This document shows, in pieces, positions 1 through 64,000 of a stretch of DNA of 64,000 bases (position 1 is the first letter of the stretch; every line of letters begins with the position of its first letter). The stretch is from Candidatus Tepidiaquacellales bacterium OLB4/UTCHB1. Lineage in GTDB: Bacteria; Bacteroidota; Ignavibacteria; Tepidaquicellales; Tepidaquicellaceae. Location: contig MWSW01000018.1 of NCBI GenBank assembly GCA_002050165.1, positions 179,374-243,373 of the forward strand, in the 5' to 3' direction. The notes under the pieces are model-generated. The model was given only the letters and a program-made list of their open reading frames with translations, was not told the DNA's origin and made no database searches. The position numbers were made by a program, and so were the translations under genes.

Positions 1-222
1 GAACGAATCAATGGTGTATCAGTTGTCACGCCAGTGGCATCGCTGAGTAGCTATATTCGGTCGAGATAAGCGCTGAAAGCATCTAAGCGCGAAACTCGCC
101 TCAAGATTAATTATCCCTTCCTTCGGGAAATAAGACTCCAGAGAGATTATCTGGTAATAGGCTGCAGGTACAAGCATGGTAACATGTTTAGCCGAGCAGT
201 ACTAATAAGTCGAATGACTTGT
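1..222 (+). rRNA. 23S ribosomal RNA, 3' end (partial)
   Basis: The window opens inside a 23S rRNA gene. The segment around GTATCAGTTGTCACGCCAG and the tail AGTACTAATAAGTCGAATGA match the conserved last helices of bacterial 23S rRNA. The 3' end is placed at about 222, just before a T-rich run, but the exact processing site cannot be read. It precedes 5S rRNA by about 60 bases, the usual order of an rrn operon. The 5' part lies outside the window. Confidence 0.93.
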
Positions 223-280
223 CATTTTTTTTATTATTAGCTCAGATAGCATGCTGTAGCATCAATTATGTTTTATTTTT

Positions 281-398
<118 letters not shown>

Positions 399-404
399 TT
401 TTTT

Positions 405-438
405 AAAGCCGTTGCTTCCTGAAGTAACGGCTTTTTTT
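405..438 (+). terminator. rho-independent terminator of the rrn operon
   Basis: AAAGCCGTTGCTT (405-417) pairs with AAGTAACGGCTTT (422-434) around a CCTG tetraloop, with one G-U pair, and runs into a seven-T tract. It sits directly after 5S rRNA and before the tRNA-Arg promoter, so it most likely ends the rRNA transcript. Confidence 0.85.
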
Positions 439-451
439 ATAAAAATCTATA

Positions 452-482
452 TTGTATCATTTTTGTATTTAATATAATTTTA
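452..482 (+). promoter_or_regulatory. promoter of tRNA-Arg and the downstream genes
   Basis: TTG at 452-454 is followed after exactly 20 nt by TAATTTTA (475-482), seven of eight matches to the Bacteroidota -7 element TAnnTTTG. An overlapping TATAAT lies at 473-478. Transcription would start at about 487-490, at the tRNA 5' end. The geometry equals that found upstream of tRNA-Glu and of the atp operon in this window. The call is from sequence only. Confidence 0.5.
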
Positions 483-489
483 TTTCCCT

Positions 490-562
490 GCCCTCGTAGC
501 TCAGTGGATAGAGCAGTAGTTTCCTAAACTATTGGCCGGATGTTCGACTCATCCCGAGGGCG
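490..562 (+). tRNA. tRNA-Arg (anticodon CCU)
   Basis: A complete cloverleaf can be folded: acceptor GCCCTCG (490-496) with CGAGGGC (555-561), anticodon stem 516-520/528-532 with the seven-base loop TTCCTAA giving anticodon CCT (523-525), and T arm 538-542/550-554. The discriminator base is G562. CCA is not encoded, so it must be added by the CCA enzyme. An SDR open reading frame begins eight bases after the 3' end. Confidence 0.95.
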
Positions 563-570
563 CGTTTATT

Positions 571-1308
571 ATGTTAAAACCTACGGCTATTGTTACCGGT
601 GGAGTTAGAAGATTAGGAGGGGACATCTCTCTTTTTCTCTTGAAAAATGGATTTCGGGTTATTTCAATCTATAACTCTTCGGATGATCTGGTAAAAGAAA
701 ATTTTATTGAGCGTGCAAAGGTAATTTCTGATGATTACAAATTGATTCGATGTGATTTGAGATTTACCTCTGAAATTGTAAATTGCTTTGACGGTATTTT
801 CTTAAAATATCCGAATACGGAGCTTCTTGTCAATAATGCTGCAATTTTTGAAAAAAAAGATTTTTTGGAAATTGATGAGGAATTTTTTGATAAGACAATT
901 TCCATAAATCTAAAAGCAGTTTTCTTTTGCTCTCAACTTGCGGTTAAATATATGCTGAGACATGAAACTGATTTCCCGAAAAGAATTATTAATATTTCTT
1001 CGATAGGCGCTTTTGAAAACTGGAGCTCATTTATCCCTTATTCCATTTCTAAAGCTGGAGTGGTTAAATTTACCGAACAACTTGCAAAAAGATTTGCTCC
1101 GAAAATTTTGGTAAATTCAATAGCCCCAGGCATAATTATGATCGATGGAGATATGAATGAAAATGTTAATCTTACCGAAATAAAGAAATATCCAATGAAA
1201 CGGTTCGGCAAATCAGATGATATAACCGCATTGATCGGATATTTAACAGAAAAAAATAATTTTATAACTGGACAAACAATAAAAGTAGATGGCGGAAGAA
1301 CACTCTAA
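571..1308 (+). CDS. SDR oxidoreductase, pteridine reductase-like
   Basis: A 245-residue classical short-chain dehydrogenase/reductase. The cofactor motif near the N-terminus is TGGVRRLGG, fitting the TGxxxRxG pattern of pteridine reductases (PTR1/FolM) rather than the usual TGxxxGxG. NNAA follows in the middle, and the catalytic Ser and YSISK tetrad are present. The C-terminus has GQTIKVDGG, typical of the fold. The ATG at 571 is chosen because an upstream in-frame ATG (532) lies inside tRNA-Arg and adds only a non-homologous tail. The gene starts eight nt after the tRNA with no recognisable Shine-Dalgarno sequence, so it is probably co-transcribed with it. It overlaps the next gene by 20 nt. 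Reduction of dihydrobiopterin or dihydrofolate is inferred from the motif only. Confidence 0.82.
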   Translation: MLKPTAIVTGGVRRLGGDISLFLLKNGFRVISIYNSSDDLVKENFIERAKVISDDYKLIRCDLRFTSEIVNCFDGIFLKYPNTELLVNNAAIFEKKDFLEIDEEFFDKTISINLKAVFFCSQLAVKYMLRHETDFPKRIINISSIGAFENWSSFIPYSISKAGVVKFTEQLAKRFAPKILVNSIAPGIIMIDGDMNENVNLTEIKKYPMKRFGKSDDITALIGYLTEKNNFITGQTIKVDGGRTL

Positions 1309-2134
1309 AAAAAACAAACCACTCCCGAAAGCACCAAAAGCCTACAAGAATGACGCTTTCATGAACGCTCCCTCCGGCAGGTCTCTTAGAATACTTGCTG
1401 AATATTTTGAACCGCTTGAACGGTTTAAAAAATATAAAATAAATCACACCATAGTTTTCTTTGGGTCAGCGAGGATCAAATCTCGTGAAGAATCAATTAA
1501 CGAATACGAGAAAATAGAGCGAATGGTTGAGTATAGTCCCAATGATGATCAACTAAAAGTTTCACTTGAAAAAGCAAAGCGGCAGATTGAGATATCCAGA
1601 TATTATCAGGATACGGAAGAGCTTTCTTACAGATTAACCAAATGGGCGATGGGTCTTAAAAAACCAAACAAATTTGTTGTTTGTTCTGGTGGAGGTCCGG
1701 GCATTATGGAAGCTGCAAATCGCGGTGCGTCGAGAGCTAAAGGTTTCTCAATGGGTTTGAATATTTCACTCCCATTTGAACAATTCCCAAATCCTTATAT
1801 TTCGCCTGAATTAAATTTTGAGTTTCATTATTTCTTTATGAGGAAATTCTGGTTTGCTTATCTGGCGAAAGTTCTTGTTATCATGCCCGGCGGGTTTGGT
1901 ACGCTTGATGAATTATTCGAAATCCTTACATTGATACAAACGGAAAAGTTAAGGAAAAAAATTACTGTACTCATTTATGGAACAGACTATTGGGAAAATA
2001 TAATCAACATCGAGAAGATGTCCGAATATGGCACAATCTCGGTCGAGGATCTGGACCTTTTTCATTACGCTGATAATGTTGATGATGCTTTTGATATATT
2101 AACTGAAAGTCTCAATCAAAATTATGTGACGTAG
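1289..2134 (+). CDS. LOG family protein (TIGR00730, lysine decarboxylase-like fold)
   Basis: A 281-residue Rossmann-fold protein with the two signatures of the LOG/YvdD group: GGGPGIMEAANRGA in the middle and PGGFGTLDE further on. Family members hydrolyse cytokinin or purine nucleoside 5'-monophosphates to the free base and ribose 5-phosphate. The older 'lysine decarboxylase' label is not supported by such motifs. It is longer than the usual 190-240 residues, with about 50 extra N-terminal residues and a helical charged insert (about residues 68-105). The ATG at 1289 overlaps the SDR end by 20 nt. A shorter start at the methionine at residue 25 is possible. It is followed one base later by yicC. 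Confidence 0.85.
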   Translation: MAEEHSKKNKPLPKAPKAYKNDAFMNAPSGRSLRILAEYFEPLERFKKYKINHTIVFFGSARIKSREESINEYEKIERMVEYSPNDDQLKVSLEKAKRQIEISRYYQDTEELSYRLTKWAMGLKKPNKFVVCSGGGPGIMEAANRGASRAKGFSMGLNISLPFEQFPNPYISPELNFEFHYFFMRKFWFAYLAKVLVIMPGGFGTLDELFEILTLIQTEKLRKKITVLIYGTDYWENIINIEKMSEYGTISVEDLDLFHYADNVDDAFDILTESLNQNYVT

Positions 2135-2135
2135 A

Positions 2136-3017
2136 ATGATTGTTAGCATGACAGGCTTCGGGCGAGCGGAGGGGGAATTAAATGGAAGGGTTTATCAGGT
2201 AGAAGTGAAATCTGTTAATAGCAGGTTCCTTGAGTTGATATTGCGCCTCCCAAAGTCCCTTGAACCGCTTGAAATTAATTTAAGAAATTTTATTAAAAAA
2301 TATTTTTCGCGGGGAAAAGTGTCAGTCAGTATTTCCATTGTTAATGGTTCTGAAGATAACGGTCAACAAATGCTTGATCCAGAAAAGCTAAAGTTCTATG
2401 TTGATATCTTAAAGCAATTGAGAAAAAAAATTAATTCGAAAGAAAGGATTAAACTTGACCATATTTTGAAGTTTGAAGATGTCATAACATTTGATCAAAA
2501 GGAAGAGATGAATGATGATAAGGAAGAATTTATTTATGAAGTTGTGAGAGATGCATTAGAAAATCTGAATGCGATGAAAAAGCAAGAAGGCGAATTTTTG
2601 AAAACGGATATTTTGCAAAGAATAGAATCTATAAGGTCTGAGAGTAAAACGATATTTGGCATGTATTCCGATAATTATAATTTTCAAAAGGAAAAACTTA
2701 TTAATAAAGTTAACACAATAATAAAAGACCCGTCAAAAATTGATGATAAAAGGATTGAGTTTGAAATTGCGATGCTCAGTGAAAAATTTGATATAACTGA
2801 AGAAATTACCAGAATTGAAAGTCACGTTCAGTATTTCATTGATCATGTAAATTCACCTGAACATTCGGGTAGAAGATTGAATTTTTTAATTCAGGAGCTC
2901 AACCGTGAAGCAAATACAATTGCATCAAAATCCGGTGATGCAATTATTTCACAAAAAGTAACATTTATTAAGGAAGAGCTCGAAAAGATTCGGGAACAAG
3001 TACAGAATATTGAATAA
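2136..3017 (+). CDS. yicC: YicC/YloC family endoribonuclease
   Basis: A 293-residue protein, normal for the family. It opens with the family signature SMTGFGRAEG, followed by VEVKSVNSRFLE, and ends with a helical C-terminal domain containing GRRLNFLIQELNRE and the typical SKSGD segment. YicC-type proteins are endoribonucleases that act on RNA and influence small-RNA turnover in enterobacteria. It is directly joined to gmk (stop and start adjacent), a pairing conserved in many bacteria. Confidence 0.93.
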   Translation: MIVSMTGFGRAEGELNGRVYQVEVKSVNSRFLELILRLPKSLEPLEINLRNFIKKYFSRGKVSVSISIVNGSEDNGQQMLDPEKLKFYVDILKQLRKKINSKERIKLDHILKFEDVITFDQKEEMNDDKEEFIYEVVRDALENLNAMKKQEGEFLKTDILQRIESIRSESKTIFGMYSDNYNFQKEKLINKVNTIIKDPSKIDDKRIEFEIAMLSEKFDITEEITRIESHVQYFIDHVNSPEHSGRRLNFLIQELNREANTIASKSGDAIISQKVTFIKEELEKIREQVQNIE

Positions 3018-3572
3018 ATGCTATTAGTAATCTCAGCGCCTTCAGGTGCAGGAAAAACATCTATTGTCAGAAAATTGGTTGAAAATAACCCGGATCTTAA
3101 ATTTTCAGTTTCAGCGACAACCCGAGCTAAGAGACCCGGTGAAGTTCACGGTAAAGATTATTACTTCTTGTCAATGCAGGATTTTGAAGATAAGATTAAA
3201 AGGAATGAACTGATTGAGTACGAGAAAATTTACGATCAAAATTATTACGGTACATTGAAAACAATAATTGATGACTCACATTTGAAGAATGAAAATATTA
3301 TTTTTGATGTTGATGTAAATGGCGGGCTCAACATAAAAAAAATATACGGCTCAAACGCAATTACAGTATTTATTCAACCTCCGGATATTCAGACACTGAT
3401 AGAGCGTTTAAAGTCAAGAAACACTGAAAGCGAGATTGAATTAAATAAACGAGTTGCCCGGGCGGAGATGGAGCTTACGAAAGCAAACCTTTTTGATTAC
3501 ATTGTTGTGAACGAAGATTTGAATGAAGCAGTAAAAAAAGTTCAGGAAATTTACAATAAATATAAAACATAA
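3018..3572 (+). CDS. gmk: guanylate kinase
   Basis: A 184-residue P-loop kinase converting GMP and ATP to GDP and ADP in the cytoplasm. The Walker A motif SAPSGAGKTSIV lies at residues 6-17, and the GMP-binding segment TTRAKRPGEVHGKDYYF follows at about 34-51. The length is slightly below that of the E. coli enzyme (207). The ATG abuts the yicC stop codon, implying translational coupling. Confidence 0.96.
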   Translation: MLLVISAPSGAGKTSIVRKLVENNPDLKFSVSATTRAKRPGEVHGKDYYFLSMQDFEDKIKRNELIEYEKIYDQNYYGTLKTIIDDSHLKNENIIFDVDVNGGLNIKKIYGSNAITVFIQPPDIQTLIERLKSRNTESEIELNKRVARAEMELTKANLFDYIVVNEDLNEAVKKVQEIYNKYKT

Positions 3573-3583
3573 CGGAGTAAATA

Positions 3584-3874
3584 ATGCCAATTCAAACGTT
3601 AGATATAGAGAACTTTGAATCTAAGGCTGAGAACCTTTATGAAGCGGTTGTCATAGTTTCTAAAAGGTCAAAGCAGATTAACGATGAAGTTAAAATTGAA
3701 TTAAGTAAAAGGTTGGAGCCGGTTATTGCAAAGAATACTGAGAACGATACAGTTATGAATCTAGACAAACTTGATATTTCATTGGAATTCGAGGCTCGTC
3801 AAAAACCCGCTCACCAGGCAATCAGCGATTGGTTGAACGGCGATTTAACTTTCAGGTACAAAGAAGATAATTAA
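3584..3874 (+). CDS. rpoZ: DNA-directed RNA polymerase omega subunit
   Basis: A 96-residue protein placed between gmk and coaBC, the classic position of rpoZ. It has the Bacteroidota/Chlorobi form of the omega fold: an N-terminal segment leading to LYEAVVIVSKRSKQIN, which corresponds to the conserved helix with Arg and Gln that contacts beta-prime, and a later AHQAISDWLNGDL helix. Omega assists assembly and stability of RNA polymerase. A short AACGGAG stretch precedes the ATG. The family assignment rests partly on gene order because omega is short and divergent. Confidence 0.86.
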   Translation: MPIQTLDIENFESKAENLYEAVVIVSKRSKQINDEVKIELSKRLEPVIAKNTENDTVMNLDKLDISLEFEARQKPAHQAISDWLNGDLTFRYKEDN

Positions 3875-3875
3875 T

Positions 3876-5087
3876 GTGCTTAAGGGGAAAAAAATATTAG
3901 TAGGTGTCAGCGGAGGAATCGCTGCTTACAAAATTTGTACCCTTATCAGATTATTAAAAAAGGCGGATGCAGATGTCAGGGTTTTAATGACACCCTCCGC
4001 CGTTAATTTTATCTCACCACTAACTCTTTCAGTCCTTTCAGGTAACGATGTGCACATCAATTTTTTTTCAGATGTGTCAGAAACTAATACGGTAATAAAT
4101 GCTGAGACATCTCACGTATATCTTGCACTCTGGGCAGATTTGTTTGTAATAGCTCCTGCTACTTTGAATACAATTTCAAAAGCGGTAAATGGAATTACTG
4201 ACAATTTACTTTTAGCCACTCTATTTTCATCCCGAAGTCCGGTTATCTTCGTCCCGGCTATGGATCACGATATGCTTGTTCATCCGGTTACACAAAAAAA
4301 TTTCGAGTCTTTACTTTCGTTGGGATATGATCTCATTCAACCTGAAGAAGGGGAGTTAGCAAGCGGATTAACAGGTTACGGGAGAATGGCTGAGCCTGAT
4401 ACCATCTTTAACCGGATTCTATCAAAATTTGAAACTCAGACAGATCTCGCTGGCAAAAAAATCATTGTTACTGCTGGTCCGACTCATGAGTACATTGACA
4501 GGGTTCGTTATATTTCGAATCCTTCTTCAGGGAAAATGGGGTTCGAATTGGCTCGGGCAGCATCAGTGCGTGGAGCAAATGTTGTTCTAATTTCGGGACC
4601 GGTAGGACTTCCGGATATTCAAGATGTTAAACGAATCAATGTAGTTTCTGCTGATGAAATGTTAAGCAAAATTCAAGAAAACTTAATCGGAACGGATGTT
4701 GTGATAATGTCAGCTGCTGTTGAAGATCTTAAACCTGTTTCACCGGTGAAAGAAAAAATTAAAAAGGATAAACTAAACGATCGCTTCAGTATAGACTTTG
4801 AGAAAACAGTCGATATTTTACATTATCTCGGTAAACACAAGGAAGGTTTTAAGTTGATCGGGTTTGCAGTTGAGACCGAAAATACGGTTGATAATGCACG
4901 ACGTAAGCTTGAAACTAAAAATCTCGATATGATAGTTCTTAATAATCCGAATGAAAAGGGTGCAGGTTTCAGGACAGATACTAACATCGTTACATTGATT
5001 ACAAGTTCGGAAGAATTGAAATTACAAATTATGAGCAAATATCAGGTCGCAAATGCGATACTTGATAAATTACTTTTAATGCGCTAA
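3876..5087 (+). CDS. coaBC: bifunctional phosphopantothenoylcysteine decarboxylase / phosphopantothenate-cysteine ligase
   Basis: A 403-residue CoaBC of normal length catalysing two steps of coenzyme A synthesis. The N-terminal FMN-dependent CoaC half (1-180) has GVSGGIAAYK, the SHVYLALWAD segment with the catalytic His (His80), and APAT. The C-terminal CoaB half has AGPTHEYID and ISNPSSGKMG. Two CoaC positions differ from E. coli Dfp: the PxMN Asn is Asp130 (PAMDHDM), and the catalytic Cys in the ACGDIG loop is Ser163 (LASGLTGYGRM). I believe such variants recur in Bacteroidota, but this was not checked. The start is GTG at 3876; the ATG two bases earlier is in a frame that stops at once. 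Confidence 0.94.
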   Translation: MLKGKKILVGVSGGIAAYKICTLIRLLKKADADVRVLMTPSAVNFISPLTLSVLSGNDVHINFFSDVSETNTVINAETSHVYLALWADLFVIAPATLNTISKAVNGITDNLLLATLFSSRSPVIFVPAMDHDMLVHPVTQKNFESLLSLGYDLIQPEEGELASGLTGYGRMAEPDTIFNRILSKFETQTDLAGKKIIVTAGPTHEYIDRVRYISNPSSGKMGFELARAASVRGANVVLISGPVGLPDIQDVKRINVVSADEMLSKIQENLIGTDVVIMSAAVEDLKPVSPVKEKIKKDKLNDRFSIDFEKTVDILHYLGKHKEGFKLIGFAVETENTVDNARRKLETKNLDMIVLNNPNEKGAGFRTDTNIVTLITSSEELKLQIMSKYQVANAILDKLLLMR

Positions 5088-5117
5088 GTTCTTATTACTC
5101 ATCTTACAGTTTCATTA

Positions 5118-5867
5118 ATGGAAGAAATCTTAAAAGCTATATCAGGTTATTTATCTTTCAGGAATGATTACGATTCTTTTCTGCTTTATGCTAATGAAAT
5201 TAGAGGTGAAAATTCTGGTTACAATTTTAACGACAATAGGTTAAACCCTGATATTTTTATGGAAACATCAGAATCCCGGAATATGCAATACAATTGGACA
5301 ACGAGCAAAAGTATTGATGAATTAGAATCTAATATCAGAAATTGTATGAAGTGCAAATTAGGTGCAACCAGAAAAAAATTTGTTTTCGGTTCGGGTAATC
5401 CGAACGCTGATATTGTTGTTGTCGGTGAAGCACCGGGTGCGGATGAGGATGAACAAGGGCTTCCGTTTGTCGGGAGGGCTGGGCAATTGCTGACAAAGAT
5501 TCTTGCGTCAATTGAATTGGAACGGGATCAGGTTTATATTTGCAACATTCTCAAATGCAGACCGCCGGGTAACAGGAATCCAGAAATTGATGAAATAGAA
5601 AGTTGTGAACCGTATTTAAAAAAACAAATTGAACTCATTAATCCAAAACTGATTCTTGCACTGGGAAAATTTGCAGCGCAAACTTTGCTCCAAACTAAAC
5701 AACCGCTCGGTAAACTCCGTGAAACATTGCATGACTATCAAGGTGTTAAAACTATTGTAACCTTCCACCCTGCAGCATTGCTTAGAAATCCAAATTGGAA
5801 AATATTAACCTGGGCTGATGTTAAATTTTTAAGGAAAGAATACGATAAAATTTTACAAAATGGCTAA
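5118..5867 (+). CDS. uracil-DNA glycosylase, family 4 (4Fe-4S)
   Basis: A 249-residue DNA repair enzyme that excises uracil from DNA. Family 4 motif A is [20 protein letters not shown] and motif B is [12 protein letters not shown]. Cys76 and Cys79 (CMKC), with Cys147 and Cys163 (or Cys142), are the likely iron-sulfur ligands. About 65 N-terminal residues precede the catalytic core and resemble no domain I recognise; such extensions occur in related UDGs. It overlaps dnaB by 8 nt, suggesting joint expression with the replicative helicase. Confidence 0.92.
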
Positions 5868-7323
5868 GAAGAGATCGCAACAGAAAGAGATCATTACTTT
5901 AAATGAAAACTTTGATTTTAAAACTGACAGATTACCACCTCAGGCGATTGACGTCGAACAAAGAGTCCTTGGCGCAATTTTAATTGATAATCTTGCGTAT
6001 CTTCAATCAAAAGATATCCTGAAACCTGAATATTTCTATGTTTCGAAACACGGAATAATATATTCTGCGATAACAAATCTTGAAGCGAAGAATGAACCCA
6101 TTGATTGTGTTTCAGTTAAATTAGAGCTTGAACGAATGGGGTCGTTAAATGAAGTAGGTAATAGCGACTATCTGATTGACCTTACGGGTATGGTTTCTTC
6201 ATCCGCGAATATTGAATACTACTCAAGGATAATATACGAGAAATATGTTTTGCGTCAATTGATTCATATTTCATCATCAATTGTTGACAAAGCGTTTGAT
6301 TCATCAATGAACCCGTTTCAGCTTATTGGAGAGGCGGAGAACAAACTATTGGATGTATCAAATGCGCTTTCCAAAAAGCAAGCTGTGAAGCTCTCAAGTG
6401 AAATTTCTAATGTCGTTGAAGAGATTGGAGAACTGATTCATAAGAAGGGTACTATTACCGGAGTTCAAACAGGTTATCATAAGCTGGATGATTTAACTTC
6501 CGGTTTGCAAAAATCCGAGTTAATCATTATAGCGGGGCGACCTTCACACGGGAAAACAGCATTTGCAATGAATATCGCACGAAATGCAGCCATTGATAGC
6601 GGGAAAAGTGTTGGGATTTTCAGTCTTGAAATGAGCACTCGTGAGTTAATAATCAGGTTGCTCTCAAAGGAAGCGCGGGTTGACGGTAAAAAGCTCAAGG
6701 CAGGCAGATGTTCCACTGAGGAATGGAGTAGGATTCAAACTACTTTCCACAGATTGAAAGTGAATCTCTTTATTGATGACTCGAGTGAATTAACAATTCA
6801 CGAACTGAGGGCTAAAGCTAAAAGGATGTATAATGATTACAAGATTGATCTGCTTGTCGTTGATTACCTACAACTTGTCAGAGGGTCTGGGAGTGCAGAG
6901 AGGAGAGATCTTGAAGTAGCTGAGGTCTCAAGGGGCTTAAAAGCATTAGCAAAAGACCTCAATATTCCTGTACTCGCCTGCGCGCAGTTAAATCGTGGTA
7001 TTGAAGCACGTGGTAAAGAGAAACGCCCACAACTTGCAGATTTAAGGGAATCCGGTGCTTTGGAACAGGATGCGGACGTAGTAATTTTTGTACATAGACA
7101 AGTAATGAATATGAAGCGTGATCCAAACAATCCTGAATATGAAGATTTAAAGAGACGTGCTGACATAATTATCGGGAAGCAACGGAACGGACCAATAGAT
7201 GACCTTGAGCTGAAATTTATTAGTGAGTTTGCTTCATTTGAAAACCCTGAAACACATCCTCGTTTAGATATGGAATTGATAGATGCACAGGTGGATAAAG
7301 TACATGACGAAGAACCTTTTTGA
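5860..7323 (+). CDS. dnaB: replicative DNA helicase DnaB
   Basis: A 487-residue hexameric 5'-3' replicative helicase. The N-terminal DnaB domain starts at PPQAIDVEQRVLGA, followed by a linker and the RecA-like domain with Walker A GRPSHGKTAF, a Walker B region LLVVDYLQLV and the DnaB motif LRESGALEQDADV. No intein is present: the Walker A and DYLQL blocks, common intein sites, are intact. It is the last gene of the + strand run that starts at tRNA-Arg and ends opposite the convergent GNAT gene. Confidence 0.97.
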   Translation: MAKKRSQQKEIITLNENFDFKTDRLPPQAIDVEQRVLGAILIDNLAYLQSKDILKPEYFYVSKHGIIYSAITNLEAKNEPIDCVSVKLELERMGSLNEVGNSDYLIDLTGMVSSSANIEYYSRIIYEKYVLRQLIHISSSIVDKAFDSSMNPFQLIGEAENKLLDVSNALSKKQAVKLSSEISNVVEEIGELIHKKGTITGVQTGYHKLDDLTSGLQKSELIIIAGRPSHGKTAFAMNIARNAAIDSGKSVGIFSLEMSTRELIIRLLSKEARVDGKKLKAGRCSTEEWSRIQTTFHRLKVNLFIDDSSELTIHELRAKAKRMYNDYKIDLLVVDYLQLVRGSGSAERRDLEVAEVSRGLKALAKDLNIPVLACAQLNRGIEARGKEKRPQLADLRESGALEQDADVVIFVHRQVMNMKRDPNNPEYEDLKRRADIIIGKQRNGPIDDLELKFISEFASFENPETHPRLDMELIDAQVDKVHDEEPF

Positions 7324-7380
7324 CAAATTTAAGATAACGACTTTTTGTCCGATTGCAGAATCTCAGAATAGCAATTAATC

Positions 7381-7836
7381 TTAATCCAGCACTAACCTAT
7401 AATAGGTCCATTCATCCAACGGGTTTGCCCCGATTTTTTCATAGAATTTGATAGCATTTTTATTCCAGTTTAGTACGCACCATTCCATCCTGCTGCACCT
7501 GTTTTTCTTTGCAATTCTGATTAGTTGTTTAAAAATACGTTGTCCGATTCCATGCGAGCGATACAAGTTCGAAACGTAAATATCTTCCAGATACAAAGTT
7601 TTTCTTGCTCTAAAAGTTGAGTAAGTATAAAAATAGAAAGCGTATGCAAGAATATTTTGATAATTTTCCGCTACAAGAATTTCGAATGGTGGATTAATCG
7701 AGAATGCATCTTTAATTAATCTCCTACAGGCAAGTTTATCAGGTGGTTCGAGTTTCTCAAATTCCGCAAGCTCTTTTATTAATCTGATTATTTCCGAAGA
7801 ATCAGATTTATCAGCTTTTCTAATAGTAACTTTCAA
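7381..7836 (-). CDS. GNAT family N-acetyltransferase, SSAT/thialysine-type
   Basis: A 151-residue single-domain acetyltransferase. The acetyl-CoA binding motif is YRSHGIGQRIFKQL (Q/RxxGxG/A), preceded by LYLEDIYVSNLYR. The C-terminal part has MEWCVLNWNKNAIKFYEKIGA. This pattern is close to the spermidine/spermine (SSAT) and thialysine N-acetyltransferases. The substrate is probably a polyamine or amino acid amine, but that is inference. It lies alone on the - strand between two + strand runs, convergent with dnaB and divergent from the DUF1460 gene. Confidence 0.85.
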   Translation of the reverse strand: MKVTIRKADKSDSSEIIRLIKELAEFEKLEPPDKLACRRLIKDAFSINPPFEILVAENYQNILAYAFYFYTYSTFRARKTLYLEDIYVSNLYRSHGIGQRIFKQLIRIAKKNRCSRMEWCVLNWNKNAIKFYEKIGANPLDEWTYYRLVLD

Positions 7837-7904
7837 AATGAGGTTTGAAATTAAGTTCTTATCAAGTTAAAAATTTCTTATTTTTATCAAAAGACATTAA
7901 AAAA

Positions 7905-8786
7905 ATGAAATTCATAAAAACGCTGAAATTTGTTGTTCCGCTAATTTTGTTCGTTATCAATTCATCGAACCAATGTGTTGCATTCGGGAAAATTTTATTT
8001 GATGATATTGAAGAAGCAGAATGTAAAAAGATTCTGAAATCATTTGACGGTAGTTTGGCAAAGTTACCGATGAGTGAATTAATTGTTGAAGTCGGGAAAA
8101 AGTTTCTTGGTACAGAGTATGTTGGTGGCACACTCGATAAAAATATAAAATCCGAAGGTCTGATTATAATGGTTACCGGTTTGGATTGTGTTACATTTGT
8201 TGAAAATGTGCTTGTTATGTCAAGGTTAATCAAATTAAATAAATTGACTTTTGAAGATTATAAAAATGAATTAACCAAAGTACGGTACCGGAATGGGGTT
8301 ATTGACGGATATCCATCGAGGCTACATTATTTCACGGATTGGATTTATGATAACCAGCAAAAAGGTATTGTAAGCGATATAACCGAATCAATAGGAGGAA
8401 TTCCTTACGACAAAAGAATAAACTTTATGTCGAGTCACGTTAACTCTTACAAGCAACTTCAAAACAATCCCGATTATTTACATCAAATGGAATTAATTGA
8501 GGATAATTTAAATACCAGACAATTATTCTACATTCCCAAGCAACAATTGAAGTCATATTATGACAATCTTCAAAACGGAGATATCATCGCAACCACGACT
8601 AATATTGACGGGCTTGATGTAACTCACACAGGGCTTGTTTTTAAGGAGAACGGGCGAACTTACTTTATGCACGCAAATATAAAAACCAAAGAGGTTATGA
8701 TTACAAACGACGAGTTACAGGAGTATCTGATGAGTAACAGTAAACAAACTGGTGTAATTGTAGCACGTCCTTTTGAAATAGAATAA
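7905..8786 (+). CDS. DUF1460 protein, N-acetylmuramoyl-L-alanine amidase-like, exported
   Basis: The 293-residue product begins with a signal peptide (Lys-rich start, hydrophobic core FVVPLILFVI). DUF1460 features include GTEYVGGTLD, the TGLDCVTFVEN block with the likely catalytic Cys, and a C-terminal TTTNIDGLDVTHTGLV with the likely His. This is an NlpC/P60-like papain fold thought to act on peptidoglycan in the periplasm. The ATG at 7905 is preferred over a TTG at 7845, since it puts the signal peptide at the N-terminus. A weak -7-like TATTTTTA lies at 7879-7886. It heads a run with plsY. Confidence 0.85.
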   Translation: MKFIKTLKFVVPLILFVINSSNQCVAFGKILFDDIEEAECKKILKSFDGSLAKLPMSELIVEVGKKFLGTEYVGGTLDKNIKSEGLIIMVTGLDCVTFVENVLVMSRLIKLNKLTFEDYKNELTKVRYRNGVIDGYPSRLHYFTDWIYDNQQKGIVSDITESIGGIPYDKRINFMSSHVNSYKQLQNNPDYLHQMELIEDNLNTRQLFYIPKQQLKSYYDNLQNGDIIATTTNIDGLDVTHTGLVFKENGRTYFMHANIKTKEVMITNDELQEYLMSNSKQTGVIVARPFEIE

Positions 8787-8787
8787 A

Positions 8788-9429
8788 GTGCAAGAGGTTA
8801 TAATCAATTATATCCTTATCTGTATTTTATGTTACATTACCGGGTCAATCCCAACTGCATATATTTTAGTAAAAAGAAGGTACAATAAAGACATTAGGCT
8901 CGAAGGTACCGGTAATGTTGGCGCGATGAATTCGTTTGAAGTAACAGGGTCAGGGAAAGCAGGAATTTTTATTTTCCTGATTGATTTTTTGAAAGGATTA
9001 ATTCCCGTGTTAATACTAACCGGAGTTAATAAGCTTTCATTCGCATTATTAATCTTACCGTCAGTTCTTTTAATCGCCGGACACAATTATTCTATCTTCT
9101 TAAAATTTAAAGGTGGCAGAGGACTTTCAACCGCAATGGGTGTTATGTTTACGGTTAATATTCTAATGATATTATTTTGGTTAATATTTTACTTCATTGC
9201 GCATAAAATTAAATCGAATGTTCATCTTGCGAGTATAGCAGCTTCGATTTTGTATGTTTTGCCTTTGGTTTTCTTTCCGGGATTTGTAAATAGGTTTACA
9301 TTAAATAATTCTGTTACTAACGACCAAAATTTTCTGCTCTTTACTTTTTGTGCATCCATCAGCATACTGATATTGTTGAAGCATATTGATCCACTTCAAG
9401 ATTTATTAAATAATAAAAATGAAAAATAA
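8788..9429 (+). CDS. plsY: acyl-phosphate:glycerol-3-phosphate acyltransferase PlsY
   Basis: A 213-residue multi-pass inner-membrane enzyme that makes lysophosphatidate from acyl-phosphate and glycerol 3-phosphate. All three PlsY loops are visible: GSIPTAYILVKR (18-30), GTGNVGAMN (40-48), and GHNYSIFLKFKGGRGLSTAMG. The second loop is a variant of the usual GSGNIGATN. GTG start at 8788, one base after the DUF1460 stop. The 3' end overlaps the following SDR gene by 11 nt. Confidence 0.93.
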   Translation: MQEVIINYILICILCYITGSIPTAYILVKRRYNKDIRLEGTGNVGAMNSFEVTGSGKAGIFIFLIDFLKGLIPVLILTGVNKLSFALLILPSVLLIAGHNYSIFLKFKGGRGLSTAMGVMFTVNILMILFWLIFYFIAHKIKSNVHLASIAASILYVLPLVFFPGFVNRFTLNNSVTNDQNFLLFTFCASISILILLKHIDPLQDLLNNKNEK

Positions 9430-10138
9430 TCTCAATAAGAAAGTAGTAATAATCACCGGAGCATCGAAAGGTATAGGACGGGAATGTACACGATTGTTTT
9501 TGAAAAAAGGCGCTAAAGTTGTTATGGTGTCAAGAAATAAAAACGAGCTTGAAGAAGCACTTAAAAAAATTAATCAAAATAACGGTGAAAATTTATTAAT
9601 TGAAGCGGATATTTCAAATCCGGAGAGCGCCGAATTAATTGTATCATCAACGCTTGAAAAATATGGAACCATTGATATCCTCGTTAATAACGCAGCTCAA
9701 TTCGGAAGTTTTAAGCTTCAGGAAATTAGTTTAGAAGATTTCGACAGAATAATGAATACTAATATCAGGGCAGTTGTGCAACTGACAAAACTTGTCTCAC
9801 AGACAATGATACGTAATTCAAGTGGAACAATTATAAATGTATCCTCAACAGCGGGGAAGAGGGGTTATATCGGAGGCTTAGCTTACGCCTGTTCAAAGTT
9901 CGCGTTAAACGGTTTCTCTGAATGTATTGCTAAAGAGCTCAGGCAGTTTAATATTCGGGTAATAACAATAACACCATCGTCTGTTGATATAAGGGAATTG
10001 CCTGAATCTGAATTATCTGAATCCGGAAAAGGAATTTTAATGAGGATGGAAGATGTGGCAGAATCAATTTTATTGGCGGCAAATCTTCCTCATCGTACGA
10101 TGGTAAAAGATATTGAATTGTGGGGGACTAATCCATAA
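9419..10138 (+). CDS. SDR family oxidoreductase
   Basis: A 239-residue classical SDR. TGASKGIG lies at about 14-21, NNAA near 90, Ser in VSSTAG and the YACSK catalytic tetrad near 155-159. The N-terminal charge pattern suggests NADP(H). The general look is that of 3-ketoacyl-ACP reductase-like enzymes, but the C-terminus lacks the usual GQ-DGG ending, so the substrate is unknown. It overlaps plsY and is followed within five nt by glycerate kinase, so it may be co-expressed with glycerolipid or glycerate metabolism. Confidence 0.85.
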   Translation: MKNNLNKKVVIITGASKGIGRECTRLFLKKGAKVVMVSRNKNELEEALKKINQNNGENLLIEADISNPESAELIVSSTLEKYGTIDILVNNAAQFGSFKLQEISLEDFDRIMNTNIRAVVQLTKLVSQTMIRNSSGTIINVSSTAGKRGYIGGLAYACSKFALNGFSECIAKELRQFNIRVITITPSSVDIRELPESELSESGKGILMRMEDVAESILLAANLPHRTMVKDIELWGTNP

Positions 10139-10142
10139 TATC

Positions 10143-11306
10143 ATGAAAGTTTTGATTTGCACAGACTCATTTAAGGGAACGTTTTCCTCTCGATCAGCAG
10201 GCGAACTTATTAAGGATGTATTTAACGCATCAGGCTTCACTTGTGAGGTTATACCAGTGGCCGATGGTGGCGAAGGAACAGTTGAAGCAATTGCGTATTC
10301 CACAAAAGCAAAATTAATTAAGGTAGAGTCAGTTGATGTTTTCGGCAGGGAAATTGAATCTGAAGTTGCATTGAATGGTAGTACAGCAATTCTGGAAGCG
10401 GCATCATGCATTGGCATAACCCAGCTAAAACAAAGTGAACTTAATCCATTAAGAGCGAGTTCAGCGGGGTTAGGAATGCTTATTAATAAAGTTATCGCGC
10501 GTAACTGCAGAAATCTCATTATCGGAATCGGTGGGACTGCAACAAACGATATCGGACTTGGGATGCTCGGGGAACTTGGATTTAAAATTTGTGATAAAAA
10601 TGGCGATCAGTTGAAACCGTATTTTGATTACGGATATACGGCTTCCGATTTGGGTTTTGTGTCAGATATTGTTCCGCGTACAGAAACAGATCTTATTAGT
10701 ATCAAAGTACTTTCCGATGTAAAAAATCCGTTAACTGGTGAACACGGAGCATCGTTTGTTTATGGATCCCAAAAGGGAGCAAGTCAAACTGTGATTAATA
10801 TTTTAGACCATGAGTTATCGAGGATTTCAAAATGTTTAAATGAAAAATATTCTTATAAAGATAATTTCCCGGGAGCCGGTGCAGCAGGTGGATTGGGCTA
10901 TGCTTTTAAAAATTTCCTAAATGCTGAAATTATTTCGGGTATCGAAGGTGTTATGAAACTCATCGGACTTAAAGATAAACTGGCAAATTCGGATATTGTA
11001 ATAGTTGGTGAAGGGTCAATGGATAAACAGTCAGCGTATGGAAAAGCTCCTGTTGGAATTTCAAAGCTTGCGAAGAGTCTCGGTAAAACTGTTTACGCGA
11101 TTACGGGTGTAGCAACACAGGATGCAGTGAGCGTTTTCGATAAAGGAATTGATGCAATATTTTCAGCATTCAAACCCGAAAACAAACCTGTCAGTAATGA
11201 ACTGAAAAATTTTGCCGGTAAATATCTTCGGGCAACAACTAAATTGTTGGTTGAATATATGAATTCAAATATTGATTTTGAAAACAGAATAATCTATCTG
11301 AAATGA
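10143..11306 (+). CDS. glycerate kinase (GlxK/GarK family)
   Basis: A 387-residue glycerate kinase of the GlxK type (Pfam Gly_kinase), phosphorylating D-glycerate, usually to 2-phosphoglycerate. Motifs: CTDSFKGTFSS at the start, PVADGGEGTVEA, GIGGTATNDIGLGML and PGAGAAGGLGY. The ATG at 10143 aligns with the family N-terminus; a frame-open extension to 10113 overlaps the SDR and is rejected. It overlaps the downstream dehydrogenase by four nt (ATGA), so the two are translationally coupled. Confidence 0.94.
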   Translation: MKVLICTDSFKGTFSSRSAGELIKDVFNASGFTCEVIPVADGGEGTVEAIAYSTKAKLIKVESVDVFGREIESEVALNGSTAILEAASCIGITQLKQSELNPLRASSAGLGMLINKVIARNCRNLIIGIGGTATNDIGLGMLGELGFKICDKNGDQLKPYFDYGYTASDLGFVSDIVPRTETDLISIKVLSDVKNPLTGEHGASFVYGSQKGASQTVINILDHELSRISKCLNEKYSYKDNFPGAGAAGGLGYAFKNFLNAEIISGIEGVMKLIGLKDKLANSDIVIVGEGSMDKQSAYGKAPVGISKLAKSLGKTVYAITGVATQDAVSVFDKGIDAIFSAFKPENKPVSNELKNFAGKYLRATTKLLVEYMNSNIDFENRIIYLK

Positions 11307-12274
11307 TTGCGAAAATATTGGTTACACACGAAATCCCCGATAAGGGAATTCTTATGCTTCAGGAGAAGTATGATATAGAATACCGGAAAACTGTTGGAGT
11401 TATTTCAAAGACAGAATTGATTGGGATGTTGAAGGATAAAAATATTGTGTTATCCTTGTTATCAGATACGTTTGACGAGGAGGTTTTCCGTAATTGTCCT
11501 GATTTGAAAATGGTTTCAAATTATGCAGTTGGTTTTAACAACATAGACTTAAAGGCCGCAACCCGATATGGGGTTTATGTTACCAACACACCTAAAACAC
11601 TTGATGAAACGACTGTCGATTTTACGTTTGCGTTGATGCTTGCTGTTGCCAGACGGGTAGTTGAATCGGATAAATTTCTGCGTTCCGGGAAATTCACTGG
11701 CTGGGGAGCAATGGAATTTCTTGGAGGAGAAGTCAATCGCTCTACGCTTGGGATTATTGGTTTAGGGAATATCGGGAAATCCCTGGGTCGCAGAGCACAC
11801 TACGGATTCAACATGAAAGTTTTGTATATGGATAAATTTGTCCGTGAGGATACTTTGGATTTTCCCGCTCAGAGCGTAAATATGGAAACACTTTTAAAAG
11901 AGTCTGACTTTATATCTCTGCATGTACCGTTGACAGATGAAACGAAACACCTGATTGGTGAAAAAGAATTGAATATGATGAAATCTACGGCATATCTGAT
12001 TAATACATCGAGAGGTCCGGTTGTACATGAAGCTGCTTTATATAAGGTGCTTAAAGAAAATAAGATCGCAGGTGCTGGACTTGATGTTTACGAATTTGAG
12101 CCGGCTTTTCATAAAGGACTTGAAGAGCTCGATAATATTGTCATGTGTCCGCATATTGCGAGTGCTTCATTGAATACCCGCCAGAATATGTCGATCAAGG
12201 CTGCTCAGAATATAATAGACTTTGTTGAAGGGAGAATCCCCGAAGGGCTTGTCAATAGGGAAGTACTGAAGTGA
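11303..12274 (+). CDS. D-2-hydroxyacid dehydrogenase (glycerate/hydroxypyruvate reductase type)
   Basis: A 323-residue NAD(P)-dependent D-isomer 2-hydroxyacid dehydrogenase. The Rossmann motif GIIGLGNIGKSLG, the substrate-binding VGFNNID and TPKTLDETT segments, NTSRGPVVHE and the catalytic His in CPHIAS are all present. The sequence resembles GyaR/GRHPR enzymes that interconvert glycerate with hydroxypyruvate or glyoxylate with glycolate. Coupling to glycerate kinase supports a hydroxypyruvate to D-glycerate to phosphoglycerate route. It is the last gene of the run. Confidence 0.92.
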   Translation: MIAKILVTHEIPDKGILMLQEKYDIEYRKTVGVISKTELIGMLKDKNIVLSLLSDTFDEEVFRNCPDLKMVSNYAVGFNNIDLKAATRYGVYVTNTPKTLDETTVDFTFALMLAVARRVVESDKFLRSGKFTGWGAMEFLGGEVNRSTLGIIGLGNIGKSLGRRAHYGFNMKVLYMDKFVREDTLDFPAQSVNMETLLKESDFISLHVPLTDETKHLIGEKELNMMKSTAYLINTSRGPVVHEAALYKVLKENKIAGAGLDVYEFEPAFHKGLEELDNIVMCPHIASASLNTRQNMSIKAAQNIIDFVEGRIPEGLVNREVLK

Positions 12275-12280
12275 ATAAAA

Positions 12281-12308
12281 AAAGGCAGGAATAATTTTTC
12301 CCACCTTT
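12281..12308. terminator. probable bidirectional terminator between convergent genes
   Basis: AAAGG and GGAA pair with TTCC and CCTTT across a 2x2 internal loop (CA/CA), with the six-base loop TAATTT. It is A-rich on one side and has T's on the other. It sits in the 57-nt gap between the + strand dehydrogenase and the - strand porV-like gene. Confidence 0.45.
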
Positions 12309-12331
12309 AAATTAAAATCTCGTTTTTGAAA

Positions 12332-13339
12332 TTATTTTTCTAACTTCCGTTGAAACTTCTCTTCTTCCAAAGTGAAGATGAGCGAGATTCTGTGTGTATT
12401 CCCGAGGTCTGCATCACCGTCAAATTTTGCGAACGAGTAATCAATATTTAATTTAGGCAACTTAACTCCTGCTCCGAGCGTGAGATTGCCTATATCGTTA
12501 TATCCTGTTCGGATGCTGAACATATCTTTGAATGTATATTCAATCCCCGCGTGCATATCGAATGAAACCGGACCGAGATTTGCGTTTGCAGATTCCCGTC
12601 TGTTTTCAAATCTGACATCGAAATCCATTGCAGGGGTAAGCGTTCCGTCAAACAGTGGAATTTTATAAGCGCTGCCAATCTTTGCAGTTGGTGTAATTAC
12701 TTCCTTTTTCCCCGTTGACCAGGAAAGATATGTAGTGGTTATATCTTGCAGATTCGCACCGAAGAAAATTTTATTGTTAATATTATAAGAGACACCTAAG
12801 TCCAATCCGAGCCCCCAGGCTGATTCCTCTGCAATGTTACGCCTTATAATTTTCAGGTTAGCGCCGTAAGAAAAATTTTCATCATGTTTTTTAGCGTAAG
12901 TAAGATAAAAAGCGTAATCAGTAGTACTGAATCTTGTAACTAAATTCGGATCAATTCGTCCGTTTACATACGCATTTCTGGTGTCGGGAATGTCATCAAT
13001 CCCCATTCTAATTACACTCAATCCGAGTGAAGCATCTTTACCGAATGGAAAACCAACAGCGCCGTAATCGTAATTAACGAGATTACCGAACCTCTCGTCA
13101 TGCATAAGTGAAAATTGCGGGTAATTGATTTGAGAGAGTAACGAGGGATTCCAATATCCCGAGGTTACATCATTTACTAATGCAACATAAGCACCGCCCA
13201 TCCCAAGTGGTCTTCCGCCAACACCGATAGCGAGAAATTCACCCGCATATTTATTTCCGCCTTCCTGGCTTCTGGCATCACTTACTAACATTATTGAGAA
13301 TAAACAAAGGGCTAATACATATAACTTTTTCAGTGACAT
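12332..13339 (-). CDS. PorV/PorQ family outer-membrane protein
   Basis: A 335-residue protein with a signal peptide (MSLKKLYVLALCLFSIMLVSDARSQ region) and the PorV/UPF0164 signature FLAIGVGGRPLGMGGAYVAL followed by GYWNPSLL. The rest is rich in alternating beta-strand segments, consistent with an outer-membrane barrel of the FadL-like type. In Bacteroidota, PorV shuttles type IX secretion cargo to the attachment complex. Two predicted type IX-style exported proteins in this window fit that. PorQ or an uncharacterised paralogue is the alternative. It is monocistronic. A TATAAT-like hexamer lies upstream in the 147-nt gap to accA without a clear -35. Confidence 0.85.
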   Translation of the reverse strand: MSLKKLYVLALCLFSIMLVSDARSQEGGNKYAGEFLAIGVGGRPLGMGGAYVALVNDVTSGYWNPSLLSQINYPQFSLMHDERFGNLVNYDYGAVGFPFGKDASLGLSVIRMGIDDIPDTRNAYVNGRIDPNLVTRFSTTDYAFYLTYAKKHDENFSYGANLKIIRRNIAEESAWGLGLDLGVSYNINNKIFFGANLQDITTTYLSWSTGKKEVITPTAKIGSAYKIPLFDGTLTPAMDFDVRFENRRESANANLGPVSFDMHAGIEYTFKDMFSIRTGYNDIGNLTLGAGVKLPKLNIDYSFAKFDGDADLGNTHRISLIFTLEEEKFQRKLEK

Positions 13340-13486
13340 TATTGTAAGTTTGATTCGTTAAAGAATGGTATGAATTTTCCGGATATGCGTTTGAATTTTT
13401 GTAATTATGAGCATTATAGATTTTTATTGCAATACTAATTATTCTACTTTGCAAACAAAAAAATTATGATTGAAATTCAGTATAAA

Positions 13487-14437
13487 TTATTCTTTAAAAA
13501 AACCCATTGCGCTGAACTTTTCAATCCGGTTTTCAAGAAATTTTTCATTTTTTATTTTAGAAATCTGATCAAGTTCTTCAATCAAAGTTTTTTTCAATAA
13601 CTTTGCTGCAAGTACGTGGTCACGATGTGCGCCACCAGGTGGTTCAGGAATAATCCGGTCTATAATACCAAGCTCGAGTAAATCGTTTGCTGTGAGTTTC
13701 AATTGTTCAGCAGCCTTTTCTTTATGTTCCCAACTTCGCCACAATATGGAAGAACACGACTCAGGTGAAATTACAGAATACCAGCAATACTCTAACATTA
13801 GCACCCTATCACCAACACCAATTCCAAGTGCGCCACCCGATGCGCCTTCACCAATGATAACAACTATAATCGGTACTTTTAACTTTGCCATCTCAAACAG
13901 ATTTTTAGCAATTGCTTCCGCCTGACCTCGCTCTTCGGCGCCAATTCCAGGGTAAGCACCGGGAGTATCTATCAAAGTTATAACAGGTTTTTCAAATTTT
14001 TCCGCCAGCTTCATTAGCCTTAATGCCTTTCTATATCCTTCGGGATTGGGCATACCAAAGTTCCTGTACAAATTTGATTTTGTATCCCTTCCTTTTTGTT
14101 GACCGATTATCATAACGGTTCTGTTCTCTAATCTTGCAAAACCACCGACTATAGCTTTATCATCACCAAATAACCTGTCGCCGTGCAATTCAATGAAATC
14201 CGTCGTCATGTTGAAAATGTAATCTAAGGAAAAGGGTCGTTCAGGATGACGTGCAAGTTGAACAACCTCCCACGGAGTAAGGTTGCTGAAAATCTGTGTA
14301 CGAAGTTCTATTACCTTTTTTTCAAGTTTAGCCAACTCATTTGAAATATCCATTCCGCTTGACATTTCCTTTATCTCGTCAATTTTTTGTTCAAGCTCCA
14401 CGATTGGCTTTTCAAATTCAAGAGTTATGTTTGCCAT
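13487..14437 (-). CDS. accA: acetyl-CoA carboxylase carboxyltransferase subunit alpha
   Basis: A 316-residue AccA, the usual length. It has the N-terminal helical region with ARHPERP and a GDRLFGDD segment, [10 protein letters not shown], the [16 protein letters not shown] block and [16 protein letters not shown], which form the carboxyltransferase site. With AccD it transfers CO2 from carboxybiotin to acetyl-CoA to start fatty acid synthesis; accD is not in this window. Its start overlaps the end of the upstream glycosyltransferase fusion gene by 20 nt, so it is the last gene of the polysaccharide transcription unit. Confidence 0.96.
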
Positions 14438-16385
14438 TTCTTGCTTTCCTTCTGAATAACGAAAATATGGTTTTCAAAATTATTTCAATATCGAGTAATA
14501 AGGTTTGGTTTTTAGCGTAGAAAATATTGTACTCGGTCATTTCTTCGTGTGTCATGCCTTCATGATAATATATTTGGATAAAACCGGTTAATCCTTTTTT
14601 CCCGAAATATTCTCTCCCTTTTGTCTCGAACCACATCGGCATTCCAACAAAACTATATTTGCCGAAAAATACTTCCGGCAGGCTGAGGAGTTTTGAGGTG
14701 TGCCTTGAAAGGTTATTTCTGATTAACCTGTTGTAAACCCAGATGAACGGATAAACAAAGATCAACATTAATAAAGAAATCAATATATCAAAAAACCGCT
14801 TTAAAAATATATTGAATTTGTTGTTGATATTGTATTCAATTTCAATGAATGAGAGTTCATCAATATTACTTTGGAGTTTTGAAAGTATAAGTTCTTTACC
14901 GGACGGAAGGACTTTGAAACTTACACCCCGGTTTTTGAATTCCCACATTGTGCTGAGGATATCGCTGTTTGAAAATGAATTATCTGTGAATACAACTTCA
15001 TCAATATTATTAAAAATTATTATCTCTTTCAGGCTCTGTGTATCTTTCCTGTTTGAGATTTCATCAAATAAAAATACATTGTAAACCGAGCTCAGTTTAT
15101 CTTCAATATTCTGATGAAACTTACTACTACCAACAACCAGCAAATTAACGGATTTTAAAGTAATATTACGATACTTCACGAAATTATAAATCAACAGAAT
15201 TGATCTCCAGAAAGTCAAAGTCAGTAATGCTATAGCAGTTGAAGTTAATACAACTTCGCGAGAGAATGCATACTCTTTAAAAAAATATGTTACTGAAGAA
15301 TTGACAAAAAAACCAGAGAAAACGCCTATAAATACTGCCTTCAACGATAGTTTATTTTTCCTTGTGTAAGCACCGAAGACTGCTAATAGCAAAACCCAGA
15401 TTAATGTATAAACGGAGATGATAAAAAGGTACGGTTCATTCGGAAACATTTCAAACCTTAACTTTACAGAAATAATCAACCCAGAAAAAATCAGTACTGC
15501 ATCAACCAGCGGGTTCAATAAATTAAAAATTATTCTTACGAGATATGAGAAAAAAGACCTGTAAAAAATTCCAAGTCTGAGAATAAATGAAAGAAACCTT
15601 GAACTTCCCGTAAAATTTTTCTTCACGAAAATATTCATCGCACCGTAAAAATTATTCACGTATGATAAATTGGTTTTCTTTGTGCTTTCACCTTTCAGGT
15701 GGATAGTTGTAACCTCAGGATAATAATAAATCTCATATCCTGCTTTTTTAATTCGGAAACAAAGATCGAGATCTTCGCCATACATGAAATAATCTTCGTC
15801 AAATAAACCAACTTTATCAAACACAACTTTTGGGATAAACATAAATGCTCCACAAATTGCATCAACTTTGTGGGTAAGGTTTTCATCGAGATAAGTAAGA
15901 TTGTACTTTGAAAAAATTTTGCTTTTCGGGAAAAGCCGGGATAGCCCTAACATTCTCGGTATAGCGGCAGAAGGTGTCGGAAAGCTGCGTTTACATGCGG
16001 CATCGAGCGAACCGTCCTGCTTGATAAGTTTTGAAGAAATTGCTCCGGTGTCAGGGTGTTTGTCAATAAAGTTTATCAATTTAATGAAGGTATTTTCCTC
16101 GAGTAAAGTATCAGGATTCAGAATAAGAATGTACTTGCCGGTTGCTTGTTTTAATGCAACATTATTTGCTCTTGAAAAACCTACATTCTCTTTGAGTTCA
16201 ATTACATTTACATCGGGATATTTATTTCGAATGTGTGATGGGCTACCGTCAACAGAATTGTTATCAACAAGAAATATTTCGAGATTAAAATTTTGTGAAG
16301 TGTTAGCTTTATAAACTGAAGCTATGCAGTTGTCAACGGGATCCTTCACATTGTAATTCACTATTATGACGGAAATGTCCTTCAT
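14418..16385 (-). CDS. GT2 glycosyltransferase fused to a degenerate polyprenyl-phosphate sugar transferase
   Basis: A 655-residue fusion. Residues 1-235 are a GT2 domain with [10 protein letters not shown], a LNPDT (DxD-like) site at 89-93 and the GEDLDLCFR motif at 203-211. Residues 255-410 contain membrane segments. Residues 411-505 resemble the Rossmann-like CoA_binding_3 domain of WbaP/WcaJ proteins. A re-entrant or transmembrane helix (527-553, [14 protein letters not shown]) and a C-terminal remnant of the bacterial sugar transferase domain follow ([26 protein letters not shown]). The segment between them has lost the GPVFFxQxRVG, KFRTM and catalytic Asp-Glu blocks seen intact in the neighbour at 17120-18505. 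It probably acts as a membrane-tethered GT2 adding a sugar to a lipid-linked intermediate. Confidence 0.8.
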
Positions 16386-16395
16386 AACAGTGACA

Positions 16396-17118
16396 TCAGA
16401 GTTTATTAAACATTGACTTAAGTTTTAACTTCCATACCATGAAGTAAGCTTCGTGAACGACCTTACGCGACATTTTAGATTCCCCCGCCCGCCGGTCAAT
16501 AAATATTATCGGGATTTCAGAAATTTTAAATCCCATTTTATACATTTTAAATTTCATCTCGATTTGAAAAGAGTAACCGTTGGATTTTATCGAATCAAGA
16601 TTTAATTGTCTCAATGAAGAAACTCTGTAACAAACATAACCGGCGGTTGTATCTTTAACTTTTAATCCTGTAACAGTGCGGGTATAGATATTTGCCATAT
16701 AGCTCAGGATTAGTCTTCTGATCGGCCAGTTGATGACTGAAATTCCGTGAATGTACCTTGAGCCAACAACCAGATCGTATCCTTCAGATATTTTGCTGAT
16801 GAAGTCAGGGATGTATTTTGGGTCATGTGAAAAATCAGCATCCATTTCAAAAACATAATTGTAATTGTTTTCAATTGCGTATTTAAATCCTTTGACGTAA
16901 GCTGTACCAAGCCCAAGCTTCTTTTCCCGCTTTAAAATATGCACCGAAGGATTTTGTAATTCTTCAACCAGTCTTGCAGTTCCGTCTGGTGAATTATCAT
17001 CAATTACCAAAATATCAAACGAATTTTCTCTGTCAGAAAATTTTAAAATCTCCGGAATAAGTTTGAGTATATTTTCCGATTCGTTATATGTTGGGATTAT
17101 GACGAGAATTTTTGGCAT
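16396..17118 (-). CDS. polyprenol monophosphomannose synthase-like GT2 (DPM1-like)
   Basis: A 240-residue GT2 protein resembling dolichyl/polyprenyl-phosphate mannose synthases: VIIPTYNESENI at the start, DDNSPDGT, the catalytic DADFSHDP, VVGSRY, and the C-terminal RRAGESKMS signature. No C-terminal membrane domain, so it is of the short soluble or peripheral type. It would charge undecaprenyl phosphate with a hexose for a lipid-linked donor. It lies one base upstream of nothing else in frame but abuts the WbaP-like gene (one-base gap) and the GT2 fusion, so it belongs to the polysaccharide operon. Confidence 0.9.
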   Translation of the reverse strand: MPKILVIIPTYNESENILKLIPEILKFSDRENSFDILVIDDNSPDGTARLVEELQNPSVHILKREKKLGLGTAYVKGFKYAIENNYNYVFEMDADFSHDPKYIPDFISKISEGYDLVVGSRYIHGISVINWPIRRLILSYMANIYTRTVTGLKVKDTTAGYVCYRVSSLRQLNLDSIKSNGYSFQIEMKFKMYKMGFKISEIPIIFIDRRAGESKMSRKVVHEAYFMVWKLKLKSMFNKL

Positions 17119-17119
17119 T

Positions 17120-18505
17120 TTATCGCCCTTTCAAAGAGAGAATCACAAAAATCGTATTAATAATTATTTTGAAATCTAATGAGAGTGACATATTTTCAAT
17201 GTAATAAAATTCATATTGTAGTTTAGTTTTTACGTCTTCTAAGCTTTCATCATAGTGGTGTTTCACCTGTGCCCATCCGGTAATTCCGGGCTTAATATTA
17301 AGCCTCTTATTATAGTAAGGTATTTCTTTCAACAAGAATTTTATTATTTTAGGTTGTTCCGGTCTGGGACCTACAATGCTCATATCGTTTTTAATTACAT
17401 TTATAAACTGCGGAATTTCGTCAATCCTCGTTTTGCGTAAGAATCTACCGATCTTTGTAATCCGCGGATCATTTTTTTCTGTCCAATAAGTGTCTAGAGA
17501 ATATGTCGGATCGTGGTACATGGTTCTCAGTTTAAATATCATAAAAATTTTTCCGTTTCGTCCAACTCTTTCCTGAAAGTAGAAAACCGGTCCCGGAGAT
17601 GTAAATTTTATTATTAAGCCGCTTATGAGTAAAATCGGTGATGTTATAATTAATAAAAATGTTGATAATGAAACATCAATGATACGTTTTATAATTCTTG
17701 AGCTTATCGGCATCAGCTCCGGAGTAACTGAGATTAAATGAACTCCGTAAATTTGCGATGTCTTTGCCATGCCGCTTATAATCTCATACATATCGGGCAT
17801 GATTTTTATTTCAACATCAACTTTTGAGTAGAAGTTTAAAATCTCAATGAGCTTCACCTTATCTTCCGGTTCAAGAGCTATCAGAATATCGGTAGCATTA
17901 TGCTGTGCAATATATTCCAAAGAATCTTGCATTGATATCACTTCGGGTAAGTCAGTCGTTCTGTCAGGAAACGGAGTTATAAAGCCTTTGAATGTATATC
18001 CCAATTGTTTGAAGTTATCCAACTGCGATTTTAAGTCGTGAGCTTTTTTACCTGAGCCTACAATGACACAGTTTTTGAGACCAATGCCTTTTGATAATAA
18101 ATTTCTTTGAAATCCTCTAATCAGAACACGACCCAATGAAACCCAGAAAACTAATAAAGCCCAATAAACAACTATCAGAAATCGGGATATAACCGTAGCA
18201 TTTTTGAGGAAATCATCTATGAATATTGCAAAGAACAAAACAATACATCCAAGAGAAATAGCTTTCAGTACTGAAGAAAACTCGTCGAAGCGGGATCTTA
18301 CAAACCAGTGTTGATACAATCCTAACACTGAGAAAATCAAAATCCAATACAAATATACTACAAACATCGGGACTAAATATTCAGGAGCATTTGCTAAAAT
18401 TATCCATCCTGTCTCAACCCGGAGATAATAGTATAAAGTCCAGGCTACATTTATGAAAATAAAATCAGAAAGAATTAATAATATTAACTCAACTCGTCTA
18501 TTCAA
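17120..18505 (-). CDS. undecaprenyl-phosphate sugar-1-phosphate transferase (WbaP/WcaJ type)
   Basis: A 461-residue polytopic phosphoglycosyltransferase that starts polysaccharide repeat synthesis by moving a sugar-1-phosphate from a UDP-sugar to undecaprenyl phosphate. Four N-terminal transmembrane segments (about 8-120) are followed by the CoA_binding_3 domain (145-245). The catalytic bacterial sugar transferase domain (280-461) has SPGPVFYFQERVG, FKLRTM, the Asp362-Glu363 dyad in RIDEIPQ, VGPRPEQP and KPGITGWAQV. TTG start. An 80-nt gap separates it from wecB upstream. The sugar may be glucose, galactose or an N-acetylhexosamine; sequence alone does not tell. Confidence 0.93.
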   Translation of the reverse strand: MNRRVELILLILSDFIFINVAWTLYYYLRVETGWIILANAPEYLVPMFVVYLYWILIFSVLGLYQHWFVRSRFDEFSSVLKAISLGCIVLFFAIFIDDFLKNATVISRFLIVVYWALLVFWVSLGRVLIRGFQRNLLSKGIGLKNCVIVGSGKKAHDLKSQLDNFKQLGYTFKGFITPFPDRTTDLPEVISMQDSLEYIAQHNATDILIALEPEDKVKLIEILNFYSKVDVEIKIMPDMYEIISGMAKTSQIYGVHLISVTPELMPISSRIIKRIIDVSLSTFLLIITSPILLISGLIIKFTSPGPVFYFQERVGRNGKIFMIFKLRTMYHDPTYSLDTYWTEKNDPRITKIGRFLRKTRIDEIPQFINVIKNDMSIVGPRPEQPKIIKFLLKEIPYYNKRLNIKPGITGWAQVKHHYDESLEDVKTKLQYEFYYIENMSLSLDFKIIINTIFVILSLKGR

Positions 18506-18585
18506 TTTATTGACTTAACTTAAAAGGTAAATTGCATAAAATGTGTTTAACCTGAAATCTTTTAAAAAGAACACACATTATTTCC

Positions 18586-19737
18586 TCAAGGTACCAGTTC
18601 TTTGATCAGGGTTGCAACAATTCTCTCACATGCTTTACCGTCTCCGTATGGATTATGAGCCTTTGACATTTTAAGGTAGTACTTCTTGTCAGTCAACAAT
18701 CTTGAAGCCTGTTCAAATATTTTTTTTGAGTCTGTCCCGACAAGTTTGACAGTACCTGCAATGACAGCTTCAGGGCGCTCTGTAGTATCTCTCATGACGA
18801 GTACGGGTTTGCCGAGGCTCGGTGCTTCTTCCTGGATACCACCACTATCGGTTATAACGATAAATGACTTATCCATTGCATAAATGAACGGAAGGTAGTC
18901 CAGTGGCTCAACAAGGTAAATATTGTTGATACCGGAGAGAATTTTATAAACCGGCTTTTGAACGTTCGGATTGAGATGTACGGGATAAACAATATCAACA
19001 TCTTCAAATTTTAGAGCAATTTCTTTCAAGGCTTTGCAGATATTGATAAACTTTTGGCCGAAATTTTCACGCCTGTGTCCTGTTACTAAAATTAGTTTTC
19101 TATATTTATCAAATTTATAGCCACGATCTTCGATTTCCTTTTTTGCTTTACTCGATAAAGTTTTATTGGATTTAAGTTTTTCTGTTACCATTAACAGTGC
19201 ATCAATTACTGTATTACCCGTAATCGAAATTGATTTTCTGCTGACGTTCTCCGCTTCGAGATTTTGTTTGGATATTTTAGTCGGTGCAAAATGATATTTA
19301 GCTATACTACCGGTTAATTTCCTGTTCATTTCTTCCGGCCACGGTGAATATATATTTCCTGTACGAAGCCCGGCTTCAACATGACCGACCGGAATGCGAT
19401 GGTAAAAACTTGCCAGTGAAGCTGCAAAAGTTGTTGTTGTATCACCGTGTACAAGTACAAGATCAGGTTTGAAGTTATCCAATACTTCGCCCATTTTAAC
19501 CAAAACATTTCCTGTAATATCAAAAAGGTTTTGATTCTTTTTCATGATGTTCAGGTCAAAAGCGGGCTTTATGTTGAAAACGGTTAAAACCTGATCAAGC
19601 ATACTCCTGTGCTGAGCCGTTATGCAAACTTTTGTATTGAAATATTTTTTATGCTTCTCTAAAGTTTTTACAAGAGGCGCCATTTTAATAGCTTCAGGTC
19701 TTGTTCCAAAAACAATAAGAATTTTGCTTTTCTTCAA
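18586..19737 (-). CDS. wecB: UDP-N-acetylglucosamine 2-epimerase (non-hydrolysing)
   Basis: A 383-residue enzyme interconverting UDP-GlcNAc and UDP-ManNAc. Motifs: [14 protein letters not shown] at the N-terminus, [33 protein letters not shown] and [18 protein letters not shown] near the C-terminus. Length is normal. The start is TTG (reads Met-Lys-Lys-Ser), overlapping the stop of the upstream GT2 gene (TTGA). It implies that the polymer contains ManNAc or a derivative. A UDP-ManNAc dehydrogenase was not seen here, so ManNAc itself may be used. Confidence 0.95.
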
Positions 19738-20537
19738 GATTTGTTTTCCAATTTTGGTTTTGAAATGTATTTATGTTTTCTAAAAAAATAGAACAATCCT
19801 TTTATATGTTCGAAGGTAGCTTTTGTGAATAATTTTTTTGTAATCCGTTGACAGAAGTGGTATAGTTCAACCTCCGGGAAATATACCGTATCATAGCCTG
19901 CTATACGGGCTCTCAGACAGAAATCAATATCTTCAGGTCCGTAAAAAATTTCTTCATCATAACAACCTATTTTATCCACCATGTCTTTTCGCAGAAGCTG
20001 AAATGCTCCGATAACATAGTCAACTTTTTGAGTTTCATTATGGTCTATGTCAAACATATAATGTTCTCTCATTATTTGGGAGTTCCTGATTTTTTCAAGC
20101 TTCTCAAATCTGTTAAAAAGTTTTACCCATACACTCGGGAATCTTTTACAAGTATATTGAAGTGAGTTATCCGGGAATAACAATTTTGCCCCTAAAATTC
20201 CAGTACCGGGATTTGACTCCATAAACTCATACGTTTTCTCAAATGTATTTTCAGTTATCAATTCTGTATCTACATCAAGGATGAGGATATATTTCCCTGT
20301 CGCTATTTTCAATCCCTGATTCCTTGCCGGACCTACACCTCTATTATTTTTATTTAAGATTAATTTGACCTGTGGGAAATTTGATTGTACATATTCCACA
20401 GAGCCATCTGAAGAATTATTATCAATTAGAATTAATTCAAACTGGAAACCCCTATTCTTCTCATAGACAGATTTTAAGCACTTCGTAAGGAAATGTTTAG
20501 CGTTCCATGTGATTATAATGACGGAAAATTGTATCAA
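19734..20537 (-). CDS. GT2 family glycosyltransferase (rhamnosyltransferase-like)
   Basis: A 267-residue GT2 protein. It has [24 protein letters not shown], the DVDTEL site and [16 protein letters not shown], which matches the ExxxDFC acceptor motif of Wbbl/rhamnosyl-type GT2 enzymes. No membrane segment is obvious. TTG start at 20537; the 3' end overlaps wecB by four nt. The sugar and acceptor are unknown. It lies downstream of the interrupted methyltransferase in the polysaccharide operon. Confidence 0.88.
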
Positions 20538-20570
20538 TATTGTATAGTTTAAAATTAGATTACAGAATAA

Positions 20571-21481
20571 TTATTTACTCAAGACGAATATACAGCCTTG
20601 AATGGCAATGTCGTCCATACTAAAATTCGTTGTGAAATATTCATCAAGTTTCATTTTTGATAAATGTTCTTTTTCAGATTCTGTAGGGAGTGATGTATTT
20701 CCCAACAAGATTTTATAGTTGTACTTATTGATGATTTTTGCATACTCACTATGCCTCATCCTATTTTGGAACATGATTGAAGGATTCAGGAAATTCCATT
20801 TTCTCTCTGAATATTGCAAAAAATTATATACGGAAACCGAATCGACGAAATACGAACCATGATCTCTATAATCTATGACATTAGACATGATACCATCAGG
20901 TTTTAGTATTCTATAACATTCTTTCATAATACCATCTAACACTTCTTTCGGAATATGCTCCATAGTTGCTTTGAAACGATGAAGTCAATTGACGAATCAG
21001 CTATTCTTGTATCCCTTGCGTCTAACGGGGCAATGTATTCAATATCAAAGTAATCTTTTAGAACTGATGTGAAATTTTCATACGTAAACTCCGGAATTTC
21101 AGCAGGGATTGAGAAATTAAAGTTCAAATCCTTTTTAAATTTTTGAAATCTTTTGATAGTATCATTTAGCAAGTCAGGAAAAGCTAATTCCCGAACATCA
21201 ATACATCTAATATTGCTGACACCTAAAAGCGACATTGTAATTGGAATTACCAAATCATATCCTGCTCCGAATTCGTAATAGTTTTTTGGTAATGTATCTG
21301 AACTTGAATATTTCTTATAATTTTCAAGATGAAATTGAGCAGTCTCAGTTTTCTTAATAAAGTCAGAATCACTTATTGGGAGTGTCTTGGTTATCTTCTT
21401 TTGGAGCTGATAATTTAATTTCTCACCATTCGGAAGTGCCGAAAAGAATTTCTGTAGAAATATTTTCAGATATAATTTCAC
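20571..21481 (-). pseudogene. class I SAM-dependent methyltransferase split by a frameshift
   Basis: Two overlapping frames together make one 303-residue methyltransferase. The upstream frame (GTG at 21481) contains motif I YEFGAGYD and CIDVREL, and runs to DSSIDFIVSK before going out of frame. The other frame continues with ATMEHIPKEVLDGIMKECYRILKPDG, the expected motif after SxIDFIVSN. The shift site is about 20967-20975. A -1 shift (or one missing base) restores the reading frame. Causes may be a real inactivating mutation, a sequencing error, or ribosomal slipping on CAAAG. The intact enzyme would probably methylate a sugar of the polymer or its donor. Neighbours are GT4 and GT2 genes of the operon. 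Confidence 0.82.
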
Positions 21482-21487
21482 GGGATT

Positions 21488-22651
21488 TTAATTTTGAATA
21501 TTAGATTTTAGTTTCCTTCTGTATAATTCAATATACTTTTGAGCCGTAATTTTTATATCAAATTTCTCAATTATAGTTTGCCTTGCGTTATCTCCGATTT
21601 TTTTCAAATTAAACTGACCTGACATTATTCCAGAAAATGTCTCTAATAACTCATTTTGATTTTCAATATCGTACAAAAATCCGTTATGCTCATGCTGTAT
21701 GATTTCCGGAATACCGCCCACTCTGGAAGCGATAACGGGTTTCTGTTTTATCATTCCTTCAGCAACTACCAATCCAAACCCTTCCCATAATGAAGGAACG
21801 GCAATTAAATCTGAAATTTCTATTAACTCATCAACATCGTTTCTGTATCCTAAGAGAGTTACTTGCTTATCAAGTGAATGGATACTGGTGAATGATTCTA
21901 TCTCTTTCCGTAAAGAACCATCTCCAATGAATAAAAATTTTATATTCGGGTTTTGTATTAAAAAGTTTTTTATATTCTCCAAAAATTTTAAATGACCTTT
22001 CTGTTCCTCCAGCCTACCTATTATTGTAACCACAAAATCATTTTCGGAAAGATTTAATGACTGACGGGATTTCAGCCTTTCAGATTTTGTTAATTTTAAT
22101 CTGCTTTTTGAAATATCTATTCCATTATAAATTACATCTACTCTGCTCATATCTAAATTACTCTTCCTCCATGAAAGGTAATTTTTGACTTTTTGTGAGA
22201 TACAGATTACATTACTATTGGTGAAATCGAGGATAAAATTATCGATACGGTCAAAGATGTTTTTCCTATCGGGATTTGCAGAACGTTTATGAATGGTAGA
22301 ATCATTATGACAAGTGGAAATTATGTGTTTAACCCCGTTTTTTTTTGCTGCAAGTCTTCCGTAAAAGTCAGCTTTTAACAGATGAGTGTGAACAATATCC
22401 GGGTCTAACTCTTTGAGGACTTTTTTCAGCTTAAAATATATCTTAGGGTTAAAGAGTCCGCGTTCAGCTAAATTATAAACATTTACTCCCATATTTTCAA
22501 AGGCTGGTATTAAATATCCAGAATCTATTGTAACAACAGAAATTTTAAATTTGTTGGTTTTCTTTATAATGTCAACCAAATTTAGCAATAAGATTTGTGC
22601 TCCGGCACGTTCAAGGTTTGATATAATATATACAATATGAAATGTAGGCAA
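21488..22651 (-). CDS. GT4 family glycosyltransferase
   Basis: A 387-residue GT-B glycosyltransferase. The N-terminal half has SNLERAGAQILLLNLV and VHTHLLKADFYGR; the C-terminal half has IIGRLEEQKGHLKFL, FIGDGSLRKEI and the EX7E-type donor site PSLWEGFGLVVAEGM. This is the typical retaining GT4 layout. TTG start at 22651. It is six nt upstream of the interrupted methyltransferase. The donor sugar is unknown. Confidence 0.92.
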   Translation of the reverse strand: MPTFHIVYIISNLERAGAQILLLNLVDIIKKTNKFKISVVTIDSGYLIPAFENMGVNVYNLAERGLFNPKIYFKLKKVLKELDPDIVHTHLLKADFYGRLAAKKNGVKHIISTCHNDSTIHKRSANPDRKNIFDRIDNFILDFTNSNVICISQKVKNYLSWRKSNLDMSRVDVIYNGIDISKSRLKLTKSERLKSRQSLNLSENDFVVTIIGRLEEQKGHLKFLENIKNFLIQNPNIKFLFIGDGSLRKEIESFTSIHSLDKQVTLLGYRNDVDELIEISDLIAVPSLWEGFGLVVAEGMIKQKPVIASRVGGIPEIIQHEHNGFLYDIENQNELLETFSGIMSGQFNLKKIGDNARQTIIEKFDIKITAQKYIELYRRKLKSNIQN

Positions 22652-22655
22652 ATTT

Positions 22656-23870
22656 TTAGATGGATTTATTGTTTCTGTTGTGATTTTCGGAGGAACCGGA
22701 GTTGTTTAATAGGTTAAGAAGGATGTTGTTCATAGTTATTCCCCTTGAATTCCAAGTTGAATCTTCAACAGCTGTTTGATAATTAGCGGACATTACAGGG
22801 TTAATCAATGTATTTGGAGAAATACAATATTCGATAAATTTCTTATTTGAATCAGCGATATTCACAAGCTCTGAATAATATTTTAAATCCGGTAAATTTG
22901 TTGAAACAATTTTAGTCCCACAAACAAGATACTCAAAAAACTTATTTGGTAGCACACCTTCAGTAAACTTGTTTAATTTAAAAGGTATGATAGCAATGTT
23001 AAACCCTTTAATGTAACCGGGAATTTTATGATAAGGTACTTTATTGTAATGCTTAAATTTTTTGTTAAGTTTTAATAGTTCTATTTTTCCCTTTACATTT
23101 CTTTCTACCGGTCCAACAAACACTAAATTATTATTTTCGGGTAATGAATCCAGTAAATCCTGAATCAGGTTAAAATCAATCCAATCTCTTATATTTCCAA
23201 TATAACCTATTATATTGCCTTTTAATCTGAAATCAAATTTTTTAATCTTTTGCATTTCATTTAAATTGAAATCGTGACCATTAGGTACATAATATGTATC
23301 CGAATTTATTTTTTTGGCGTAATTAAACATAATCTGTCCTGTACAGAAAATCAAATTTGCCTGCATGACAGTTTTTTCATTTAATTCATCTAATAATTTA
23401 TTCAGTGTACCATCGTTATTATATGCGTAATTATCATAGTAATCATAAACAATATAATTTCGTTTGACACTTTTTATGACTAAGTAATTATGCGGATGAT
23501 AACACCATAAAATTATTGAGGACTTACTGAATTTTGAATTAATAAATCTGTTTAATTGCCAACGTATCAGAAAAGAATCAAGTTTAAAGGTAAAATTTAC
23601 ACGTTTCCAAATTTTGTCGTGAAAAAATATTATAGGTGTAAAAATTTTTTTATTATTAATTTCTCTCTTCCTGCCATATTTCAATAAAGGAAAAAATCTT
23701 GACCTAAACTTTATCAGAGTGTGGATAAAAATTGAGAATGGGTACTCTACAAACTGTATTTCGCTCCATTTGCCGAGAGTATCGTTTAAAGCATTATGAA
23801 GTCTTTCCCTATGGTTGAGTTCCCAGTTAGATGAAATTAGAATAAGGTTTACAAAGTTTTTCTTCGCCAT
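22656..23870 (-). CDS. putative GT-B glycosyltransferase, divergent (TuaH/GT4-like)
   Basis: A 404-residue protein with a weak GT-B pattern. The N-terminal half contains SSNWELNHRERLHN and ILWCYHPHN. The C-terminal half has YVPNGHDFN, IGYIGNIRDWIDFNLI, FVGPV and IAIIPFKLN followed by LPNKFFEYLVCGTKIVSTN. The GHDF and NKFFEYL elements are typical of TuaH-like and related GT4 enzymes. No transmembrane segment is obvious. Codon use is notably A/T-rich, like the wzx-wzy neighbours. The sugar is unknown. A 109-nt gap without clear signals separates it from the upstream GT4 gene. Confidence 0.72.
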   Translation of the reverse strand: MAKKNFVNLILISSNWELNHRERLHNALNDTLGKWSEIQFVEYPFSIFIHTLIKFRSRFFPLLKYGRKREINNKKIFTPIIFFHDKIWKRVNFTFKLDSFLIRWQLNRFINSKFSKSSIILWCYHPHNYLVIKSVKRNYIVYDYYDNYAYNNDGTLNKLLDELNEKTVMQANLIFCTGQIMFNYAKKINSDTYYVPNGHDFNLNEMQKIKKFDFRLKGNIIGYIGNIRDWIDFNLIQDLLDSLPENNNLVFVGPVERNVKGKIELLKLNKKFKHYNKVPYHKIPGYIKGFNIAIIPFKLNKFTEGVLPNKFFEYLVCGTKIVSTNLPDLKYYSELVNIADSNKKFIEYCISPNTLINPVMSANYQTAVEDSTWNSRGITMNNILLNLLNNSGSSENHNRNNKSI

Positions 23871-23979
23871 TGAAATTTCGTAACTGAAAAATGATAATAA
23901 ATTTGATACTTCGTGAATTAGAATAGATAAAACTTTTTAAAAAGAGATTACTTTTTTGATCCATGCAATACAAATAAAT

Positions 23980-25116
23980 TTATTCTGATAATATTTTTTG
24001 AATATTCTTTACATTGCTTTTCAAATTAAATCTGTTAATCACCGTTTGAAAAGCGTTTTCTTTTATAGATTCCAAAATCCCGGTGTCCAGACTTTTAATA
24101 TATTCAATTCTCTTTAAAATCTCGTCAAAATTGTAAGAAGAAAACAAAAAACCGTTATAGTTATTTTCTACAATTTCCGGTAATCCACCGACATCTGTAC
24201 AAAGCACAAGCGTTTTACAATACATGGACTCGAGTACCGTGAGATTAGTAGTCTCAAACGAGGAAGGCAATATAAACAGATTCAATTTTTTATAGAAAGA
24301 ATATACATTCTTTTCGAACTTTTCGAATATGACATAATCTTGAATGTCTAATTCATGTATCCTTTTAATAAGAGTTGACTTCAACTCCCCGTCACCCTTT
24401 AATACTAAAATTACCTCAGGATTTTTTGAAATTAATTTTGGTAAAATCTCAACTAACTTTTCAAGACCTTTCTGACTTGCCAATCTTCCCGCATAACCGA
24501 TTACGTAATTATCTTTAACCATTTTTGTTTTATCAGAAAATTTTAACAACTCACTTGCATAATTTAAATCTAAACCATGATATACAACTTCAATGTTATT
24601 TCCGTTAATAGATCGTTTCGAGATCAGATATTCCTTAATTGCGAAACAGACGGCAATAAATTTATCAGTTTTCTTGAAAAGCCAGTTTTGAAAAGTGGTG
24701 TAAAGGAATTTATTTATAATGTTCGTAATAGAAAACTTAATTCTTTTTCCGATAAAATATCTGTCCAGCCCATGATATGTTATAATTAGATTCATTTTCC
24801 GATTAAAGAAAAATTTTATAAATGTACAGTAGAGATTAGATTGTTCCATACATGAATGTACAGTACGATATTCTTTTGAATATTTATATATGTAATAAAG
24901 TCTTTTAAAAAACCTAAAGATACCATCTCCTAAATATGTAGATTTGTCGCTCAGATTATAATAATCAAGTAAATTGCTTTCCTTGAATTTTGGATTATTC
25001 AGGTAAAATATTCTGTAATCGAAAATATTTTTATCTAGATTTGTTATAACGTCGAAAGTGAGTTTTGTTGCTCCTCCTACATCAATAGTATCGATAACGA
25101 ACAATACTTTTTTCAT
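23980..25116 (-). CDS. GT4 family glycosyltransferase
   Basis: A 378-residue GT4 enzyme. The start FVIDTIDVGGATKLTFDVI corresponds to the acceptor-side glycine loop. The C-terminal half has IGYAGRLASQKGLEKLVEIL, LVLKGDGELKSTL and the donor site PSSFETTNLTVLESM (EX7E), followed by TDVGGLPEIVEN. Length is normal. The ATG overlaps the stop of the GT2 gene upstream by four nt. Function in the polymer repeat unit is inferred from position. Confidence 0.91.
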   Translation of the reverse strand: MKKVLFVIDTIDVGGATKLTFDVITNLDKNIFDYRIFYLNNPKFKESNLLDYYNLSDKSTYLGDGIFRFFKRLYYIYKYSKEYRTVHSCMEQSNLYCTFIKFFFNRKMNLIITYHGLDRYFIGKRIKFSITNIINKFLYTTFQNWLFKKTDKFIAVCFAIKEYLISKRSINGNNIEVVYHGLDLNYASELLKFSDKTKMVKDNYVIGYAGRLASQKGLEKLVEILPKLISKNPEVILVLKGDGELKSTLIKRIHELDIQDYVIFEKFEKNVYSFYKKLNLFILPSSFETTNLTVLESMYCKTLVLCTDVGGLPEIVENNYNGFLFSSYNFDEILKRIEYIKSLDTGILESIKENAFQTVINRFNLKSNVKNIQKILSE

Positions 25117-25838
25117 AAATTTCCTTTAATTAATCTGTATAGTATTAACCTTGTAACCGGTGTAAAGAGTTTTGCATTATATTTTCTACACACCTTATAT
25201 ATTTCCCAACCTTGTTTTCGGATATTATCTCGGGTTAATGTTGAATCATGATCCCGATAAAATGCCAGGTTTTCATCAATGTAATATGGCTCAGAAATTT
25301 TACTCATCTTAATAAAAAAATCTAAATCAAAAACAATTTTGATATTTTCATTTAAGTACTGAACTTGTTCAACTAACCCCTTTTTATAAAAGGAACAGGG
25401 TTGTCTTATGTCAGGTGAAATATTTATCAATGAATTGAAATTAAACCTTTTTGTTTTATCTCTTTTAACGATCTTTTTCTCCTTATTGACAAAAGTTAAG
25501 TTTCCATATACGAATTTAACATTAAGATTAGATTTGAATACATTTAATATTTTTTCGAAAACATTTGAATCATAATAATCATCACAGTTTAACCAAGCTA
25601 AAATATCACCGGAAGCTACTTTAAAACCACGATTGATTGCAGAAGCCGGTCCGGAATCGCTTCCTGTTAATAACTTCAAATGAGAATAATTTTTTATAAT
25701 GTTAATCGTATTGTCAGTTGAACCGCCATCAACTATTATGTGCTCAAAGTTATTGTAATTTTGAGATAAAACTGATTCGATACAATCTTTGATAAATTCT
25801 CCTTGATTTAATGAAGGAGTAATTATTGAAAATTTCAT
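25113..25838 (-). CDS. GT2 family glycosyltransferase
   Basis: A 241-residue GT2 enzyme: IITPSLNQGEFIKDCI at the N-terminus, VDGGSTDNTI, GSDSGPASAINRGF and LNCDDYYD as the DxD-like catalytic site. This form (SLNQ, VDGGSTD, SDSGxxDA/S) is common in capsule and O-antigen clusters. It has no clear membrane segment. It overlaps both neighbours by four nt, indicating tight translational coupling with wzx and the GT4 gene. Confidence 0.9.
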   Translation of the reverse strand: MKFSIITPSLNQGEFIKDCIESVLSQNYNNFEHIIVDGGSTDNTINIIKNYSHLKLLTGSDSGPASAINRGFKVASGDILAWLNCDDYYDSNVFEKILNVFKSNLNVKFVYGNLTFVNKEKKIVKRDKTKRFNFNSLINISPDIRQPCSFYKKGLVEQVQYLNENIKIVFDLDFFIKMSKISEPYYIDENLAFYRDHDSTLTRDNIRKQGWEIYKVCRKYNAKLFTPVTRLILYRLIKGNL

Positions 25839-27310
25839 TTCAGTATTAGCTGATTAATTCTGTCAAAAATTATGTATAAAAATTCAAGCAGGATTTTGTA
25901 GTAGGCAATTATAAATACAATTTGTGATACAGTAACTACAACTATAAAGTTTATATTAAAATGTAAAAGTATTATTTGTATAAGAAGAAAAAACTGAAGG
26001 GAAATAATTTGAAAAAATCCAATATCCTTGAAAAAATGCTGAAAGTTAAAATTAAAGTGTTTATAAAAATAGAAAACAATTATGATTGAATTAATAACTA
26101 TTGCAATGAAATAACCTATTAGTCCTAAATAAGAACCTGTTAATTTAGTTGACATATATAAAAGAACAGTGGTGGACAAAACGTTAATGATTTGAATCAC
26201 AATTATAAAACTTCCACGACCCTCAATAATTATTACGTTATACATAGCAATCATCAAACAAATTAAAGTCTGAGGTAAGGCAAGCAAAAGAAAAGTTGTG
26301 GAGCTATCTAAATTACCAAACCAAAAATATAAGAAAACCAGTATAGAGGGATTTAATATACCGAAAAAGAGAATTATATATTTTAAGGATAATTCTGTAT
26401 AATTTTTAATATCGGTATGAATTGCCTCTGAAATTTTATTGAGAATATTTAAATGGCTTAATTTGACAATTATTACTTTTTGTGATGAATATATAAATCC
26501 ATTAATAAACGTAATAACCTTTTTGGCAGATTCATATATGGCAACAAAACTCAGCGATAAAAATGAACTAACTATAAACTTAATAATATAATCGAGACTA
26601 TTACCGATAGCGAACGATATCTGAATTTTCGCGCCATATTTTATATTATCTTTGATTAATTTAAAGTTGAAAAATTTTCTTCGTGAATTTAAAATTTGAT
26701 AGCGATAAATGTTTACAATCAAGGCAACAAAAATAAATATCGAAATAGCCAACTGTACATAGAGAAAAACAAAAATATCTTTATAAATTATAACAAAAAT
26801 GGTTGAAAAAACGAATAGTAAAATGTGAGAAACGATTAAAACCTTTGCAATGAAAATATACTTAGCCATTCCTTCAAGAAAGCATTTAAAAAAGTTGTAA
26901 ACGAAACTAAAAACGAAGTTAAAGGAAAGAATTAAAAAAATATGATCGGAAATTTCAACAGGATATGACAATCGCGCCCTTAAAAAAAAATAGTAATATG
27001 CAAATTGTAATGATAGAATAAAAACAGATAAAATGAAAAATGAAATTAAATATGTATAAAAATATTCCGTGATGAATTGAAAGTTTTTTTTCTCAGTAGC
27101 TTCCGCAATATGTTTTACTGTAGATACTCCAAAACCTAAGTCTAAGTTAGCACCTAAAACGAATGCGGATAACAAAAGAACATACAGTCCAATGAGTGAA
27201 GAGTCGAATAGTTTAAATATTAAAGTAAAAAGTGAAAAATTTACTACTGAAATAAAAATATAGGAAAATTTATTCCACCGATTTATAGATATTTCATTTT
27301 TTAAACTCAT
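25835..27310 (-). CDS. wzx: Wzx-type oligosaccharide flippase
   Basis: A 491-residue very hydrophobic protein with about 12-14 predicted transmembrane segments and the polysaccharide-biosynthesis (MOP superfamily) layout: FSLFTLIFKLF near the start and LDLGFGVSTVKHIAE in the first third. It would move undecaprenyl-linked repeat units across the inner membrane. Overlap of four nt with wzy upstream and GT2 downstream. The gene symbol rests on topology and cluster position, since Wzx proteins share little sequence. Confidence 0.82.
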   Translation of the reverse strand: MSLKNEISINRWNKFSYIFISVVNFSLFTLIFKLFDSSLIGLYVLLLSAFVLGANLDLGFGVSTVKHIAEATEKKNFQFITEYFYTYLISFFILSVFILSLQFAYYYFFLRARLSYPVEISDHIFLILSFNFVFSFVYNFFKCFLEGMAKYIFIAKVLIVSHILLFVFSTIFVIIYKDIFVFLYVQLAISIFIFVALIVNIYRYQILNSRRKFFNFKLIKDNIKYGAKIQISFAIGNSLDYIIKFIVSSFLSLSFVAIYESAKKVITFINGFIYSSQKVIIVKLSHLNILNKISEAIHTDIKNYTELSLKYIILFFGILNPSILVFLYFWFGNLDSSTTFLLLALPQTLICLMIAMYNVIIIEGRGSFIIVIQIINVLSTTVLLYMSTKLTGSYLGLIGYFIAIVINSIIIVFYFYKHFNFNFQHFFKDIGFFQIISLQFFLLIQIILLHFNINFIVVVTVSQIVFIIAYYKILLEFLYIIFDRINQLILK

Positions 27311-28707
27311 TTAGAAATGGTATCCGTTTGCATGTAATCAAGGGTCATTATTTTTATCAAGAGTATTCCGAAAAAAATTAAAAACAAATACCACATAAAA
27401 AACTCCGGAAATAAAAGTAAATCCTCACCCATATTTTTTACAAAAATTCCGGTACATAACGAAAATGAAAGGACGGTTAAATTATCGGCATTTTTTTTCA
27501 AAACCAACATTAATGCCTTATAATAATATTTAAAAATCAAAATTGTTGAAGTAATAGTAAATAACAACCCATACATCAGGATTGAGAATAAAATGATATT
27601 ATGAGGGTTATTGTTTAAATCAATCACACCTAAAGAAAATTTTACTCCTTCAAAAATTTCTCTGGTACGTGAGCCACCATAACCAAACAATAATTTTATA
27701 TTATCAGACATCATTACGAATGAAGTTTCCAAAAGGCCTAATCTGCCCAATATTGTTATTGCACCTTTGGTAGTAAAAAATTGTGTAATTGCAAATGCAA
27801 CCGCAAGTATTGTAAAGATTACAGAGAAAACGAATAACTTTCTTGAATATCCGTAAAAGATTATTAATATAGAAAGAAATATAGTTGCAATTCCAAACCT
27901 ACTAAAAGTAAAAAGTAATGCAATCAAGGAAACGAAAAATCCAATTATATAAAATTTATGTTCTAATAAAGATAGTTCCTTTTTTTTCCATATAATCATC
28001 CAAACCAAAAGCGGAATGCTAAAGTTATACATAGACGAAGTTGCATTTGGATGTTTAAAAAAAGAAATGGCGGTACCGGGATACTCATTATCCGGTTTTA
28101 AGTCAGGATAAATAACAGTCATTATTCCAAAGATCGCGGCAAGAATACCAATCAGACAAATAATCCTCATGAAGTTAAAAAGAATATTTTCGTTTTTATA
28201 TAAAAAACCAGCGAGAACGACTGAAAATATGTAAATACCAACACTGAAATTTATATATTTTAGGATCCCCTCAAATTCTGATATTTCACGAGGATTAAAT
28301 ACGAAAGTGGAGAGTGTTAAAAATAAGAATGATGTTAAAATTAAAAATTTATCAAATGTATTAAACTTAATGAGCGAATTTTTATATTCATTTCCGGTAA
28401 TATGAAATAGAATCGTTAAAAAAAGTATTGGTGCAAAAATATAATTGTAACTTTCTTCGGTGTACTTACTATAAGGTGCAATTGTAAAATTAAAAAAAGA
28501 AAGAATGACAATCAAAAATGATAAATTAATAACAACATCATTAATTGCCCGGGTGATAAGAAAAAAACTGATAATGAAAATCCCGGCAAAAACTCCTAAT
28601 AATAAAGTAAAAGAGGTATTATAAAGTGATGCATGAACAAGACTTGATAAGAGAAGCAAGCTTATAACGAATATTAATAATGCATCGTGTCTATTGAGAT
28701 ATTGCAC
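27307..28707 (-). CDS. wzy: O-antigen polymerase/ligase family protein (Wzy-like)
   Basis: A 466-residue polytopic protein with about 11-12 transmembrane segments and a periplasmic loop containing LLFGYGGSRTREI. The Wzy_C/O-antigen ligase hallmarks are LLFTFSRFGIATIFL and the later NNPHNIILFSILMYG. In this context, with Wzx, a PCP and an OPX protein, polymerisation of the repeat unit is the likely role; a WaaL-like ligase is the alternative. GTG start at 28707, four nt after the wzz-like stop. Confidence 0.82.
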   Translation of the reverse strand: MQYLNRHDALLIFVISLLLLSSLVHASLYNTSFTLLLGVFAGIFIISFFLITRAINDVVINLSFLIVILSFFNFTIAPYSKYTEESYNYIFAPILFLTILFHITGNEYKNSLIKFNTFDKFLILTSFLFLTLSTFVFNPREISEFEGILKYINFSVGIYIFSVVLAGFLYKNENILFNFMRIICLIGILAAIFGIMTVIYPDLKPDNEYPGTAISFFKHPNATSSMYNFSIPLLVWMIIWKKKELSLLEHKFYIIGFFVSLIALLFTFSRFGIATIFLSILIIFYGYSRKLFVFSVIFTILAVAFAITQFFTTKGAITILGRLGLLETSFVMMSDNIKLLFGYGGSRTREIFEGVKFSLGVIDLNNNPHNIILFSILMYGLLFTITSTILIFKYYYKALMLVLKKNADNLTVLSFSLCTGIFVKNMGEDLLLFPEFFMWYLFLIFFGILLIKIMTLDYMQTDTISK

Positions 28708-28710
28708 AGA

Positions 28711-29835
28711 CTAACTATTTATTTTGTCCCGAAGCTCAGTCCATTTTTGTTTTAATAGAAAGAAAGAGAAGGTAAATAAGACAGCTGTTAAAGTAGACAA
28801 AATTACTATTATTGACCTCTTAGGTTTTGCTTTCTTGTCAGGTAGGCTCGGCGGATCAATAATTAAGAGAGTTGGTGTTTTTCTGTTTTCTTCTATTTTT
28901 GCTTGTTCAAGTAAAGGTAATAAAAAAGCAAGTATTTTATTTTGAATTTCTAAATTTCTTGTTAACCTTAAATAATTCATTGCAACATCTGGAGCACCTT
29001 TTAGGCCAAAATCTTCTGCACCATACTCGGTAGATTTAATTTCATTTAATTTTTGGTATAACGCTTCGATTTTCTTTTCCTGAGTAATAATTTCAGCTTC
29101 GCCTGGGCTTAAAAATTTCCTTAACACTTCTAATTTAACTTCTTCAGTCTTTATTTGAACTTCTAATTCAAGTTCAGCCTGAACGGTTGCTTTAATCTGT
29201 AAATCTGGTGCTACTCCAAATATTTCTTGATAAAATTTTAAACTATCTTCTGCGTTTGTTAGGTTAACTTTGGCAAGATCATATCTGCTTTGGATGAATT
29301 CTCTGTTGCTTTTTGCTTTGTTTACATTTAAGTCAATGTTAACAATATTTAACAGTTCTATTAAAAATTCATTCATCTCTTTCGCCTTTTCAGGGCTCTT
29401 ATCGAAAACCGCGATATCCATCGTTCCAGCCATTTTATTTATCTCAACTTCAAGTATCTCTTCACGGAAAAATTTTATCGCATCGTCTAATTTTTCGTAG
29501 TCATATTCTTCCATTAAATTAAAGCGGGTAATAGTTTGTTCGATTACTTTTCTACTGAACAAAATATTTTCGTACAGTGCCAATTCTTTTGCTGAAGCTC
29601 CACCTCCAATTCCACCCGATAAGTCTTCAAGACCCCCGATATCAGGTACTCCTTGCCCTAACAATGCTCCCAGACCGGTTGACTGTGAAGAAGATTTAAT
29701 AAGCGATGTAGACTTGAAGATTTCATCCATTACAAACAAAGTAACTATTACTGATAATATAATTGCAATAGTTGTGTTTATAATAAAAACTTTTTTATGC
29801 TGAACAAATAATTTTATAATATCTATGTAATTCAT
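28711..29835 (-). CDS. wzz: Wzz-type polysaccharide co-polymerase (chain-length determinant)
   Basis: A 374-residue protein with one transmembrane segment near the N-terminus (about 17-37) and one near the C-terminus (about 343-363). A long charged coiled-coil periplasmic domain lies between, and the Pro-rich DPPSLPDKKAKPKRS motif precedes the last helix. This is the Wzz/PCP layout. No C-terminal tyrosine kinase domain is fused and no separate kinase gene is in the cluster. A glycine-rich loop (about residues 55-80, GLEDLSGGIGGGAS) is uncommon. It probably controls chain length together with the Wza-like protein. Confidence 0.87.
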   Translation of the reverse strand: MNYIDIIKLFVQHKKVFIINTTIAIILSVIVTLFVMDEIFKSTSLIKSSSQSTGLGALLGQGVPDIGGLEDLSGGIGGGASAKELALYENILFSRKVIEQTITRFNLMEEYDYEKLDDAIKFFREEILEVEINKMAGTMDIAVFDKSPEKAKEMNEFLIELLNIVNIDLNVNKAKSNREFIQSRYDLAKVNLTNAEDSLKFYQEIFGVAPDLQIKATVQAELELEVQIKTEEVKLEVLRKFLSPGEAEIITQEKKIEALYQKLNEIKSTEYGAEDFGLKGAPDVAMNYLRLTRNLEIQNKILAFLLPLLEQAKIEENRKTPTLLIIDPPSLPDKKAKPKRSIIVILSTLTAVLFTFSFFLLKQKWTELRDKINS

Positions 29836-29845
29836 TTAGCCCTTC

Positions 29846-31567
29846 TTAATCCTTCTTAGTATTCACATAAATCAGAATCGCCGAAATTATACCGACAATT
29901 GCAGCAGAGATCTGAGCCACGATAGTTATCCAATCTTTAAATTCAATTTTGGATTCACGCGGGACGTAAATAAAATCTCCGGATCGTAATTCGACTTCAC
30001 CTGGTTCATACCACCCCCGTGAATTAAATTTTATAATTCTTGTGTTTCCTTCATCAGCCGCAAGCGAATACCCGCCTGCCCGCTCTATATAGTAATCTAC
30101 GTCTTCACCGGGTTTGTACGGTATATAACCTTCCGCCTGTACCTGCCCGTAAACGTAAACAATATTTTTATTGTCATTGATGTAAATAATGTCCTTATCT
30201 TCAAGGATTACATTTTGTGTCTGATCGTTTTCCTTAAAGAGTTTTTCATAATCAACTATAACCCTGTTCCTTCGTGCGAGGAAATCCGACCAGAAGTTGT
30301 CTTTATCTTTTTCCGAAACTATGACATCATTAGCCCGTTGGTTAATCAAAATCTGCGCAGTATCATTTTCAGTATAATCCAAATCGTAATCTCTGAATAA
30401 AATAGAAAGCGGCAAGTAGGCATTTTCAGTCAACCCACCTGCCATTTCAATTACGTCCTTAATCCTTGTAGTTTTAAATGAAATCGGATAATACCCCGGC
30501 CTTTGCACTTCACCCAGTACAAGTACGGTAACTTTCTTTTTGTAATCTGATTTAAACTTAACAAAAGCCCTGTCGTAAGGTTTGATTTCAAAATCTTTAT
30601 CCCGCTCATACGAAAGTTCAAATATTTCAAAATCCTTTGCTTCGCCGTAAGGCCTGTAGAGAAGGATACTGTCAGGTTCAGCGTGCATGTCAAATCCTCT
30701 GCCAAGTCCAATTAATGTTTCAAGGTTATCACCAGGGGCCCATTCATAAGTTCCGCCAAGCTGAACAGCGCCGGTAACAGTTATATAATTATTTTGTAAA
30801 AGGACATTTGGAATTTTTATCATATCACCATCGAGCAATGTAGGATTATATTTATCGTCGTTTGTCATGTAATACTTATATATGTCAACATTTCTTCGTG
30901 TGCCATTATCTCTAATCAGTTCGATGTTTCGAAGTGATGGTTGTGTAATAAAGTGTTCACGGTCATTATCGGATTTATAAATGAATCTGGATACATTGGT
31001 TGTATCGTAAAATATCCGTTTCACAAGGTCTGAAATCCTCATTGTAGATGTTGCTTCGAAACTTCCCTGAGTTAATCCTGATACTTTTACAATAAACGTC
31101 CTGGGCATTGTAAGTGTAAAGCTGACGTCGCTTGAATAGTACCTTTTTTTCACTGTGGCGATAACCCGTGAACGGGCTTCAGCTAATGTCAAGTCTGAAA
31201 CCATAACTTCACCGACGGTCGGAATTATAACAGTTCCCTCAGGTGAAACGTACAATGGTACTTGCTGATTGATAAATCCATATACCCCTAAAGTGAATAG
31301 ATCGTTCGGACCAACAATATATTTCTCGGGATTTATTTTCCCCTCGAGAGGAATAACATTTGAGTGAACATTAGCATCTGTAAGTGAGCCGAACAGTGAA
31401 GGTGCGTCTGCATTGATTTTCGAACCTGAAAAGTCAGGTGAACCATATCCAAACATTGATTCAAAAGAATCGTCATTATCTGTTTTCTTTACCTGCGCAT
31501 CTGCATTCGATATGTTAATCAATCCGAATAATGCGAGAGCTAACAGTAAATATATAAATGATTTCAT
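29846..31567 (-). CDS. wza: polysaccharide export protein (OPX, Wza-like) with SLBB domains
   Basis: A 573-residue exported protein. The signal peptide (FIYLLLALALFGLINISNADA) has no lipobox, so the protein is not a lipoprotein, unlike E. coli Wza. The Poly_export domain starts at KYIVGPNDLFTLGVYG. At least two or three SLBB domains follow, including LVLGEVQRPGYYP and YVYGQVQAEGYIPY. A C-terminal transmembrane helix (about 545-568) is followed by NTKKD. It forms the export channel through the envelope. The gene is eleven nt upstream of the wzz-like gene. Confidence 0.9.
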   Translation of the reverse strand: MKSFIYLLLALALFGLINISNADAQVKKTDNDDSFESMFGYGSPDFSGSKINADAPSLFGSLTDANVHSNVIPLEGKINPEKYIVGPNDLFTLGVYGFINQQVPLYVSPEGTVIIPTVGEVMVSDLTLAEARSRVIATVKKRYYSSDVSFTLTMPRTFIVKVSGLTQGSFEATSTMRISDLVKRIFYDTTNVSRFIYKSDNDREHFITQPSLRNIELIRDNGTRRNVDIYKYYMTNDDKYNPTLLDGDMIKIPNVLLQNNYITVTGAVQLGGTYEWAPGDNLETLIGLGRGFDMHAEPDSILLYRPYGEAKDFEIFELSYERDKDFEIKPYDRAFVKFKSDYKKKVTVLVLGEVQRPGYYPISFKTTRIKDVIEMAGGLTENAYLPLSILFRDYDLDYTENDTAQILINQRANDVIVSEKDKDNFWSDFLARRNRVIVDYEKLFKENDQTQNVILEDKDIIYINDNKNIVYVYGQVQAEGYIPYKPGEDVDYYIERAGGYSLAADEGNTRIIKFNSRGWYEPGEVELRSGDFIYVPRESKIEFKDWITIVAQISAAIVGIISAILIYVNTKKD

Positions 31568-31577
31568 CCTTTAAACT

Positions 31578-32990
31578 CTATAAATTAAATTGTCCTATTG
31601 TTTCAGACAGCACGCTTTCAACTTCATCTGTACCGTTCGTCTCACAATATATTCTCAGAAGCGGTTCTGTTCCCGAAGCCCTTATAAGAATCCACCCGTT
31701 ATCAAAAGTGAATTTAAATCCATCGAGATTATCTATGTCAATAATTGTTTTCCCGCCAATTGTATCACCGGGGGACAAACCTTTGCACTTTTCAAGTGAT
31801 TTCAGTTTTAAGTCCTCTGTTGTGTGTACATCATTTCTTTTATAGAAGTAATCGCCGAACTCATCGCTTAGTTCTTTTTTAAGTTGTGAGATACTTTTCC
31901 CGGTTGTGGCGAGCATTTCAAGATAGAGCAATCCATTGTAAACACCGTCACGTTCGGGTAGGTGTCCTTTGATACCGATTCCACCTGATTCCTCAGCACC
32001 TATTAAAACGTCGTCTTCAATCATGACCTTTGAAATGTGTTTAAAGCCAATCGGCACTGTAATTAATTGGATATCGTGTTTTTTACAATACCTGTTTATG
32101 ATTTCACTTGTTGAGAATCCACGAACTACTTTTCCTCTCATACCCTTCACTTCATACAAATATTTAAGTAACAGCGCGAATGTTTTTTGTGCATCAAGAA
32201 AATCTCCGTGTTCGTCAATAATTGCAATCCTGTCGGAATCTCCGTCTGTTACAAGTCCGATGTCGAAACTTCCATTTCTGATAATACTCTTTATTTCGGA
32301 TAAGTTTTTATCAACGGGTTCAGGTGCTCCACCGCCAAAGCCGGGATTCAGCTCTGCGTGTAATTCATTGACGTCGGGTAAGATTTCTTTTACCACACCC
32401 TGTCCAGTTCCGTACATACAATCGTAAATAACTTTTAATCCTGAAGCGTTAATCTTATCAATGTCAATGCTCTTCATTAAGTAATTAATATAAAACTGTC
32501 TGCCGGAAAAGTATTCTATAGTTCCGGATTTTTGAAGTTCATCAAATTTTTTATCTGTTGAAACACTTCGGATATCCGGGAGGAAAGATTCAACTTTTGC
32601 AATTTCATCTGTGCTCATAGAGCCACCGAACTCGTCCTTTAGTTTGAATCCATTGTATTTATATGGATTGTGTGAAGCAGTTATCATCACACCGAGAGCT
32701 AGGTTGTTATTCCGTGAGATAAGAGAAACGGCAGGGGTTGTAACGAAACTATCAGTTAGGAAGACTTTAATTCCTTCATCCGCGAATACTTCTGCGGCGG
32801 CAAGCGCAAAATCACCTGAAAGGAATCTCGTATCGTAACCGATAATAATGCCGTTTTTTATTTTCGGATGGTTGATGAAATTTTTAGCAGTGGCTAACGA
32901 TACTCTACGGAGATTTTCAAATGTATAAGTGTCTGCGATTATTGCACGCCAACCGTCAGTGCCGAATTTCACCGGTTCTTTTTCAGACAT
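31578..32990 (-). CDS. phosphoglucomutase/phosphomannomutase family protein
   Basis: A 470-residue alpha-D-phosphohexomutase. The catalytic phosphoserine is Ser106 in TASHNPYKYNG. The metal loop is DGDSDR, the sugar-binding loop GAEESGGIG, and the phosphate-binding loop RASGTEPLLRIY. It interconverts hexose 6- and 1-phosphates and so feeds nucleotide-sugar synthesis. Glucose, mannose or glucosamine specificity cannot be read. It heads the polysaccharide genes proper, after a 133-nt gap below the UPF0104 gene, where an additional promoter could lie but none is clear. Confidence 0.92.
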   Translation of the reverse strand: MSEKEPVKFGTDGWRAIIADTYTFENLRRVSLATAKNFINHPKIKNGIIIGYDTRFLSGDFALAAAEVFADEGIKVFLTDSFVTTPAVSLISRNNNLALGVMITASHNPYKYNGFKLKDEFGGSMSTDEIAKVESFLPDIRSVSTDKKFDELQKSGTIEYFSGRQFYINYLMKSIDIDKINASGLKVIYDCMYGTGQGVVKEILPDVNELHAELNPGFGGGAPEPVDKNLSEIKSIIRNGSFDIGLVTDGDSDRIAIIDEHGDFLDAQKTFALLLKYLYEVKGMRGKVVRGFSTSEIINRYCKKHDIQLITVPIGFKHISKVMIEDDVLIGAEESGGIGIKGHLPERDGVYNGLLYLEMLATTGKSISQLKKELSDEFGDYFYKRNDVHTTEDLKLKSLEKCKGLSPGDTIGGKTIIDIDNLDGFKFTFDNGWILIRASGTEPLLRIYCETNGTDEVESVLSETIGQFNL

Positions 32991-33123
32991 AATAATTATA
33001 TTGGATTAATTGATTCTATCAAACAGAAATGAAATTACTAAACAGTAGTAAAGGCCAGTGGCAAATTGATTTTGTTTTAAGTACACAAATTATATTTATC
33101 GATTATATACTTCAAGTTATTTA

Positions 33124-34101
33124 TCAAACCTTATTTACGTTCAGCTCGGAAATATTTTTGTTAGAATACCTTTGATAGAAATATACGGAAACAATTCCGA
33201 TGAACACACCAAACCACAAGGTAGCGAGCCGGATTATTATCGTTGATGCGACGGAAATATTTTTGGGAATTTTCAGAAGTTGCAATAAGCCAGTGAGCGA
33301 CGCTTCAGTCAATCCAAGTCCACCAGGCAACATCGCAATTGCGCCGACAAGCGTTGCAAATCCATATATGAAGGTCGCCGTCAAGACCGTAACAGAATGC
33401 TCAACATCAACGGAAAATTCATTTAGTACAATATAAAAACCAAAGCATTCCATGAACCAACCAATAATACTAAGCGTAAGTGCACTCAAGAGTGGTTTAA
33501 GTCTTATCATTTGATATACACTTTCGTATGCGTTGTGGAAGTGGTGAATTCTCTTTTTGAGGAACGAAATTTTTTCAAAGAGTGAAATAATAAAAAACGA
33601 AGCTTTTCGTGAGCTAAGCATAATTGTAAATCCGAGAAAACAAATTCCGATTAAAATTATTATCTCTTTACCGTAATCGAATACAAATGCACCGACAAGA
33701 CAAAGAAGAATCATCGAAATGAAATCAGTTAATCTCTCCGCAAGAATTATAGGTGCAGACTTAGAGACGGGTGTACCAGTTTCTTCTTTTATTAAATAAG
33801 ATTTTAGTATCTCACCAAGCTTACCGGGTGTAACGCTCATTACAAACGAAGACAGGAAAATCAGAAAAGAAAGTTTTGGACTGACATCAATACCAATCAG
33901 TTTACGGTAATATTCCCACTTAAAAAATCTGAATATGTAATTTCCAAATGAAAGTGTAAGTATTATCGGAAAGTAGTACCAGTTAAATCGCACCAATGCT
34001 GAGACGAGGTTATCAAAATCCGCATATATACTAAAACCGAGAAAGATTAATGCGCCTATTGCCGCTGAAAGTAGTATTTTCTTTTTATATTTTGAAAACA
34101 A
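33124..34101 (-). CDS. UPF0104 / lysylphosphatidylglycerol synthase transmembrane family protein (AglD-like)
   Basis: A 325-residue integral membrane protein with about eight transmembrane segments. Family hallmarks are a first helix plus NYIFRFFKWEYY, the TPGKLGEILKSYL segment, and MLPGGLGLTEASLTGLL near the C-terminus. It corresponds to the flippase-like half of MprF but has no synthase domain. Proteins of this family may move lipids or lipid-linked sugars. TTG start at 34101, one base after the maf stop codon, so it is coupled with maf. Confidence 0.87.
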   Translation of the reverse strand: MFSKYKKKILLSAAIGALIFLGFSIYADFDNLVSALVRFNWYYFPIILTLSFGNYIFRFFKWEYYRKLIGIDVSPKLSFLIFLSSFVMSVTPGKLGEILKSYLIKEETGTPVSKSAPIILAERLTDFISMILLCLVGAFVFDYGKEIIILIGICFLGFTIMLSSRKASFFIISLFEKISFLKKRIHHFHNAYESVYQMIRLKPLLSALTLSIIGWFMECFGFYIVLNEFSVDVEHSVTVLTATFIYGFATLVGAIAMLPGGLGLTEASLTGLLQLLKIPKNISVASTIIIRLATLWFGVFIGIVSVYFYQRYSNKNISELNVNKV

Positions 34102-34102
34102 T

Positions 34103-34693
34103 TTAACTGGTGAGCTTCATTAAGTTCATATATACTTTTTGTAGCGGTAATCCTACTACATTATAGAAATCACCATTAATCTTTTCAATAAAGAAACATC
34201 CGAAATCATCCTGAATTCCATAAGCTCCGGCTTTATCGAAGGGTTTATGGTATTTTAAATAGTAATTAATCTCTCTTTCTGTCAAATCTCTGAAGTGAAC
34301 TGAAGTTTTTTCGTAATTAAAAATTTCATCTCCAGATTTAGTGTCAATTAAATTGAATCCTGTATAGACGAGATGCTTTCTGCCACTTAGCGACAATAAA
34401 ATTTTTTTTGCATGAATATAATTTTCCGGTTTGTAAATTATTTTACCGTCAAGCACAACAACGGTGTCAGCTCCTATAACAATCTCACCATTTGCACCGA
34501 ACGCTACGTTCCTTGACTTTGCAAGAGAATTGAATCTTATAACATCAAGCGGTCGCATATCTTCCCCTTCAAGTTCTTCTATATCGCTTGGAATGACACG
34601 AAAATCCAAACCTATTTTTTGAAGAAGATTTATCCGTCGCTCCGATTTGGAGGCAAGAATGTATTTCCTTTTGTATATAATAGAGGGATTCAA
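34103..34693 (-). CDS. maf: Maf family nucleoside triphosphate pyrophosphatase
   Basis: A 196-residue Maf protein that hydrolyses non-canonical or modified nucleotides (dTTP/UTP or m7GTP type). ILASKSERRINLLQKIG is the N-terminal substrate loop; IGADTVVVLDGKI holds the catalytic Asp; FDKAGAYGIQDDFG is the C-terminal motif. The start is TTG (34693), since no ATG precedes the conserved loop. A -7-like TATATTTT lies only about seven nt upstream, so the message could be leaderless. It is the first gene of the - strand transcription unit leading into the polysaccharide genes. Confidence 0.92.
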   Translation of the reverse strand: MNPSIIYKRKYILASKSERRINLLQKIGLDFRVIPSDIEELEGEDMRPLDVIRFNSLAKSRNVAFGANGEIVIGADTVVVLDGKIIYKPENYIHAKKILLSLSGRKHLVYTGFNLIDTKSGDEIFNYEKTSVHFRDLTEREINYYLKYHKPFDKAGAYGIQDDFGCFFIEKINGDFYNVVGLPLQKVYMNLMKLTS

Positions 34694-35191
34694 GTCGGCA
34701 AAATATAAATAGAGTTCGGGTAATACAATTCATTAAGTGATATAAGATTTAATCAAGGTGTAAAATGTCTGAATGGATAAAATATTTTGAGGTTAACAAT
34801 TTTCGGTTACTTCGATTTAGAAATTTCAATTAGAAATAATTTAAACAAATCACCATACCTCAGGTGAACAACATTTCCCTGAATCGGCCTATCCCATTTA
34901 ATTTTTTTAAGCCCATTTTACATATTATATGTAGCAAGGATTTCGCTAAACTTTTTCAGAAACCAAGCTTCGAAAATATGTCCTTCAAAGTATGCAAAGG
35001 TAATATATTATATATAAAAAAAGGTGTCATAAGTGACCCACTGGTATAAAAAAATCAGGATAATATTTTTTAAAGCAAAATAAATCCATTAGCATTTAGT
35101 TTGAAAATATTTTAAGTTTGTATTAATCCTAGAACGATTAATTCTTACTCCAAAGGATAATTTATTAATTAACTTTATATAAGGAGGGAAT
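34694..35191. other. intergenic region between divergent transcription units
   Basis: These 498 bases separate the - strand maf operon from the + strand secreted protein. Short frames here (for example 34864-35049) show no recognisable protein features. A -7-like TAAGTTTG at 35113-35120 has no matching TTG 20 nt upstream. A strong Shine-Dalgarno AAGGAGGG lies at 35181-35188. No tRNA, repeat array or convincing RNA fold was seen. Confidence 0.5.
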
Positions 35192-38140
35192 ATGAAGTAC
35201 ATCGTTTATTTTTTGTTTCCATTTCTCATTATAATTGCCTTATTAATTTTCTTTAACTCTCCATTTGAAGCACCGGTTGAGCCTGAGAATCAATCAACCC
35301 AGCAAAAACCACCTAAACCAAAAAAGGGAACTCAGGGGAACACTGATAATCCTTTCGCCGCAGCTGAATACCGTTATCAGATGATATCCACAACCACGAA
35401 GACGAGGGATAAATTCATTGACTTGATTGGATACAGATTGGATGCTGTGGAATACACTAAAGAAAATTTAATGCCTGCCGGGACTGATTTTGGTGAATCA
35501 ATTTCGTGGGTCGCAAAAGGACCTGGGAATGTCGGCGGCAGGATAAGGTCTATTATTATTCATCCCACTGTAACTTCCCGGATACTCATTGGAGCGGTAA
35601 GTGGTGGTGTATGGAAAACCACTGATGGCGGCGCATCTTGGGATTCAAAATTAGATGCATTTGATCCGATTGCAATCGGGTCTATGGTAATTGACCCTAC
35701 TGACCCGGATATTGTTTATGCCGGAACAGGCGAAGGCTGGGGAAATGGTGACGCAGTTTACGGAGGAGGTATTTACAAATCAACAAATTTCGGAGACACA
35801 TGGACACTTTTGTCAAGCACTACATCTTCCTCTTTTAGAAATGTTTTAAAGATGGCTGCTGATGTTTCAGGAAATATCTATGCCGCAACCAAGAATGTTA
35901 CAACTAAACAAGGTGGCGGGGAATATACTTTAGCCGGTGGATTGTTTAAGTCAACGGATGACGGCGGAACCTGGTCGAAAATAAGTTCAACTGATTTCAG
36001 CCATAATTATTTTAATCCTACAGATGTACTTCCATATACAGCGTCGGAGATTCTTTATGCAGTAAACAATAATGGAGGAACTTATGGTGGAATATACAGA
36101 ACTACCGACGGAGGTACTACTTGGTCTAAAGTGACTTCCGGTTTGCCGTTATCTGGTTACCGTAGAATTACACTTGCGCAAGACCCATCCCATAATGATA
36201 CGGTTTACGCAGTTTTTGAATCTACCGATAAAACACCTGCAGGTGATGCAGGTTTAAAAGGAATTTACAAGTCAACCAATAGAGGTGTTAGCTGGAGTTC
36301 GGTTACTGATCCACCAAAAATTTCATCAACCGGAAGTTTGTCATATCTTGGAACACAAGGATGGTACGATAATATCATGGCGGTCGATCCTTTTGACCCG
36401 GATAACTTATTCGTTGGCGGAGTTGATATGATGAAATCTACAAATGGTGGTTCAAACTGGTCGCAGTTGACGTACTGGCATAGTTATTATGGTACACCTG
36501 TTGTCCATGCCGATCATCACTTTATTGCCTTTGATCCTGTAACATCAGGAACAGTTTATTCCGGCAACGACGGTGGAATCTACAAATCAACTAATTCGGG
36601 TGTAAACTGGACATCACTTAATACAGGTTTAGAGATAACGCAGTTTTACAGTGGAGCTATTTCCTCGACAGGGTCAACAGTGTACGGCGGGACACAGGAC
36701 AACGGTCATTTGAAGTTCACATCCGGAACGGACTGGGATGAAGTTTTCGGTGGTGATGGCGGATATTCAGCGGTTGACCAGACAGACGCTTCGGTTGCTT
36801 ATGAAGAATATGTGTACCTTGAGATTGCCAAAACGACGAATGGAGGCTCGAATTGGATTACCAGTATTACAGGTTTAACCGATGCAACCGATCCATCGAA
36901 ATGTCTGTTCATTGCTCCGTTTTCCATGAACCCGGATAATTCCGATGTTCTGGTTGCAGGATCCGATAACGTATGGATTACTTCCAACGGAGCAACAAGC
37001 TGGAATGCATCAAGTGGAACGTTATCATCCGGAGAATTTGTAAGTGCAGTTACTGTAGTGAAACCTACTGCAAATTTCATGGGATTTGCCGGGACTACGG
37101 ACGGTAAAATTTTTAAGTGTTCATCGCTTGACCCCGCAGTTGGAATTGACACCTGGACTGATATTTCACCTGTCGGCCATAATGGTGCCTGGGTAAGGAG
37201 AATTGTCACCAAACCATCAAACGACGATACGCTCATTGCCTGTTATTCAGGTTATAATATTACTCCGCCTCTCATGTCGAAGCACGTTTGGCTCTCCACG
37301 AACGAGGGATCATCGTGGACAGATATATCCGGTGACTTACCGAATGTTCCGGTTCACTCTGCGGTGTTTGATCCGGTGTTATCCTCTACATTTTATATCA
37401 GCACAGAAACCGGAGTTTACAGGACTACAAACGCAGGTTTAAACTGGACTACCTTTTCTTCAGGAATGCCTACATTTGTACCTGTTGATGAGCTGGTCAT
37501 TCAAAGCGGAACGATGAAACTTCTGGCTTTTACTCACGGCAGGAGCGTGTTTGAAACAGATTCTCCGTTGCCGGTGGATCTAATTGCTTTCAGTTCAAGC
37601 GTTGATGGCAATGATGTTTTACTTAACTGGACTACAGGTTGGGAACAAAACAACCTTAGATTTGATATTCAGCGAAGAAAATACGCGGAAGGTAAAGATT
37701 GGATTACCGTTGGAAGCGTTGAAGGGAGTGGTACTGTATTTGAACAACGGCAGTATAGTTTTAACGACCTGAACTTGCAAACCGGAAAATATGAATACCG
37801 GCTGATACAGATTGATAACAATGGCAATTCAAGCGCTGATCACGAGCTGCAAAATGTGGTGGAAATTGGTGTCCCGGAAAGTTATGCTTTATCTCAAAAC
37901 TATCCCAACCCATTCAACCCCGTTACAAAGATTGATTTTAGTTTACCTGTATCAGGTATAACAAAACTTCTCGTGTTTGATATTACAGGTAGGCTGGTCG
38001 CTACTATTGTTAATGAACAGCTTGAGCCGGGATTCTATTCTTATGCTTTTGATGCAAAGGGTATTTCTTCCGGTGTTTATTTCTACAGGATAGAATCGGG
38101 TAAATTCATTGAAGCCAAGCGTATGCTCTTAATAAAATAA
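35192..38140 (+). CDS. secreted Asp-box (BNR/sortilin-like) protein with type IX sorting domain
   Basis: A 982-residue exported protein. A hydrophobic N-terminal segment (about 5-24) is followed by a low-complexity Gln/Pro/Lys linker. Residues about 135-750 hold some eleven Asp-box repeats of the form (W/Y)KxTxxGxxW, for example WKTTDGGASW, YKSTNFGDTW and YRTTNAGLNW, typical of sialidase-like or VPS10-like beta-propellers. A fibronectin-like stretch (about 795-890) precedes the C-terminal type IX sorting domain with SQNYPNPFNPVTKI and GVYFYRI. Hydrolase activity is possible but no catalytic residues were identified. Strong Shine-Dalgarno upstream. Transcribed alone and ended by the hairpin at 38201. 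It should be surface-bound or released. Confidence 0.9.
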   Translation: MKYIVYFLFPFLIIIALLIFFNSPFEAPVEPENQSTQQKPPKPKKGTQGNTDNPFAAAEYRYQMISTTTKTRDKFIDLIGYRLDAVEYTKENLMPAGTDFGESISWVAKGPGNVGGRIRSIIIHPTVTSRILIGAVSGGVWKTTDGGASWDSKLDAFDPIAIGSMVIDPTDPDIVYAGTGEGWGNGDAVYGGGIYKSTNFGDTWTLLSSTTSSSFRNVLKMAADVSGNIYAATKNVTTKQGGGEYTLAGGLFKSTDDGGTWSKISSTDFSHNYFNPTDVLPYTASEILYAVNNNGGTYGGIYRTTDGGTTWSKVTSGLPLSGYRRITLAQDPSHNDTVYAVFESTDKTPAGDAGLKGIYKSTNRGVSWSSVTDPPKISSTGSLSYLGTQGWYDNIMAVDPFDPDNLFVGGVDMMKSTNGGSNWSQLTYWHSYYGTPVVHADHHFIAFDPVTSGTVYSGNDGGIYKSTNSGVNWTSLNTGLEITQFYSGAISSTGSTVYGGTQDNGHLKFTSGTDWDEVFGGDGGYSAVDQTDASVAYEEYVYLEIAKTTNGGSNWITSITGLTDATDPSKCLFIAPFSMNPDNSDVLVAGSDNVWITSNGATSWNASSGTLSSGEFVSAVTVVKPTANFMGFAGTTDGKIFKCSSLDPAVGIDTWTDISPVGHNGAWVRRIVTKPSNDDTLIACYSGYNITPPLMSKHVWLSTNEGSSWTDISGDLPNVPVHSAVFDPVLSSTFYISTETGVYRTTNAGLNWTTFSSGMPTFVPVDELVIQSGTMKLLAFTHGRSVFETDSPLPVDLIAFSSSVDGNDVLLNWTTGWEQNNLRFDIQRRKYAEGKDWITVGSVEGSGTVFEQRQYSFNDLNLQTGKYEYRLIQIDNNGNSSADHELQNVVEIGVPESYALSQNYPNPFNPVTKIDFSLPVSGITKLLVFDITGRLVATIVNEQLEPGFYSYAFDAKGISSGVYFYRIESGKFIEAKRMLLIK

Positions 38141-38200
38141 CCGGAGTTTAACTTAAGAAAATTTTATTGTAAGTTAAATCTGCAACCGGCTTAAAAATTA

Positions 38201-38233
38201 AAAAGGCAGTGAATATTATCACTGCCTTTTTTT
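38201..38233. terminator. strong rho-independent terminator
   Basis: AAAAGGCAGTGA (38201-38212) pairs perfectly with TCACTGCCTTTT (38219-38230) around the loop ATATTA and is followed by T's; on the other strand it is also flanked by U's. It can terminate both the 982-residue secreted-protein gene on + and the tRNA-Glu transcript on -. Confidence 0.9.
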
Positions 38234-38242
38234 AATTGTCAG

Positions 38243-38314
38243 CGGTCCATACGGGATTCGAACCCGTGTTTTCACTGTGAAAGAGTGACGACCTAACCCC
38301 TAGTCGAATGGACC
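38243..38314 (-). tRNA. tRNA-Glu (anticodon UUC)
   Basis: Read on the minus strand, acceptor GGTCCAT pairs with ATGGACC, the anticodon loop CTTTCAC gives TTC, and the T arm is ACGGG-TTCGAAT-CCCGT. All arms fold. The discriminator is G and CCA is not encoded. It is a single-gene unit between a terminator and its own promoter. Confidence 0.96.
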
Positions 38315-38328
38315 TTGATTAAGAACCA

Positions 38329-38359
38329 CAAATATAACGACGTATTAGGGAACATTCAA
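38329..38359 (-). promoter_or_regulatory. promoter of tRNA-Glu
   Basis: On the minus strand TTG (38359-38357) is followed by exactly 20 nt and TATATTTG (38336-38329), a full match to the Bacteroidota TAnnTTTG -7 element. The distance from the element to the tRNA 5' end is 14 nt, consistent with a start a few bases upstream of the mature tRNA. Confidence 0.6.
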
Positions 38360-38489
38360 TCTAATTAATGGGTGACTGGAAGACGCAATAGTAAGTAAGT
38401 TACCCTCAAATGATTAATCCATTTTTTTAATTCTCCGGAAAGTTTGCATCACCATTTTCTTTTCAATTTAATATACCGTTCAATCTGAG

Positions 38490-38497
38490 TATGTTTG
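38490..38497 (+). promoter_or_regulatory. possible -7 element upstream of the fumarylacetoacetase operon
   Basis: TATGTTTG fully matches TAnnTTTG and lies 33 nt upstream of the ATG at 38530. The position 20 nt further upstream reads TTT rather than TTG, so the match is incomplete. It is the only such element in the 215-nt gap after tRNA-Glu. Confidence 0.35.
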
Positions 38498-38529
38498 ATT
38501 AATTCCAAACTAAAACCCCGATTTATATA

Positions 38530-39498
38530 ATGACTCAAAGCTTAGAGATTTTTCTGAACGGTTTAATAGATTATGCAGGTTTATTCCCACCGGCGAAATT
38601 GCCGTTGGATGAGGCTTTCCCGAATTACGTTAAATACAAAAATGAGAAATATCAAAAGATCATCTCGAAATTTATCTGCCCTGCCGAAAAACTATCCGAA
38701 TTACAATCTCTACTGTATGAAATCCCTGAAAGTTTTGAAAGAGTTTATCCGGTTTCTGTATTAGGTAAAGGCGGATTGGACAAAGAGGATTTTTTTATGA
38801 ACCTTGAATATGATTTGAAAAACTGGCATACTTTTCAATCGAAGAATTCCACCGTAACAGAATCGAAAACATTTGAAGTAAAAATTCCTGAAGTATTGAT
38901 TGCTTCAGGAAACTCTGACACAATTTACGACCTGATTGAACCCTGTTCCGACTTTATCAGCCAGATTATCGGTGAAGACGTGATTATTGCTTTTGAAGTT
39001 ACGTTAATTGATGATTGGAAACACAACACAAGAAAATCAATTGAAGCAATTAAGAGGCACAATCTTAATTTCGATAATGTAATATTCAAACTCCGCACTG
39101 GTGGATTAACTGCCGAAGCTTTTCCGGCAACTGATCAGGTTGCATTTGTTATACACGAACTTCTCGACCGTAATATACCTATGAAATGCACTGCCGGGTT
39201 ACATCATCCGTTAAGGCATTTCAATAAATCTGTTAATATCAAAATGCACGGTTTCTTTAATATATTTTGTTGCGGAGTCATTGCTTACACACACAATATT
39301 TCACATCATGAAATGGTAAATTTACTTGAAGATGAAAATGCTACCCGATTTGAATTTTCAGGTGAATATTTTTCGTGGAATGGATATCGGGTTACACTCA
39401 ATGAAATTTCCGCCGGTAGGGAAGAGTTTTTATTATCCTTTGGGTCATGTTCTTTTAATGAACCTCTGGAAGATATGAAATCGATGGGTTTGCTTTAG
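38530..39498 (+). CDS. unrecognised protein encoded next to fumarylacetoacetase
   Basis: A 322-residue soluble protein that I cannot assign. It begins with LNGLIDYAGLFPPAKLPLDEAF and contains alternating strand-helix blocks that look like a TIM barrel: AFEVTLID, VIFKLRTGG, MKCTAGLHHPLRH, HGFFNIFCCGVIAY. The KLRTGG and CTAGLHHP motifs, with Lys, Arg, Cys and two His, could form a phosphate- or carboxylate-binding active site. The final third is poorly structured. It lies 160 nt upstream of fumarylacetoacetase on the same strand, suggesting a role in aromatic amino acid (homogentisate) breakdown or a related beta-diketone pathway. No signal peptide or membrane segment. Confidence 0.75.
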   Translation: MTQSLEIFLNGLIDYAGLFPPAKLPLDEAFPNYVKYKNEKYQKIISKFICPAEKLSELQSLLYEIPESFERVYPVSVLGKGGLDKEDFFMNLEYDLKNWHTFQSKNSTVTESKTFEVKIPEVLIASGNSDTIYDLIEPCSDFISQIIGEDVIIAFEVTLIDDWKHNTRKSIEAIKRHNLNFDNVIFKLRTGGLTAEAFPATDQVAFVIHELLDRNIPMKCTAGLHHPLRHFNKSVNIKMHGFFNIFCCGVIAYTHNISHHEMVNLLEDENATRFEFSGEYFSWNGYRVTLNEISAGREEFLLSFGSCSFNEPLEDMKSMGLL

Positions 39499-39658
39499 AA
39501 GGTTTAGGAATTGACAAGTCGTGAATTTAAAATTTGATATTTGAAATCGGGAAAAGAATTTATTTTACACGATGATTTGCTGAGGTTAAACTGGTATCGT
39601 CGTAAACGTTATAATGTTTTTGAAATATTGTCATTAAATACAAAAAATTATTTTGAAG

Positions 39659-40921
39659 ATGCAAGTGTCATTCATAAAAGTTTCAGCGGATTCACACTTT
39701 CCCATTCAAAATATTCCTTATGGAGTATTTTGCAGGAAGGTTGACGGGAAGGTTAGCATTGGTACCCGAATAGGCAATTACGTGCTCGATTTATCGATAT
39801 TGAGCGAGATGGGTTATTTTAATGATTTGGAATTCAATCGTACTAAACCGTTTGAGAATAAAACATTGAATAATTTCATGTCGCTCGGAAAAGATTGCTG
39901 GCATGAGGCGAGGATTGCGATACAGGATTTACTGTCAGAAGATAATCCCAAGCTTCGGGATAACCTTGAGGTCAGGGAGAAAGTATTGCTGGAAATTGAA
40001 AATGTTAGCTTGCGCATGCCTGTTGATATAGGTGATTACACTGATTTTTATTCATCGAGGCAACACGCAACAAATGTGGGAATAATGTTCCGTGGAAAAG
40101 AGAATGCATTAATGCCGAATTGGTTACATTTACCAGTTGCATATCATGGCAGGGCAAGTTCGGTTATTATGAGCGACACAGATATTCACAGACCTTGCGG
40201 ACAGGTTAAGGCAAACGACAACACTCAGCCCGAATTTCGTGCATCCGGACTTTTAGATTTCGAGCTTGAAGTGGGTTTTTTCATCGGAACGGGTAATGCA
40301 TTAGGAAATCCGATTCGGATAGAAGAAGCTGAAAACCATATTTTCGGTTTAGTGCTTGTGAATGATTGGAGCGCACGTGATATACAAAAATGGGAATACG
40401 TTCCGCTCGGACCGTTTCTCGCTAAAAATTTTGCAACTTCCATCTCACCGTGGATAGTTACACTAGAAGCATTGCAACCATTTGCCATGTCCGGAGTCTT
40501 TCAGGAACCGCAACCGTTAAGTTATCTCAATTCCGGAAGAAATAAAACTTATGATATTAAGCTTGAATTAGCGATTCAATCAGCCCGAATGGATTCACCG
40601 CAGGTGATTTGTAAATCAAACTTTTCTCATTTGTATTGGAGCATGGAACAGCAGCTTGCTCACCATACTGTTAACGGATGCAATATGAGACCCGGTGATT
40701 TATTAGCTTCCGGAACAATTTCAGGCGATAGCGATGATTCAAGAGGTTCGATGCTGGAACTTACATGGCGTGGAGATAATCCGATTAAATTATCTTCCGG
40801 TGAAGAGCGAAAATTTCTCGCTGACTTTGATACTGTGATTATTAACGGCTATTGTCAGGGAGATGGTTACAGGGTTGGGTTTGGTGAGTTAAAAAATAAA
40901 ATCTTACCTGCGAAACTATAA
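39659..40921 (+). CDS. fahA: fumarylacetoacetase
   Basis: A 420-residue fumarylacetoacetate hydrolase, normal for the full-length eukaryote-like family. The N-terminal SH3-like domain has IPYGVFC. The catalytic domain contains DYTDFYSSRQHATNVG with the metal and catalytic residues, LDFELEVGFFIG, VLVNDWSARDIQKWEYVPLGPF and the C-terminal GDLLASGTISG. It cleaves fumarylacetoacetate to fumarate and acetoacetate, the last step of tyrosine degradation. ATG at 39659 is chosen; the frame is open to a TTG at 39653. No homogentisate dioxygenase is in this window. Confidence 0.95.
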   Translation: MQVSFIKVSADSHFPIQNIPYGVFCRKVDGKVSIGTRIGNYVLDLSILSEMGYFNDLEFNRTKPFENKTLNNFMSLGKDCWHEARIAIQDLLSEDNPKLRDNLEVREKVLLEIENVSLRMPVDIGDYTDFYSSRQHATNVGIMFRGKENALMPNWLHLPVAYHGRASSVIMSDTDIHRPCGQVKANDNTQPEFRASGLLDFELEVGFFIGTGNALGNPIRIEEAENHIFGLVLVNDWSARDIQKWEYVPLGPFLAKNFATSISPWIVTLEALQPFAMSGVFQEPQPLSYLNSGRNKTYDIKLELAIQSARMDSPQVICKSNFSHLYWSMEQQLAHHTVNGCNMRPGDLLASGTISGDSDDSRGSMLELTWRGDNPIKLSSGEERKFLADFDTVIINGYCQGDGYRVGFGELKNKILPAKL

Positions 40922-40924
40922 TTT

Positions 40925-41554
40925 ATGTGTTCGAGATTTGAAAATAAAGAATCGGGTGAGTCAATTTTCAAAAGGTTGAAAAATAATTTTCATGGTGAGG
41001 TAATTTACGATATTGAAAACTGGGAAGAATTCCCATCAGAAAAAATTGCACCTACTGATAAAATAATTGCGGTTATGAGAAAAAATAACGCGTTGTTTAT
41101 AAAATCAACACAATGGGGGATTAAGTTTGATGATACAAAGAAATTTCCAGTTGTATTCAATTCGCGGTTGGAAACATTAAATTCAAAAAAGTTTTGGGGT
41201 ACACTTTTTAATAACAACAGATGCGTGATTCCTGCAACTGCTTTTTTCGAATGGGTTCAGACCAGTGAAGGGAAAGTTCCACAACGTATTCATTCAGATG
41301 ATGAATTGTTCTATATAGCCGGAATTAATTTCTTTAAAGATGAAATTGTCTATAGTTCAATGATAACAACCACTCCAAATGCTTTCATGAAAAATCTACA
41401 TAACCGGATGCCAATTTTGTTTAATGAAACCGACGCACTTGAATTCTTATTTGCAAGCGGTGAAGATGCGATGAACATTTGCAAGAAAGTTGTAAGTTTA
41501 AACCTCAGCAGCAATTCACATTCATTTGATCAATTTAATTTAAAGAAAACTTGA
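40925..41554 (+). CDS. SRAP/HMCES family abasic-site protein (YedK-like)
   Basis: A 209-residue SOS-response-associated peptidase family protein. The N-terminus is MCSRF, so removal of Met exposes Cys2, which forms a thiazolidine crosslink with abasic sites in single-stranded DNA. Other expected residues are the Asn in FNSRLETL, the Glu in ATAFFEW and the His in HNRMPILF. It shields abasic sites at replication forks. It starts three nt after fahA, with which it has no evident pathway link, and overlaps murA by four nt. Confidence 0.93.
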   Translation: MCSRFENKESGESIFKRLKNNFHGEVIYDIENWEEFPSEKIAPTDKIIAVMRKNNALFIKSTQWGIKFDDTKKFPVVFNSRLETLNSKKFWGTLFNNNRCVIPATAFFEWVQTSEGKVPQRIHSDDELFYIAGINFFKDEIVYSSMITTTPNAFMKNLHNRMPILFNETDALEFLFASGEDAMNICKKVVSLNLSSNSHSFDQFNLKKT

Positions 41555-42870
41555 CTGAAAATATCAAAGCCGGGTTTCTCATAAACGGAGGTAATCCGCT
41601 ATACGGAAGTGTAAAAGTAAGCGGTGCAAAGAATTCCGCGACAAAATTGCTGGTTGCAAGCCTTCTTACAAACGAGAAATGTTTACTTCATAATTCTCCA
41701 AATAAAATCGCGGACCTTACTATCACCTCACGTATTTGTCAAAAACTTGGAAGTAATGTTGAGATAGACAACGATACTTTAATAACTTCCACTCCTCATG
41801 TGGTTTCATCGCATGTGCCATTTGAATTAGGAAATTTAAATCGAATAGCGATATTGCTTGCCGGTCCATTGTTACACCGGACGGGCAAAGCGGAAATTCC
41901 GATTCCGGGCGGATGCAGGATTGGTAACAGACCGGTTAACTTTCATATCGAAGCTCTTGAAAAGCTTGGATGCACTGTAACCGAGCAAGGTGAATATTAC
42001 TATATTGAGGCCGATCAGTTAAAAGGCGCAAATATAAACTTGCCTTATCCCAGTGTAGGCGCTACTGAAAATATTATCATTTCAAGTTGTCTTGCAAAGG
42101 GCAGGACAATTTTAACGAACGCAGCAATTGAACCGGAGATAATCGACCTCATAAAATTTCTTCAAAAAATGGGCGCTATTATTGAAATCAGTACGGACAG
42201 ACGGATAACGATTGAAGGTGTTGAAAAATTGTACAGTGTGGAACACTCTGTCATACCCGACAGAAATCAGGCTGCATCTTTTGCGTGCGCAGGCATTGCA
42301 TCAAAGGGTGATGTGTTTATTGAAAATGCAATTCAGGATGACCTTATTACGTTTTTAAATTCTATCAGAAGGATCGGTGGAAACTATGAGGTTAAAGATA
42401 ACGGGATAAGGTTTTACTATACTGATGAACTTAAATCTATTGCGGTTGAAACTAATGTTCACCCGGGTTTCATGACAGATTGGCAGCAACCTTTTGTAAT
42501 AATGATGACACAAGCGCGTGGAGTTTCGATTTTTCATGAAACCGTTTACGAAGACAGGTTTGGCTATATTAAGGCGCTGAAACAAATGGGGGCGGATATT
42601 GAACTTTACAACAGTTGCCTTGGCGGAGGTCATTGCCGTTTCGCTAATTCAAATTATTATCACAGCGCAGTTGTGAAAGGTGCAGTAAAATTACACAGCG
42701 CTGAAATTGAAGTACCTGACCTTAGGGCCGGATTCTCATACTTAATTGCCGGTGTTATTGCCTCGGGCGAATCGCATATTAAAGGAGCGTACTATATTGA
42801 CAGGGGTTATGAACAGATTGACGAGAAACTGCGACATCTCGGAGCAGATATAAAACGAACAAATTATTAA
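41551..42870 (+). CDS. murA: UDP-N-acetylglucosamine 1-carboxyvinyltransferase
   Basis: A 439-residue MurA catalysing the first committed step of peptidoglycan synthesis, transfer of enolpyruvate to UDP-GlcNAc. The Lys-Asn pair lies in SGAKNSATK (about 24-32). The catalytic loop is [13 protein letters not shown] with Cys122, the target of fosfomycin; the Cys is kept, which predicts sensitivity. [12 protein letters not shown] lies near the C-terminus. TTG start overlapping the SRAP stop (TTGA). It is slightly longer than the usual 420. Confidence 0.94.
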
Positions 42871-42872
42871 CA

Positions 42873-44417
42873 ATGAGCAGAAAAATCGAAGAGCTTAAAA
42901 AAATTAAAAAAATCGCAAAACTCGGTGGTGGCGAAGATAAAATTAAATCTCAACACGAGAAGGGAAAGTTAACGGCCCGGGAGCGCATTGACTTGCTATT
43001 GGACAAGGGTTCGTTCGAAGAATTCGATTTGTTCGTGAGGCATCAATCAACTGATTTTGGACTCGACAAGCAACGGTTTTATACAGATGGCGTAGTTACC
43101 GGGACTGGGAAAATTCATGGCAGGACAGTCTGCATATTTTCTCAGGATTTCACTATTCTTGGTGGCTCACTTGCGGAGTATCACGCGAAGAAGATTTGTA
43201 AGATAATGGACCTCGCGATGAAAATCGGTGCGCCGGTAATCGGAATAAACGATAGTGGTGGTGCAAGGATTCAGGAAGGTGTTGTGTCGCTCGGTGGATA
43301 CGCGGATATATTCCTACGCAATACACTTGCGAGTGGAGTGATTCCGCAGATATCAGCTATTGTTGGTCCCTGTGCCGGTGGCGCTGTCTATTCCCCCGCA
43401 ATTACTGATTTTGTTTATATGGTTGACGGCACTTCCTATATGTTCGTTACAGGTCCCAATGTGGTTAAAACAGTTACCAATGAAGATGTTTCGTTTGAAG
43501 AACTCGGTGGAGCAAAAACACATTCCGAAAAAAGCGGCGTCTCGCATTTCAGAATGAAGAATGAGATTGAATGTTACGAAAGTATTCGGAAACTGATTTC
43601 TTATATCCCCTCCAATAATATGGATGAAGCTCCGGTTTTTAGTTTTGATACAAGCGGTGAATCTGATGATGAAACACTGAATGATATAATCCCGGAAAAT
43701 CCGAACAAACCCTATGATATGAAATTGATAATTTCAAAGCTTGTTGACGAAGGGTCATTTTACGAAGTACATGAAAACTATGCACAAAATATAATTGTTG
43801 GATTTGCACGGATTGCAGGCAGGTCAATAGGAGTGGTCGCAAACCAACCGATGGTCCTTGCGGGAGTACTTTGTCTTAACTCTTCAATTAAAGGAGCAAG
43901 ATTTGTCCGGTTTTGCGATGCGTTTAATATCCCGTTGCTTGTATTGGAAGATGTACCCGGCTTCCTGCCCGGAACGGACCAGGAATGGAGGGGAGTAATC
44001 AGACATGGCGCTAAATTACTTTATGCTTTTTGTGAGGCAACCGTCCCGAAGATTACGGTTATCACGCGCAAAGCTTACGGTGGGGCTTATGACGTTATGA
44101 ATTCAAAGCATGTACGCGGTGATGTAAACCTTGCATGGCCTTCGGCAGAAATTGCTGTTATGGGTGCAAAAGGCGCTGCAGAAATTATATTCAAAAAAGA
44201 AATTTCATCTGCTGAAGATAAAGAAGCGAAGCTCAAAGAAAAGACTGAAGAGTTTACAGAGAAATTTGCCAACCCTTATCTCGCTGCTGAAAGAGGATTT
44301 ATTGATGATATAATCGAACCCGGAACAACGAGAAGAAAACTGATAAAGTTTTTTGAGATTCTGGAAACTAAGGTTGATTCAAATCCTAAAAAGAAGCACG
44401 GTAATATTCCTTTGTAA
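42873..44417 (+). CDS. acyl-CoA carboxylase carboxyltransferase beta subunit (PccB/MmdA type)
   Basis: A 514-residue biotin-dependent carboxyltransferase. It starts with [20 protein letters not shown], then has [46 protein letters not shown] and [14 protein letters not shown], all typical of propionyl-CoA carboxylase beta or methylmalonyl-CoA decarboxylase alpha. No biotin carboxylase or biotin carrier gene is adjacent. It lies between murA and the atp operon; either a carboxylase for propionyl-CoA or a Na+-pumping decarboxylase is possible. Confidence 0.9.
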
Positions 44418-44437
44418 ACTTTTAACGAATTACTCAA

Positions 44438-44468
44438 TTGATTAATAAAAACGATTTATTTATCTTTG
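44438..44468 (+). promoter_or_regulatory. promoter of the atp operon
   Basis: TTG (44438-44440), exactly 20 nt, then TATCTTTG (44461-44468), a full match to TAnnTTTG. It lies in the 66-nt gap before the first atp gene, giving a predicted 5' leader of only about 8-11 nt. Confidence 0.55.
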
Positions 44469-44483
44469 TAATTCTTTTTTGAA

Positions 44484-44786
44484 ATGCCTGAAAACGGCAA
44501 CAACCCAAATAAAAAATTTCGTTCTTTATCCGAAATTTTAAGGAAAACAAACAGGGGATTTCTGAGCACAAATTCAAATGCGATGAGATACTCCGGACTT
44601 GGAATACAACTTGCAGTTGTTATTCTTGTTTTTCTGTTTGTTGGGATTTGGCTTGACAAGGTTTTTGATACAAAGTTCATTTTTACGCTTGTTCTGACTA
44701 TGATTGGTTTTGCTGCAGGGTTTTATAATTTTTATCTGACAATAACCAGACTTTCCTCAGAGGATAAAAAAAATCAAAAGTCATAA
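44484..44786 (+). CDS. atpZ: AtpZ/AtpI family protein
   Basis: A 100-residue membrane protein with two transmembrane helices (about 35-55 and 62-85) and the AtpZ pattern YSGLGIQLAVVILVFLFVGIWLDK. AtpZ and AtpI assist assembly of the c-ring or Mg2+ supply of F-type ATP synthase. It is the first gene of the atp operon. Confidence 0.88.
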   Translation: MPENGNNPNKKFRSLSEILRKTNRGFLSTNSNAMRYSGLGIQLAVVILVFLFVGIWLDKVFDTKFIFTLVLTMIGFAAGFYNFYLTITRLSSEDKKNQKS

Positions 44787-44806
44787 ATACGTTTTCAAAA
44801 TTTTTG

Positions 44807-45190
44807 ATGATAAGCATTGTTTCAGGCAGCATTGCTTTCGTCCTTGTGTTGATAGGTCTGTCAGTTTTCAGAATTGAAGTCAGTCCTGCAGTTTTGTTTA
44901 CTGCCTTTATTTTCGCAACTATAAACGTTTTAACCGGTGCGTGGTTTGTTGACCGCGCGATGGGAAAGTCAAACAAGTCGTTCTTTCTAATGGTCTTTGG
45001 GAGTATGTTTGTGAGAATGTTCTTTTTACTTGCGCTTACTCTGACAGTGGTTCTGGTTTTTGGCGTTAATGTTACAGAATTCGTCTTTGTTCTTTTTGGG
45101 TTTTATGTATTCTATCTGATCCTCGAGTTAAAGTTTCTAATTGACAGGATCAACTTTATTAAGAAAAATAATCATCAAAAGACAGTTTAA
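44807..45190 (+). CDS. atpI: ATP synthase subunit I-like membrane protein
   Basis: A 127-residue protein with four transmembrane helices, the layout of AtpI. It is placed between atpZ and atpB. Sequence conservation in this family is low and the name rests mainly on topology and position. The ATG at 44807 is chosen; TTG at 44804 is in frame directly before it. Confidence 0.72.
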   Translation: MISIVSGSIAFVLVLIGLSVFRIEVSPAVLFTAFIFATINVLTGAWFVDRAMGKSNKSFFLMVFGSMFVRMFFLLALTLTVVLVFGVNVTEFVFVLFGFYVFYLILELKFLIDRINFIKKNNHQKTV

Positions 45191-45193
45191 ATT

Positions 45194-46093
45194 TTGGAGA
45201 AATATTTTTTCCCACTTAGAAATTTGTTAAGAATCTTTATACTTATTGTATTAATATCCTTTGCGGGAATTTCAACCGTAAATGCTGAGGAATCTGAAGG
45301 TGGACAGTTGGATATTGTTGAGAAAGTCGTTGACCACGATTACGTGGATTTTTATTTTTTAGGAAAACTTCACCTACCGAAATTTGATCCGGTTCACGTA
45401 GGTCCTTTGGCCATAGATTTTTCCATCACAAAGACACTTTTCATGATGTTCCTTGTTTCCATTTTCTCTGTCTTGCTGTTAACGTTTGCAGCAAAGAGTA
45501 ATGTTAGGAATAAAGCCCCGAAAGGTGTCGGCAATTTTGTTGAGATCATTATAGTCTTTATCCGTGACGAGATAGTTTTACCCAATATGGGAAAAGAGGG
45601 ATTAAGGTTATTACCTTACTTCCTCTCTTTATTTTTCTTCATACTTTTCAGTAACCTTTTCGGACTGATACCCTTTATGGTGCAGCCGACAAAAAATTTA
45701 AGTGTAACTACTGCGCTGGCATTATTAACCTTTTTTATTACCCAGATAGAAGGGATGAAAAAGAACGGAGTTATCGGGTATTTTAAAGGGTTAGTACCTC
45801 ACGGCATCCCCGGATTTGTTTTACCGGTGATGATTATCGTAGAGTTTATTGGTTTATTCACCAAGCCGTTTGCACTTTTAATGAGGTTGTTTGCAAATAT
45901 CACCGCAGGCTCTATTATTATACTATCGTTGCTTGGGTTAATTTTTGTCATGAGTTACGCCGGTATCGCAATCGCATTACCGTTTACATTATTTATTTAC
46001 TGTCTTGAACTCTTTATTGCATTGTTGCAGGCTTACATCTTTACAATGCTTTCAGTATTATTTGTAAGTATGGCAATGCATCAGGATCATTAA
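45194..46093 (+). CDS. atpB: F0 ATP synthase subunit a
   Basis: A 299-residue membrane protein. The N-terminus (LRIFILIVLISFAGISTVNAEE) resembles a cleavable signal peptide, giving a periplasmic N-terminal extension of the kind common in Bacteroidota and Chlorobi. The conserved SNLFGLIPFM and LLMRLFANITAG blocks follow; the latter holds the essential Arg of the proton half-channels. TTG start at 45194. Five or six membrane helices form the stator against the c-ring. Confidence 0.94.
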   Translation: MEKYFFPLRNLLRIFILIVLISFAGISTVNAEESEGGQLDIVEKVVDHDYVDFYFLGKLHLPKFDPVHVGPLAIDFSITKTLFMMFLVSIFSVLLLTFAAKSNVRNKAPKGVGNFVEIIIVFIRDEIVLPNMGKEGLRLLPYFLSLFFFILFSNLFGLIPFMVQPTKNLSVTTALALLTFFITQIEGMKKNGVIGYFKGLVPHGIPGFVLPVMIIVEFIGLFTKPFALLMRLFANITAGSIIILSLLGLIFVMSYAGIAIALPFTLFIYCLELFIALLQAYIFTMLSVLFVSMAMHQDH

Positions 46094-46139
46094 TAAACAC
46101 AATTAAAAAAAATAAAAAACCTTAAAGGAGAAAACTAAA

Positions 46140-46361
46140 ATGGAATTAGCATGGTTAGCAGCCGGAATTGGCGCCGGATTAGTCGTTATTGGTGCAGGAC
46201 TCGGCATTGGTAAACTTTCCGCTTCGGCAATGGAAGCTACGGGAAGACAACCAGAAGCAACTGGTGATGTAAGAACTTCAATGATTATTTCTGCTGCGCT
46301 TATCGAAGGTGTTGCGCTATTCGGACTTGTTATTTGCATTCTTTTAGCTATAAAGAGCTAA
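46140..46361 (+). CDS. atpE: F0 ATP synthase subunit c
   Basis: A 73-residue two-helix proteolipid forming the rotor ring. Helix 1 is glycine-rich (GAGLVVIGAGLGIG), the polar loop has GRQPEATGD, and helix 2 carries the ion-binding Glu in ALIEGVALFG. The Na+-binding Gln and Ser seen in Ilyobacter are replaced by Lys and Gly, so proton coupling is expected. A good Shine-Dalgarno AAAGGAG precedes the start. Confidence 0.96.
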   Translation: MELAWLAAGIGAGLVVIGAGLGIGKLSASAMEATGRQPEATGDVRTSMIISAALIEGVALFGLVICILLAIKS

Positions 46362-46389
46362 ACGTTTTTAGAAAGATAAATTAAGACTG

Positions 46390-46941
46390 ATGGAATTGAT
46401 ACTGTCATTCTTTCATTCATTCGTATTGCTTTTTTCGGAAGGTGATAAACCTTCATTGCTTTCAGTAAATCCGGGGTTAATAATCTGGACAATGGTGGTT
46501 TTTGTCTTGTTTGTGTTGCTTCTCAAGAAACTTGCCTGGAAGCCATTGATCGGAGCTTTAAATCAACGGGAAGAATCAATTCTGAATGCAATCGAGAACG
46601 CTGAAAAATTGAACAAAGAAGCTGAGCAGCTAATTGAGCAGAACAAGAAAAATCTTGCTGATGCAAATGCTCAGTCAATGAAAATTATCAACGAATCAAA
46701 AGATGCGGCAAACAAAGTAAGGGAAGACCTGATTCAAAAAGCGAACGAAGATGCCCGCAAAATTTTAGATAATGCCAAGATGGAAATTGAAAAGCAAAAG
46801 GAATCTGCGCTGAGTGAAATGAAAGATAAAATATCCGAAATTGCTGTTCAGGCGGCTGAGAAAATTATTTCTGAAAACCTTGATGCAAAAAAGCAAAGAG
46901 AGCTTATCGGTGATTTTCTCTCGAAGGTAACAAAAAACTAA
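46390..46941 (+). CDS. atpF: F0 ATP synthase subunit b
   Basis: A 183-residue protein with one N-terminal transmembrane helix (about 30-48, IIWTMVVFVLFVLLLKKLAWKP) and a long charged coiled coil (50-183), the peripheral-stalk design. NAIENAEKLNKEAEQ is typical. It links subunit a to delta and alpha. Only one b gene is present, so a homodimer is expected. Confidence 0.94.
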   Translation: MELILSFFHSFVLLFSEGDKPSLLSVNPGLIIWTMVVFVLFVLLLKKLAWKPLIGALNQREESILNAIENAEKLNKEAEQLIEQNKKNLADANAQSMKIINESKDAANKVREDLIQKANEDARKILDNAKMEIEKQKESALSEMKDKISEIAVQAAEKIISENLDAKKQRELIGDFLSKVTKN

Positions 46942-46945
46942 CGTC

Positions 46946-47500
46946 ATGGTTAACTCAAAGATTGCAAGAAGATATTCAACTGCATTACTTGAAGAAGCTG
47001 ACAGGCAATCATTGACCGATGTTATAGTCAAGGATGCGGCTGTAGTAATAAAAGCAATTAACGACTCGCGCGAGTTGCAGCTATTCTTTCAAAGTCCGGT
47101 GATAGATAAAGATAAAAAATTATCTATCGTAACCGAAATCTTTAAAGGGAAAATTAATCAACTCTCGTTCAGCCTAATTTCGTTAATGGTTTCACGGAAA
47201 AGGGAAGCTGAGACAAAGAACGTGTTTGAGGATTTTCTTGAGCTTCGTGATGAACGCAACGGAATCGCTAAAGCAGAAGTCGTTACTGCTGTTGAGCTTA
47301 CGGAAGAAGAGAAGAAAGATATCAAACTGAAAATCGATCATTATTCAAAATTAAATTCTTTACCCACTTTCAAAGTTGATAAATCGGTAATTGGTGGATT
47401 CAAAATTAAGATTAAAGATACAATTCTTGATGCAAGCATTAAACGTCAACTTGAACTACTTTTAAAGAAGTTCAAAGAAGGTGGTGTATCATTAAATTAA
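46946..47500 (+). CDS. atpH: F1 ATP synthase subunit delta
   Basis: A 184-residue protein with the OSCP/delta layout: ARRYSTALLEEA at the N-terminus, the helical domain, and the C-terminal VIGGFKIKIKDTILDASIKRQL. It joins the peripheral stalk to the alpha subunits. Spacing to atpF is four nt. Confidence 0.95.
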   Translation: MVNSKIARRYSTALLEEADRQSLTDVIVKDAAVVIKAINDSRELQLFFQSPVIDKDKKLSIVTEIFKGKINQLSFSLISLMVSRKREAETKNVFEDFLELRDERNGIAKAEVVTAVELTEEEKKDIKLKIDHYSKLNSLPTFKVDKSVIGGFKIKIKDTILDASIKRQLELLLKKFKEGGVSLN

Positions 47501-47525
47501 AAAAGTTTATAAACTGGAGATATAA

Positions 47526-49043
47526 ATGGTTCAGGTAAAATCAGATGAAGTTTCCTCGATTCTGTTAAAGCAGCTTTCGGGATTTGAAAGAGAGTTGGAT
47601 GTTTACGAAGTTGGAACAGTTTTATATGTTGGAGACGGTGTTGCCCGGGTTTACGGGCTTTCAAATTGTCAGGCGAGCGAACTTATTGAATTTCCGAACG
47701 GAGTGTTTGGAATTGCGCTCAACCTTGAAGAAGATAACGTAGGTTGTATTCTATTCGGCGATTCTTCGCTTGTAAAAGAGGGTGACCAGGTAAAGCGTAC
47801 CGGAAGGATTGCCTCAATGCCCGTTGGTGACGCAATGCTCGGCAGGGTAATTAATCCGCTAGGTCAACCGATTGACGGTAAAGGTGAAATTAAAACGGAT
47901 AAATTCCTCCCTCTCGAAAGAAAAGCGTTAGGTGTTATTCAACGCCAGCCGGTAAAGGAACCGCTTCAAACCGGTATTAAAGCTATTGACGCAATGATAC
48001 CGATCGGACGGGGACAAAGGGAGTTGATTATTGGTGACAGGCAAACGGGGAAAACTGCTATTGCAATTGATACTATAATTAACCAAAGGGACACGGATGT
48101 TTATTGTATTTACGTTGCAATCGGACAAAAGGGATCAACAGTTGCACAGGTTGTTAAAAGCCTCGAAGATGCAGGAGCAATGGATTATACAACCGTAATT
48201 TCTGCAACAGCTTCAGATCCTGCTCCGCTTCAATATATTGCACCGTATTCCGGCGCGACGCTTGGTGAGTTTTTCAGGGATCAGGGTAAACATGCGCTTG
48301 TCATATACGATGACCTCTCCAAACAGGCAGCTGCTTATCGTGAAGTTTCTCTACTCTTGAGGAGACCTCCGGGACGGGAAGCTTATCCGGGTGATGTATT
48401 TTATCTGCACTCAAGATTACTCGAGAGGGCATCAAAATTGTCCGATGATTTGGGCGGTGGATCGCTTACCGCATTACCGGTGATCGAAACAAAAGCAGGT
48501 GACGTTTCTGCTTACATCCCGACAAACGTAATTTCAATTACTGATGGTCAGATTTATCTCGAACCGAATCTGTTTAACGCCGGTGTCAGACCTGCAATTA
48601 ACGTTGGAATTTCTGTTTCGAGGGTTGGTGGAAATGCACAGATTAAAGCGATGAAAAAAATTGCAGGAACATTGAGGCTTGACCTTGCACAGTTCAGGGA
48701 ACTTGAAGCTTTTGCAAAATTTGGATCTGATTTAGATAAAGCAACTCAGCAACAATTGAGGCGCGGTCAACGGTTGGTTGAAATTCTCAAACAAAAACAA
48801 TATTCGCCGGTTCCGGTTGAGAATCAGGTTGTTGTAATTTATGCTGCTACCAAGGGTTATCTTGATGAAATTCCGGTCGAGAAAGTAAGTAGGTTTGAAC
48901 GCGAATTATTAGAGCAGATGGAAAGTTTAAACAAGGATATTTTAGACAGCATAAAAGAAAAGAAAGAAATTGATAATGAAACCGGGCAGAAACTTGATGA
49001 GCTTCTCAAAAGTTTTCTGGAAAGGTTTAAATCATCACTTTAA
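47526..49043 (+). CDS. atpA: F1 ATP synthase subunit alpha
   Basis: A 505-residue subunit. Walker [12 protein letters not shown], the region [12 protein letters not shown], and the conserved arginine loop in [16 protein letters not shown] are present. It forms the hexamer with beta, though the beta gene is not in this operon. A Shine-Dalgarno GGAG lies before the ATG. Confidence 0.98.
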
Positions 49044-49055
49044 AATCAGTAGAGT

Positions 49056-49925
49056 TTGTCACAGTTAAAAGAAATAAAGAACAGGATCGTTGCGGTTAAA
49101 AATACGCAGAAGATTACACGTGCAATGAAAATGGTTGCCACTGCAAAGCTCCGCAGAGCACAGGACAAAATTGTTTCAGCAAGACCTTACGCTAATAAAA
49201 TTGATGAATTATTGAAACAATTATCTTCAGCGGCAGATACGGGTTCAGATCCGCTAATGGAACAGCGACCTGTTAAAATTAACCTTGTTGTTGTAGTTAC
49301 CGGAGACAGGGGACTCTGCGGATCATTTAATACAAATGTAATTAAGTTTGCTACCCAAAAAATAAATGAGTTCGGAGAAGATACAAAGATTATTGCCGTA
49401 GGTAAAAAGTCAGTTGATTATTTCAAAAAATCCGGTCACCATGTAATTGATAACTACCCGAATGTATTTTCAAATCTGAGGATTGAAATTGCTAAAAATG
49501 CAGTTGCGCAGATTAAAAAGGGATTTTTGGATGGTTCTTTTGACAGCGTGTATCTTATATACAGTGAGTTTATTTCGATGATCAAACAAATCCCGAGAAT
49601 CGAAAAATTCCTTCCTATTGTTGACGAACCCGACGCTGAAAAAAAGAGTAGCAAACAAACCGGCGATTACATTTTTGAACCTGACGCAGCATCTATCTTA
49701 TCTGATCTTGTGCCGCGTCAAATGCTAGTAAAGTTCTGGAAAGCTTTGCTCGAATCTAACGCTGCCGAACAAGCGGCGAGAATGACTGCTATGGATAACG
49801 CGACAAGAAATGCAAGCGATCTTATAAAATACCTCGACCTTCAGTATAACAGGGCAAGGCAGGAGGCAATCACAAAAGAAATTCTTGAAATTGTAGGTGG
49901 AGCTGAGGCACTGAAAGAGGGTTAA
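49056..49925 (+). CDS. atpG: F1 ATP synthase subunit gamma
   Basis: A 289-residue central-stalk subunit. The N-terminal helix has EIKNRIVAVKNTQKITRAMKMV, the centre has TGDRGLCGSFN, and the C-terminal helix has AMDNATRNASDLI and NRARQEAITKEILEI. TTG start at 49056. It is the last gene of the operon; atpD and atpC do not follow, and a terminator comes 27 nt after the stop. Confidence 0.97.
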   Translation: MSQLKEIKNRIVAVKNTQKITRAMKMVATAKLRRAQDKIVSARPYANKIDELLKQLSSAADTGSDPLMEQRPVKINLVVVVTGDRGLCGSFNTNVIKFATQKINEFGEDTKIIAVGKKSVDYFKKSGHHVIDNYPNVFSNLRIEIAKNAVAQIKKGFLDGSFDSVYLIYSEFISMIKQIPRIEKFLPIVDEPDAEKKSSKQTGDYIFEPDAASILSDLVPRQMLVKFWKALLESNAAEQAARMTAMDNATRNASDLIKYLDLQYNRARQEAITKEILEIVGGAEALKEG

Positions 49926-49951
49926 GAAATTTTCTTATAAAAATTACTTTC

Positions 49952-49982
49952 AAACCAACTCAATTCAAGGGTTGGTTTTTTT
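49952..49982 (+). terminator. terminator after the atp operon, abutting the rqcH start
   Basis: AAACCAACTC (49952-49961) pairs with GGGTTGGTTT (49969-49978) around the loop AATTCAA, and seven T's end at 49982. The next base begins the ATG of rqcH at 49983, so the U-tract occupies the place of a ribosome binding site. Confidence 0.8.
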
Positions 49983-51548
49983 ATGATACTCGATATTTTT
50001 ACATTAAGAAAAGTTGCATCGGTGCTAAACAACTTGATTTCCGGAAGGAAAATTGTTGTAACGATGACTTTTGATAAAGGTAAATTCGTTGCGATTCTTG
50101 ATAATGAAGGTGCGTTAGAATGTTCTTTTCTAAGCAATCTCGAATTTGTAAAGTATGTTGATAGCTTTAGAAAACCGGATAAGAATGCGGTAAATACCCT
50201 TACTGGTTGTAATGGGAATATTATTGAGAAGGTGCAATGTTCAGTTAATGACAGAATACTGGAGCTGCAGCTTGACAACGGTAACCGGTTGCTTATTGTA
50301 TTTATCAGGTCAAAAATGAATATCCTATTGACCGATTCAGGTTTAATTATAGATGCATTTAAAAATTCAACTGAACTAACTTTAACGCAGGTCTCAGATT
50401 TTCTACCTGAACCCCAAAATAGAATTTGTCAGAATACTAAGGATTTCGTTAAATCAAATTTCTTCCATTTCAATAAATTTGTACGGGCTCAGGTATTGAG
50501 AAACATTAATATTTATTATGAGGATGAACTGAACGACTCTTTGCGTGATCAAATAAAAGATGCTTTCGATCAAATTGAAAAACCAGAACCTAAAATGTTT
50601 TATTCGTACAAAAACGGACACGATATTTACATATCGCCTATTGAAATAACGAATGGTTCAGTTATGTTATCCTGTTCAACCTCGTTCCATGAAATTTTTG
50701 AAGATACAATGAAGAGTCAATATCGTATTTACAAAGAGAGAACAGTAAAGGAATTCATCTTACGAAACAAGCATTTGGAACTTCGCGACACGATAAAAAA
50801 GATTAATTCTCTAAGTTTGCACAAAGTGTCTTGTGAAAATTCAGACGAATTACTTGGGAAGGGTAATTTAATTTTGTCGAATTTAAATAATATTAAAGTT
50901 GGTACAAAAATATTTAAGTGTAAGGATTTATCGGGTAGAAACATTTCAATTAAATTGAAGCCGGAGCTTAATGCAACAGGGAATGCGCGGTTGTATTTCA
51001 ATAAATACAAAGGGCAGAGGGAATCCTTGCAAACTTTAGAAAGAAGATTGGAGGGACTTCGGGTAAAGCGTGAAAAAATTGAAAAAGAGATTGACGAATT
51101 GAATCAAATTTCTGATTTAAAATCTATCGTTAAAATGGAAAAGAAATATTTTAAAGAGAAGACAGAAGAAGATATAAAGAAATTGTTTCGCAGATTTAAA
51201 ATTGGTGGGAATTATGAAGTATGGGTAGGCAAAAACAGCCGTTCAAATGATTTACTCACTACAAGTTTCAGTTCACCGCACGATTTGTGGTTTCATGTTA
51301 GAGGTTTTCCGGGTTCTCATACCGTTCTTAGAATTCACGCAAAGGGTATTAAAGTTGATAAAGATATTATTACTCTTGCAGCGTCAATTGCGGCTTATTA
51401 CTCAAAAGCAAGAAATGCATCGAGAGTTCTTGTTTCATATTGTGAGAGAAAGTACGTTAAAAAAAAGAAAGGGTTTAGCAGCGGGACAGTTGTAATGGAG
51501 CGTGAAAAGGTAATAACAGTAAAGCCGAAACTTCCGGAAGAGGATTAA
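49983..51548 (+). CDS. rqcH: RqcH-type NFACT RNA-binding protein (Rqc2 homologue)
   Basis: A 521-residue protein with the NFACT architecture: NFACT-N domain (about 1-185), helical coiled coil (about 340-385), and NFACT-R/DUF814 domain (about 400-515) with DLWFHVRGFPGSHTVLR and SKARNASRVLVSYCERKYVKKKKG. The Asp-Arg pair needed for alanine-tailing in RqcH is kept as Asp90-Arg91 (NDRILEL). It binds stalled 60S-like/50S subunits with peptidyl-tRNA and adds C-terminal Ala tails. It has no visible Shine-Dalgarno, since a terminator U-tract lies immediately upstream. Convergent overlap of four nt with the TPR gene. Confidence 0.9.
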   Translation: MILDIFTLRKVASVLNNLISGRKIVVTMTFDKGKFVAILDNEGALECSFLSNLEFVKYVDSFRKPDKNAVNTLTGCNGNIIEKVQCSVNDRILELQLDNGNRLLIVFIRSKMNILLTDSGLIIDAFKNSTELTLTQVSDFLPEPQNRICQNTKDFVKSNFFHFNKFVRAQVLRNINIYYEDELNDSLRDQIKDAFDQIEKPEPKMFYSYKNGHDIYISPIEITNGSVMLSCSTSFHEIFEDTMKSQYRIYKERTVKEFILRNKHLELRDTIKKINSLSLHKVSCENSDELLGKGNLILSNLNNIKVGTKIFKCKDLSGRNISIKLKPELNATGNARLYFNKYKGQRESLQTLERRLEGLRVKREKIEKEIDELNQISDLKSIVKMEKKYFKEKTEEDIKKLFRRFKIGGNYEVWVGKNSRSNDLLTTSFSSPHDLWFHVRGFPGSHTVLRIHAKGIKVDKDIITLAASIAAYYSKARNASRVLVSYCERKYVKKKKGFSSGTVVMEREKVITVKPKLPEED

Positions 51549-52297
51549 TACATTATCAGATCTCTCTCGAGGTCATCAAGTTTGCGTTCAATTCTTTCTT
51601 TATTTGGACTTCCCGCCCTTATCAGAAAATTATACATATTGAAAGCTTCCTTGAAATTTCCCTGCTTTGCATAAATATCGGCAAGCGTTTCGGAAATAAA
51701 TTTTATGTTACCAAATAACTCTGATGGTTGATCTTCATCGTTGTTACGTTTTTTTGAAAGTTCGCTTTTTTCAGATTTCCCACCTATCGAAATCCGGTTA
51801 AACTCCTTTTCGAAGTTTTCAAATGAGTTTTTATCGAAAAGAATTCCTTTTCGTGTATCCAGATAATCCGATAAATTAAGTTTGCTGTCCGGATTTATTA
51901 ATTTTGTGAATTCATTAGCGTAGTTGAGAAATTTTACAGCAGAAAATTCTGATTCCGGATAATATATTCTCTCTTGAACTGATTCCCTTTTAATCGCTTC
52001 AATTTTTGCACGAAGGACATCAGCAATTTCAAGTTGTTGAATTTTATTTTCAATTTCCCGGAAGAGAGATTCCGCTTCGCCAAGGTATTCAAGCCTTATT
52101 AAGGCTTTTAACAAAATTAGTTTTGCCGTTAAATAATCAGGATAAATACTCAGCCCGATTTTACAAATTTTTATGCACTCGTCATGACGGTTTGTAATGT
52201 GATAAATGTTTGCAAGCCTGATGAAGGAAGTTGAGAAATAATTTTCCTCTAATTTTGATTTTAGTGTGTTAATGTAATTATCAAGAGACATATTCAT
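51545..52297 (-). CDS. TPR-repeat protein
   Basis: A 250-residue helical protein with TPR-like repeats, for example SFIRLANIYHITNRHDECIKI, YPDYLTAKLILLKAL, and near the C-terminus LADIYAKQGNFKEAFNMY. No signal peptide. The middle (about 110-200) is charged and may be disordered. It is the last gene of the sigma-54 activator-lptE-GT2 operon and overlaps the GT2 stop by four nt, so it may be an accessory of the glycan or LPS machinery. Exact role unknown. Confidence 0.78.
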   Translation of the reverse strand: MNMSLDNYINTLKSKLEENYFSTSFIRLANIYHITNRHDECIKICKIGLSIYPDYLTAKLILLKALIRLEYLGEAESLFREIENKIQQLEIADVLRAKIEAIKRESVQERIYYPESEFSAVKFLNYANEFTKLINPDSKLNLSDYLDTRKGILFDKNSFENFEKEFNRISIGGKSEKSELSKKRNNDEDQPSELFGNIKFISETLADIYAKQGNFKEAFNMYNFLIRAGSPNKERIERKLDDLERDLIMY

Positions 52298-53796
52298 GCT
52301 GCTTTTAGTTTACTTACGGCGTGGTTATGCTCTATAACCTGTTTAATCGATAGAAAAGAAACCATACCAAAACCCAGCGCAAACATAAGCTGAAATGGTA
52401 TTGCAGCAATTTGTGCATAGGCAACAGCGAACCCAACTCCAACGAAACAATAAATGCTCATTACTGCCTCAAGTAGAGAAGTAAATGGAACTTTTTTGGT
52501 TATGTATTTTACATCGTTGATTGTATCACCTGTTTGATTAACTTTAAATTTTGGAGTTCTTACGAATTCACTTTTCTTTCCAAACAAACCTTCAATTACT
52601 GCTTTGGTATTATTAATTGACATTCCCATGCTACCGGCGAGAAATACAGGAAAGAAGATTATTCGTTTTTGCCAGTCCGGGTAAACATCTTTTTGTGAAT
52701 GAAGATAAAACATAAACGAGCTGATAAAAGCAAAAACGAAAACTGACATTAGTTTAAAAAACTCATCGAACTCTCCGCCCAGTTTAATTAGTAGTACTGG
52801 TAAATTCAGAATACCTGCTATAAGAATGAAGGGATACGCAAGATTGCTCCACAAGTGAACGAATGATTGGAGTTTCATTGTGAGCGGTAAGTTTGTTTTA
52901 AGTACACGCGGAAAGATTTTCTTTGCTGTTTCAATTGCACCTTTCGTCCACCGGAACTGCTGGGACTTCAGCGAATTTATATCAACCGGAAGTTCCGCCG
53001 GCGAGGTGAAGTTCACCAGATATTTAAACATCCAACCTTTCATCTGAGCTCGGTATGATAGATCGAGATCTTCCGTCAAGGTATCTGCTTCCCAGTTCCC
53101 TGCGTCTAAAATACATTTTTTCCTCCAAATCCCGGCGGTTCCGTTAAAGTTAATATAGAAACCTGCCCTGTTCCTTACAGCCTGCTCAATTACAAAATGT
53201 CCGTCTAGTGCAACCGCCTGTGTTTTTGTTATGACAGAGTAATCCCTATTGAGATGTTCCCAGCGCGTTTGAACCAACCCGATATTCTCGTCCCTGAAAA
53301 AGTAAGGTAATGTACGAATCAAAAATTTCTTCCTCGGGATAAAATCAGCATCGAAAATTGCAATGAACTCACCGCGTGCAATTTCTAGACCCTCCTTAAG
53401 CGCACCAGCTTTGAATCCTGTGCGATTGGTGCGGTGAATATGTTTGATGTCAAACCCTTGTTCGATGTATTTTTGAATGTGATTGTGTACAATATCAACA
53501 GTATCATCAGTTGAATCATCGAGAATTTGTATCTCCAGTTTATCCTTCGGATAATCGAGCCTCGTGCAGGCATCAATCAGTCTGCGTATAACATATCTTT
53601 CATTGAATAATGGTAACTGAACAGTTACGACAGGATAATCCGGAATAGTAAGTTCTTCAAGTGAGAGATCTTTTGTACGGGATTCGAATGTTTTGAAGTA
53701 ATAATAAACCATTGAAAACCCGTGTGAGCCAAAAAAGAAAAGTATGGTTAATGAAATAAAATAAATTCCCAGAATTAATTCATCTGTAGTCATCAT
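52294..53796 (-). CDS. processive GT2 glycosyltransferase (cellulose synthase-like)
   Basis: A 500-residue membrane glycosyltransferase. One N-terminal transmembrane helix (about 7-28), a cytosolic GT2 domain, and about five C-terminal transmembrane helices (about 315-490). Catalytic motifs are ILDDSTDDT, DADF, TEDLDL and QQFRW (QxxRW), as in processive or glucosylceramide-synthase-like enzymes. The product may be a beta-linked polymer or a glycolipid. No PilZ domain or cyclase is nearby. It is encoded between lptE and a TPR gene, fitting an envelope role. Confidence 0.88.
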   Translation of the reverse strand: MMTTDELILGIYFISLTILFFFGSHGFSMVYYYFKTFESRTKDLSLEELTIPDYPVVTVQLPLFNERYVIRRLIDACTRLDYPKDKLEIQILDDSTDDTVDIVHNHIQKYIEQGFDIKHIHRTNRTGFKAGALKEGLEIARGEFIAIFDADFIPRKKFLIRTLPYFFRDENIGLVQTRWEHLNRDYSVITKTQAVALDGHFVIEQAVRNRAGFYINFNGTAGIWRKKCILDAGNWEADTLTEDLDLSYRAQMKGWMFKYLVNFTSPAELPVDINSLKSQQFRWTKGAIETAKKIFPRVLKTNLPLTMKLQSFVHLWSNLAYPFILIAGILNLPVLLIKLGGEFDEFFKLMSVFVFAFISSFMFYLHSQKDVYPDWQKRIIFFPVFLAGSMGMSINNTKAVIEGLFGKKSEFVRTPKFKVNQTGDTINDVKYITKKVPFTSLLEAVMSIYCFVGVGFAVAYAQIAAIPFQLMFALGFGMVSFLSIKQVIEHNHAVSKLKAA

Positions 53797-54312
53797 TTAC
53801 CAATTTGAGGTTATGTCGTTTAAAATGTCTTCACAAATTTTATTTATAGCTTCGTTGATACCTATTTCACGTTCCGAAAAACCCGTATCCGTTGAGTTGT
53901 ATTCACCCCAATTTGTAAATACACGGTTCCAGATTTTCTTTTGCGTTTTGAGATTTTGGAAATCAACCGAAACAGAAATATTAATTTTTCTTTTCGATAC
54001 ATTTTCGTTACCGGATATCACTAAAGGTTCATCGCTTATTGCTGTAATCGTACATGAAATTAATCCATCCGCTTCCGATTGGTCAGTAATGTAAAAAGTG
54101 TTGTCGTTAACAATCAGGGATTTTAGTTTTTCCGTAAAATTTTCCCTAACGGTTGGTTCGGAAAAATTGCTCTCATCACCGAACAAAGGAACAGCAAGGG
54201 TTTTAATCCCTTCTGGTGGATTTTTAGGTCTGAATCCGTAAACACCACATGAGTAAAAGGTTCCTGAAAATATCAGGATTAATAGAGTGATATTATAGTT
54301 TCTGAATCTCAA
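53797..54312 (-). CDS. lptE: LptE-like LPS assembly lipoprotein
   Basis: A 171-residue lipoprotein: signal segment LLILIFSGTF, lipobox YSC with Cys about residue 22, then GVYGFRPKNPPEGIKTLAVPLF, a pattern common to Bacteroidota/Chlorobi LptE proteins. It ends with FSEREIGINEAINKICEDILNDI. LptE plugs LptD at the outer membrane for LPS delivery. TTG start at 54312, overlapping the sigma-54 activator stop (TTGA). Adjacent to the GT2 gene. Confidence 0.88.
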   Translation of the reverse strand: MRFRNYNITLLILIFSGTFYSCGVYGFRPKNPPEGIKTLAVPLFGDESNFSEPTVRENFTEKLKSLIVNDNTFYITDQSEADGLISCTITAISDEPLVISGNENVSKRKINISVSVDFQNLKTQKKIWNRVFTNWGEYNSTDTGFSEREIGINEAINKICEDILNDITSNW

Positions 54313-55421
54313 ACTTCTCGTTGAATATTATACTTCTTAATTTTATGATATAAATTGCGTGTTGTCTGATTGAGCTGTTTAGAAGTTTCGTTTATGTTCC
54401 AGTTATTATTTTTTAGTGTATATATCAAAAACTCACGTTCTACATCTTCCACTTTCATGTTTTCGGCTTTTTGTTTCGGGATATGAAAATCTTCCCGATT
54501 CTTTTCTGAAAGCAATTTATTAATTTCATTTTTCGATAGGAGATTTTTTACATCGAGAATATCAGATTTAATCTCAGCGAGTCCTTTTATCAACATTCCG
54601 AAATTCGGTATCTCGCTATGAGGTTTTTTGTAGATAACGGGCAAGAGTCTTTCAGGATCCTGGTTAGTTATCAGGTGACGCTTTACGTCATCAAGTGTTA
54701 TTTCCCTATCAGGGTACAGCACTATAATACTTTCGATAAAATTTTTCAATTCTCTCGCATTACCAGCCCAATGATAATTATTGAGGAAATCCATTGCATC
54801 ATCATTTATACCGTGAAACTTAATGAGGTTCTTTTTGCAGAATTCAACGCTGAAATGATTTATCAGTATTGGGATATCTGATTTCCTTTCCCGCAATGGC
54901 GAAATATGGAGATTTATAGATTTCAAGCGAAAGTATAAATCTTCACGAAAATTTTTTTCAAGGACTTCCTCAGCAAGTTCTTTATTTGTAGCGGCAATTA
55001 CTCTTACATTCACCTTGATTAGTTTATTCCCGCCGACGCGCATAAATTCACCGGTCTCGAGTACGCGCAGAATCTTTACCTGAGTTAGCAATGGCATATC
55101 GCCGATTTCGTCAAGAAAAATAGTTCCCCTGTCAGCCATTTCAAAATACCCATGTCTGTCTTCAATAGCACCGGTAAAAGCGCCTTTCTTGTGTCCGAAA
55201 AGTTCGCTCTCAATTATTCCTTCGGGAATTGCTCCACAGTTGACGGTAATAAGAGGTTTGTCTTTCCTTCGACTATAGTAGTGAATTAAACCTGCAACAA
55301 CTTCCTTTCCCGTTCCGCTCTCTCCGGTTATTAAAACGCTGATATCAGTCGGAGCTACTTGTTTAATTGTTTCATTTAGCTCCCTGATCTGAACTGAATT
55401 TCCCAGTAATTTCTGATACAT
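54309..55421 (-). CDS. sigma-54-dependent transcriptional activator without sensory domain
   Basis: A 370-residue AAA+ enhancer-binding protein. Walker A GESGTGKEVVAG (about 33-44), the sigma-54 contact GAFTGA, Walker B-like TIFLDEIGDM, and a C-terminal Fis-type helix-turn-helix (NWNINETSKQLNQTTRNLYHKIKKY). The AAA+ domain begins within the first 10-20 residues, so there is no receiver, GAF or PAS domain. It may be controlled by abundance or an unidentified partner. The linker (about 240-325) is long and charged. It is the first gene of an operon with lptE. Confidence 0.93.
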   Translation of the reverse strand: MYQKLLGNSVQIRELNETIKQVAPTDISVLITGESGTGKEVVAGLIHYYSRRKDKPLITVNCGAIPEGIIESELFGHKKGAFTGAIEDRHGYFEMADRGTIFLDEIGDMPLLTQVKILRVLETGEFMRVGGNKLIKVNVRVIAATNKELAEEVLEKNFREDLYFRLKSINLHISPLRERKSDIPILINHFSVEFCKKNLIKFHGINDDAMDFLNNYHWAGNARELKNFIESIIVLYPDREITLDDVKRHLITNQDPERLLPVIYKKPHSEIPNFGMLIKGLAEIKSDILDVKNLLSKNEINKLLSEKNREDFHIPKQKAENMKVEDVEREFLIYTLKNNNWNINETSKQLNQTTRNLYHKIKKYNIQREV

Positions 55422-55525
55422 GAAATATTACGCAAAATAGCTTATGAGCATCGGTAATTAAAGGCATTTTCAGTCAATCGGTTTACACGATATTTAATTT
55501 TATTTAACTCAATATATGGATATAT

Positions 55526-57139
55526 TTGCTACTCGTGAATAAAAAATTCAGAAATAAATCACTTCATAAAAGTAATCCCCAAAACAAAATTGGTGAGCCG
55601 ATTTTAGAAAAGCAGATTGATAGATACTTCTGGTTAATTATCCCGTTGCTGACTATCGTTTACTATTATATTAGCAATATATCAGTAGGATTTTATCAGG
55701 ATGATGAAATTGCACAATATATTAATATGATTGATTTCTGGCACGATCCGTTTATAATTCTTGGTAATGCACCTAAGCCCGGATATAAAATATTCATGGT
55801 ACTTCCGGCTCTAATAGGTTATGATGCAGTGTTACTGATGAATTCGTTAATAGCATCACTTGCTGTATTTCTTTCCTACAAATTGCTGAAAGCCTATGAA
55901 GTTCAATATGCATTTTTAGGTGCAGTTCTTCTGGCGCTTCAACCATTGTTTTTTGACCTGTCATTTAGATCGTATTCGGAAATATTTACTGCGCTTTTAG
56001 TTGCAATTTTGCTTTTGTCTTATAAACGGCAACATTACTTTCTCGCAGCATTAACAGGTGGCTATATTTTTACTGTGAGACAGGAATTTGCTTTGTTCCT
56101 GATCGTGTTTATTGTAATTCTCCTTAGGGATAAAAGATACATTGCGCTTAGCGGGATGATTATTTTTCCACTCTTGTACGATTTACTTGGGTTTATGAAA
56201 ACCGGCGATATACTTTTCATCCTGAGTGAAATGCAAAAAGTTGCAGGTTTAGAATATCAGTCGCAGGGATTGTTTCATTATTTTAGGGTCTATGTTTACA
56301 TTATAGGACCGGTTTCGTTGCTGTTATTTGCTTATGGTTTCTTTGGATTCATTCAGGATACATCTAAGGTAAAAGAATACCTTGTGAAGTATTTATTATT
56401 TTACGTGATTTTCGTTTCAATATTTATTGCTCAAGTACTTACGATGATTAACGACGGACCTAACCCCGGTAACTGGCGTTATTTACTGCATCTTTCACCT
56501 GTCTGTGTTTTTTTTGCAACACTTGGCTTTAATAAACTTGCAGATGATAAATTCAGAAATTCGGGTTATATTCTTGCCGGGGTAATAGTGTTTTTCACGT
56601 TATTGTTCTCATCGAAAAAAACCGATGGGTTCAAATTACTTGACCAACCTGATTTTACAAATCTCTTTATAATTATTGCTGCGTTTATTCTGACTTTGAT
56701 TATGTCCAGACAATCCGTTCGCTCATATCTCGATAAATTGTCAATTTCAATGATTGTGTTAGCTGTAATTTCACTTCTGATTTTATTTGAACCCCGACAA
56801 CTTTCTCAGGAAAATGCCGCAATGAAATCCATCGCTGAGAAACTTGACAGTTATGAAAAAATTGATTCAAAAACAGTTCTTGCAAACCATTCATTCCTGA
56901 AATTCTATTCTGGAGCATACAAAAATAATCCTTCAAATTTCGGATCAATTGAGTCAAGCAGGTTAAATGAGTTAAATCCTGGGTCAATTGTTGTATGGGA
57001 GTCCCATTACGGATACAGACCGGAGTGGGGATTAGATGTTAATTTACCGGAGCTACAGGATACGACAAGGTTTGATTTGCTGGATCAGTTAATAACTCCT
57101 GATAAGAAATTCGCAGCATTTATATTTCAGAAAAAATGA
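55526..57139 (+). CDS. GT39/PMT-like polytopic membrane glycosyltransferase
   Basis: A 537-residue protein with about 11-12 transmembrane segments and a C-terminal periplasmic part of about 100 residues. The YQDDEIAQYINMIDFWHDP segment after helix 1 matches the Asp-Glu active-site loop of GT39 (PMT/ArnT) enzymes that use polyprenyl-phosphate sugars. The frame opens at TTG 55526; GTG at 55535 is an alternative. No Shine-Dalgarno is visible, and a full -7 element TATATTTG overlaps the TTG, so a leaderless message from the GTG is conceivable. A downstream DPM-like gene could provide the donor. Confidence 0.75.
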   Translation: MLLVNKKFRNKSLHKSNPQNKIGEPILEKQIDRYFWLIIPLLTIVYYYISNISVGFYQDDEIAQYINMIDFWHDPFIILGNAPKPGYKIFMVLPALIGYDAVLLMNSLIASLAVFLSYKLLKAYEVQYAFLGAVLLALQPLFFDLSFRSYSEIFTALLVAILLLSYKRQHYFLAALTGGYIFTVRQEFALFLIVFIVILLRDKRYIALSGMIIFPLLYDLLGFMKTGDILFILSEMQKVAGLEYQSQGLFHYFRVYVYIIGPVSLLLFAYGFFGFIQDTSKVKEYLVKYLLFYVIFVSIFIAQVLTMINDGPNPGNWRYLLHLSPVCVFFATLGFNKLADDKFRNSGYILAGVIVFFTLLFSSKKTDGFKLLDQPDFTNLFIIIAAFILTLIMSRQSVRSYLDKLSISMIVLAVISLLILFEPRQLSQENAAMKSIAEKLDSYEKIDSKTVLANHSFLKFYSGAYKNNPSNFGSIESSRLNELNPGSIVVWESHYGYRPEWGLDVNLPELQDTTRFDLLDQLITPDKKFAAFIFQKK

Positions 57140-58080
57140 CGACAAATTATAGCGGTAAATGTATCGTTTACGGTGGTGGTGGCTTCATCGGGTCTAATCT
57201 CACAGGGTTGTTACTTGAGAGAGGGTATGAAGTATGCGTGTTCGATAAACTAAATTTTTCAAAAAAAAATATTGAAGAATATCTGGATAGAATAAAAATA
57301 ATTGAAGGTGATTTTTATAACGAAGCGGATTTGAAAAATTCACTTGCAGGCGCTGATTTTGTCTTTCACCTTGTCAGTTCTACAATACCTGCAACGTCTA
57401 ACAGGAATCCGGTTTACGATGCAGAAACAAATTTAATATCGACACTTCATCTTTTGGAAGAATGTGTTTTACAGAAAGTGAAAAAAGTAATTTTTATTTC
57501 ATCCGGTGGAACCGTTTACGGAAATCCGGAAACAGTGCCCGTTAAAGAATCGCAATACGGTCATCCGATTTGCTCTTATGGCATAATAAAGAAAACAATT
57601 GAAGATTACTTTTTCATGTATAATAAGTTATACGGATTGAACTATAATGTCTTCCGGCTATCAAATCCGTACGGATTAAAACAGAGTCCGCACTTTGCAC
57701 AAGGCGCAGTAGCAGTATTTTTATATAAAGCTATAAAAGGCATCCCGATTGAAATCTGGGGCGATGGTAGCGTTGTACGGGATTACATTTATATATCTGA
57801 TGTTGTTGAAATCCTTGCAGATTCCCTAACTAAAGATTTTAATGAAAAAGTCTTTAACCTTAGTTCAGGAAAAGGTTTAAACCTTAACGAGTTAATAGAG
57901 AAAATTTCAGGTGTACTGAAATTCAAGCCGGATGTTCGTTATTCACCTTCCCGTAACGTTGATTTAAAAGTGAATATTCTCGACAATTCTTTAGTAAGGG
58001 AGCGATTTAAAAAAGTACCCTTAGTTTCAATTGAAGAAGGATTAAAACTAACTGCAGAATTTTTAAAAAAAATTGACTGA
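57136..58080 (+). CDS. NAD-dependent epimerase/dehydratase (UDP-glucose 4-epimerase-like)
   Basis: A 314-residue extended SDR with YGGGGFIGSNL (GxxGxxG), SSGGTVYG holding the catalytic Ser, and SYGIIKK with the YxxxK pair. The C-terminal half has NPYGLKQ and SVVRDYIYISDVVE. It probably epimerises a nucleotide sugar for the glycosyltransferase neighbours. Its start overlaps the upstream stop by four nt (ATGA). Confidence 0.9.
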   Translation: MTTNYSGKCIVYGGGGFIGSNLTGLLLERGYEVCVFDKLNFSKKNIEEYLDRIKIIEGDFYNEADLKNSLAGADFVFHLVSSTIPATSNRNPVYDAETNLISTLHLLEECVLQKVKKVIFISSGGTVYGNPETVPVKESQYGHPICSYGIIKKTIEDYFFMYNKLYGLNYNVFRLSNPYGLKQSPHFAQGAVAVFLYKAIKGIPIEIWGDGSVVRDYIYISDVVEILADSLTKDFNEKVFNLSSGKGLNLNELIEKISGVLKFKPDVRYSPSRNVDLKVNILDNSLVRERFKKVPLVSIEEGLKLTAEFLKKID

Positions 58081-58801
58081 TAATTCAAATATAAGTCTGA
58101 CAGCTTTTTTCCCCGCTTATTATGACGAAGGTAATATTGGCAAAGTAGTTCATCAATGTGTGAAAGTTATGGAGGAGATGAAACTCAGGGATTACGAAAT
58201 CATTATTATCGAAGATGGCAGCCCTGATAAAACCGCTGAAGTTGCGGATGAACTGGCTTTGCAGTATGAAAAAGTCCGGGTAATACACCATGAAAAAAAT
58301 TTAGGATATGGCGCTACGCTTAAAGATGGTTTCCTAAACGCAAAAATGGAGTATGTTTTTTATTCCGATGGCGATAATCAGTTCGATTTAAGTGAACTTA
58401 AAAAGTTCGTAGCTTTGCTGCCATATACAGATATTGTTGTAGGCTACAGGCGCGACAAGAAATATTCGCTGTACAGAAAATTCACTTCGCTGTGTTACAA
58501 TTATTTTCTCCGGCTGTTGTTCAATATTCACTATTGGGATATAGACTGCGCGTTTAAACTTTTTAAACGTGATTTGTTTGATAAGATTGATATAGTATCT
58601 GTGGATGCTTTTATTGATGCGGAAATAATGTTGAAAGCAAAGTTAGCCGGGTATTCTGTAACTGAAATGGGCGTTAAACATTTACCCCGACTTGACGGAA
58701 TTTCAACGGGAGCCAGACCATCAGTAATTTTCAGGACAATTAAAGAAGTTTTGGATTACCGGAAAGAATATATCAGGGAAATGTCAAAAAAAGTGACATA
58801 A
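58073..58801 (+). CDS. GT2 glycosyltransferase, polyprenyl-phosphate glycosyltransferase-like
   Basis: A 242-residue GT2 enzyme: AFFPAYYDEGNIGKVV, EDGSPDKT, HHEKNLGYGATLKDG, YSDGDNQFD as the catalytic DxD site and DIDCAFKLFKRDLF in the C-terminal half. This resembles DPM-like enzymes that load polyprenyl phosphate. TTG start at 58073 overlapping the epimerase end by eight nt. It likely supplies the lipid-linked donor for the GT39-like membrane enzyme two genes upstream. Confidence 0.88.
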   Translation: MTDNSNISLTAFFPAYYDEGNIGKVVHQCVKVMEEMKLRDYEIIIIEDGSPDKTAEVADELALQYEKVRVIHHEKNLGYGATLKDGFLNAKMEYVFYSDGDNQFDLSELKKFVALLPYTDIVVGYRRDKKYSLYRKFTSLCYNYFLRLLFNIHYWDIDCAFKLFKRDLFDKIDIVSVDAFIDAEIMLKAKLAGYSVTEMGVKHLPRLDGISTGARPSVIFRTIKEVLDYRKEYIREMSKKVT

Positions 58802-58928
58802 AATTTTCCGTTTTATAATACAATTCTCTCCGTTAAAATAATAAAATCGTAGAGATACAATCATAGTATTGCGGAGACCTTTTAAGAGATTTGTCCTCAC
58901 AATTACAAAGTCAAAAGCTGTACGAAGA

Positions 58929-59303
58929 TTAATTTTTAATTACTTTGTAACCGACTTCAGTGATAGCATTCTCTATATCTTCAGCGCTTAAAGCACCTTC
59001 AACGTACTCAACTTTAACAATCTTTTTTTCGTGATCGGCTTTTACATTTTTCATGCCGTTAAGAGCCATCACACTTTTTTCGATTGTTTTCTCGCAACCG
59101 GTACAAGTCATACCCTCACACTTTATCTCCATATTAACCAGTTTTAAATTCTGTTTATCCTCATCAACATTATTAACTCCGGAAGAAGGTTCTCCGGTTG
59201 ATTTATTATTATCGGTTGCAGTTTCCGATTGTTCCTGCCCGCAGCCAGCAATAAAAAATGTCGTGATTAGAATTATCCCGATTATATTTAATGTTTTCTT
59301 CAT
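58929..59303 (-). CDS. lipoprotein with a heavy-metal-associated (HMA) domain
   Basis: A 124-residue protein with a lipoprotein signal (IILITTFFIAGC, lipidated Cys21), a charged linker (22-53) and a C-terminal HMA domain with GMTCTGCEKTIE (Cys67 and Cys70). It ends with ITEVGYKVIKN. HMA domains bind Cu(I), Hg(II), Zn(II) or similar. Anchoring on the outer face of the inner membrane or in the outer membrane is inferred. It lies 49 nt after a second HMA gene that resembles it. No P-type ATPase is adjacent. Confidence 0.88.
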   Translation of the reverse strand: MKKTLNIIGIILITTFFIAGCGQEQSETATDNNKSTGEPSSGVNNVDEDKQNLKLVNMEIKCEGMTCTGCEKTIEKSVMALNGMKNVKADHEKKIVKVEYVEGALSAEDIENAITEVGYKVIKN

Positions 59304-59352
59304 TTCGTATGTATTTTTTTTGTTCCTGGATTATTGATTAAAAAATTCCGGG

Positions 59353-59676
59353 TTAGTTGTCTCTCACTTTATACCCCGAATCGTTAATTGTCTTTTCAAG
59401 TTTGTCCTTTGTAACTTTCTTATTATCGAATTTAATTGTTACAGTTTTTTTCTTGTGGTTCGCTTTCACTTCTTTAACACCGTTCAATTTTAAGAGACGT
59501 TTTTCAACAGTACGTTCACAAGAGGTACAAGCCATTCCATCGCATTTAATTGTGATGATACGAAAATCGTCATCTTGTAAAATTAAAGAACGGGCTATTA
59601 AATGCGATGCATCTGTTGAAGTTGGTAACATAAAATTTGAAGTATATATAGCTAAAGCCAGAATTAAAATTTTCAT
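59353..59676 (-). CDS. exported heavy-metal-associated (HMA) domain protein
   Basis: A 107-residue protein with an N-terminal hydrophobic segment (KILILALAIYTSNF) and an HMA domain with CDGMACTSCERTVE (Cys50 and Cys53) ending in NDSGYKVRDN. It is clearly related to the adjacent HMA lipoprotein, so the pair probably arose by duplication. The ATG at 59676 puts the signal at the N-terminus; a frame-open extension to 59727 overlaps the methyltransferase gene and is rejected. Confidence 0.85.
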   Translation of the reverse strand: MKILILALAIYTSNFMLPTSTDASHLIARSLILQDDDFRIITIKCDGMACTSCERTVEKRLLKLNGVKEVKANHKKKTVTIKFDNKKVTKDKLEKTINDSGYKVRDN

Positions 59677-59686
59677 TACTCTTTTG

Positions 59687-60377
59687 TTAAATAGTTTTAA
59701 CAGCTTTAACGAAATATTGTCCGCCAAGCGGTATATAACTTAGTAAACCTTCAACCGGTCTTAAGAATTTCAATGCTGCAGGGAAATATAAAGTATATTT
59801 TTTCCGGTCAACTTTAAAATTGGCGGATTTAATAAGACTAACAGATTCTTTCATAGTTAACAGGATTGCATCCGCATCCCATTCACAATCTCTCACGATT
59901 TTTTGTGTTATCGGATTATAGGGATTGTGTTCAAAAATGTATATTACACCCCCCGGTCGTAAAAGTGAATTTATAGTTTCGATGGAAAGTTTCCGGAGTT
60001 CAGGTTCAATGTGATGAAAAACGCATGAAACAAAAATAAGGTCGAAACTATTGATATAGGTATTAACACTTTCACTATTCAAAGAGAAAAAATTCACGTC
60101 CGGATTTTCACCTTTTGCAATTTCAAGACTTTTAGTTGAAATATCACATCCGGAAATTTTTGATTCGGAGAAGAATTTTTTGAATTCTTTAATATTGCGA
60201 CCAATCCCGCAACCGAAATCAAGTATTGAGCCGGGGTCAAAGCCGATTGTTTTTTTTTACAATGTCAATTTTGTATTCCGCAAAATAAGAATTATCCTCA
60301 CCGAAAAATTTGAGATCTTCCTCGAGAGTTTTTTCGTATTCGTTCGCGTAATTATCGAAATCAACTTTTTGAACCAT
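59687..60377 (-). pseudogene. class I SAM-dependent methyltransferase interrupted at an A9 tract
   Basis: From the ATG at 60377 the frame reads MVQKVDFDNYANEYE and on to KIDIVKK, then hits a stop after an A9 run (T's at 60250-60258 on +). If one A is dropped, reading continues as TIGFDPGSILDFGCGIGRN (motif I), CDISTKSLEIA, DLIFVSCVFHHIEPE and LLRPGGVIYIFEH, giving a 229-residue class I methyltransferase. The downstream frame alone lacks motif I. It overlaps the folP end by 17 nt and ends ten nt before an HMA gene. It may be a homopolymer sequencing error, a real mutation, or expressed by slippage. Confidence 0.85.
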
Positions 60378-61287
60378 TATAAACTTTATTAAATTTTATT
60401 GCATCTATAACTCTCATTGCTCTTTTATTCTCCTTTACATCGTGAACCCGTATGACATTTGCGCCGTTCATTACCCCGAAGGTGTTAGCCGCGAATGTTC
60501 CCTCTAATCTGTTTTCAATTTTAACAGGATAAATTTTATCAATGAAGCTCTTTCTGGATACACCGAGAACAACAGGGTAGCCAAGGTCACGTATTTCCCT
60601 CAAATCATTAAGCAATTTCAGGTTGTGTTCAAGAGTCTTCCCGAATCCAATCCCAACATCAGTGAAAATTTGTTTAACTCCGTTAGATTCCGCAATATTA
60701 ATCGAGTCCTGCAAGTATTCTTTGACTTCATTCGTAACATCCTCGTACACCGGATTAACCTGCATATTTTTAGGTGAACCTTTTATGTGCATTAAAATAC
60801 ATGACGCATCATACCTTGATGTAACTTCAGCAATTTTTTCATCCGCTCTGAAGCCGGAAATATCGTTCACTATCTCAACCCCGGCGTTAAGTGCTTCATC
60901 TGCTACATTGCTTTTGTAAGTATCAATTGAAAGCGGAATATCGGTTAAATTTACCAGCTTTTCTATTACAGGAATCACGCGTTGTAACTCTTCGTCATCG
61001 GAAATTTTATCCGAACCGGGACGCGTTGATTCGCCGCCAATGTCCAAAAAATCCGCGCCGTCTTCAACCATTTGTTCAGCGTCTCTTAATATTTTATCAA
61101 TGTCAGGTTTGTTTTTGTAATATTTCCCCCCGTCTGAGAATGAATCCGGAGTGATATTAAGAACCCCCATAATAAACGTTCTCGATGATAAATCGTATGA
61201 GTGGTGTTTGAACTTGTACGTCATATTGAAATCCCGAAAGAGTTTAAGGGTATTGAGTTTAAAAGTATCAGGAGACATTTGCTCCAT
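60361..61287 (-). CDS. folP: dihydropteroate synthase
   Basis: A 308-residue TIM-barrel enzyme joining pABA to dihydropterin pyrophosphate; target of sulfonamides. Motifs: IMGVLNITPDSFSDGGKY, DIGGESTRPGS, ILMHIKGSPKNMQ, GIGFGKTLEHNLKLL and VLGVSRKSF. An N-terminal extension of about 35 residues precedes the family core; a downstream start (Met22) is possible. It overlaps metG by 20 nt and the methyltransferase by 17 nt. Confidence 0.96.
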   Translation of the reverse strand: MEQMSPDTFKLNTLKLFRDFNMTYKFKHHSYDLSSRTFIMGVLNITPDSFSDGGKYYKNKPDIDKILRDAEQMVEDGADFLDIGGESTRPGSDKISDDEELQRVIPVIEKLVNLTDIPLSIDTYKSNVADEALNAGVEIVNDISGFRADEKIAEVTSRYDASCILMHIKGSPKNMQVNPVYEDVTNEVKEYLQDSINIAESNGVKQIFTDVGIGFGKTLEHNLKLLNDLREIRDLGYPVVLGVSRKSFIDKIYPVKIENRLEGTFAANTFGVMNGANVIRVHDVKENKRAMRVIDAIKFNKVYNGSKS

Positions 61288-63250
61288 CAGTCATTCCACC
61301 GTCAACAGTTATTATTTTCAGTGATGAACCGTTTTTGGCTGCTAACAACATCCCCTGAGATTCGATACCCATTAATTTTGCTGATTTCAGATTATCGACA
61401 ATAACAACAATTTTCCCGATTAAATCTTCCGGGGAATAATGTTCTGCGATACCGGAAACAATTTGTTTTTCAATATTACCGGACTTAAGCTTTAATTTAT
61501 AGAGTTTCTTACTTTTGGGAACAGCTTCGCACGAAAGCACCTTAGCAGTCTTAAGTTTAACTTTTGAGAATTCGTCAATAGTTATTAACTGATTCTGTTC
61601 AGCAGATTCCGTCTGCTTCGGAAGCTCGAGTTGCGGGAATAAAATATGATTCTCCCCGAGCCTGTGTCCGGATTTTAAGACTTCTTCTCCAATTTTATCC
61701 CAAGTGAAAACCGACATATCCTTATTCAGAACATTTAAAATTTTATCGGATGTGAACGGTATAAACGGAGAGAATAAAATTCCGAGCGAATGAATAATCT
61801 GGATACAGTTATTTAATACTCCGGCGCATTTATCCTGATTGTTTTTGATAAGATTCCACGGTTCATTATCATTGAAATATTTGTTAGCCATTCTTGCGCA
61901 GTTCATCGTTTCAGTGAGAGCATCTTTAAACCGGAATTTCTCAAAGTGAGATGATATTAAATCTGCCGCTTTTTTTATTTCATCGAATATCTCATTTTGT
62001 GTCTCGTGGTGCTTTGCCGGAACAACATTATCGAATTTTGATTTTGTGAATACCACAACCCGGTTTACAAAGTTGCCGAGGATGGCGGCGAGCTCGTTAT
62101 TGTTTTTGTTCACGACGTCTTCCCAGTTGAATTCCGTATCTTTGTTCTCGGGCATATTTGAAGCAATTGCATACCTGATAATATCAGGCTCGTAAACCTT
62201 CAATACATCTTTTACAACACTGCCTATGCCTTTACTTTTGGAAAATTTTTCTCCACCCATATTCAAGAACTCATTTGCAGGGATATTGTCAACCAAAACG
62301 TAATCCCCGTGAGCCATTAACATAGCTGGAAAGATTATTGCATGAAAAATTACGTTATCCTTCCCGAGGAAATGAATAAGTTTGGTATCTGGTTGTTGCC
62401 AGTATTCTTTCCACTTATCGGGTTCACCGCGTTCAGTGAACAGATCTTTTGTGGCTGAAATGTACCCGACCGGAGCCTCAATCCAGACGTATATCACCTT
62501 GTCTTTGTATTTATCAATCGGAACTTTAATCCCCCAATCCAGATCGCGCGTTACTGCTCTATCCTGCAAACCCGTTTTGAACCAGCCCTTACAATAGTTG
62601 ATTACATTTGGTTTCCAGTTTTTCTTAGCCGAAAGCCATTGGTTTAAATCATCCTGATATTTGCTCAGCGGAAAGTACAATTGTTTTGAATCTTTGATGA
62701 CCGGAGTATCACCGGAAATTTTAGACTTCGGATTTATAAGTTGCAAAGGTGAGAGAGATGAACCGCAGTTTTCACATTGATCGCCACGTGCCTCTTCGTA
62801 TCCACACACTGGACAAGTTCCTTCAATAAACCTGTCAGCAAGAAATCTGTTCTCCTTTTCCGAAAAAAGTTGTTGATCGGTTTTTTCATATAAGATGCCT
62901 TTATCGTACAACACCTTGAAAAATTCCCGGGCTGTTTCAGTATGGCTTGGATTTGAAGTCCGTGAGTAAATATCAAAAGATATTCCTAAATCAGCGTACG
63001 ACTTTTTATTTGCCTCGTGATATTTATTTATAATCTCAGTTGGTGAAACACCTTCTTTTATTGCGGACATCTCGATTGCAGTACCATATTCATCTGAACC
63101 ACAAACATAAATAATGTCATCGCCATTCAATCGCCGGTATCTGACATAAATATCTGCCGGGAGTAAAGAGCCGGCAATGTGACCGAGGTGAGTATAGCCA
63201 TTGGCGTAAGTTAATGCAGATGTTACTATATACTTTTGTTTGGTTTTCAT
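61268..63250 (-). CDS. metG: methionyl-tRNA synthetase
   Basis: A 660-residue class I synthetase. The HIGH-type motif is THLGH, the KMSKS-type motif KFSKS, and the zinc domain has CPVCGYEEARGDQCENC. The C-terminal EMAP/Arc1p-like tRNA-binding domain (about 555-660) contains KVLSCEAVPKSKKLYKLKLKSG. The ATG at 63250 fits the family start; the frame is open 24 codons further upstream. It is the first gene of the operon continuing to folP. Confidence 0.96.
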   Translation of the reverse strand: MKTKQKYIVTSALTYANGYTHLGHIAGSLLPADIYVRYRRLNGDDIIYVCGSDEYGTAIEMSAIKEGVSPTEIINKYHEANKKSYADLGISFDIYSRTSNPSHTETAREFFKVLYDKGILYEKTDQQLFSEKENRFLADRFIEGTCPVCGYEEARGDQCENCGSSLSPLQLINPKSKISGDTPVIKDSKQLYFPLSKYQDDLNQWLSAKKNWKPNVINYCKGWFKTGLQDRAVTRDLDWGIKVPIDKYKDKVIYVWIEAPVGYISATKDLFTERGEPDKWKEYWQQPDTKLIHFLGKDNVIFHAIIFPAMLMAHGDYVLVDNIPANEFLNMGGEKFSKSKGIGSVVKDVLKVYEPDIIRYAIASNMPENKDTEFNWEDVVNKNNNELAAILGNFVNRVVVFTKSKFDNVVPAKHHETQNEIFDEIKKAADLISSHFEKFRFKDALTETMNCARMANKYFNDNEPWNLIKNNQDKCAGVLNNCIQIIHSLGILFSPFIPFTSDKILNVLNKDMSVFTWDKIGEEVLKSGHRLGENHILFPQLELPKQTESAEQNQLITIDEFSKVKLKTAKVLSCEAVPKSKKLYKLKLKSGNIEKQIVSGIAEHYSPEDLIGKIVVIVDNLKSAKLMGIESQGMLLAAKNGSSLKIITVDGGMTDGANVS

Positions 63251-63493
63251 AGAATGCAATATATTAATCTCAGAGGGGGGATTAAATGTAAGAACGTTTC
63301 TACAGGAAATGCAGTTAATCAAAATTCAGGATTTAATATTTACCGGTTTTTTGCTAGTATAAATATTGACATAATCTGAGAAAATAACTATCTTGTTCCA
63401 AATCTTTGTTTACTTTCTTTAACCTTTAATATCAAGCACAAAGATAAAAATCAGTTAAAATTTATTTCATTAAAATTAAATCACGGGGGTATT

Positions 63494-64000
63494 ATGAAGT
63501 ACATTTTTGCACTTTTTATCTTAATCTGCATTACACTTTTCAACTTAAGTCCTTTCGGTTTTAAAATACTTGCCGGTTTCGATCATGCGCAGGGTGGAAC
63601 ATTGGTGTTCGTTCCAAATGCAAATGAACTCGTGGCAGGTAACGGAGCATTTACAAGCCCAACTGCAACAACTCCGAGAACCTACCAATGGTTGATTCAC
63701 GAATCTCAGTTAACTGCATTGGTGGGAAAAAATTTAACTGCAATCACATACAGATTGCCTACTTCTGCAACCGGTCCTTGGCCTACAACTGATGTGACTT
63801 ATTCTGACTATGACATTTATCTTAGCGGATCGGTTTCTCCGGAGAATAGGAGTTTAGCATTTGCTCAAAATGTTGTAGGGACTCAAACCCAAGTACGGAG
63901 CGGTCAACTTTTTATACCTGCAAATTCATTTACATCCGGCGGAAACCCAAATGCATTCGGATTGGACATTACCTTTAATCAACCATGGCTTTATTCCGGC
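63494..64000 (+). CDS. exported protein, truncated by the window edge
   Basis: The frame opens at ATG 63494 after a GGGGG Shine-Dalgarno-like run (63485-63489) and stays open to the window end (169 codons, no stop). It begins MKYIFALFILICITLFNL, a signal peptide, and continues with beta-rich, Thr/Gly/Asn-rich sequence (for example NANELVAGNGAF, DYDIYLSGSVSPEN). No known domain is recognised in the visible part. The signal, composition and strong ribosome binding site resemble the type IX cargo gene at 35192, so a C-terminal sorting domain may follow outside the window. Confidence 0.8.
   Translation, partial: MKYIFALFILICITLFNLSPFGFKILAGFDHAQGGTLVFVPNANELVAGNGAFTSPTATTPRTYQWLIHESQLTALVGKNLTAITYRLPTSATGPWPTTDVTYSDYDIYLSGSVSPENRSLAFAQNVVGTQTQVRSGQLFIPANSFTSGGNPNAFGLDITFNQPWLYSG

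Follow-up and report, generated by a model that had tools for sequence, protein, structure and literature searches.

An uncatalogued protein family with a predicted aldolase-type barrel: a candidate glutathione-independent maleylacetoacetate isomerase of the homogentisate pathway

Introduction

The homogentisate pathway of tyrosine breakdown is composed of HPPD, HmgA, a maleylacetoacetate (MAA) isomerase and the fumarylacetoacetase FahA. The described enzyme of the isomerisation step is MaiA, or GST zeta (EC 5.2.1.2, TIGR01262), a protein of the GST fold. The MAA isomerase has been reviewed as glutathione-dependent, with a non-enzymatic, glutathione-dependent bypass as a possibility (PMC9338888), and only zeta GST is mentioned in a review of thiol transferases (PMC10950700). 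In a study of B. anthracis, no MAA isomerase gene could be identified and the fate of MAA remained unclear; there, Crawford 1976 is cited for a hydrolase (PMC4457819). The former review credits to Crawford 1976 a glutathione-independent Bacillus activity that yields maleate (PMC9338888); the two second-hand accounts of this work are in conflict, since it is a hydrolase in one (PMC4457819) and a glutathione-independent isomerase in the other (PMC9338888).

Two further enzymes are relevant for comparison. The mycothiol-dependent maleylpyruvate isomerase (MDMPI, PF11716) catalyses the cis-trans isomerisation of a related product of ring fission, in organisms that have no glutathione. DERA (deoC) is a class I Schiff-base aldolase, in which, for the E. 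coli enzyme, residues D102, K167 and K201 are catalytic and located on strands 4, 6 and 7, respectively.

Here, we describe gene Q, located immediately upstream of fahA, whose product we propose to be a glutathione-independent MAA isomerase; we lean towards this reading by a modest margin, the isomerase activity being inferred and unmeasured. The Q protein shares with MaiA the proposed reaction and the genomic place with hmgA and fahA, but it has no TIGR01262 or GST-domain match, it occurs where MaiA is missing, and its predicted barrel is of the aldolase type, in place of the GST fold. With DERA it shares the barrel fold, as predicted; a strand-6 lysine, a strand-7 lysine and a strand-4 acid are inferred, from strand order, to be counterparts of the DERA residues. 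It has no detectable sequence relation to DERA, an extra segment between strands 7 and 8, the invariant residues R189, HH225-226 and C307, and a homogentisate gene context. It also differs from MDMPI, in that it is proposed to need no small thiol and that neither Q nor its 80 closest relatives match PF11716. In the open-licence PMC literature that we have searched, no paper was recognised as dealing with the Q family: maleylacetoacetate and homogentisate are absent from the main text of a gap-filling paper (PMC9007349), and a term search of PMC12470001 gave no match.

Results

The locus of gene Q

The window, i.e. the whole stretch of DNA that was analysed (64,000 nucleotides), contains Q as an open reading frame with an ATG start and 322 codons for amino acids, carrying the stretches LIDYAGLFPPA, KLRTGG and CTAGLHHPLRH; the gene is single-copy in the window's own genome. 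The features of the locus are the following:

38490..38497, + strand: candidate Bacteroidota-type -7 element TATGTTTG (pattern TANNTTTG), 5' of the Q-fahA pair
38530..39498, + strand: gene Q (322 aa), proposed glutathione-independent maleylacetoacetate isomerase with a DERA-like barrel; based on ORF, family, model and fold
39653..40921, + strand: fahA, fumarylacetoacetase; listed start TTG, ATG at 39659; PF09298 + PF01557; TIGR01266

The frame at 39653-40921 (+ strand) is a true fumarylacetoacetase, matching both PF09298 and PF01557 and exceeding the TIGR01266 cut-off; its distance from Q is 154 bp, measured from the listed TTG start. The TAnnTTTG copy at 38490-38497, a candidate -7 promoter element of the Bacteroidota type, is the only one on the + strand across 37664-41122. 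Since this single copy precedes the pair and none is located between Q and fahA on the + strand, co-transcription of the two genes is plausible; a second promoter would fit into the 154-bp gap. The pattern is weak evidence alone, with 107 occurrences in the window against 86.5 +/- 8.8 expected.

A gene for an SRAP-family protein (PF02586; 40925-41554, + strand) starts 3 bp past fahA and overlaps the next ORF (41551), and it is possible that fahA, the SRAP gene and genes downstream of it are on one transcript. On the other side, a terminator-like hairpin that is readable on both strands (38200-38231), followed by a tRNA-Glu (TTC) gene on the minus strand (38242-38314), separates Q from the gene of a T9SS-type sorting-tail protein at 35192-38140.

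A large family without a catalogued model

No match to Q was found in Pfam, NCBIfam or the PDB sequences, while PHROGs gave chance-level matches only (E 0.19 and 0.58), and the family profiles gave only chance matches against the PDB sequences. A scan with the single Q protein found no relatives, but these were recovered when an alignment was used as the query: scanning one genome per species yielded at least 581 confirmed relatives, of which the best 80 were kept (L071-L150; the named loci below). The 81 family members, scanned singly against Pfam and NCBIfam, gave scattered weak matches, each in one or two members, and the GST family, the deoC family and PF11716 are absent among the matches of Q and its 80 relatives. 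The Q family has more than 500 members and no matching model in Pfam or NCBIfam.

Of the 296 genomes examined from the window's phylum (inferred to be Bacteroidota as GTDB defines it), 44 carry the gene; at least seven of the 80 named loci also belong to this phylum set, so that the two samples overlap. The best 80 relatives come from Ignavibacteria, Balneolia, Rhodothermia, Chloroflexi, Planctomycetes, Acidobacteria, Armatimonadetes, Calditrichia, Bacillota, Moorena (a cyanobacterium), Verrucomicrobia and Krumholzibacteriia, and also from Euryarchaeota/Poseidoniia. Q is carried by plasmids in 23 records (Streptomyces 11, Priestia 6, Rhodococcus 2, Pseudonocardia 2, Kovacikia 1, Nonomuraea 1), with no proteobacterial genus among them; a search of viral contigs for relatives found none. 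At one locus (L047:9214-11595, - strand) a 793-aa frame without a Pfam match ends in Q, being either a fusion or GC-rich read-through.

In the 81 aligned sequences, 25 residues are invariant: D14, A16, G17, P20, P21, L24, E116, E156, K187, R189, G191, G192, P199, K219, T221, A222, G223, L224, H225, H226, G241, F242, G305, C307 and P312. (An earlier alignment, A1, holds 31 of the 41 family proteins known at the time, ten having been omitted, mostly near-duplicates; A2 omits three degenerate rows.) Four aligned actinomycete forms, only 23-27% identical to Q, retain D14, PP20-21, E116, K187, RTGG, K219, TAGLH and the cysteine of G[S/T]CS. The conserved elements are located in the window as follows:

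38569..38595, + strand: motif DYAGLFPPA (residues 14-22), after strand 1; D14, A16, G17, P20 and P21 invariant
38875..38877, + strand: E116, strand 4, invariant; inferred by strand order to be the counterpart of E. coli DERA D102
38995..38997, + strand: E156, end of strand 5, invariant; from alignment and model
39088..39105, + strand: KLRTGG (residues 187-192), strand 6; K187 proposed as Schiff-base lysine, R189 proposed for carboxylate binding (roles inferred)
39184..39216, + strand: KCTAGLHHPLR (residues 219-229), strand 7 and loop; K219, H225 and H226 invariant (roles inferred)
39442..39453, + strand: GSCS (residues 305-308), after strand 8; C307 proposed as internal thiol nucleophile, present in 81/81 rows

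An earlier note on the locus, made from sequence alone, had described a 322-residue product of no recognisable family, singled out the three stretches named above as motif-like, and placed the gene immediately upstream of fahA, in the same direction and behind a single -7 element. All of this has held: the stretches belong to the best-conserved segments in a large family, the next ORF is confirmed as a fumarylacetoacetase, and the -7 element is single within the limits given above, weak as it is by itself.

Predicted fold and correspondence with DERA

An AF2 model built with the 81 sequences (pLDDT 97.4, pTM 0.94) is an alpha/beta barrel; its predicted strands are read as forming a barrel of eight, strands 7 and 8 being separated by an insertion. 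In a Foldseek search of the PDB, the 17 matches with E<=0.001 are without exception DERA or "aldolase" entries, with modest TM-scores by query (0.40-0.51), while BFVD gave no match to the model at the same threshold. The top 48 rows of the VIA comparison are DERA or Kemp eliminases on a DERA scaffold (Z 17.5-13.6), the best row having Z 17.5 and rmsd 3.3 over 240 residues; E. coli DERA (1jcl_B) has Z 17.2 (rmsd 3.3, 239 residues, 13% identity), and the first different fold is dihydroorotate dehydrogenase, at Z 12.9. Profile-profile comparison (hhalign) of the Q family with 28 DERA sequences showed no relation (probability 0.6%); since the sequence profiles fail to connect the two, the link between Q and DERA is based on the fold and the order of the strands.

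In E. coli DERA, D102, K167 and K201, located by counting, lie in EVDVVFP, FIKTSTG and GFKPAGG; in Q, the invariant residues E116, K187 and K219 lie in FEVKIP (strand 4), FKLRTGG (strand 6) and MKCTAGLHH (strand 7). The correspondence of E116/K187/K219 to D102/K167/K201 is inferred from strand order and motif, without superposition. In the model, C307 follows strand 8, on the side of the barrel where active sites lie; this cysteine is found in all 81 aligned sequences, is kept in the four actinomycete forms, and is lost in 6/6 degenerate copies of Q (see below).

No MaiA above cut-off in the searched genomes with Q

FahA exceeds its cut-off in 108 of the 296 phylum genomes, including all 44 that have Q (hypergeometric 5.5e-23, kinship uncorrected). 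The two upstream enzymes were looked for in 80 genomes, i.e. 77 with Q (four of which have a degenerate copy) and three with FahA but without Q: HPPD is matched in 75 of the 77 genomes with Q (above cut-off in 69), and HmgA, searched with a protein query, is matched in 74 of these 77 and in 77 of the 80 overall. The protein query was used because Bacillus-type HmgA scores far below the HmgA models; PF04209, tried as a probe, matched only five of the 80 genomes and was rejected.

MaiA (TIGR01262) was found in 0 of the 296 phylum genomes, and above cut-off in 0 of 50 other genomes with Q (covering 50 of the 80 loci), although Moorena has weak GST matches. As a control, the TIGR01262 model gave matches in three of 14 named genomes, above cut-off in one. 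In Acidobacteriota, no MaiA above cut-off was found in 149 genomes (30 have weaker GST-type matches), which leaves no mixture of MaiA and Q in which their exclusion could be tested. In the window's own genome, HPPD is encoded on contig 8 and HmgA on contig 16; Q and FahA are present as well, and MaiA gives no match. Since HPPD, HmgA and FahA are present and MaiA is absent, Q is the recurrent extra gene of a pathway that is missing one enzyme.

The gap is wider than the Q family: 64 of the 108 phylum genomes with FahA have neither MaiA nor Q, a weaker count, as the Q profile search lacked a positive control genome. Eight of 40 tested genomes with FahA and without Q are also without a strong match to c29, the gene discussed below, and thus a gene for the MAA step cannot be assumed in every genome.

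Gene neighbourhood

The most frequent neighbour of Q is fahA: in 67 of the 80 named loci it lies downstream at no more than 600 bp and in the same orientation; it is found at 657 bp in one more and at 3 kb in another, while the other eleven are without it (three at contig ends, eight without FahA in the retrieved DNA). For 40 loci from the window's phylum, the retrieved region includes FahA in 32 (adjacent in 29, about 3 kb off in three) and lacks it in eight. HppD, HmgA, FahA and Q occur together on one strand in 15 of 75 labelled loci (five of the 80 were not labelled), from Priestia, Halalkalibacter, Bacillus, Alteribacillus, Paenibacillus, Moorena, a Chloroflexi MAG, a Planctomycete, a Krumholzibacterium and Euryarchaeota. 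HppD was named above the NCBIfam cut-off; as the HmgA match has 65 bits, below the cut-off of 510, the name HmgA in these clusters rests on this sub-cut-off match together with the RefSeq annotation of the plasmid gene in the HmgA position as homogentisate 1,2-dioxygenase. In one genome (G179), Q is located beside HPPD and HmgA, with fahA elsewhere.

On plasmids, the gene order is hppD-Q-fahA-hisC-HmgA in Priestia, HmgA-type cupin-Q-fahA in Rhodococcus pNit, HmgA-Q-fahA-CoA transferase in Streptomyces NBC_01208, and HmgA-Q-fahA, flanked by transposase genes, in Pseudonocardia; the Streptomyces NBC_00727 plasmid has Q-fahA with a PF11716 gene nearby and no HmgA in the stretch examined. Q adjoins fahA in 5/5 annotated plasmid regions from Priestia and actinomycetes. 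In proteobacterial plasmid regions, an annotated maiA is located within 4 kb of fahA in six of 11 (not in the other five), for example as hmgA-fahA-maiA in Serratia and as fahA-maiA-VOC-CoA transferase in Acinetobacter. The exclusion of Q and maiA on plasmids rests on these small numbers.

A flavin-reductase-like gene complementary to Q

In genomes with fahA and without Q, a flavin-reductase-like gene (PF01613), referred to as c29, is often located 3' of fahA (seven of 20 regions fetched); its family is unrelated to Q. We searched for c29 in 80 of the 108 phylum genomes with FahA, counting a match as strong at E<=1e-70, a line that was set after the list had been viewed (it falls in a gap from 5.5e-74 to 2.4e-42). 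A strong c29 is present in one of 34 genomes with intact Q versus 38 of 46 without (Fisher 8.8e-14, kinship uncorrected), the latter comprising 32 of 40 genomes lacking Q and 6/6 with degenerate Q. It is within 1 kb of FahA in 18 of the 39 strong-match genomes and elsewhere in the other 21, so that the link of c29 itself to the MAA step is partial; all seven strong c29 genes of Q-holding genomes sit 2-20 bp from FahA, and in each of the six degenerate-Q genomes c29 is within 20 bp of it. Several c29 products have an extra C-terminal part (L157:5220-6119, - strand; also L154, L159, L160, L165, L167 and L168).

The degenerate copies are six full-length ORFs (L052, L054, L056, L057, L060 and L061, with Q at about 9.3-10.4 kb), 55-90% identical to one another, from a family, f30, that is inferred to be Balneolaceae. 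They retain E116, K187, K219, Y15 and PP20-21; in all six, C307 is changed to T or S, R189 to N, D, E or K, and most of TAGLHHP is lost, none having it complete. Their loci are largely syntenic with the Q-FahA loci of relatives, but FahA is gone; in the degenerate-Q genomes checked, it is located elsewhere, beside HmgA and c29. These copies may be decaying, or may have taken a new role.

The only intact-Q genome with a strong c29, G069, has no FahA at its Q locus. Within its genus (g73), G065 is without Q, while G069 keeps Q alone; the c29 genes of the two are only 64% identical, and that of G065 is 83-84% identical to the c29 of other genera. More than one replacement is suggested, since c29 diverges within g73 while that of G065 resembles those of other genera. 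In genus g84, five genomes lack both Q and a strong c29; in the two loci fetched (L151 and L152), FahA is at the old place and Q is gone, which is unexplained. We read the overall pattern as Q and c29 meeting one and the same need, the function of c29 being unknown, and c29 is a second candidate for the missing isomerase step.

Proposed function and mechanism

The family, the predicted fold, the gene linkage, the pathway context, the absence of MaiA and the complementarity with c29 are computed results; the substrate, the reaction and the residue roles of Q are inferred from them, with no activity, structure or mutant available. In the proposed route, HmgA would open homogentisate to 4-maleylacetoacetate, Q would turn this from cis to trans, giving fumarylacetoacetate without the use of glutathione, and FahA would cleave the latter to fumarate and acetoacetate. 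Q would then be a new enzyme for a known reaction, from an uncatalogued family with an aldolase fold, a view that we hold as the more probable one, the activity being unmeasured.

The earlier note had described the protein as barrel-like, with an alternating strand/helix pattern, and had suggested an enzyme near the fumarylacetoacetate step or acting on a related beta-diketone. The barrel has held in the structure prediction, and the pairing with fahA in the neighbourhood survey; homologues located mostly away from fahA, which would have refuted the suggestion, were looked for and not found. The suggested function is supported by the pathway gap, the activity being unmeasured, and the beta-diketone guess fits this gap because maleylacetoacetate is a beta-diketone acid.

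At the level of residues, we propose iminium formation combined with a C307 thiol that adds reversibly and thereby replaces glutathione from within the enzyme, because of the fold, the lysine and glutamate correspondence, and the conservation and loss of C307. K187 (strand 6, with K219 on strand 7) would form an iminium with the ketone in conjugation with the cis double bond; C307, situated at the barrel mouth, would then attack this activated bond, in the manner of glutathione in MaiA; rotation of the bond, departure of the thiol and hydrolysis of the Schiff base would follow, with R189, perhaps together with R229 and R297, holding the carboxylates. This chemistry is inferred and tentative, and we consider it rather more likely to need revision than to stand as drawn. 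To our knowledge, no Schiff-base cis-trans isomerase of a catabolic ring-fission product has been described earlier; Q would be the first.

In the genomes examined, the pathway is otherwise present and the isomerase is without a recognised gene, with Q as a specific candidate that is easy to assay. If the proposal is true, Q fills the isomerase gap in those Bacillota, Actinomycetota, Chloroflexi, Planctomycetes and marine archaea in which it occurs, hundreds of "hypothetical proteins" receive a name, tyrosine breakdown is completed in many phyla, and a reaction described as glutathione-dependent acquires a new chemistry (Schiff base and internal thiol). A bolder reading, which we consider less likely than not, is that at least three unrelated MAA isomerases exist, i.e. 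the GST-type MaiA with glutathione, the DERA-fold Q with a lysine Schiff base and a cysteine of its own, and the flavin-reductase-like c29, taking the place of Q in many Bacteroidota, and that an incoming c29 cassette in Balneolaceae led to the decay of Q.

Alternative explanations

Two further observations count against the isomerase reading itself: a gene of the PF11716 type (mycothiol maleylpyruvate isomerase) is located near Q on one Streptomyces plasmid, and thiol-dependent, non-enzymatic isomerisation is on record (PMC9338888).

Metal-dependent chemistry through D14, E116, E156, H225 and H226 is possible; the Schiff base is preferred because of the lysine pair and the fold.

Two alternatives are unlikely. 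Q could be a maleylacetoacetate hydrolase, which would convert MAA to maleate and acetoacetate and bypass the isomerisation. Crawford 1976 is cited for a maleate route in Bacillus (through a hydrolase in PMC4457819, through a glutathione-independent isomerase in PMC9338888), and a Schiff-base enzyme could cleave a beta-diketone; FahA would then be redundant, yet every Q-bearing genome of the phylum has FahA, the most frequent neighbour of Q. Q could also act on a side product or repair damage within the pathway (e.g. succinylacetoacetate, an adduct or a quinone form of homogentisate), with MAA isomerising non-enzymatically or through another enzyme. The 64 FahA-bearing phylum genomes without MaiA and Q speak for this, as does the flavin-reductase-like gene found where Q is missing, whose name suits a reductase better than an isomerase; against it, the minimal HmgA-Q-FahA sets leave only one step without an enzyme.

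That Q is a DERA-type aldolase for an unrelated metabolite, merely co-transcribed with fahA, is very unlikely: the DERA fold and the lysine pair would fit, but the gene stays linked to those of homogentisate breakdown in archaea and in diverse bacterial phyla, and a separate deoC match is present in 26 of 27 searched genomes with Q (25 above cut-off). A non-catalytic role, as a partner or regulator that stabilises FahA, is suggested by the frequent pairing of the two genes; we consider it the least likely, given the 25 invariant residues, many at the ends of barrel strands, and G179, with its fahA elsewhere.

Additional genes near Q

Two genes 5' of the Q-fahA pair on a Streptomyces plasmid (L187:4367-5023, + strand), a protein with the N-terminal domain of mycothiol maleylpyruvate isomerase (PF11716) is encoded. 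At L071:6449-9575 (+ strand), the Q-FahA pair is succeeded by genes for three proteins, one of 287 aa and unknown, one of the AIR-synthase type and one with a rhodanese domain (Pfam, for L071 only), and ORFs of similar length are located 3' of Q-FahA in L072 and L073 (some Ignavibacteria and Bacteroidetes MAGs).
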